A stretch of DNA of 28,753 bases. Origin: a virus. The stretch is from positions 1 through 28,753 of IMG/VR virus record IMGVR_UViG_3300027973_000171; one strand, written 5' to 3'. Under the pieces are notes generated by a model. The model was not told the origin of the DNA. It worked only from the letters and a program-made list of their open reading frames with translations, and searched no databases. Below are positions 1 to 28,753 of this stretch, piece by piece. How positions within the stretch are numbered: position 1 is the first letter of the stretch; each line of letters opens with the position of its first letter. Position numbers and translations under genes: made by a program.

Positions 1-395
1 TCTGGATCAACATATTCTTCAACATATTGTTCTGGAAGAACCCTTGCAAGTTTTTCTTTCAGTTCTTCAACTTCTTTTAAAAGAGCATGATAATCATCAT
101 CAGTATACAACTGCTTATCTTGCAGTTCATACTCATCCATCAACTTTTTCATATCATCTTCCCTGTTGCAATCATTAAATGCAACACGGCAAGCACCGTC
201 CATAATGCCATACTCATCAAATCCAACAGCACGAAGAAAACTCTTGAAGAGTTCAAAATACTGATGAGTATTCAAGTCTTGTGCGGGTGCTTCAATCGTG
301 ATGGTCTGCTTATCAATAATTTCAGGAAAATACTTATTGTGAGATACTTCTGTGTCGTTGATGTAGCAGAGCTTGACGGTTGCGTTGTAAGTCAT
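1..395 (-). CDS. Hypothetical protein, C-terminus cut by window edge
   Basis: I translated this by hand from the ATG at 395; the frame stays open for 131 codons to the left edge, so the C-terminus is missing. The protein begins MTYNATVKLCYINDTEVSHN and is acidic. Its visible end (QLYTDDDYHALLKEVEELKEKLARVL) has a heptad-like pattern suggesting a coiled coil. I recognise no domain and assign no function. A sigma70-type promoter (TTGACT, 17 bp, TATAGT) lies 24 to 52 nt upstream, so it is probably an early or middle gene starting its own transcript. No clear Shine-Dalgarno sequence is visible. The plus-strand frame across the same DNA is an antisense shadow. Confidence 0.75.
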   Translation of the reverse strand, partial: MTYNATVKLCYINDTEVSHNKYFPEIIDKQTITIEAPAQDLNTHQYFELFKSFLRAVGFDEYGIMDGACRVAFNDCNREDDMKKLMDEYELQDKQLYTDDDYHALLKEVEELKEKLARVLPEQYVEEYVDP

Positions 396-418
396 GGCGA
401 AGGTGTTTCAATACAGAT

Positions 419-447
419 ACTATAAAACCCTCAACTTCAAAAGTCAA
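419..447 (-). promoter_or_regulatory. Sigma70-type promoter nested in a hairpin
   Basis: On the minus strand, TTGACT (447-442) is followed after exactly 17 bp by TATAGT (424-419), ending 23 nt before the ATG at 395. The -35 element lies inside the stem of the hairpin at 428-450. Confidence 0.6.
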
Positions 448-450
448 GGG
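424..450 (-). terminator. Hairpin terminator after the 70-aa gene
   Basis: Positions 428-450 fold on the minus strand into a 10-bp stem with two G-U pairs and a 3-nt loop. The outer arms are CCCT and AGGG, and TTTTA follows directly. It lies downstream of the stop codon at 478. Confidence 0.5.
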
Positions 451-477
451 TCAGTGGACGGTTTTTCAGGTGTCTGT

Positions 478-690
478 TTAGACTTCGTAATAAGCACTAA
501 TCACTTTATCATCCCAGGCACTCGGCAACTGGTGTTCTCTTGCTCTCATATGATTTAATCCTGAGATGGGAAGTTCCAGTAATTCTGGATCGTGCAGCAT
601 TCCATCTAACTGCTTTCTTTCGTTTTCGGTGTGCGGGAATCTAAATGCTCCGTTGTGCCAACCTTCCGTATTCCTATGAGTTCTTGACAT
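478..690 (-). CDS. Conserved-looking small hypothetical protein (70 aa)
   Basis: I prefer the ATG at 690 (protein starting MSRTHRNTEGWHNG, 70 aa). A start at 711 would add seven residues, but the promoter at 745-717 should begin transcription near 710, on top of that upstream ATG. The protein is small, soluble and charged, rich in His, Arg and Glu, with no transmembrane segment and no motif I can name. It lies just downstream of the 76-aa membrane protein gene and is followed by a hairpin terminator. The function is unknown. Confidence 0.65.
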   Translation of the reverse strand: MSRTHRNTEGWHNGAFRFPHTENERKQLDGMLHDPELLELPISGLNHMRAREHQLPSAWDDKVISAYYEV

Positions 691-716
691 AATGTTTGTG
701 AATAAACACATTACTA

Positions 717-745
717 ATTATATCACTTCTTGAATTCTTTTTCAA
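717..745 (-). promoter_or_regulatory. Sigma70-type promoter, extended -10
   Basis: Minus strand: TTGAAA (745-740), a 17-bp spacer and TATAAT (722-717), preceded by TGA as an extended -10. It lies across the 3' end of the 76-aa gene and is 27 nt upstream of the ATG at 690, which supports that start. Confidence 0.7.
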
Positions 746-953
746 GTTCCTTTGCAAGTCTTAATGCATTTCTCCACATTAACCATTTCACAATCGGATT
801 GGCAGGATTATAAAGTATCCACCATTTGATTTTCTCATATTGTACTCGCGCAAGTCCTGTGAGAAGAACAAATAATCGCGCAACACTTGCATCAGTGACT
901 ATCAGATAACCGATGCAGGCAAATATAACAAACCAAATATAAAATGGGTTCAT
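723..953 (-). CDS. Small membrane protein (76 aa), unknown
   Basis: The first 35 or so residues are strongly hydrophobic (FYIWFVIFACIGYLIV, then VARLFVLLTGLA), giving one or two membrane segments right at the N-terminus. The C-terminal half has a Trp-rich stretch (KWWILY, VKWLMW) and a basic, charged tail ending LEKEFKK. Such small inner-membrane proteins are common in large phages, but nothing here points to a holin or another specific role. It follows the 59-aa gene by 25 nt and probably belongs to the same transcript; its 3' end contains the promoter of the next gene. Confidence 0.65.
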   Translation of the reverse strand: MNPFYIWFVIFACIGYLIVTDASVARLFVLLTGLARVQYEKIKWWILYNPANPIVKWLMWRNALRLAKELEKEFKK

Positions 954-978
954 TCAAAAAAGAATGCGATTGTAGTAT

Positions 979-1158
979 TTAACGGTATTCGTACTTGAAG
1001 AAATGATACTCTGCAAGTTTTGTTTTGAGATACCTATATGGTTCTAAATCTACATCGAATTCATCGTTCATATTCCAGGATTCAAGATCTTTAATCTGAT
1101 CTCCAAGCACTTTAATGAGGAGACAGATCTGATCTTCTGTGAGCTCAAGATTTTTCAT
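979..1158 (-). CDS. Small hypothetical protein (59 aa)
   Basis: Hand-translated: it starts MKNLELTEDQICLLIKVLGD and ends YHFFKYEYR before TAA. Its ATG overlaps the TGA of the upstream gene in an ATGA junction (1158-1155), which strongly suggests translational coupling and a real gene. The protein is acidic with a probable N-terminal helix. No known domain is visible. Confidence 0.7.
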   Translation of the reverse strand: MKNLELTEDQICLLIKVLGDQIKDLESWNMNDEFDVDLEPYRYLKTKLAEYHFFKYEYR

Positions 1159-1409
1159 AGAAATGCTTCTAGGGATGATGTTCCTGGTTTAATTTTTTGT
1201 TTTTTATATTTGGGTTTAGATGCCTCAATCTGCTTATTGATATAAGACTTAGCGGTCGCAAGAGTTCCAATAACATGAACTTGTTCGCCATTATGAAGAA
1301 TCATAAACTGCTTTCCAAAAGGAACTGCTGCCCACATCTCATCTTTGGTTACATAACCTGCAGGATCTGATGGTTTGGGATTTAGCAATCCATAGTTGGG
1401 AATATTCAT
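1155..1409 (-). CDS. Hypothetical protein (84 aa)
   Basis: The protein starts MNIPNYGLLNPKPSD and has a compact beta-rich centre (PFGKQFMILHNGEQVHVIGTL) followed by a lysine-rich tail (KPKYKKQKIKPG). Its ATG at 1409 shares a base with the TAA of the upstream 46-aa gene (TAATG), and its TGA overlaps the next ATG (ATGA), so three small genes form a tightly coupled operon. No motif gives a function; the basic tail could contact nucleic acid, which is only a guess. Confidence 0.7.
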   Translation of the reverse strand: MNIPNYGLLNPKPSDPAGYVTKDEMWAAVPFGKQFMILHNGEQVHVIGTLATAKSYINKQIEASKPKYKKQKIKPGTSSLEAFL

Positions 1410-1549
1410 TAAAATACTCCTGTCACTGATAGAATCTTAGCGTTAGGATTGCGAGCAAGTGCAGTACGCTTTGCATCAGCATAATCACGTGCCTGAACTT
1501 CTTCATAGAAGACAGTACCAGCAACATAGAGTTGAACTTTGCAGCGCAT
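1409..1549 (-). CDS. Small hypothetical protein (46 aa)
   Basis: Hand-translated: it starts MRCKVQLYVAGTVFYEEVQA and ends KILSVTGVF. A good Shine-Dalgarno sequence (AAAGGAGA) sits six nt before the ATG, the clearest ribosome binding site in this part of the window. The pattern of a short beta strand, an acidic helix-like stretch (RDYADAKRTALARNP) and a second strand suggests a small folded domain. It is the first gene of the 46/84/59-aa coupled operon and is read from the extended -10 promoter at 1584-1576. The function is unknown. Confidence 0.72.
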   Translation of the reverse strand: MRCKVQLYVAGTVFYEEVQARDYADAKRTALARNPNAKILSVTGVF

Positions 1550-1575
1550 TGGAAATCTCCTTTGGGATTGATTAT

Positions 1576-1584
1576 ATTATAGCA
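1576..1584 (-). promoter_or_regulatory. Extended -10 promoter TGCTATAAT
   Basis: Minus-strand TGCTATAAT ends 26 nt before the ATG at 1549. No good -35 is seen at the 17-bp spacing, so it would rely on the extended -10. The same nine bases occur upstream of the helicase gene (4073-4065). Confidence 0.55.
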
Positions 1585-1593
1585 GGTAATCGG

Positions 1594-1636
1594 AAAAAAT
1601 CTGATTATGATGTGCCAGTTCTACAAGTGGCACATC
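1594..1636 (-). terminator. Hairpin after the methyltransferase gene
   Basis: A perfect 9-bp stem (1609-1617 with 1628-1636, arm GATGTGCCA) has a 10-nt loop, followed on the minus strand by ATTTTTT eight nt later. It lies directly after the stop codon at 1642. The gap before the T-run makes it a weaker terminator than the stem suggests. Confidence 0.5.
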
Positions 1637-1641
1637 AGTAT

Positions 1642-2139
1642 TTACATTTTTGGGGAGTAAGACATTTTGATATTTTCAGAATATCCTCGTTGAGTATGAA
1701 TTGCCCCAAGTTGAAATCCTAATTGTGGCCATGGTTTTGTTGGAGTCGGAACACAATAAATCTCCTTAATTGCAAAGTTATTTTCCCTCATATCACGTAT
1801 TCTTTTTTTTGTTGTGTAATGATTAATCGTAGTCAAATACACAATATTATCCGATATTTTCATTCCATGCTCAAGAAATTGCTGCATTTTAGACCACGGT
1901 GGATTTGTGATAATCCAATCTACTTTCAAGTTATACGTTAGAAAATCTTTACCTTCACCAAGTTCACACCAATCTTTGGTCTCTATATTAAAATTATCAT
2001 AAAATGCTCCCTCACCTCTACAGGGATCTAATATCAATCCCGATGGAGAAAAATGTTCTATGATTTCCTTTGCCAGATATTCTGGTGTCATTACCATATC
2101 TTTCTCTGGACTATTTGTTGGTGGACAGAATGCTCTCAT
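1642..2139 (-). CDS. DNA adenine N6-methyltransferase, small (165 aa)
   Basis: This gene encodes the core of a SAM-dependent amino-methyltransferase acting on DNA. The visible motifs run in order: KDMVMTPEYLAKEI (14-26, substrate and cofactor-side helix), motif I LDPCRGEGAF (37-46, SAM binding), an acidic loop GEGKDF, and the catalytic NPPW (79-82), which marks adenine or N4-cytosine chemistry; NPPW favours N6-adenine. At 165 aa it has little room for a target-recognition domain, so it may recognise a short site or need a partner. Its ATG overlaps the stop codon of the upstream 204-aa gene by 4 nt (ATGA), implying coupled translation. If that gene is a nuclease, this is the protective half of a restriction-modification pair. 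Otherwise it is an orphan methyltransferase guarding phage DNA from host enzymes. Confidence 0.8.
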   Translation of the reverse strand: MRAFCPPTNSPEKDMVMTPEYLAKEIIEHFSPSGLILDPCRGEGAFYDNFNIETKDWCELGEGKDFLTYNLKVDWIITNPPWSKMQQFLEHGMKISDNIVYLTTINHYTTKKRIRDMRENNFAIKEIYCVPTPTKPWPQLGFQLGAIHTQRGYSENIKMSYSPKM

Positions 2140-2750
2140 TTGTTAAATGTTCTCTTTTTGGATTGAATAATAATATTAATATCTTCCTTCTTATATTCTA
2201 TTCCAGAATTGATCAATTTGTCAAGAGGAATAGAACATTGAACTCTACGCTGCTTTTTGCTGTCAACCTTTGGATTAATAATGAACATCGATGTGTCAGA
2301 ATCAACTTCAGATTTCCAAGATTCTTTAAACAATTGTTGATACTGTAACTGTCCCACTTTACCCTTTTCAATGGATTTTATTTTAGATACATACTGTTCA
2401 ATTTTTTCATAATCCATACCATTCCAAAGCATATCATAGTGCTGAGATTTAATAAAAAACTCATATTGAGTATGAAATACTTTTTGCTTCCCAATCTGAT
2501 CATAACATCCAACAACAAATCTATATTCGCCAGTGTGATTCATCATATTCAATAAATCCGCGCAGCAAACAGTATTATTTTGAGTTGTTTTGATACTACC
2601 ATCATAATCAACGATCAATCCTGCAACAAGATCAAATTCTGATGTGTATCCATTTTTTTTAAGTTCATCGTATTCTTTTTTGGATAAACCAGTTCTTTGT
2701 TGGATAATCACATCCTCAAATATATTTCCATGTGCTTGAACTTCGGACAT
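2136..2750 (-). CDS. Candidate type II restriction-like nuclease (204 aa)
   Basis: I cannot match this gene to a named family with certainty. It shows an N-terminal helix with FEDVI (11-15), then FDLVAGLIVDYDGSIKTT (39-56), in which D40 and the SIK at 52-54 have the spacing of a PD-(D/E)XK core with the middle acid replaced by Ser. Next come a conserved-looking CCADLLN and alternating beta strands (YRFVVGCYDQ, VFHTQYEFFI) typical of restriction-type folds. The decisive context is that its stop codon overlaps the start of an adenine methyltransferase. The promoter element TATAAT at 2778-2773, directly after a hairpin, lies 22 nt upstream. A DNA-binding accessory protein is the main alternative. 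Confidence 0.45.
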   Translation of the reverse strand: MSEVQAHGNIFEDVIIQQRTGLSKKEYDELKKNGYTSEFDLVAGLIVDYDGSIKTTQNNTVCCADLLNMMNHTGEYRFVVGCYDQIGKQKVFHTQYEFFIKSQHYDMLWNGMDYEKIEQYVSKIKSIEKGKVGQLQYQQLFKESWKSEVDSDTSMFIINPKVDSKKQRRVQCSIPLDKLINSGIEYKKEDINIIIQSKKRTFNK

Positions 2751-2772
2751 TGGATTAAATGGTTATGAGATT

Positions 2773-2778
2773 ATTATA
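2773..2778 (-). promoter_or_regulatory. Promoter -10 element TATAAT abutting hairpin
   Basis: Minus-strand TATAAT is immediately adjacent to the hairpin at 2779-2804 and 22 nt before the ATG at 2750. The -35 position falls inside the hairpin and matches the consensus poorly, so activator dependence or a weak promoter is possible. Confidence 0.4.
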
Positions 2779-2804
2779 GGACACTCAGAGGAGTCTGAGT
2801 GTCC
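2779..2804 (-). terminator. Strong hairpin after the helicase gene
   Basis: A perfect 10-bp inverted repeat (arm GGACACTCAG; an A-T pair can extend it to 11) with a 4- to 6-nt loop lies 12 nt after the helicase stop. No T-run follows on the minus strand, and TATAAT begins at the next base. It may act as a terminator, an mRNA-end stabiliser or an operator. Confidence 0.5.
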
Positions 2805-2815
2805 TGTGTGTCAGA

Positions 2816-4051
2816 TCAGCGATTGATCGTGCTGAATGCCACTTCCCCTTGATGGAAGATAATGTCCACCACGTTCTGAACCTTCTGGGCAGTGCCTGCA
2901 GATGCCTTGTCAAAGGTGGGGCAGATCACCAGTCCATAGGATTTGGTGTAGGAGGGTAGATCACCTGCCACAAGGGCACCAGAGCGGATCCCAGCAGCAT
3001 CCTGGGGGTGCAGACGCAGGGTTCTGCCCACGGTTTGCCCGATGCCCACGATGTCCATAGAGCGCATAAAGACCACTGCCTCCAGGGCACTGATATTGAT
3101 GCCTTCTGCCAGAATGGAATGGTGAAGAACCACAAATTTCTTGGCAGCATCCTTACCCCAATCGTTGAGAATATCAAAGAACACCTCACGATTGACTTTC
3201 TCACCATCAATAAATGCACCGTGCTTAGAAGTAATGTGCATCACAGAATAACCCTGCTCGGCAAGTTGCTCAGTAAAATTGGTTTCAGACAACAAACCAA
3301 TGATATGCTTGGTTGCCTTAGCGCAGATCAGGATCTTGTCGACAGGATTGTCTTGAATGGTCTGGAGAAGATACTCACAGTCACGTTGAGCAATATCCTC
3401 ACCCTTCACAGAGAGGCGCATTTGAGATGCAATCACCTTAGGAGGAATGATATAACCATTCTCCACCAGTTCAGGAGCAGGAACTTTAGCGATAATGCTA
3501 CCGTAGACCTCACTATCATTCATACCTGCCTTACCAATCACATTGCTGTATTTTGGAGTTGCAGTAAAGAAGTAGCAACGCTCTGCCTCTGCGGAAAAAT
3601 ACTCCACAGCAGGAAAGAAGTGACGTTGAATGCTGTTGTGTGCCTCATCAAAGTAAATCGTATCTACCTTGATCTCAGCACGTTGCAGTTGCTGCAAAGA
3701 GTTATAGGTGGTGAAGATGAGTTTGTGACCAGAAGTGTTATCAGCAAACCAAGCAATATCACTGGGTTTTGTGGAAGAATAGTGATGCGTCTCACCACTA
3801 TGCACGTGCATCACAGCAGCATTAGTGATAAACTCAAGATACTCACTAGACAACTGCTCCGACAAAAGAATGCGTGGAGATACCACTACAATCGTTTGAG
3901 GAGTTGCAGACAGAAACTGATTGATGGCATCAAAGATACCTACGTTGGTTTTGCCACCACCCGTAGGAAACACACAGATGCCCTTAGAATGCTGTTGAAG
4001 AGCATCCAGAGCATCTTGCTGGTGGGGACGAAGTTGAAACACGTTCTCCAT
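2816..4051 (-). CDS. SF2 DNA helicase (UvsW-like DEAH, 411 aa)
   Basis: This is an ATP-driven DNA helicase of superfamily 2, expected to act in phage replication, fork rescue or recombination as UvsW does in T4. All core motifs are visible: a Q-like N-terminus (LRPHQQDAL), Walker A PTGGGKT (29-35), DEAH (135-138), TAT (163-165), motif V LAEGINI (314-320) and motif VI QTVGRTLR (339-346). The length fits the compact phage members, and an N-terminal extra domain like that of UvsW is absent. The gene is visibly richer in G and C than its neighbours, most of all near its 3' end (2880-3100), which hints at transfer from a phage with a different base composition. It has its own extended -10 promoter and is bracketed by hairpins. 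Confidence 0.9.
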   Translation of the reverse strand: MENVFQLRPHQQDALDALQQHSKGICVFPTGGGKTNVGIFDAINQFLSATPQTIVVVSPRILLSEQLSSEYLEFITNAAVMHVHSGETHHYSSTKPSDIAWFADNTSGHKLIFTTYNSLQQLQRAEIKVDTIYFDEAHNSIQRHFFPAVEYFSAEAERCYFFTATPKYSNVIGKAGMNDSEVYGSIIAKVPAPELVENGYIIPPKVIASQMRLSVKGEDIAQRDCEYLLQTIQDNPVDKILICAKATKHIIGLLSETNFTEQLAEQGYSVMHITSKHGAFIDGEKVNREVFFDILNDWGKDAAKKFVVLHHSILAEGINISALEAVVFMRSMDIVGIGQTVGRTLRLHPQDAAGIRSGALVAGDLPSYTKSYGLVICPTFDKASAGTAQKVQNVVDIIFHQGEVAFSTINR

Positions 4052-4064
4052 TGCGTATAGGACT

Positions 4065-4073
4065 ATTATAGCA
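4065..4073 (-). promoter_or_regulatory. Extended -10 promoter of the helicase gene
   Basis: Minus-strand TGCTATAAT (4073-4065) begins two nt after the TTTT of the upstream hairpin and ends 13 nt before the ATG at 4051. It is identical to the element at 1584-1576. Confidence 0.55.
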
Positions 4074-4074
4074 G

Positions 4075-4099
4075 AAAAGGGTCCCCGTGAGGACCCCTT
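4075..4099 (-). terminator. Intrinsic terminator after the ParB-like gene
   Basis: The stem GGGTCC/GGACCC (4079-4084 with 4091-4096) has a 6-nt loop and is flanked by further A-T pairs and a bulge. TTTT follows on the minus strand. It lies about 20 nt after the stop codon at 4120. Confidence 0.6.
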
Positions 4100-4119
4100 G
4101 TGCCAGTTATGAAAGTGGT

Positions 4120-5403
4120 TTATTGAAACTCGTTGTAAGTTTCAACGTTATTTGCTTGTGCCAACCACTTGTAAGTAGGAGTCTTGAGTTTTCCAGAACG
4201 ATAAGCAGTAACAACTCGCATACAATAGTTAAGATGACGCTTTCGTTCAGATTCCATTTGCACTCGCAACTCTTGAATGTTGTCTTCAGTTGGTTGTGTG
4301 CTTACACCTTGACCTTGCTCCAAAAATGAATAGATGGTGTATTCGTTTTCGGGAAACTCAAGTTGCTTTTCGAGTAACATTTGGAACTTACGTGAGTGAT
4401 CGGGTTTGCGTCCCCAACCCACAGTTACGGAAAGATCACTTTCTTTCATCGATGAGATGTCACCACAAACTCCGATAACTTTATAGGCATCATTCAGAAC
4501 TTTTTGTGCTTTACTGATATCAAAGGGTTCCATGGAAATCTTGATTCCCTCTGCATTGAGGATTTCGGCAGCAAAGATACGACGATCTTTCTTACGAATT
4601 TCCTTGTATCGTGTTTGAAGAACAACCATAACAGAATCAAAGTTTTTTTCGATTTCGTTATGTTTGAACCCCAGTTGAATCATATACTTGACGTCATCGG
4701 GAGTACAATCGTTTTTCTTTTCTTTTGTAGGATTGTTTGACATCGCTCCATATTGAAGCAATGCATACTCAGTTTCACCACTAATCACCGCACAAGGAAA
4801 ATAATTCCAAGGAAGTTCATAACGGTTATTACCATCACGAACAATATACTTGTATACTTTACCGTTATATTCAATCGGTTCTTTCAGTTTAGATACTGCA
4901 GGTTGAAAACAACGATAATCATAACCTTCTGAGGCAACGTTGTTAGTGATTTCATCAATCGTAGTTTGGAACAGTGCTTGACCGACCCGAGTTTGGCATT
5001 CAATCCCAAGTTCCCTGGCAACCGAGTGAGACATTACTTCATCTTTATGAAGAATTTCCCAGTTTTCAAACTCAGTTCCAGGTGATTTGGGAATACGACC
5101 AAATTTTTCCAACTCTTTCAGGTTGAAAATATTCTCATTTGGATTGATAGTATCTTTGGTATCGATAAGACAATATGTACCTGCAAGATCCATAGAATCT
5201 CGGCACATCATTTTTAGGAGTTCATCTGCCTCAAGTCGTTGGATTGCGGCACGAACAACTTCTTCTTCGTTTTTATTATCATAAAGTTCTGAAACACGGT
5301 TTTGGTTCAAAACCAAATCATAAACTTGTTGAAGAGTAAAAATTACTCCAGGAACAAAATTCTCTCGAAGAGTTAGCAAAACGTGATCTTTAGTGGAAAC
5401 CAT
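4120..5403 (-). CDS. ParB/Srx-like domain protein with N-terminal HTH (427 aa)
   Basis: The N-terminus (about 8-80) reads as a winged helix: helices around TLQQVYDLVL and EEVVRAAIQRLEADEL, then short strands. The centre (about 135-265) looks like the ParB N-terminal fold: DGNNRYEL (190-197) matches the usual DG-(N/H)-R-Y signature. It is followed by an AVISGETEYALLQYGA helix, an N-rich box NNPTKEKKN, and TPDDVKYMIQLGFKHNEIEK resembling the family's downstream helices. ParB-like domains bind nucleotides or DNA, and some cut DNA. In phages they often sit beside DNA methyltransferases, as here. The C-terminal third (about 300-427) is charged and unassigned. A consensus sigma70 promoter lies directly upstream. 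A plain DNA-binding regulator is the main alternative. Confidence 0.6.
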   Translation of the reverse strand: MVSTKDHVLLTLRENFVPGVIFTLQQVYDLVLNQNRVSELYDNKNEEEVVRAAIQRLEADELLKMMCRDSMDLAGTYCLIDTKDTINPNENIFNLKELEKFGRIPKSPGTEFENWEILHKDEVMSHSVARELGIECQTRVGQALFQTTIDEITNNVASEGYDYRCFQPAVSKLKEPIEYNGKVYKYIVRDGNNRYELPWNYFPCAVISGETEYALLQYGAMSNNPTKEKKNDCTPDDVKYMIQLGFKHNEIEKNFDSVMVVLQTRYKEIRKKDRRIFAAEILNAEGIKISMEPFDISKAQKVLNDAYKVIGVCGDISSMKESDLSVTVGWGRKPDHSRKFQMLLEKQLEFPENEYTIYSFLEQGQGVSTQPTEDNIQELRVQMESERKRHLNYCMRVVTAYRSGKLKTPTYKWLAQANNVETYNEFQ

Positions 5404-5425
5404 AATTAAATTTGTTTACGAGATC

Positions 5426-5454
5426 AATATACGATGAATTTCCCGTTCTGTCAA
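5426..5454 (-). promoter_or_regulatory. Consensus sigma70 promoter for the ParB-like gene
   Basis: Minus strand: TTGACA (5454-5449), a 17-bp spacer and TATATT (5431-5426), ending 22 nt before the ATG at 5403. This is one of the two best host-type promoters in the window. Confidence 0.8.
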
Positions 5455-5466
5455 CTCCCTGATTGA

Positions 5467-5877
5467 TTAGAAAAACTTTTCAATACCGATAAGATTTCCA
5501 AAGGAGTAATCATATGTAAGAGCATCATGGCACACATAATGTGGATGTGTAGTGGGAACGCCCACTCTTTGACACAACTCTTGATGATTATCTCCCATTA
5601 ATTCTACAGCGTATAGCATATTATTAAGCACGTGTTCTTCAGAATGATACTTGATCAATTCATTTTTAAGAGTAAGAATAAAGTTACCAGATCCTGCAGA
5701 ATTATCTAAGAATCTTGAATTTGGATCTTTTCTTTTCTCAATGGGAATTTTCTGAATCATTTCTTCACAAACATGTATTGGTGTGAATACTTCTTGAGTT
5801 TCAGCAATTCTTTCATCTGATCTTTCAATATTAGAACCAGTTTCTTTATTATGCTTGTTCTTTGTGCCCATTACCAT
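5467..5877 (-). CDS. Methyltransferase SAM-binding subunit (136 aa)
   Basis: This protein carries the cofactor half of an adenine methyltransferase. It shows the motif X-like QEVFTPIHVCEEM (28-40), motif I FLDNSAGSGNFIL (56-68, intact GxG), an acidic strand end AVELMGDNHQE for the SAM ribose, and CHDALTY as motif III. It ends EKFF before any NPPF motif appears. The missing catalytic motif is present in the upstream, 29-nt-overlapping gene 5849-7216. The overlap is out of frame: the upstream gene would need a +1 shift to read into this one. In this frame a stop codon lies ten codons before the ATG at 5877, so a separate start is likely. It probably works as one subunit of a two-chain enzyme. 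Confidence 0.7.
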   Translation of the reverse strand: MVMGTKNKHNKETGSNIERSDERIAETQEVFTPIHVCEEMIQKIPIEKRKDPNSRFLDNSAGSGNFILTLKNELIKYHSEEHVLNNMLYAVELMGDNHQELCQRVGVPTTHPHYVCHDALTYDYSFGNLIGIEKFF

Positions 5878-7216
5878 ATCTTTTTGTATATACTGTAACT
5901 AATTTTTTCTTACCAAAATGTGGGATTCCATTAGTAGTCTCCATAGCAATGTCTCTAAAAGTGTTATCACCATTCTGACCAAGAGAAATAATTCTTTCAA
6001 GGATTTGTTCCTTTGTATTATTTTCATCAGGTCTTACTCGAATGTAATTATGAGAGGAAGATTTTTCATATTCTGTCCACCTCTTACCTTCAGGATTTTT
6101 TTCTCCAGGAAGAAAAACTCTCCCAGAAGCACCTGCACCATCACCACCAACAAAAATATCAGCATCATAACGATTCTGGTATGAAAGAAACTCAAAATGT
6201 GGATGTTCTCTATATTCAACTTCTAATGGACGTGATTTTTCACCAATCTTCCATTCCTGAATACATGCATCAATACTTGCAGCAAAATCTTTAGGATCAC
6301 AATCCTTGCTACTTACAAGTTCAAGATCTCGATTAATTTTATTAAAGTTAGATGATCCTTTCTTAATAGATTTGGGTAGAATCAAAAGAATCTGCCCATT
6401 CTTTGCACGAACTCTATCCGCACAATTATTTAAAAATTTTAGTGCTAATCCACCACCCTTTCCGAAAGGAGGATTGCCCGTTACAGCATCAAAATCCATG
6501 GATTCATATTCTCCTTGTGTGATAAACTTTACAGTTTCTGGTATATATCCAAATCCAATATTCATATCATAATCTTTATCGGTGTAGATATTGGTATATC
6601 CCAGATTAGATAAAGTAATACAAAAATGCCCAAACGCATCCATTGGTATATAAATTATAGCATCTTTTGATATAGATTTCAACTTGTCAATTATATCACC
6701 AACCAGATATAATTTTGGAGCACGAACTGCTTCAGGATTCTTTTCTTTAATCTTTTTAGCATGAGATTCTGGAGTGAATCCATATACTCGTTCTTGATCA
6801 TAAAATTTTTTACTTAATTCAAGAACTTTATCTCGGAGATAACTAATAAACTCTGAATAAGTTTTAATCCACAAGGGTGCAAAAACTATTTCTGGGGATC
6901 CACCCAAGTTAGTTTTTCTGCATCCTTGAGAATACAAACTTGCTCGAATATAATGATCAGATAATTCGTGATGAACATGCAGAAGTTCATCAGGAGACAC
7001 CTTTTCTGGAAGTTTAGAATAATCTCCATCTTTGAAACGTTCTAAATTACGATGAGGTCCTGTTTCACCAACGTAGGCACAAACAGAACGTCTCCCCAAT
7101 TCAATTAATTCTTTAATTGCTGGTTGTTGATGAAAATATATACCATTTTTTTCATCACTAACTGGACCTGGATATCCAAGATTGGTAACCAGAATTGCAT
7201 CCATAAGACCATTCAT
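5849..7216 (-). CDS. DNA N6-adenine methyltransferase catalytic subunit (455 aa)
   Basis: The catalytic motif GNPPFGKGGG (247-256) is clear and is preceded by DFDAVT, as in Eco57I- and type I-like adenine methyltransferases. Upstream, IIYIPMDAFGHFCITL (187-202) and IYTDKDYD sit where motifs I and II belong, but the glycine loop is degenerate (DAFGHF instead of xGxG). The segment after NPPF (about 265-300, ILLILPKSIKKGS) matches motif V-VI strands, and the C-terminal half may hold target recognition. The N-terminal 160 residues are unassigned. The intact SAM-binding motif lies in the overlapping downstream gene, so the two chains may complement each other. The promoter at 7284-7255 lies upstream. 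It probably modifies phage DNA against host restriction. Confidence 0.75.
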   Translation of the reverse strand: MNGLMDAILVTNLGYPGPVSDEKNGIYFHQQPAIKELIELGRRSVCAYVGETGPHRNLERFKDGDYSKLPEKVSPDELLHVHHELSDHYIRASLYSQGCRKTNLGGSPEIVFAPLWIKTYSEFISYLRDKVLELSKKFYDQERVYGFTPESHAKKIKEKNPEAVRAPKLYLVGDIIDKLKSISKDAIIYIPMDAFGHFCITLSNLGYTNIYTDKDYDMNIGFGYIPETVKFITQGEYESMDFDAVTGNPPFGKGGGLALKFLNNCADRVRAKNGQILLILPKSIKKGSSNFNKINRDLELVSSKDCDPKDFAASIDACIQEWKIGEKSRPLEVEYREHPHFEFLSYQNRYDADIFVGGDGAGASGRVFLPGEKNPEGKRWTEYEKSSSHNYIRVRPDENNTKEQILERIISLGQNGDNTFRDIAMETTNGIPHFGKKKLVTVYTKRYGNGHKEQA

Positions 7217-7254
7217 AATGTATAGAGAAAGTCATCTCTAACGACCACAAAGGT

Positions 7255-7284
7255 ACTCTAGCACATTTTATAAGGTTTTGTCAA
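7255..7284 (-). promoter_or_regulatory. Probable sigma70 promoter of the methyltransferase genes
   Basis: Minus strand: TTGACA (7284-7279), an 18-bp spacer and TAGAGT (7260-7255) preceded by TGC as an extended -10. The -35 lies within the last codons of the zinc-ribbon gene. The leader to the ATG at 7216 holds a small hairpin (AGAGA/TCTCT at 7225-7240). Confidence 0.55.
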
Positions 7285-7594
7285 TATTCTTTTGTATCTC
7301 TGCAAATTTCTTTTCCCAACCTTCTTTATCCACATCCCATTTCTTAAGAGGACAGGAATCTAAAATAATCTTTGCTTTAGCGGGAATATAACAACCACAT
7401 TCTCTACAACTATTTTCAAGTTCATTAATCTTTTCACAAGATCTACAAATACTTACTCGTTCTGCATATATTTCATCAGAAACAAATAAGGATTTTTCTC
7501 TATTAGTCCCAAGATATTGGAGCAATTCCCAAGAAAAATTAGCAAGATTTTTTGCCTTATCAACTAGGGAAGGATTTTGATTTTCTTCAGTCAT
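7268..7594 (-). CDS. Six-cysteine zinc-ribbon-like protein (108 aa)
   Basis: Six cysteines are arranged as C50-x2-C53, C63-x2-C66-x-C68 and C81 (SICRSCEK, SCRECGC, SCPLKKW), the pattern of a small zinc-binding ribbon. The N-terminus has a helix (SLVDKAKNLANFSWELLQYL) and the C-terminus another charged helix. Proteins of this type are frequent next to tail-fibre genes in marine T4-like phages, from my recollection, but their role is not established. It is the last gene of the late fibre block. A late-type AATAAATA lies 24 nt upstream, overlapping the end of the adhesin gene. It could be a structural accessory or a host-takeover factor; the sequence does not decide. Confidence 0.7.
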   Translation of the reverse strand: MTEENQNPSLVDKAKNLANFSWELLQYLGTNREKSLFVSDEIYAERVSICRSCEKINELENSCRECGCYIPAKAKIILDSCPLKKWDVDKEGWEKKFAEIQKNIDKTL

Positions 7595-7617
7595 CAGTAA
7601 TAATCAATAACTATGCG

Positions 7618-7625
7618 TATTTATT
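7618..7625 (-). promoter_or_regulatory. Late-type promoter AATAAATA
   Basis: Minus-strand AATAAATA (7625-7618) matches the T4 late consensus TATAAATA at seven of eight positions and lies 24 nt before the ATG at 7594. Confidence 0.55.
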
Positions 7626-8784
7626 ATGCGTTATATGCCCCTTTAATCGTTGTTCCATTGAGTGCTCCTGACAGAGCATAGTAACTTCCAAGAAATGCTT
7701 TTCCAGCGTATCCACGATGCCACTCAGCAGTTGTTTCTTCACCATCTTGTGCCCAATCTCCGCCAGCACCTCCAGGTGCGCCATCTGTTCCACAAGTTCC
7801 GCCCACTTGAGCCAAACCACCAGGGCAAGATGGACAGGTTCCTGCAGTTCCCGAAGATCCCGAAGTGCGAGCACCATCATATCCTTGACCACGACCACCA
7901 CTACCACCCACTCCACCAGTGGGAGTATTAGATGGTTCGACATGAATACACAGTGTAGAATAGATGGTGAAGGGTTTGACACATCTAACTCCACTATTCC
8001 ACAGAAAAGTTACTGAATCGCCAGGGTTGCATTCTGCATAATAACCACAACCATTTCTAAAGTATTCAAAAACACAATTTGATGGCGCACCATCATTCCC
8101 ATTACGTCCTTTTTCTCCTCCTCCACCACCTGCCCAAATTCTAGCAGAAGACTCAATAATTACTGGACTTATATTTCCACCTTGATCATATTGAATATTA
8201 ACTGCAGGACCACCATCTTTACCATTACCATCTCCAAAAACACCACCTATTCCTCCAGCACCATAAATTTGACCACTTATAGTGATGGTTGTATTATAAA
8301 CAGGAACTCCTGGTGCCAACTGTGCTGCAGGCATAGTTGTATAGTAAGATCCACAAATACCTGTAATACTAATAAATTTTTGAATATTTTTTGTATAGTT
8401 TCCGTTAGTATAAAATTGTCCATCTCTTCCACCATCTCCACCACCAGACCAATCTATACCACCAGTAGAACTGGAATATCTTCCTAGTCTCAATCCAGGT
8501 TCACCAGAATTTGAATAATTGGTATTTGTTCCAGATTGAGTTGCATAATATCTTTTAATCGAGTTTCGAAACTGAGATAAACTTAAGTTAGATCCTGAAG
8601 AAATATTTTCATTTTCAGTAGAATCTGGTACAATAGGATTTCTTTCGTTAGGATCAGTATTTCTTCTAAGTTCAGATGCACTAACTGATCCACCACCAGT
8701 TTCTTTAAATGTTGATCTCAATTCACTAAAAGAAATAGATCCACTTGTAAAATAAGGTCCTTGTTTTACTACTGAGATTGACAT
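7624..8784 (-). CDS. Glycine-rich receptor-binding adhesin (386 aa)
   Basis: This is probably a fibre-tip adhesin that recognises the host surface. The N-terminus carries three copies of a short motif: SGSISFSELR (14-23), GGSVSASELR (31-40) and GSNLSLSQFR (64-73), a type of repeat seen in phage tip proteins and likely an attachment region. From about residue 108 the protein is dominated by glycine-rich runs (SGGGDGGRDG, AGGGGGEKGRNG, GGVGGSGGRGQG, GAPGGAGGDW). These are interrupted by variable, Cys- and aromatic-rich segments, a design like the gp38 adhesins of T-even phages with polyglycine loops. Cysteines are unusually frequent (CGSYY, CGYYAEC, TCPSCPGG). It is the most distal member of the fibre gene series. 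Confidence 0.75.
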   Translation of the reverse strand: MSISVVKQGPYFTSGSISFSELRSTFKETGGGSVSASELRRNTDPNERNPIVPDSTENENISSGSNLSLSQFRNSIKRYYATQSGTNTNYSNSGEPGLRLGRYSSSTGGIDWSGGGDGGRDGQFYTNGNYTKNIQKFISITGICGSYYTTMPAAQLAPGVPVYNTTITISGQIYGAGGIGGVFGDGNGKDGGPAVNIQYDQGGNISPVIIESSARIWAGGGGGEKGRNGNDGAPSNCVFEYFRNGCGYYAECNPGDSVTFLWNSGVRCVKPFTIYSTLCIHVEPSNTPTGGVGGSGGRGQGYDGARTSGSSGTAGTCPSCPGGLAQVGGTCGTDGAPGGAGGDWAQDGEETTAEWHRGYAGKAFLGSYYALSGALNGTTIKGAYNA

Positions 8785-8805
8785 TATTCAGTTACCTTCC
8801 TTTTA

Positions 8806-10770
8806 TTAGTGGAAATCTGTCCAAGCAATTCCAGTATAACCCTGAAATTTACTGGTTGTTTTATTGAAAATAAATGCTCCAGCAATAGTAGAAAGACCTG
8901 CTCTTTCTGTAGTTGTGACTATTGGTGGTAACATAAATCGGAACGCTGCATTTGTGGGATTATTCGCAGCGTCTGCCAAATCAATAACTGATCTAGGTGT
9001 ACTTGTTCCAATTCCAACAAAAACTCTAGAATCTGAACTAAATGTTGAATTATTTACATTAATAGAACCATCGGAAATTGATAATGAATCACCGTTAGTA
9101 GTTGTAGTTCCGATACCAACACCAGTAAATAAAGACTGTCCAATAACTTTTAGAATAGAATTTGATGTTGAAGTTGTATTAATTCCAAGGGATAAAAATA
9201 AAGCACTTCTTTGCCTAGCATCTACACCAACAATTGGATTTGTAGTTCCTATTCCAATAGAAGATCCAATGAGAAGATTATTTTGAACTTGTAAATTGTA
9301 AGTTGTTGAAATTCCTGTAGTTGAATAGATGTTAATTGGAGCTGGATTTGGTAAAGTTATTGATCCAGTAATTGTTCCTGTAACATTCAGATTTCCACCA
9401 ACATAAGAATCGCCAGTAACCGTAGATGTACCAACAACGTGTAGTTTGTGAGTTGGATTTGTGATTCCAATTCCCAAGTATCCATCATAACTCAATGCCA
9501 TCAACTCTTGGAAAGTTTGTCCATAAATCCATCTGAAACTTCCAGTATTAATTCCTGCTGGCCCAGCGTGTAGATATAGATTAATATTTCCAGAATCATT
9601 ATTTGCAATATCAAAAGATTTTGGAGAGTTGCCATAACGTATTAATCCAACACTCGATGCTACACCTATTGGTGGATTAATAGTTTGTCCGATACTAATT
9701 TGAGATACACCACCTCTACTAACAAATTGAACCTCAACATTATTTTCCTTTACGATCTGTATATCTGTTGTTGGAGTTGCGGTTCCTATTCCTAATCTAG
9801 CAGATGATAGCAATGAAATTACAGTTCCACCTAAACCAATATGAACTGATGTAGATGTCGATACTCCAAGAATATATGAGGTTGATGCAGCAATTCCTAT
9901 TGCAGCAATATTCGACACACTAATATCTGGATTACCAGTTAAAGATCTTGCAGTTGAAGCAATACCAATTACATTTCCTACAATTCCACTAGAAAATGTT
10001 GAAACTCCACTAGAATTTACATTTCCAGTTAAATTTCCTGTTAGATTTCCAGTTACATTTCCTGTTAAGTTTCCAATGAATCCACTTGAAGCAGTAATGA
10101 TACCAGAAATACTGATATTTGATGAAAGTTTATCATTGGGAAGAGTTGGAAGTCTATCTGTGCCTATAGTTCCCGATGAAATATTATTTGCATTTAATAA
10201 AGTTAAATCTGAACCAATACCAACAAACTTAGAAGCAGTTACGGTTCCCGTTGCACGAATATTGCCAGTAGAATCGATACCAACACCAGTTGCAAAAGTG
10301 CCTAGATTATTTGTTCCACCGACTTGAAAAGTATATCTCGGATCATTGGTCGCAATACCAACAAAACCACGAGCATAAATGCTTGTAAATCCTAAACCAG
10401 CATCAACGTCTATCCACTGAGATGTTGGAAGATTCAGCAATCTACCACCGTCCCCATAATAAGTTACGACTCCACTGAATGCAGTTATAATTCCACTTAC
10501 AATTGAAACTCTTCCACCAGAGAATGCTGCTGCAACTACTGAGGATGTTGCAACTATTGAGGATGCTGTTATAACTCCTACAGAGATACTATCTGTTGTA
10601 GTACTGGTTGCATTGATAGACCCTACTACCTTAAGATTTCCACGAACATCTAAAGCCTCTGTGGGAACAGTCGTCCCCACACCGACCAAACCAAGAGGAT
10701 TTACGATTAGATTGTCATCATCAACCTGAACACCATTACGAAAATTGAAAGTTTTTCTGATATTCGCCAT
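8806..10770 (-). CDS. Long repetitive tail-fibre protein (654 aa)
   Basis: The start MANIRKTFNFRNGVQVDDDN followed by LVGVGTTVPTEALDVRGN is, to my recollection, the typical opening of fibre-like structural proteins in marine T4-like phages. The body is built of short beta repeats of the form (V/L)GIGTTxPxxxL (for example LGIGTATPTTDI, VGIGTSTPRSVI) separated by G-N-(L/V)-T-G runs; residues around 225-250 read GNLTGNVTGNLTGNLTGN. Such repeats form trimeric beta-helical or beta-prism shafts. The end (FRFMLPPIVTTTERAGL, then FNKTTSKFQGYTGIAWTDFH) resembles the C-terminal knob of other fibre proteins. No chaperone domain is present. It follows the 1895-aa fibre by 17 nt and precedes the adhesin, so shaft and tip may assemble together. 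Confidence 0.8.
   Translation of the reverse strand: MANIRKTFNFRNGVQVDDDNLIVNPLGLVGVGTTVPTEALDVRGNLKVVGSINATSTTTDSISVGVITASSIVATSSVVAAAFSGGRVSIVSGIITAFSGVVTYYGDGGRLLNLPTSQWIDVDAGLGFTSIYARGFVGIATNDPRYTFQVGGTNNLGTFATGVGIDSTGNIRATGTVTASKFVGIGSDLTLLNANNISSGTIGTDRLPTLPNDKLSSNISISGIITASSGFIGNLTGNVTGNLTGNLTGNVNSSGVSTFSSGIVGNVIGIASTARSLTGNPDISVSNIAAIGIAASTSYILGVSTSTSVHIGLGGTVISLLSSARLGIGTATPTTDIQIVKENNVEVQFVSRGGVSQISIGQTINPPIGVASSVGLIRYGNSPKSFDIANNDSGNINLYLHAGPAGINTGSFRWIYGQTFQELMALSYDGYLGIGITNPTHKLHVVGTSTVTGDSYVGGNLNVTGTITGSITLPNPAPINIYSTTGISTTYNLQVQNNLLIGSSIGIGTTNPIVGVDARQRSALFLSLGINTTSTSNSILKVIGQSLFTGVGIGTTTTNGDSLSISDGSINVNNSTFSSDSRVFVGIGTSTPRSVIDLADAANNPTNAAFRFMLPPIVTTTERAGLSTIAGAFIFNKTTSKFQGYTGIAWTDFH
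10021..10075. repeat. 12-nt tandem repeat encoding G-N-x-T-G units
   Basis: Near-identical 12-nt units of the kind TTTCCAGTTACA repeat about five times and encode alternating GNLT and GNVT tetrapeptides of the fibre shaft. The third-base differences between units suggest an old expansion under selection on the protein. Confidence 0.75.
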
Positions 10771-10784
10771 CTTAGTTTTTTAGT

Positions 10785-10792
10785 TATTTATT
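10785..10792 (-). promoter_or_regulatory. Possible late-type promoter AATAAATA
   Basis: Minus-strand AATAAATA (10792-10785) lies 14 nt before the ATG at 10770, which leaves a very short leader. It overlaps the stop codon of the 1895-aa gene. Confidence 0.4.
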
Positions 10793-13700
10793 TGTTGAGT
10801 TTATCTTCAAGGTCAGAAACTTTCTGGGAAAGTTCTTTAATCGCTTCAATCAGAAGTGGAACAATCTTTTCATACTTAACTGTCAGATAGTCTTTACTTG
10901 CTGGTGCGGCAACAACTGCCTCTGGAAGAACTGCTTGAACTTGTTGTGCAGAAACACCTACATGAAGTGTTTCAGTGCTAAATCCTAAAGATTGACCAAC
11001 TTCGTTAAAGTTGTAGGTAAATCCACTCAGAGAAAGAACTTTACCAAGAGCATTTTCAAGTGGTTTGATATTTGTCTTCAGTCTTTCATCAGAAACAAAT
11101 GCAGTAATGTCACCAATAACATAAAGACCTTTATTACCACGATTAAACCATCCACCATCCTCTACATTATTAAATCCAAATCCAAGTCTATCGTTGGATG
11201 TTCCAGAACCAGAATGCTCATAAAAGACTAATCCCTCAGCAGTCGAAGATCCAGATTTATAGAATTTTAATGCACTTCCACCAAGTGAACCATTTGCAAC
11301 TAAAGATATGTGGCAAGCATTATTATTTTCAATAACAGCAGTATCATAAGGTCCGAGTGTTGGGAAACTAGCAACCGCTCCTTGTGCTCCAACAACGTGA
11401 AGTCTTCTCTGAGGAGATGCGTGTCCTACTGCTAGATTATTTGATCCATTGAAAGTTAAATTACCAGAACCAAAACTTAGGGTAGAACCTGTCGTATTTC
11501 CAGAAATATTAAGAGTACTTGAAAGTGTAGTGGCGCCAGTAACGTTAAGAGTATTTGAAAGTGTGGTGGCACCAGTAACACCAAGAGTACTTGAAAGTGT
11601 GGTGGCACCAGTAATGGTGGCGGAACCAGCAATAGTAGCAGAACCACAAACATTCAGATTTTTGCTAATACCTACTCCACCAGTAACAACCAATGCTCCA
11701 GTAGTGCAGTTTGTCGACTGTGTTGCATCTTTATCTTTAACTTCAACACGACCACCAGTTCTCAGATTGTTATTAATAACAACCTGTTGATTCATTCTCA
11801 GTTCACCATTGAATGTGATAGGTCCATTAAACTGAGATAGAATGGTTCCTGAGTTACCACCTTCAACGAGAAGTCTTTCTTTAACGATTACTTCATCAAA
11901 TACAACACTCAAACGATTTGGATCTTCACCAGTTACAGTTGGTTTTGGAATATCGTAAGATATAACCTGACCACTTGCAGCAGAAGTCTTGGTATTGCCA
12001 TTGAATACGTCGCCATTACTGTTCATACCAGTATAGATGACATTACCGCAGGAAGTTTCTTGTGATTGTGCTAAGAAATCTTCTCTTTCTGTAATAGTTT
12101 TAACTTGAACTTGTGGTAGACCTGTTGAATAGTTACCAGGACCGTATCCAAGATATTCAAAGGTATGTCCAGATGCTCTTAAAATAGAAGGTCTGTGGAA
12201 CTGAATAGGAGTCAGTTTAATCTTTCTGATGAGAGATCCATTTGAATGGTTTTCTCCCAAGGTTCCCATAGAACCACGAATTACTTTAATTTTATTATTA
12301 CCAGCACCAGAAAGAGCACTACTGGTGATTCTCATAATCTCATTATCAATTTGAATATAAGATCCAAGTTCAAATCTTCTTGTAGTTCCAATACCAGAAT
12401 TTCTCAAACTAATAGCAAATTCTGATTCTGTGGTGATGTTACTACCAAGAATTGCCACTTCTTTTCCATAAACCGAAAGACCTCTTGTACCTAGGTTTTC
12501 CCCCAAACCATCGGCAGTTGCACTATTTGCAGATAATGCGTGCTTCAGAACATATACTGAAGTACTTACATCCCTACTAGTTTTTGATGTAAACTGAGTA
12601 ATTGACGCTGCATCGTTAACAATATAGTCTCCAAGATTATTATTGGATGAATCAATAATTCTAAATGCATTTCCAATAACTAAACCGTGCGGTTCTGAGC
12701 AAGTAAATGTTGTGATTTGAGTTGTGGAATTATAAGAAGCAGTAGAAACCTTAATTGAAGGTCCATTATGAATCACATATTGACCAACAACTGGAGTCGA
12801 ATCTCCTGATGTTTTTGCAATCGCAATAGCATACTTATTGGATGCTGCCGTGATTCTATAATATCCTCCAGCAGTTGTTCCAATACCAGTAACCTGAACA
12901 ACATCACCAATAACTGTGGAAATACCAACAGTAGCAATAGTAATATTTGCTTGTGGAGTTCCACCAATCTTGCTGCTATCAAAATAAAGAGTCTCTCCAT
13001 TAGTGTATCCAGAACCACCTGATGTAATTTGAGCAGAAGAAACAACACCACCAGAAACTGTTACCGTTGCTGTTGCACCATCCCAAGTTGCAGATGAAGG
13101 AGCAGCATTACTATTAAACAACTTAACATTATAATAAGTGCCATTCGTATGCCCACTGCCACCACTTAACGAACTATATGCAGCAATACCCGATAGTTGA
13201 TGTTCAATATCAAAGGTTAGAGTTGCAGAAGTTGGACTTGAAGAAACTGTAGTGATCTTTTTACCATGATCAAAACTATAATAGAACTTATCAATTGTTT
13301 CTCTAGTAATACTCTTCTTAAGATCACTAGTTACAATATCACCTAGAGGAGATCTCTTTGCATATGTTTTTGCTGATGTTGGATTATCATTGAAGTTATC
13401 TTTATCTAATTGTGGATAAAGATCAACAATATTTTGATTGTAATTTAAGTCAGTAAACTCTTGCTCAACATTGTTAGAAGAGTTAAGCATATAAACATAA
13501 TAAACACCATCTTGAACATTGTAAATGTATGGTGTAATAACCTCCGTTCTATACGTATAGAAGTTACTTCTTAAGTTGCTTCTTTCAAATCTAGGTAAAG
13601 AAACAGTTCTACTATTTGTGTCATTTGTGAATGAACCAGGTGAATGAACTATTGAATAAACATCCGTCGTGCTATACTTAAATGACTTATCATTTACAAT

Positions 13701-16475
13701 TTCAGAAACATTGAATGTTCCGTTATAACCATAGTTATTTGTACCAGCAGTATTGGTCGTACTGGTTACGTTTTTAACAATAATCTGATCATTAACTTTT
13801 AGATTGTGAGGTTGATCTGCGAGAACTGTTACAATTGCCGTAACAGGCTCATAAGAACAAGTTGTAATAAATCTCGAATTTCTATTGTACAGATAATCTG
13901 CAGATGTGATATCAGTTAAGTTAAAATCTGCAATAGATCTTACACCAGTTGAACTAGAATCTTGAATGACAAATCCATCTACAGGATCTCTACCATTCGT
14001 GAGTTCTTTTGGAACAACTACACGTACTTTATAAAGTCTTTCATCAATACTTCTTCCATCTTCCTTTCTATTCACATAAGAAATTTCGGTTCTTTCACCA
14101 TTAAATGCAGAAGGAGTTGATGATCTAATTGTGCTGAAAATAGTATTGGATGATTCAACGTGAACAAACCAAGCACTATTTACGGGATCCCATTGAATTG
14201 GAGATCCGATTTCTCCAGCAGATCTATCACAAACTCTTCTTAGAACTCTAAGTTGAATTCCACCATATGCAGAAATACAAACAGGAGTTGTGGCATCGGC
14301 ATTAGTTTTTGATGCTGCTATTTGAATCTGATTTGCTGCTAAACTAACACCATCTGCACGAGATGCATTCTTTTCTTCAGTAATGGCATAATATGTTATA
14401 TTTGGTTCAATATTTTCTGGCAAATCTCCAGTATCGGAGATAAGGCGAATTTTTTCACCATTTTTTGGAAGTGGTATTGTAGAAATATCAATCGTAAATC
14501 TTGAATTATTTCCTGCAGTTGGTCCAGTAGTTACAGAAACATTTTTCTCTCCACTGGTTGCTCCAGATGCTGTTGGAGTACCAGTAGAGATTACATTATC
14601 GACCATCAAGATCTTGGCGTCTACAGTTACTCCAGTCGAGATTGGAACATACAAAGTATCATTTAGTTTTGCACCAATTCTATAACCCTGAGAAATAATT
14701 GGAGGTTCTTGATCTTGTTTTGTGTATCCGTAAAGATACAGATGATTTGATTTGTTTATATCGTATGTTTTTCTTGCATCAATTTGTACCCACTCAACCT
14801 GAGTGTCTTCGGTTACGATTGCTCTTGGAGTAATAATTGATGTAATGTATGCCTTATTATCCTTATCAAATGCTTCCTTCTTGAATCCCTCAGCACTCAG
14901 TGAAACTTGACCGAAGTTTGAGTTGGAGTTTGTGATTGAAGCATCACCACCAGATACAACCTCAAAGTGCTTATTAAATCCGATTGCAAAGACAGAAACG
15001 ATCTGAATGAATGAATCATTGGATGCTTTAATATGAACTGGTTTCCATCCAGTTCTATAAACTGCATTCGAATCTAAATGATAGACTTGATTAGTATTTG
15101 TTGAAGAAGAACCAGAAGAAAGTAAAGATCCAGTAACTTTTGAAATGTTTAAACCATCATAAGTTCTGTTCTGCTCATTATAACTTACAAACGCACGGTC
15201 ATCTTTCTGTAGTGAAACTGCAGTATACTGTGCAACAACCATCGAACGGAATCCTGATGCTTTGCTACCATCAGCGTGCATACCGTTCATACCCCATACA
15301 GAGCGTAGTGAACAGTTAAAGACGTATGGTGATGCACCAGATACAGTATCAGTCTCAATCGTTGCAGTTGCTGAAGATCCACTCAAACCTGCAGAAGATC
15401 CTGCAGGAAGATTATCTCTTACATATGGTAGAAGATAGGTAAATGATGTGGTATTAATAACATTTTGCACTTTTGTTGAGATATTATAATCATCAACATT
15501 AACTCCACGAATCTTAATAGGAGTATCTGCATTAAATCCGTGCGCTGTTGAGGTAGTAACAGTTACAACACTTCCTGGAGTTGCACCGTCTCCAGAAATA
15601 ATACTAGAAATATTAATAGGATCAGAAGCAAATGCACCAACAATTTCCCATTCTGGACGTTGCTTTGCAAATCCACCAGATTGCTCAGGGAATTTCTGGT
15701 CAATATCTCTATTAGATGCTCTATTGAAGGCATTACTGACCTTACTATAGTACATATCAAGGTCAGTAAGACCATATAAACCTACATTGTTAACACCATC
15801 AGCATATTCAAATCCTGTGAGTTTGTGGTGAGAGAATGTTGGTCTAGCTTGATTTGTTGAAGAGAAGTTTTGTGGATCAGTATAGACTAGTGTGCTCTCA
15901 CTACCATCAAAGATAGTAAACTGCCAGAAGTAACAAGCACCAGTGATTCTAAAAATAGCACTATTTGGTACTGCAGAATCAGTTGGATTTGGAACATATT
16001 TTGGTCTAATTTTAGTTTTTCTTAAATCTAGACCAACAACCGATGTACCTCTAGGAACAATAACACCACCATTAACACTATTAAATTTGTAAAGAATATT
16101 GTTTGATTGTGTTAAATCGAAGTTACTATCTAAAGTAAGAGTAAGTTGATCCTGTGCAAAAGATTCTGTGCCTCCAGGAGAAACTGTTCTTGCAACTCCA
16201 CTGGCATTATAAATCGAATATCCTGGACGGTTATCAATTACGTGTTCGCCAGGAAAAAGAAGAATTGTTGTTTTCTCGGTAATATCATTATCGTTACCTC
16301 TCAAATATGAAAATCTCGCCGCCTCAATAAGTGCCCTTTGTAGAGTTTTAAAGGGCTTTGTCATTGAGTTGCCCTGATTCTCAACACCGTCAGTAGCATC
16401 AAGATCGTTTGGATTCACGTAAAGAATACGTCCTTCTGTATTCTTAATGAAATTTTCAAGTTTATTAAGAGGCAT
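10788..16475 (-). CDS. Giant tail-fibre protein with S74 autochaperone (1895 aa)
   Basis: The N-terminus (YVNPNDLDATDGVENQGN, TKPFKTLQRALIEAARFSY) has the pattern of a pectate-lyase-like right-handed beta helix entry region. The middle is a long beta-rich fibre; around 1135-1215 it contains the module SGGSGHTNGTYY and SGGSGYTNGETLYF. Near 1650-1740 come the repeats GATTLSSTLGVT/GATTLSNTLNVT. The C-terminal 103 residues are an S74 intramolecular chaperone: SDERLKTNI (catalytic Ser about 1795), GVSAQQVQAVLPEAV, YEKIVPLLIEAIKEL and a final coiled coil. In this family the domain drives trimer folding and then cuts itself off at the conserved Ser. The gene is the longest in the window and is preceded by a CTAAATA late-type motif. 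Confidence 0.88.
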   Translation of the reverse strand: MPLNKLENFIKNTEGRILYVNPNDLDATDGVENQGNSMTKPFKTLQRALIEAARFSYLRGNDNDITEKTTILLFPGEHVIDNRPGYSIYNASGVARTVSPGGTESFAQDQLTLTLDSNFDLTQSNNILYKFNSVNGGVIVPRGTSVVGLDLRKTKIRPKYVPNPTDSAVPNSAIFRITGACYFWQFTIFDGSESTLVYTDPQNFSSTNQARPTFSHHKLTGFEYADGVNNVGLYGLTDLDMYYSKVSNAFNRASNRDIDQKFPEQSGGFAKQRPEWEIVGAFASDPINISSIISGDGATPGSVVTVTTSTAHGFNADTPIKIRGVNVDDYNISTKVQNVINTTSFTYLLPYVRDNLPAGSSAGLSGSSATATIETDTVSGASPYVFNCSLRSVWGMNGMHADGSKASGFRSMVVAQYTAVSLQKDDRAFVSYNEQNRTYDGLNISKVTGSLLSSGSSSTNTNQVYHLDSNAVYRTGWKPVHIKASNDSFIQIVSVFAIGFNKHFEVVSGGDASITNSNSNFGQVSLSAEGFKKEAFDKDNKAYITSIITPRAIVTEDTQVEWVQIDARKTYDINKSNHLYLYGYTKQDQEPPIISQGYRIGAKLNDTLYVPISTGVTVDAKILMVDNVISTGTPTASGATSGEKNVSVTTGPTAGNNSRFTIDISTIPLPKNGEKIRLISDTGDLPENIEPNITYYAITEEKNASRADGVSLAANQIQIAASKTNADATTPVCISAYGGIQLRVLRRVCDRSAGEIGSPIQWDPVNSAWFVHVESSNTIFSTIRSSTPSAFNGERTEISYVNRKEDGRSIDERLYKVRVVVPKELTNGRDPVDGFVIQDSSSTGVRSIADFNLTDITSADYLYNRNSRFITTCSYEPVTAIVTVLADQPHNLKVNDQIIVKNVTSTTNTAGTNNYGYNGTFNVSEIVNDKSFKYSTTDVYSIVHSPGSFTNDTNSRTVSLPRFERSNLRSNFYTYRTEVITPYIYNVQDGVYYVYMLNSSNNVEQEFTDLNYNQNIVDLYPQLDKDNFNDNPTSAKTYAKRSPLGDIVTSDLKKSITRETIDKFYYSFDHGKKITTVSSSPTSATLTFDIEHQLSGIAAYSSLSGGSGHTNGTYYNVKLFNSNAAPSSATWDGATATVTVSGGVVSSAQITSGGSGYTNGETLYFDSSKIGGTPQANITIATVGISTVIGDVVQVTGIGTTAGGYYRITAASNKYAIAIAKTSGDSTPVVGQYVIHNGPSIKVSTASYNSTTQITTFTCSEPHGLVIGNAFRIIDSSNNNLGDYIVNDAASITQFTSKTSRDVSTSVYVLKHALSANSATADGLGENLGTRGLSVYGKEVAILGSNITTESEFAISLRNSGIGTTRRFELGSYIQIDNEIMRITSSALSGAGNNKIKVIRGSMGTLGENHSNGSLIRKIKLTPIQFHRPSILRASGHTFEYLGYGPGNYSTGLPQVQVKTITEREDFLAQSQETSCGNVIYTGMNSNGDVFNGNTKTSAASGQVISYDIPKPTVTGEDPNRLSVVFDEVIVKERLLVEGGNSGTILSQFNGPITFNGELRMNQQVVINNNLRTGGRVEVKDKDATQSTNCTTGALVVTGGVGISKNLNVCGSATIAGSATITGATTLSSTLGVTGATTLSNTLNVTGATTLSSTLNISGNTTGSTLSFGSGNLTFNGSNNLAVGHASPQRRLHVVGAQGAVASFPTLGPYDTAVIENNNACHISLVANGSLGGSALKFYKSGSSTAEGLVFYEHSGSGTSNDRLGFGFNNVEDGGWFNRGNKGLYVIGDITAFVSDERLKTNIKPLENALGKVLSLSGFTYNFNEVGQSLGFSTETLHVGVSAQQVQAVLPEAVVAAPASKDYLTVKYEKIVPLLIEAIKELSQKVSDLEDKLNK
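11511..11618. repeat. 36-bp tandem repeat, three copies
   Basis: Three adjacent 36-bp units (11511-11546, 11547-11582, 11583-11618) share the start AAGAGTA(C/T)TTGAAAGTG and differ at only a few positions. Each encodes 12 residues of the type GATTLSNTLNVT in the fibre just before its S74 domain. A partly related fourth unit follows at 11619-11650. Confidence 0.85.
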
Positions 16476-16506
16476 CGGATTATATTGACCAAAATATTTC
16501 TATGGT

Positions 16507-16514
16507 CTATTTAG
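16507..16514 (-). promoter_or_regulatory. Late-type promoter CTAAATAG
   Basis: Minus-strand GCTAAATAG has its CTAAATAG at 16514-16507, 31 nt before the ATG at 16475 of the giant fibre gene. It shares CTAAATA with the motifs upstream of gp26, gp48 and gp4. Confidence 0.5.
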
Positions 16515-16813
16515 CTAGTCAAATCCTCCCCATCAAATTCCATTATATCTTCTGGTAGGTCTTGTGGATTCTCTAAATCCATCTCAAATAACAGGGGATG
16601 CGCCTCTTCGTCTATTAGATAGAATGAGTTTTTAAATAAATCTTCTGGTTCAAAAGATCTTTGTTTATCTGCCAATCTACACAGATCTTGATCATACAAG
16701 TGCCCGTCTGGTAGTTCATCAAATGTAAAAGGAACTTGATTGATAAAGTACATCTTAACAATCATCGTGCCATTATTGTACCAACAATATGCTTGACTGA
16801 TTTTATAAGACAT
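16511..16813 (-). CDS. Hypothetical acidic protein (100 aa)
   Basis: The protein starts MSYKISQAYCWYNNGTMIVKMYF and becomes strongly acidic toward its end (EMDLENPQDLPEDIMEFDGEDL). No known domain or membrane segment is visible. A late-type AATAAATA lies 21 nt upstream, so it is probably expressed with the fibres. It stands between the tRNA cluster and the giant fibre gene. The function is unknown; a small structural or assembly factor is only a guess from position. Confidence 0.65.
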   Translation of the reverse strand: MSYKISQAYCWYNNGTMIVKMYFINQVPFTFDELPDGHLYDQDLCRLADKQRSFEPEDLFKNSFYLIDEEAHPLLFEMDLENPQDLPEDIMEFDGEDLTS

Positions 16814-16833
16814 TTGGGAGTTCCAATATCTTA

Positions 16834-16841
16834 TATTTATT
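16834..16841 (-). promoter_or_regulatory. Late-type promoter AATAAATA
   Basis: Minus-strand AATAAATA (16841-16834) lies 20 nt before the ATG at 16813 and starts only five nt after the 3' end of tRNA-Leu. Confidence 0.55.
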
Positions 16842-16845
16842 TTAA

Positions 16846-16926
16846 TACCCCCTGCCAGGGTCGAACTGGCACGAACAAGTCAACGCTTTTTAAGAGCGTA
16901 GCGGCTACCGATTACGCCAAGGGGGC
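16846..16926 (-). tRNA. tRNA-Leu(TAA)
   Basis: On the minus strand the acceptor GCCCCCT pairs with AGGGGGT (a G-U pair at position 1-72) and the discriminator is A. The D arm is GCG...CGC, the anticodon stem ACGCT/AGCGT holds the loop CTTAAAA with anticodon TAA, a long class II variable arm follows, and the T arm is GCCAG-TTCGACC-CTGGC. No CCA is encoded. It reads UUA, a codon much used by AT-rich phage genes. Confidence 0.93.
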
Positions 16927-16936
16927 TTGTGTATGA

Positions 16937-16957
16937 GATCATTATAATATAATGATC
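16937..16957. repeat. Perfect 21-bp palindrome between the two tRNAs
   Basis: The arms GATCATTATA and TATAATGATC surround a single central A. It fills most of the 34-nt spacer between tRNA-Met and tRNA-Leu. It holds TATAAT on both strands and could act as a processing hairpin, a promoter element or a binding site. Confidence 0.8.
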
Positions 16958-16960
16958 AAA

Positions 16961-17034
16961 TGCTCGCCAAGGGAATTGAACCCTTCTCCGCCAAATTATG
17001 AGTTTGGAGCATTCTACCAGATTGCTAGACGAGC
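16961..17034 (-). tRNA. tRNA-Met(CAT), elongator or Ile2 type
   Basis: On the minus strand the acceptor GCTCGTC pairs with GGCGAGC and the discriminator is A. The D arm is GCA...TGC, the anticodon stem CCAAA/TTTGG holds the loop CTCATAA with anticodon CAT, the variable loop is CGGAG, and the T arm is AAGGG-TTCAATT-CCCTT. The paired first base and the lack of GGG/CCC in the anticodon stem argue against an initiator. If the host TilS enzyme modifies the wobble C, it would instead read AUA as isoleucine. No CCA is encoded. Confidence 0.9.
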
Positions 17035-17036
17035 AT

Positions 17037-17058
17037 AAAAGTTGCCTTAAGACAACCT
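17037..17058 (-). terminator. Hairpin after the antitoxin-like gene
   Basis: Minus-strand GTTGTC-TTAA-GGCAAC folds with one G-U pair and is followed by TTTT. On the plus strand the same position is a C-A mismatch, so the fold belongs to the minus-strand RNA. It lies just before the tRNA-Met 5' end and could end the mRNA or help processing. Confidence 0.45.
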
Positions 17059-17082
17059 ATAAGACTTATATGTGGTCTTGAA

Positions 17083-17265
17083 TCAACAACCTTCTTCGTG
17101 ATCTGTATGTATTCGAATCAGGTCGTCAACTTCTTTACATTTGCCATAAGGAATCATTATAGCATCTCCATATTCGCTAGTAATGATGAAAGACTCTCCA
17201 TTTTCTACTCTCTCTAGTAGATTATCAAAGTCTTCTTGAAATTCTTCTACGGTAAACTTTTCCAT
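17083..17265 (-). CDS. Phd/YefM-like antitoxin domain protein (60 aa)
   Basis: FTVEEFQEDFDNLLERVENGESFIITSE (residues 4-31) followed by YGDAIMIPY matches the N-terminal fold of Phd/YefM antitoxins, where a strand and two helices bind DNA as a dimer and repress their own operon. In this family a C-terminal tail normally binds the toxin; here the tail is short (RIHTDHEEGC). No toxin gene is adjacent: the partner in the operon, the 61-aa upstream protein, has no recognisable toxin fold. The gene may therefore be a phage antitoxin that neutralises a host toxin or a small regulator. It is read from the strong promoter at 17508-17480. Confidence 0.72.
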   Translation of the reverse strand: MEKFTVEEFQEDFDNLLERVENGESFIITSEYGDAIMIPYGKCKEVDDLIRIHTDHEEGC

Positions 17266-17268
17266 TCT

Positions 17269-17454
17269 TCAAAAAGGATTGGAATATGCGAGACAATCAT
17301 CACTTACCTGTGTGCGAACCACTTCCAGTATACTCATAAACTGGTCAATAGATTCACATTCTACAATCTTCTCCCCGCCTTCATTGGAATAGAGGTAAAA
17401 TTTACGTGCTAGAGTATCTACAACGCAACGGGACAGGAACTCTTCGGTAGGCAT
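17269..17454 (-). CDS. Hypothetical protein (61 aa)
   Basis: The protein starts MPTEEFLSRCVVDTLARKFYLYSNEGGEK and ends SDDCLAYSNPF. It looks like a small alpha-beta protein with two cysteines. It is the first gene after a consensus early-type promoter, and the Phd-like gene follows three nt later, so the two are co-expressed. A toxin role would be suggested by that position, but the sequence does not resemble RelE, Doc or PIN toxins, and I make no such call. Confidence 0.6.
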   Translation of the reverse strand: MPTEEFLSRCVVDTLARKFYLYSNEGGEKIVECESIDQFMSILEVVRTQVSDDCLAYSNPF

Positions 17455-17479
17455 TCGGTCTTGTGTTGATTACCTCGTT

Positions 17480-17508
17480 ATTGTAGGGCATCTGGAGGCA
17501 GATGTCAA
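17480..17508 (-). promoter_or_regulatory. Consensus sigma70 promoter inside the late region
   Basis: Minus strand: TTGACA (17508-17503), a 17-bp spacer and TACAAT (17485-17480), ending 25 nt before the ATG at 17454. The TGA stop codon of the glycine-rich gene lies within the -35 hexamer. It would drive the 61-aa gene, the Phd-like gene and perhaps the tRNAs early. Confidence 0.8.
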
Positions 17509-18422
17509 GGGGATTCGATCACGATTCTTGCATTTCCATTTACGTTTCCACCAGGACCTCTGTTGGGATCTCCAGGATTAGCAAATGTTGATGTAGAACC
17601 ACCACTTACATAAGATGGATTTATGTATCCAGATCCACCACCGCCACCAGAAGCAGCACGAGTTCCTGAACCATAGTCATCACCACCACCGCCGCCACCG
17701 CCACCGTAGTATCCGCCGCCGCCGCCGCCTCCGCCAGACCAGTTGGGATAGGATCCAGAACCTTGTCCACCAGTTCCACCCTGCAATGCCGATCCAGGAG
17801 ATGCACCAGGAGATCCAGAACCTGAACCACCACCACCAGCACCACCCTGTGTGCCACCAGAACCTCCACTAGATCCAGTCACACTATCAGGTGAGTTTCC
17901 ACCATTACCACCCGATGGACCTCCTCCAGCACCGCCAGGGGCATTTCCAGATCCACCAACAGGAGGGGCACCACCGCCACCACCACCAGCGATCATAATA
18001 GAACTTGGTTGAGATGCTGCTGGGCCATAAAACATTCCAGCATATCCACCGCCACGTTCACCACGATTTGATCCACTCCCACTTCCAGGATTTGAAGGAC
18101 CTCCACCAGTGTTTAATGAGATAGTATAAGTTTGACCAGATGAAAATGAAATAGAACCAGTAGAATATCCACCTTGTCCACCATATCCATCACCTTGTCC
18201 ACCTTGTCCCCACATCTTAACTGTGGTGCTAAAAGATCTTTGTGCAACTAATGTGTAAGATGTTTGTGTTCCTCCATCTAAAATCAATGCTCCATTTGAA
18301 GATAGAATCCATTCTGTGATTCCACTTACTGATGGGGAAACGGTAAAATCTATTAAAGAAGAACCTGATGTAAATCCAAATGCTCTTGCACTCAATGATG
18401 ATATTGTTCCAAGAATAGGCAT
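17505..18422 (-). CDS. Glycine-rich structural protein or adhesin (305 aa)
   Basis: The first 75 residues are an ordinary mixed domain (MPILGTISSLSARAFGF, then TEWILSSNGALILDGG). From VKMWGQGGQGDGYGGQGGYS onward the protein is more than half Gly and Ser, with runs such as AGGGGGGAPP, GGGGGGGGYYGGGGGGGGDD and GSGYINPSY. The layout resembles glycine-rich beta domains (the type in the ALK extracellular region) as well as phage polyglycine adhesins. The gene has much higher G and C than its surroundings, explained by glycine codons. It ends the baseplate operon, directly after the 219-aa gene, so it probably decorates the baseplate or the short fibres. It contains no chaperone domain. Confidence 0.7.
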   Translation of the reverse strand: MPILGTISSLSARAFGFTSGSSLIDFTVSPSVSGITEWILSSNGALILDGGTQTSYTLVAQRSFSTTVKMWGQGGQGDGYGGQGGYSTGSISFSSGQTYTISLNTGGGPSNPGSGSGSNRGERGGGYAGMFYGPAASQPSSIMIAGGGGGGAPPVGGSGNAPGGAGGGPSGGNGGNSPDSVTGSSGGSGGTQGGAGGGGSGSGSPGASPGSALQGGTGGQGSGSYPNWSGGGGGGGGYYGGGGGGGGDDYGSGTRAASGGGGGSGYINPSYVSGGSTSTFANPGDPNRGPGGNVNGNARIVIESP

Positions 18423-18426
18423 AATA

Positions 18427-19086
18427 TTAAGCGAACTTGGTTATTGAAGCAAAGACTGTAAATGTTGCGTCTGCTGTTTTGATAATAGTGTAGACATAGG
18501 TATTCACGGCACTTGCAAATCCAGAACTTGGAGCAGTGCCACCTTGCCATTTTGGTGATATTGTTGATCCATCTACCTTAAATGTACTTGCAAGACGTGC
18601 TGTTGATTGTGTGCTTAAAACAGTCACAGTTACACTTTTACCTACTGGTAGAATCGCATTTAAACTTGTTGATGCATTTCCTCTAACATTAAAAGTCCAA
18701 TCTGCGCCAGCATTTGCAGTATAATAAAATAAGGTTCCAGAAAGAATATCGAGATCAATCGTTCCAGTTAATGCTGTTGAAGATAGATTTACGTTTTCAA
18801 AAAGTTGTTGAACAATACCAGTTCTTTCTAATGTAACTGTATTTGCAATACCAATATTGTTTTGAGTAAATGTAACAATACCTACAGAGTTGGTCGTAAC
18901 TGTAATCGTATTTCCAGTGCTAACCGTAACATTGGAGTTTCCATTAATAATTCTGAATGGATCTGCAAAATCTATACCATCAACACCATTAAAGAATGTT
19001 GCTTTCTCGTTGAAAAAGACTGGTGTTCCATAAACAAGAGCATTTTCATCTGGAGTATTTGTGGGATCTATATTAATTTGTGCCAT
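18427..19086 (-). CDS. Fibre-like structural protein (219 aa)
   Basis: The start MAQINIDPTNTPDENALVYG and GVDGIDFADPFRIINGNSN are followed by a long beta-rich stretch (VTVSTGNTITVTTNSVGIVTFTQ) and a jelly-roll-like C-terminal half with few charged residues. I recognise it only as the type of small structural protein that follows the baseplate spike in marine T4-like phages. It lies two nt from the needle gene and four nt from the glycine-rich gene. It may be a short-fibre or wedge-associated protein; the sequence does not settle which. Confidence 0.65.
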   Translation of the reverse strand: MAQINIDPTNTPDENALVYGTPVFFNEKATFFNGVDGIDFADPFRIINGNSNVTVSTGNTITVTTNSVGIVTFTQNNIGIANTVTLERTGIVQQLFENVNLSSTALTGTIDLDILSGTLFYYTANAGADWTFNVRGNASTSLNAILPVGKSVTVTVLSTQSTARLASTFKVDGSTISPKWQGGTAPSSGFASAVNTYVYTIIKTADATFTVFASITKFA

Positions 19087-19088
19087 AA

Positions 19089-19637
19089 CTAACCACCTCC
19101 ACCAAATACACTTTTAATTAAATCTGTTCCAACAAATGTTCCATCAAATGTAATTCCACCAAAAGTTTTGGGAACTGGTGGCAAATTTCCGTCCAAAGCA
19201 TCACAATTTGCAATATTAGACTTGAGATTGATTGTATTTCCTGCTTTAAGATTTATATTCTTACCAGCAACTAGGTCGATTGATTCATCGGCATCAATTG
19301 TAACTTTTGCACCTCTAATTCTAACCTGACCATTTTTTTCTGCAGTAATCCAAATATCTCCATTTTTTCCAGTAATAATAATATCTACACCCGTAGTTTT
19401 TGATTTCTCTCCAGCAACAATCTCAATCGTTTGATCATTGTAAATATGTAACATTCCACCTTCGGTTGAACCAATGAGAGAAACGTCTCCATTATCGGTA
19501 ACACCATACAAGTTATAAATGTCGGATCCGTTAAGACCCATTTGAGGATTTGCTATATCAATTCTAAACTTTGGACCAAAACTTTGAAAGTTTCTTCCCT
19601 GCCAGTTTTGTTTGTCAAAAGGTCTTTGTTGTGCCAT
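19089..19637 (-). CDS. Beta-helix baseplate spike/needle protein (182 aa)
   Basis: Residues about 75-145 consist of short alternating strands (VDIIITGKNGDIWITA, GQVRIRGAKVTIDA, IDLVAGKNINLKAGNTINLKS). Their eight-residue rhythm is that of the intertwined triple beta-helix found in T4 gp5C and in VgrG needles. The N-terminal part (DIANPQMGLNGSDIY) may attach it to the gp5-like OB protein encoded just upstream with no gap, and the end is glycine-rich (SVFGGGG). In T4 this needle is the C-terminal domain of gp5; here it is a gene of its own. It should form the membrane-piercing tip of the tail. No PAAR tip motif is visible. Confidence 0.75.
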   Translation of the reverse strand: MAQQRPFDKQNWQGRNFQSFGPKFRIDIANPQMGLNGSDIYNLYGVTDNGDVSLIGSTEGGMLHIYNDQTIEIVAGEKSKTTGVDIIITGKNGDIWITAEKNGQVRIRGAKVTIDADESIDLVAGKNINLKAGNTINLKSNIANCDALDGNLPPVPKTFGGITFDGTFVGTDLIKSVFGGGG

Positions 19638-21743
19638 TTATCTTGTAATACAATCAATGTTTTGTTTAATTTCACCTTGAGGTGTAATTGGTTTCTTTTT
19701 AAGATTTCCTTTTAAGATAGCACCCTTTCCAATTTCGGATTTAATTGTAAATATTGGCGGATCCGTAACATTAGGCGATTCTATGTTGCTATTTATTGGC
19801 GTTACAGTATTGATACGTCCATCAATAGTATTGATAGTATATGAATTACCAAAGTTATCGGTGATAACGTCCTCATTGGTATAATCTTCACCTGGTTCAA
19901 CAACTAAAACATCATTGATAATATATTCTATATTGGTATTAGGTGTATTAGGAGGTGTATTGGGAGGTGTTGGAGTTACTTCATCAATAGGATAGTTTTC
20001 ACCTTCAGAAACAAAGTAGATTGATGTAACCTCTCCAGCATCATTAATAACAGATCTTCCAATAGCACCATACCCTTGGCCACATTCATCAGTAACTTCT
20101 ATAAATGGTGGGAAGTCGTATCCAGATCCACCACTTGTAATAATTGCACCAATAATACTTCCAGTAGAACTACGTCCTTCTCCAACCAATGAACCAAATA
20201 TTGGAATAGCGGAAGCACCAGATCCTTCACTACCAAAAATACTAATCTTTGTTCCACCACAATTTAATCTTGGTCCTGCATAACAAGAACTCAAAACACT
20301 TGAAAATCCAGGAGTGCCAATGCTTGGATTTAAGAAGTCCATAGATCCAATAGAACCTACTAAATCACTAATGGCACCTCCAGCAGAAAGTATAGATTGG
20401 GCAATTGAGTTTGCTTCATTTGCAGTTTTTAAGATTTGTTCAAAAGGAACTCCTGGAGCATTTTTGGCACCCTTACCAATCACCCATTGATTTGTGTTTG
20501 CATTAAAATTTGGTGCAATCTCACCACAACCTAAATCTGAAACAAGACCAGCAATACCTTCTACAGTATTACGAAGAGTATTAGCAACACTAAATCCACC
20601 AGAAATTTTAGAAACTGCATCCATTGCGGCAGATAGTCCGCTAGTAATGCCACCAATAATACTATTAATTAATGAACCAACTGCTTGATTTGCAACACAA
20701 GAAACAAAATTGGCAACATTTTCGACAACGGATTTGAGAATTGATTTAATAATGCTTCCTAATCCGTTCAATACACTGTTTGCGATACAAGATAATAACT
20801 TTTGAATATTGGAAATTGGAGGAACTAATGCTGTTTGTGCTGCAACTCCTGCTTTATGGGCAATTGAAGAACTTTTAGTTGCTGCAAAAACAGTTGAATA
20901 AACACTCTTATACAGAGCTTTAAGTCCTTTGTTTAATACTGGTGCTAGTTTTTTATAAAGACCATTTACCATACTACCGACTAAACCACTAGCAATCTTT
21001 TGAACCTTTGCAGTGATTTTATCGATCTCCAAATTAATATCTCTTTTCAGATTATCGATTGAAGTGCTAATACTTCCAACTGCCTCATTAATGCTATTAG
21101 TAATACTTTGAATTTTTTTAACTAGATTATCAATCTCCGTGGTTATTTTATTAATTGTATTATCTGGTGATGGACTTGCAGCGTTGACTGTATCTCCAAT
21201 GGCACGAAAATATGAAATTTCATCAGAACCTATTTGTTTTGCCTGAGTTGGTGATACATTTCTTGGAGATTTTTGTGTTGCGGCATTTTGTTCATTGGAT
21301 TCATTCTTCTTGACACGACTTCCATCATTCTTAATCTTATCGGTATATCCAGTAAATGCTTGAAATGGTCCTGCATAATCTTTTGATGGAACTTGAGAAG
21401 TTCTACCAAAGCATCCCACAATCACAGGAATCTGAGCATTATCCCCGTCCAGAAAAAATCCAAAAACAGTATCACCACCGTGAACCTTTATATTACTTGC
21501 ATTATTTCCTGCACCAGTTCCTGATGTAGTTGGAAGCAAACATTGTGCCCAAGGAAGATCTTCATTCGGAAGTTCAACTTCACTGTATGGGTGATAACCC
21601 ATAATACGAACCTTTGCCCTATTTCCCCAACCAGCACCATTTGCCTGCCCCCCCTGAGCATCCACAGGAGCAACCTGACCGATCCACCAAAGAAATCCGT
21701 CTCTTCCTACAAAGTTACTACGAATTAAAGAACTATCCAGCAT
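19638..21743 (-). CDS. gp5: gp5-like baseplate hub OB-fold protein, no lysozyme (701 aa)
   Basis: Residues about 10-115 align by eye with the OB-fold of T4 gp5: FVGRDGFLWWIGQV, RAKVRIMGYHPYS, EDLPWAQCLLPTTSG, then GGDTVFGFFLDGDNAQIPVIVGCFG. The lysozyme domain that follows in T4 is absent. Instead there is a helical coiled-coil stretch (about 195-260), a long amphipathic or hydrophobic helical region rich in Ser, Val and Ile (260-400), and a C-terminal part with GGSGY beta modules (IITSGGSGYDFPPFIEV at 534 and two weaker copies). The gene lies between the gp27-like hub and the needle, the T4 order. It should form the central hub trimer and carry the needle. Confidence 0.82.
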   Translation of the reverse strand: MLDSSLIRSNFVGRDGFLWWIGQVAPVDAQGGQANGAGWGNRAKVRIMGYHPYSEVELPNEDLPWAQCLLPTTSGTGAGNNASNIKVHGGDTVFGFFLDGDNAQIPVIVGCFGRTSQVPSKDYAGPFQAFTGYTDKIKNDGSRVKKNESNEQNAATQKSPRNVSPTQAKQIGSDEISYFRAIGDTVNAASPSPDNTINKITTEIDNLVKKIQSITNSINEAVGSISTSIDNLKRDINLEIDKITAKVQKIASGLVGSMVNGLYKKLAPVLNKGLKALYKSVYSTVFAATKSSSIAHKAGVAAQTALVPPISNIQKLLSCIANSVLNGLGSIIKSILKSVVENVANFVSCVANQAVGSLINSIIGGITSGLSAAMDAVSKISGGFSVANTLRNTVEGIAGLVSDLGCGEIAPNFNANTNQWVIGKGAKNAPGVPFEQILKTANEANSIAQSILSAGGAISDLVGSIGSMDFLNPSIGTPGFSSVLSSCYAGPRLNCGGTKISIFGSEGSGASAIPIFGSLVGEGRSSTGSIIGAIITSGGSGYDFPPFIEVTDECGQGYGAIGRSVINDAGEVTSIYFVSEGENYPIDEVTPTPPNTPPNTPNTNIEYIINDVLVVEPGEDYTNEDVITDNFGNSYTINTIDGRINTVTPINSNIESPNVTDPPIFTIKSEIGKGAILKGNLKKKPITPQGEIKQNIDCITR

Positions 21744-21745
21744 CT

Positions 21746-23092
21746 TTAACTTTCCTTATTATTTTTTCCATAACGACCAAATGTGTCTCTGACCAATTTC
21801 ATTGAAGTGTATGATGCATTGGAATCAAAGTGATGACACAATTCCTTAATCATATATAGACCGCTCTGGTCCTGATCATATTCCTTTCCTTCTGCTCTAG
21901 AAATCTTAGGAAACAGGCATTCAATAATGTCACCTGCTCTTAAATTAGTGTTGGAAGATACTGTCATACTTAAAGTCTGAGTGAACAAAACATTATATCT
22001 CATAATCGCTTGAGATTGATACTTAAATGGGTCAGAGTTTTCTTCTTTAGAAACATCTTTTTCCATTGTTCCAATATCTAATACCTGAGTTAAGATTCTA
22101 GAAGGAATATCGCCTAAGGTTTCTGGAGATCCTGGAGAGATCTTAGGAAGATCAATCTGTTTACCCAGATTTTTGGATTTTCCAGCATAGTCTTCGAGTT
22201 TAAATACCCCCTTTTCTGGAGGAGTAAACTCAAACGTTAATGGATTATAGAACATTCTATAACTTGAATATGTCCCTAAACGAAGTTTTTCTAAAAGATT
22301 TTGATTTCGATTGGTAACATAACTCAAAATATTAAAATCAGTATCAGTTTCTGCTGCAGATGTATTAACTTGACTATAAGTATAAGTTGCCTTTGGTTCT
22401 TGTGTGATCAACTTATCAATCGATCTAAAATGAAATCCTTCTTTAGTTTGAAAGAAAACAAATCCTGCAGTTCCATCTTCACTTGACAGTTCTGGAACTC
22501 CCTTAGATGCTAACCAAACTAAAACTGTAAATGGTTTGCGAAGATTACCTATAAATCCATATTTGTTTTGTGCTCGATCAACTGCCGCAATCCTATCGGT
22601 TTTTAAATATTCTTTAATAATATCAGTTACTGATGCATCAATCGTGGATGAGGTTGGATATTTCTTGGCAACTCTGGATGTTTCGTTTGTGATTGCTTCT
22701 CTTGATACTAGATTGAGTACAAAGGTTTCTCTCTGTGTTTCACTGATCACATTTGAGATGCTAGAAACATACAAATAATCATCTGGGTCTGTAGAAAAGT
22801 CTAATCCAGGATTAGATTCACTATTTCCAGTAATCTTTATTGAAACTCTTTCACCACCTCTTAAGGGAAGACCATTATAGATTGATTGAAGATCTCCATC
22901 AGGATTACCTTCATTATCAGAACCAGGAACAGAATCTCCACCATTAGTAACAACTAACTTTGCAGTAATCGTTGGTGAAAAGATATCTTCATAGTAATCA
23001 ATAGAAACAGTTCCTAGTCTAATATCAACTGTCTTCTTTTTATCGGTTGATTCTATGAAGAGTTCTTCATATATGGACTTATTAATCGTCAT
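21746..23092 (-). CDS. gp27: Baseplate hub protein, gp27-like (448 aa)
   Basis: The N-terminus (YEELFIESTDKKKTVDIRLG, SIDYYEDIFSPTITAKL) and the C-terminal barrel (LRAGDIIECLFPKI, SGLYMIKELCHHFD, TSMKLVRDTFGRYG) follow the pattern of tail hub proteins of the gp27/GpD type. These form a torus between the tube and the OB-fold spike protein. T4 gp27 has 391 residues, so this one is slightly longer. It starts one base after the stop codon of the 652-aa gene and ends two bases before the gp5-like gene, matching the functional order. The assignment rests on pattern and position rather than a strict motif. Confidence 0.75.
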   Translation of the reverse strand: MTINKSIYEELFIESTDKKKTVDIRLGTVSIDYYEDIFSPTITAKLVVTNGGDSVPGSDNEGNPDGDLQSIYNGLPLRGGERVSIKITGNSESNPGLDFSTDPDDYLYVSSISNVISETQRETFVLNLVSREAITNETSRVAKKYPTSSTIDASVTDIIKEYLKTDRIAAVDRAQNKYGFIGNLRKPFTVLVWLASKGVPELSSEDGTAGFVFFQTKEGFHFRSIDKLITQEPKATYTYSQVNTSAAETDTDFNILSYVTNRNQNLLEKLRLGTYSSYRMFYNPLTFEFTPPEKGVFKLEDYAGKSKNLGKQIDLPKISPGSPETLGDIPSRILTQVLDIGTMEKDVSKEENSDPFKYQSQAIMRYNVLFTQTLSMTVSSNTNLRAGDIIECLFPKISRAEGKEYDQDQSGLYMIKELCHHFDSNASYTSMKLVRDTFGRYGKNNKES

Positions 23093-25051
23093 TTATGTAT
23101 ATGCTAGTTCTAGAAGTAATCTGTGTGTCATAAGTCTATTTAACTCAATTTCACTAGAGGAAACATTGGGCATAGATTGACCTCCACCACCTTCCCCACC
23201 CATTGGAACTGGCATTTGTGGCGCTTGTGGTTGAGCAACTACAACTGTAGGTCCAGATCTTTCAGGAGTCATTGCCTGCATTTGTTGTGTTGATCCAGTT
23301 GGTGGTGCAGTGATTTTTGCAGGTGTTGTTATAGTTGTTGGTTGACCAGCAACTCCAGTAAGTGTTTTACCAATTGAAAGCATTCCAATATAAGGTCTTG
23401 GATCTATTGCCTTTCCATTAGGTCTAACTTCAAAGTGCAAGTGAATTCCAGTACTACCACCAGTACTACCAATTTCACCAATTGTTTGCCCATTGTAAGA
23501 TTGACCATTCTTAACAAATACTTTTGCTAAGTGTGCAAAACGATAGATTGTATTTCCAGATTTAATGTCAACAAAATTACCATATCCACCAGGATCAAAA
23601 CCAATATAATCAATTTTACCTGATTGTTTAAATGCAACATAATAACCAGGGCCTGCTGGTGCAATATCAATTCCTGCGTGTCTGTGTCCCCCTCTTGCTT
23701 CTCCAAAACTTCCAGTAATTTGTCCTGCTGCTCCGCCAGGTCTTCCTTTAAATTGATCTTGAACAGAAGTTGTGACTGCTGGTGCTGGTTTTGGTGGTGC
23801 TGGTTTTGGTGGTGTTGGAGCAGGTTTTGTTGTTGCTGGTGCATTTGGAGATCCAATCTGGTTAAAAGCTTCTTGAACATCTGAATTTTTAACCGTAGCG
23901 TAGTTTGGTGGTGGATAAAAACTTTTTCCGCTTGGAGTTGGAATTCCTGCCCACTCCTGTGCTAACCTTAGTTGAGCTTCTTTTGGATTATTTTTAACCA
24001 TATCAATGGTAATTTCTTTCTTTTTTTCAATAAGTGCTATGGCCATTTTATCTTGATTTGCTGGACTAAAAAGATCTGTTGGTTTTAATCCAGCATACGC
24101 AGCCTGCCCCATAATATCCATAAATTGATATCTACCTGAAGCGCCAGATCCCCATTTTTTATAATTTTCTCTCTGAACTTTATCAGCCTCGGCAATTGTT
24201 AACTTAGAATATCCTGGATATATTCCACCAAATCTACTATCATACGATCCACCACTAGATTCTGCTTTAGATATCAAATCCAATACGGGTTTCCATTTTC
24301 CACCTCCACCTCCACCTCCACCACCAGATGGTCGTTGTGATGGTTGAGGACTGGGAGGATTGGTTTGATTTGGAGGAATTTCACCCTCTCTAGGAAGAAC
24401 TCCACCTTGTGGTATTTTTGGTTTAGTAAAATCCAAAGGTTCTCTAAGAATATCCAGTGCAGCATCAAATGACCTTTCAATAGATTCAAATCCCCTGGAC
24501 ATTTGATTCATGGAAGATGATATATCATTTCCAATATTGGAAAATTTAAATTGGATTATGTCAGAAAAAACATTATTAAGTAAACTCCCAAATCCAGATA
24601 GTATCTGCGTTATTCCACTAACAAATCCACCTAAAGCACCAACAATTCCTCGAATTTTTCGAATCAATTGTTCGCCAAGTTTTATAATAAGTGGGAGATT
24701 GTTGAGTAACCATCCAACCATCAAGGTTCCTACAAAATCCATAATTCTTCCAAGGAATCCTTTAGTGCTATTTGCAATTACTTCTTTCTGTCTTTTAAAT
24801 GCCCCACGAACACCAGATGATTCAATAATATCTTCTTGTTCTTTTCTTCTTACTGCTTCTCTTCTTCTCTGAAAAAGAACATTATCTCTTGCAATTGATT
24901 CTCGTTTAAATCTAGTACTCTTTAATAAAATCGTATTTGTTTTTAATGCAGAAGATTTTGCTTGCTTAATTCCTTTTCCCAAAGAAAAAACCGACTTTGA
25001 AATATTGGAGATATTAATTGATGATCTATATGCGGACTGTGCTACTGCCAT
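23093..25051 (-). CDS. Tape-measure-like tail protein with glycosidase and M23 domains (652 aa)
   Basis: The domains are, in order: an N-terminal basic helical region (1-100); a hydrophobic segment DFVGTLMVGWLLNNLPLIIKL (105-125) with following helices; a Pro/Gly linker with nine glycines (243-251); a lysozyme- or transglycosylase-like domain (252-400) with a probable catalytic Glu264 in ISKAESSGG and the GRYQFM motif (306-311); a proline-rich linker; and an M23 LytM-type metallopeptidase (440-560) with H458xxxD462, H507 and H537-L-H539. The last 55 residues resemble those of the neighbouring 515-aa protein. It should digest the sugar strands and peptide bridges of the cell wall during tail penetration, doing the job of the missing gp5 lysozyme. 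Confidence 0.82.
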   Translation of the reverse strand: MAVAQSAYRSSINISNISKSVFSLGKGIKQAKSSALKTNTILLKSTRFKRESIARDNVLFQRRREAVRRKEQEDIIESSGVRGAFKRQKEVIANSTKGFLGRIMDFVGTLMVGWLLNNLPLIIKLGEQLIRKIRGIVGALGGFVSGITQILSGFGSLLNNVFSDIIQFKFSNIGNDISSSMNQMSRGFESIERSFDAALDILREPLDFTKPKIPQGGVLPREGEIPPNQTNPPSPQPSQRPSGGGGGGGGGKWKPVLDLISKAESSGGSYDSRFGGIYPGYSKLTIAEADKVQRENYKKWGSGASGRYQFMDIMGQAAYAGLKPTDLFSPANQDKMAIALIEKKKEITIDMVKNNPKEAQLRLAQEWAGIPTPSGKSFYPPPNYATVKNSDVQEAFNQIGSPNAPATTKPAPTPPKPAPPKPAPAVTTSVQDQFKGRPGGAAGQITGSFGEARGGHRHAGIDIAPAGPGYYVAFKQSGKIDYIGFDPGGYGNFVDIKSGNTIYRFAHLAKVFVKNGQSYNGQTIGEIGSTGGSTGIHLHFEVRPNGKAIDPRPYIGMLSIGKTLTGVAGQPTTITTPAKITAPPTGSTQQMQAMTPERSGPTVVVAQPQAPQMPVPMGGEGGGGQSMPNVSSSEIELNRLMTHRLLLELAYT

Positions 25052-25052
25052 T

Positions 25053-26600
25053 TTAGATCACCACGTTGTAATGAGCTTGAGAATACAGCACATAGAAATT
25101 ATCTGGATTTGATGAAGAAATCGCAGGGACATTGTTTGCTACTCTACCATTACCACCAGATGGTGCAGACTGTGCTGGAGCAGGTGGAGATGGCGCCATC
25201 ACAACTGTTGGTTGTGGTTCTGGTAAAGGACCAACACTCTGCATTTTCTGTTGAGATTCTTGAGATTTCAAAGGTTGAATCTGTGCTTGATTGGAAAATA
25301 CTGAAGAATAATCTGTAGGTTGACCTTGTGGAGTTACTGCTGCTGCTTGACTATCTGCTCCAGATTCTCCTGCCACTGGAGCAATATTCATAGTTCCAAA
25401 CTCTGGTGGTTTTGAAAAATCTTGAGACTCTTTGTTTTCAGATTCTTTAGGTGTTGCTGGAGTTTTTGCTGGTTTTTTGTTTTCGTTCTTTCCTAGAAAA
25501 GTTCCCTCAAAAGCACCAAACTCTCTGGCAACATCTAATCCTATAGCAGGCCATCCAAGTAATGGTACTGCAGAAGCAGCAGATAAAGATCCACCAACCA
25601 TATCACCCTGAGAATATCTGTAACCAGCAATACCCAAACTAATTGGGGCCAAAAGTTTTGATCCAAAACCTAAAGCTCCCTTAAATAGATTTTTACTACC
25701 TTTTAGTCCTGCTTCTGCACCAGTTTCAAGAATTTCTGCCCCTGCTTTTGCTTCCGCTCCAGCAACTGTTGCCCCTGCTTTTACTTCCGCTGCTCCAACT
25801 TTTGCTCCTGCTTCTGCTGTTGTTTCTGCAGCAGATGCTGAAGCACTTGCTGACACTTTAGGTGGTGGAGTAGGTGGTTTGACAATATTCAATAATCCCT
25901 TTCCAGCGTCTTTAACCGCATTAATTAATGCTACAACTGGTTTAAGAAAAAGACCACCAACAACACTAGAAGTTATTTTAGCAACGACTCTTGTTGAGGC
26001 ATTTAATAAAGCAGATAATCCACCATTAATCGCTAATAATATTCCACCAACAACACCAAGATTTTTTATTACATTACTTTTAATTTCTTCTAATCGTTTA
26101 CTATTTTTTGTAATTAATGCTTGTATTACTTGAATGCTTTGATTTGCTATCCAACCACTCAATAAAATAGTAAAGAACTGTCCTACCTTATCTAATGTAA
26201 ATTTTGCTTTCGCTGCAATTTTTGCCACAGGAGAAATCAATGCAGATTGCATTTTTTTCTCAATTATACTTTCTTTTCCTTCCCTTAACTGCTGTTGTGC
26301 TAATATTCGTTCTTGATTCTGGTTTTGTAACTCTCTTCGTTTATCTAGAGCACTGTCATTTGCAATCGAAACACCAATCTGTTGAAGTGCTGCACTTAAA
26401 GACATTATCTGCTGAGACATTCCAGATATCTGGTTTGAAACAGATGTAAGTGCTAATTCATTTCTTGTTAATATACCTATAGTTTGTGGATCTGGTCCAG
26501 AAGGAGCAGCGGCACGAGGATTTCTACCAAAAACACTAGAGGAGACCGTGGATCTGGCAACTCTTATTCCACCTAGTATTGGTGATGAAAACTCAGCCAT
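25053..26600 (-). CDS. Tape-measure-like tail protein (515 aa), paralogue of the next gene
   Basis: The N-terminus contains a coiled-coil stretch (about 85-135, QNQERILAQQQLREGKESIIEK) and a hydrophobic helix (VGQFFTILLSGWIANQ). Then come two more hydrophobic helices (VVGGILLAINGGLSALLN, VVGGLFLKPVVALI), an Ala-rich helix (about 245-290), a membrane-like region near 305-375 and a disordered Pro/Gln-rich tail. The FFTILLSGWIANQ region and the tail PTVVMAPSPPAPAQ match the corresponding parts of the 652-aa protein, so the two are paralogues that differ in the middle. It lies downstream of gp51, a position where tail length and hub assembly proteins are found. It may be the tape measure or a gp29-like hub component; no enzymatic motif is present. 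Confidence 0.68.
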   Translation of the reverse strand: MAEFSSPILGGIRVARSTVSSSVFGRNPRAAAPSGPDPQTIGILTRNELALTSVSNQISGMSQQIMSLSAALQQIGVSIANDSALDKRRELQNQNQERILAQQQLREGKESIIEKKMQSALISPVAKIAAKAKFTLDKVGQFFTILLSGWIANQSIQVIQALITKNSKRLEEIKSNVIKNLGVVGGILLAINGGLSALLNASTRVVAKITSSVVGGLFLKPVVALINAVKDAGKGLLNIVKPPTPPPKVSASASASAAETTAEAGAKVGAAEVKAGATVAGAEAKAGAEILETGAEAGLKGSKNLFKGALGFGSKLLAPISLGIAGYRYSQGDMVGGSLSAASAVPLLGWPAIGLDVAREFGAFEGTFLGKNENKKPAKTPATPKESENKESQDFSKPPEFGTMNIAPVAGESGADSQAAAVTPQGQPTDYSSVFSNQAQIQPLKSQESQQKMQSVGPLPEPQPTVVMAPSPPAPAQSAPSGGNGRVANNVPAISSSNPDNFYVLYSQAHYNVVI

Positions 26601-26769
26601 TTGATATGCCGCTCTTTAGATTTTCTTCTTCAATATACTGTTGAAGAAGAGAAAGATAAATCTCCCTCTCCCAAGGTATCATATTTTCTAACTCTGTCAA
26701 ACTATATTTATGATGTTGCATCAAGGCAAAATTAACTTTATAGTATGACGCAAGATCCTCATGCGCCAT
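26593..26769 (-). CDS. gp51: Baseplate hub assembly protein, short gp51-like (58 aa)
   Basis: Hand-translated because it is short: it starts MAHEDLASYYKVNFALMQHH, continues KYSLTELENMIPWEREIYLS, then ends in an acidic helix and NLKSGISNG. The opening motif YYKxNFALMQHHKYS and the following PWERE are, to my recollection, typical of the short gp51 of marine T4-like phages, which is far smaller than the 249-aa T4 protein. The layout, a small helical protein between gp26 and a tape-measure-like gene, also resembles tape-measure chaperones of other phages. It starts two nt after the gp26 stop and its stop overlaps the next start by 8 nt. It probably acts as an assembly factor absent from the final particle. 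Confidence 0.7.
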   Translation of the reverse strand: MAHEDLASYYKVNFALMQHHKYSLTELENMIPWEREIYLSLLQQYIEEENLKSGISNG

Positions 26770-26771
26770 AC

Positions 26772-27491
26772 TTACGCGAAAAAAGCAGATAAACCCTCCA
26801 AAACTACTTCACTTTCAACATTTGTTTTTGGATTTTTGATTTTAATGCTGTGAGAAAGTTTTGGCATCGTATCAAAGAACTTTTCAATTTCTTTGAATTG
26901 TTTGGAACTTAGTTGCTCAAGAAACTCATTTAGTTCTTTTTTAGTGCAATCAGCGGCAGACCAAGATTCTTCTTCAGAGTAAACTTGCTCAATGCATGAA
27001 GAAATCAAGTCAAAAGTTTCATCAACTCCAATATTTCCTCCCATAGAGAAGTTGTTTTTAATAAACTCATTCATTGATGGATACTTCATTCTAAGAACTA
27101 AAGTATCATCAAGTTTAATATCTCTAGAATGCTCTTCAGAAACTTGAACTTGAATTTCGTCGAGATTGATTGTAGTCGGAACCTGAGTCTCATTATCATC
27201 TGGGCAGGTTACAAGAACTTCTACTTCTTCACCTACAGATTTGCCACGAATGTTTAGGAAGAGATACTCAATATCAAATGTGGAAAGTTCGTCTACTTTA
27301 ACGCCTTTTGTGAGAATACAATTTGATATTACGTTCTTAACTGAATTTGCAATCTGATTGGAATCTTCACTTTCCATTGCAATAATAAGGATCTTTTCTT
27401 CTTTAACCAGAAAAGGACGATATTTAACTTTCTTTTTGGATGATGGCACTTCCAACTCATATGTTGGTGTTGCAATTTTTGGTAAAGGCAT
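26772..27491 (-). CDS. gp26: Baseplate hub subunit gp26 (239 aa)
   Basis: The N-terminal stretch MPLPKIATPTYELEVPSSKK followed by KVKYRPFLVKEEKILIIAME is the hallmark of the gp26 family of T4-like phages, and the length (T4 gp26 has 208 residues) fits. The central part alternates acidic helices and strands (DIEYLFLNIRGKSVGEE, VLVTCPDDNE). In T4, gp26 belongs to the hub assembly pathway together with gp51, which lies immediately downstream here. A late-type TCTAAATA lies 26 nt upstream and overlaps the end of the gp48-like gene, so this is a second entry point into the operon. Confidence 0.85.
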   Translation of the reverse strand: MPLPKIATPTYELEVPSSKKKVKYRPFLVKEEKILIIAMESEDSNQIANSVKNVISNCILTKGVKVDELSTFDIEYLFLNIRGKSVGEEVEVLVTCPDDNETQVPTTINLDEIQVQVSEEHSRDIKLDDTLVLRMKYPSMNEFIKNNFSMGGNIGVDETFDLISSCIEQVYSEEESWSAADCTKKELNEFLEQLSSKQFKEIEKFFDTMPKLSHSIKIKNPKTNVESEVVLEGLSAFFA

Positions 27492-27517
27492 AATAACCTA
27501 TAGAATTCATATATTTT

Positions 27518-27525
27518 TATTTAGA
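27518..27525 (-). promoter_or_regulatory. Late-type promoter TCTAAATA
   Basis: Minus-strand TCTAAATA (27525-27518) lies 26 nt before the gp26 ATG at 27491 and is identical to the pair of motifs at 28361-28400. Confidence 0.55.
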
Positions 27526-28360
27526 GAGTTCTACGAGATCCAATTACATCATTAACTTGTGGATTATTTGAATTATTTGAAATTGGACCACCAATACCTC
27601 TTGGACGAGGATCATCTAGTCTACCTGTACCGACATTTAGATTTCTCCAAATCATTTCGTCCCTTCCTGTTGCAAGACGAGTTGATGTATCTGCACCCGT
27701 TCCATCTCTTCTTTCCCTATCCGCAACAGCATTCTTATTATTATCAATGTCATTATAAATGTCAAAACTTAAGGTTTTTCCAGAAACGTATCTTTCATAA
27801 CTAAATGATGCACTTGCTTTTAAAATATCAGATGCTCCGTATTGAACTAAAATGGAGTTTAATGAAAGTGGAAATAAACCATAGAAAGTATATTCAATCT
27901 CGCGTCTATAATCTCTATCAAATTTAATAATCTTAGTTTGATTTGTTTTATATTGTTCTGGGTATCTCATCCTAAAGTAATATCCTTCATTGTATGGAGA
28001 TGCCTGAGATCCACTGGAAATATATTCCATCCAATGCTCTAAGAACTTAAGTGCTTTATATCCACTGTCAACATAAAACTCAAGATCAATCTGAGTAAAT
28101 TGGCGAGTGTGTGCCATCTTCTCAGCAACACCCATATAGTTTCCTACAATATCTGTCGTTGCAAAAGAACTTCCAGGTAAGGATGCAGAATTGCACAATA
28201 AACCAATACTTTCACCAATGAATCTTGAACCAATGCCACGATAGGCAAGATGACTCCTAAGACCAGCAGGAAGGCCACCAAACACAACTTGATAATGTGA
28301 AGTTTGTGCCAGATCTGTGATTAGAGGTTTAAATTGTGATATTTTACGCGGAATAGGCAC
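27521..28360 (-). CDS. gp48: Baseplate tail-tube cap/initiator, gp48-like (279 aa)
   Basis: The start codon is GTG, with an AAAAGG-type ribosome site eight nt upstream. The protein (MPIPRKISQFKPLITDLAQT, then HYQVVFGGLP) has the fold signature of tail-tube-like proteins: TRQFTQIDLEFYVDSGYKALKFLEHWM, YYFRMRYPEQY and YTFYGLFPLSLNSILVQYG, followed by a strand SFSYERYV. In T4 both gp48 and gp54 have this fold and sit between hub and tube. Position before gp26 and the single copy favour gp48, but gp54 is not excluded. The last 60 residues are disordered, rich in Asn and Gly. It is the first gene of the minus-strand baseplate operon. Confidence 0.7.
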   Translation of the reverse strand: MPIPRKISQFKPLITDLAQTSHYQVVFGGLPAGLRSHLAYRGIGSRFIGESIGLLCNSASLPGSSFATTDIVGNYMGVAEKMAHTRQFTQIDLEFYVDSGYKALKFLEHWMEYISSGSQASPYNEGYYFRMRYPEQYKTNQTKIIKFDRDYRREIEYTFYGLFPLSLNSILVQYGASDILKASASFSYERYVSGKTLSFDIYNDIDNNKNAVADRERRDGTGADTSTRLATGRDEMIWRNLNVGTGRLDDPRPRGIGGPISNNSNNPQVNDVIGSRRTL

Positions 28361-28369
28361 TCTAAATAC
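28361..28369 (+). promoter_or_regulatory. Late-type promoter TCTAAATAC for gp4
   Basis: TCTAAATAC on the plus strand begins 39 nt before the gp4 ATG and starts one base after the gp48 GTG on the other strand. It forms an exact inverted repeat with 28392-28400. Confidence 0.55.
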
Positions 28370-28391
28370 CTTTTATGAGTCTTATTGTTAA

Positions 28392-28400
28392 GTATTTAGA
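28392..28400 (-). promoter_or_regulatory. Late-type promoter TCTAAATAC for gp48
   Basis: TCTAAATAC on the minus strand ends 31 nt before the gp48 GTG at 28360. Its first base overlaps the A of the gp4 start codon. Confidence 0.55.
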
Positions 28401-28753
28401 TGTCATATAAAGGAAAATATCAACCCAGCAATCCCAAAAAATATAAAGGTGACCCAACCAATATAATTTACAGATCTTTATGGGAACGAAAATTTATGGT
28501 TTATTGTGATTCAAATCAGAATATTTTGGAATGGGGTAGTGAAGAACTGGCATTGCCATATAGATCACCAATAGACAATAAGATTCATAGATATTTTCCT
28601 GATTTTTATATTAAGGTCAAAGAAAGCACTGGACAGATTAAAAAATATCTAATAGAAATCAAACCAAAGAAACAGACAATAGAACCAATACCACAAAAAA
28701 GAAAGACAAAAGGATATATCTATGAGGTTTATGAGTATGCTAAAAATCAAGCA
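28400..28753 (+). CDS. gp4: Head completion nuclease gp4-like, C-terminus cut by window
   Basis: Hand-translated from the ATG at 28400; 118 codons remain open to the right edge. The start MSYKGKYQPSNPKKYKGDPT followed by NIIYRSLWERKFM is typical of the T4 gp4 (head completion) family. A nuclease core of the PD-(D/E)XK type is visible: FPDFYI with P67-D68, then LIEIKPKK with E86-I-K88. In T4 the product joins filled heads to tails and is thought to trim the DNA end. It is the only plus-strand gene here and is divergent from the baseplate operon. No strong ribosome binding site is seen. Confidence 0.85.
   Translation, partial: MSYKGKYQPSNPKKYKGDPTNIIYRSLWERKFMVYCDSNQNILEWGSEELALPYRSPIDNKIHRYFPDFYIKVKESTGQIKKYLIEIKPKKQTIEPIPQKRKTKGYIYEVYEYAKNQA

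Follow-up and report, generated by a model that had tools for sequence, protein, structure and literature searches.

A probable type II restriction-modification pair of marine cyanophages, with GTAC as the target deduced from genomes

What do two small, overlapping genes carried by a T4-like cyanophage do, and on which DNA would they act? They lie in IMGVR_UViG_3300027973_000171, a 28.7-kb fragment that was analysed whole and is called the window below (28,753 nucleotides; a T4 baseplate protein is found at 26772-27491). A preliminary description had read them as a candidate nuclease coupled to a small adenine methyltransferase by a 4-nt ATGA overlap. Both ORFs are indeed present on the minus strand and overlap in this way, the ATG of the methyltransferase occupying 2139-2137 and the TGA stop codon of the nuclease 2138-2136, and the elements that had been singled out in the 204-aa ORF (D40, S52-I-K54, YRFVVGCYDQ and QYEFFI) are all found there. 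The overlap probably couples translation of the two genes. The two ORFs are no chance pair: the 204-aa protein is kept among cyanophages (46-67% identity), and the methyltransferase starts at or just past the nuclease stop, mostly with the same ATGA overlap, in 53 of 72 IMG/VR loci, whereas the neighbouring helicase and second methyltransferase genes change place from locus to locus. Near relatives of the pair are in Kyanoviridae and other cyanophages. Positions are collected in Table 1.

Table 1. Features of the nuclease and methyltransferase genes, in window coordinates
Feature	Position	Strand	Basis
204-aa type II restriction endonuclease homologue (T4-GC 495, phrog_6892)	2136..2750	minus	REase_II profile, AF2, VIA-align, GTAC test
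E12 codon, first helix, invariant	2715..2717	minus	54-homologue comparison
D40 codon, candidate catalytic Asp, invariant (54/54)	2631..2633	minus	54-homologue comparison
S52-I53-K54 codons, at the expected (D/E)XK place; K54 invariant	2589..2597	minus	model and homologues
Codon of invariant D65, a candidate for the displaced acidic metal ligand	2556..2558	minus	54-homologue comparison
C-terminal signature INPKVDSKKQRRVQCS, characteristic of the family and a candidate for DNA contact	2232..2279	minus	homologue comparison
ATGA overlap, methyltransferase start / nuclease stop	2136..2139	minus	4 nt
165-aa amino-methyltransferase (T4-GC 467; phrog_799), putative	1642..2139	minus	motifs and co-occurrence; function inferred
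Methyltransferase motif I (LDPCRGEGAF)	2002..2031	minus	sequence
Methyltransferase motif IV (NPPW)	1894..1905	minus	sequence

Members of the nuclease family (phrog_6892 / T4-GC 495) are labelled hypothetical in the annotated records examined. Homologues were found in 28 phage records, every one cyanophage or marine, and at the 72 IMG/VR loci, two of which are remote (32% identity, L082/L083). No relatives were found in plasmids, nor in bacterial genome contigs, for which the scans detect close relatives only. The PADLOC profile for type II restriction enzymes, REase_II (PDLC03460), recognises the window protein (E=3.8e-13) and 6 of 7 further homologues tested, cyanophage members reaching 2.8e-19; with the remote L082 protein the match covers most of the length (E=1.9e-51). 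Pfam and NCBIfam searches with the nuclease gave no match, and a profile search of PDB sequences gave none to any solved structure.

An AlphaFold2 model of the 204-aa protein, made from 35 viral sequences, was confident (pLDDT 89.4, pTM 0.85). Its best VIA-align matches were DpnI and Eco15I (Z 8.2 each), NhoI (7.6) and SfiI (7.0), with PvuII (Z 6.1), BglI, BcnI, MutH and EcoRV also among the leading ones. A Z of about 8 counts as modest under the tool's own note, but the result is convincing because a single superfamily fills the list and the sequence evidence agrees: restriction enzymes occupy nearly all rows at Z>=5, and unrelated folds appear only at Z 3.5 and below. The predicted fold is thus not one unrelated to nucleases, although Foldseek returned no match against the PDB at E<=0.001. 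The best viral fold match was A7RBT9 (298 aa, E 4e-15), to which the PADLOC model is equal in length, and which we guess to be a chlorovirus enzyme or R.CviQI.

Comparison of 54 divergent representatives showed fourteen invariant positions: H7, G8, E12, T36, D40, K54, D65, Q85, K90, K161, Q167, R169, Q171 and C172. The D40 and K54 on which the nuclease reading had been built therefore do not vary in any homologue of this set. Position 52, usually held by an acid, is Ser in 52 of the 54 homologues and Gly or Ala in the rest, and the invariant D65 sits eleven residues after K54; from the alignment, D65 may stand in for the acid missing two residues before the Lys. The protein thus shares with PD-(D/E)XK enzymes of the PvuII/BglI/SfiI/DpnI type the core fold, the invariant Asp and Lys and the Glu of the N-terminal helix, but differs from them in having Ser for the acid and an invariant Asp 11 residues beyond the Lys. 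In Cfr10I and NgoMIV, too, the acid is displaced in a similar manner. We conclude that profile match, a model whose matches are led by PD-(D/E)XK enzymes and invariance of D40, K54, E12 and D65 all support the reading of the 204-aa protein as homologous to type II restriction enzymes and as a predicted PD-(D/E)XK-type nuclease.

The 165-aa protein matches the phrog_799 DNA methyltransferase family (E=1.8e-39), and its cyanophage homologues are 72-88% identical to it. The order of its motifs, namely motif X, motif I and NPPW, is typical of gamma amino-methyltransferases. As had been pointed out in the preliminary description, it is small and has no recognisable target-recognition domain (motifs X, I and IV only). 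The further suggestion that the nuclease lends it specificity found no support, and is unnecessary. The model of its structure reached only pLDDT 59, too low to be of use.

The proposed pairing is borne out by co-occurrence and by the complete absence of GTAC described below, with two refinements. In a profile search of 20 complete cyanophage genomes, the methyltransferase was present in 6/10 nuclease-bearing and 0/10 nuclease-free genomes, a sub-threshold match in S-ShM2 (31 residues, E=0.02) being left out of the latter count. All 13 records of the phage collection with this methyltransferase at >=60% identity also carry the nuclease, and the GC467 methyltransferase without the nuclease was not found among the cyanophages searched, so that on this point the expected co-occurrence held. 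The two genes are not always adjacent, however: they lie about 10 kb apart in P-HM1 and MED4-213. Moreover, the nuclease occurs without GC467 in Syn1, S-SM1, S-RIM44 and ACG-2014f.

These last genomes offer a test of specificity, since a nuclease lacking its methyltransferase would kill its own genome unless its site were gone. All tetranucleotides were counted in 16 complete cyanophage genomes (ACG-2014f minus its last 5.4 kb), and expected counts were obtained as the maximal-order Markov estimate. GTAC was absent from the nuclease-only genomes Syn1, S-RIM44 and S-SM1, where 574, 610 and 492 copies were expected; four genomes that carry the pair had 43-322 copies, and eight that lack both genes had 144-584. 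The same was seen in uncultured contigs. Those with only the nuclease had no GTAC (expected 204 in the 45.8-kb L078, 160 in L050, 146 in L075, 46 in L048 and 41 in L096), while three contigs bearing the methyltransferase had 50, 105 and 20 copies for 331, 292 and 159 expected. Among the 136 tetranucleotide classes, GTAC alone was missing from all five nuclease-only sequences compared (Syn1, S-RIM44, S-SM1, L078 and L096) and present in 16/16 others. CCGG was also at zero in the three complete genomes, but is equally missing from nearly all the others, and is therefore not discriminating. GTAC also tends to be sparser where both genes are present (0.23-1.83 per kb) than where neither is (0.81-3.28 per kb), which imperfect protection would lead one to expect. 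The window contains 33 copies, against 66.8 expected.

In a tree of the nuclease, sequences free of both GTAC and methyltransferase fall in four places, mostly nested among paired lineages: S-SM1 beside six paired lineages; Vellamovirus (the Syn1/S-RIM44 type) within a paired clade with S-WAM2; L096/L120 within another paired clade; and L075/L078 beside MED4-213. With just 43 GTAC, S-WAM2, which shares a small clade with the Vellamovirus group, looks as though sites were thinned out ahead of the loss of the methyltransferase. Because methyltransferase-free lineages contain no GTAC, the likely target of the nuclease can be read from the genomes alone, and this loss points to GTAC as the site of both enzymes.

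On the evidence of homology, predicted fold, unvarying residues, gene co-occurrence and the distribution of GTAC, we take the view that the two genes very probably form a phage-borne type II restriction-modification pair specific for GTAC, whose nuclease would attack host or rival DNA. Infection may then proceed as follows. Methylated (or GTAC-free) phage DNA would enter the cell, where the 204-aa PD-(D/E)XK-type nuclease, once made, would cut the unmethylated host chromosome at GTAC, stopping host functions and releasing nucleotides; it would possibly also cut the DNA of competing phages. The 165-aa protein would methylate the GTAC adenine on new phage DNA, presumably giving GTm6AC, and thereby protect it. 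In at least four methyltransferase-less lineages, the phage would be safe because no GTAC remains. That the nuclease outlasted methylation in several lineages, although hundreds of sites had to be removed for it, speaks against a purely selfish addiction pair and for a benefit that the phage draws from the attack itself.

The pair may be correctly read and yet serve mainly to exclude superinfecting phages, rather than to destroy host DNA. Nuclease-free cyanophages, with their hundreds of GTAC sites, would be vulnerable to such an enzyme. On the other hand, the packaged restriction enzymes of chloroviruses are considered to break down the host's DNA on infection, the viral DNA being methylated (PMC7019647, PMC7248222), and they cause no mutual exclusion (PMC7019647). 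We regard exclusion as the main role as possible but rather unlikely; the two roles are in any case compatible.

Chloroviruses offer the closest functional precedent for the cyanophage pair. Their systems (CviAI/CviAII of PBCV-1, CviQI of NY-2A) likewise consist of a virus-encoded restriction enzyme adjacent to an adenine methyltransferase, with a 4-bp target, and the NY-2A methyltransferase M.CviQI modifies GTAC to GTm6AC (PMC4357717). Neither the NY-2A CviQI locus nor the published M.CviQI primer sites were found in IMG/VR. Chloroviruses infect eukaryotic algae, whereas the present pair belongs to tailed phages of cyanobacteria, and several cyanophage lineages, unlike chloroviruses, dispense with the methyltransferase by purging sites. 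In phage T4, endonuclease II attacks host DNA while the phage is protected by its modified cytosine; T4 thus relies on base substitution, and the cyanophage pair would rely on sequence-specific methylation or on absence of the site.

A quite different account would have GTAC purged under pressure from host restriction enzymes, with the methyltransferase as an anti-restriction device and the nuclease as an unrelated repair or recombination enzyme. Phages commonly avoid host restriction sites (PMC6286503), and other palindromes such as CCGG are also avoided by every cyanophage tested. This account nevertheless appears very improbable, given that GTAC is kept in the hundreds in the eight genomes with neither gene, that the purge is confined to sequences with the nuclease and without the methyltransferase, in four lineages, and that the nuclease matches a restriction enzyme profile. 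Least credible of all is a DpnI-like, modification-dependent nuclease cutting methylated competitor or host DNA, which the presence of DpnI, NhoI and Eco15I among the top structural matches might suggest: their scores are tied with or near those of ordinary restriction enzymes, a methyltransferase creating the target would be self-destructive, and methyltransferase-free lineages, which would then need no purge of GTAC, have purged it.

One complete genome breaks the rule that sequences with the nuclease and no methyltransferase lack GTAC. In ACG-2014f, GTAC occurs 462 times, GC467 is missing and the nuclease retains every conserved residue. A different type II methyltransferase (PDLC03255, E=3e-12) is encoded at 38.4 kb; at E 1e-5 it had no homologue among the 15 remaining cyanophage genomes, and it could substitute for GC467. 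It is related (31%, 2e-11) to the methyltransferase of a 227-kb phage contig (L083/L086), where one of the remote nucleases lies 3 nt from a convergent type II methyltransferase (PDLC03255, E=1e-57). Together they make up an entire type II restriction-modification pair in convergent orientation (L086:6001-7473), with a methyltransferase of another family than GC467, and GTAC is the most depleted palindrome of the contig (63 found, 550 expected). Methyltransferases of the PDLC03255 type may protect GTAC in both ACG-2014f and this contig. Five short contigs (L060, L063, L079, L081 and L112) have the nuclease, some GTAC and no visible methyltransferase; they are fragments, from which absence of the methyltransferase from the whole genome cannot be read, and L063 resembles MED4-213, where that gene sits about 10 kb away.

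Other methyltransferases were also considered. A Dam-like D12 methyltransferase as protector of the nuclease-only phages was rejected, because nearly all cyanophages have it, whether or not they carry the nuclease, and because it would leave the loss of GTAC unexplained. No C5 methyltransferases were found in the eight cyanophage genomes searched. The window has two further overlapping minus-strand ORFs (5467-5877 and 5849-7216) that look like a split adenine methyltransferase: the 136-aa part has motifs X and I, and the 455-aa part has NPPF. Both parts have relatives in ACG-2014f, the longer one (5849-7216) belonging with the second methyltransferase family of ACG-2014f and L086.

Type II restriction enzymes are said to be rare on bacteriophages (PMC4081073), and the literature searched, coverage of which was incomplete, yielded no previous account of a GTAC enzyme in cyanophages. 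What appears new here is a cyanophage type II restriction-modification pair whose target is deduced from genomes, together with orphan forms secured by complete loss of the site. An unrecognised restriction enzyme has been sitting under the label hypothetical in well-studied cyanophages. Among the most abundant photosynthetic bacteria, the degradation of host DNA and the competition between phages can now be tested directly, and the search for absent sites offers a general route to other phage nucleases and their targets.

A broader proposal can be made, but only tentatively: stand-alone restriction enzymes, made safe by complete purging of the target rather than by methylation, may be a chief way in which marine cyanophages in general destroy host DNA, with GTAC enzymes in the present lineages and probably others for CCGG, GCGC and TTAA elsewhere.

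Several other sites are depleted. CCGG occurs 0 or 1 time (44-147 expected) in 15/16 cyanophage genomes, and 156 times in ACG-2014f, which suggests a near-universal cyanophage or host enzyme for this site. S-ShM2 has no TTAA (590 expected), the 10-kb contig L123 no GATC (42 expected), and P-HM1, P-HM2 and P-SSM4 no GCGC; these gaps are candidates for purged targets of further nucleases. In the window, CATG falls far short of expectation (19 copies, 81.8 expected), as it does in the relatives L013/L014, while GATC is not depleted (143 copies, 162.8 expected). Finally, in Syn9 the density of the non-palindromic GTTC/GAAC is roughly a seventh of that in other cyanophages (0.73 compared to about 5 per kb).
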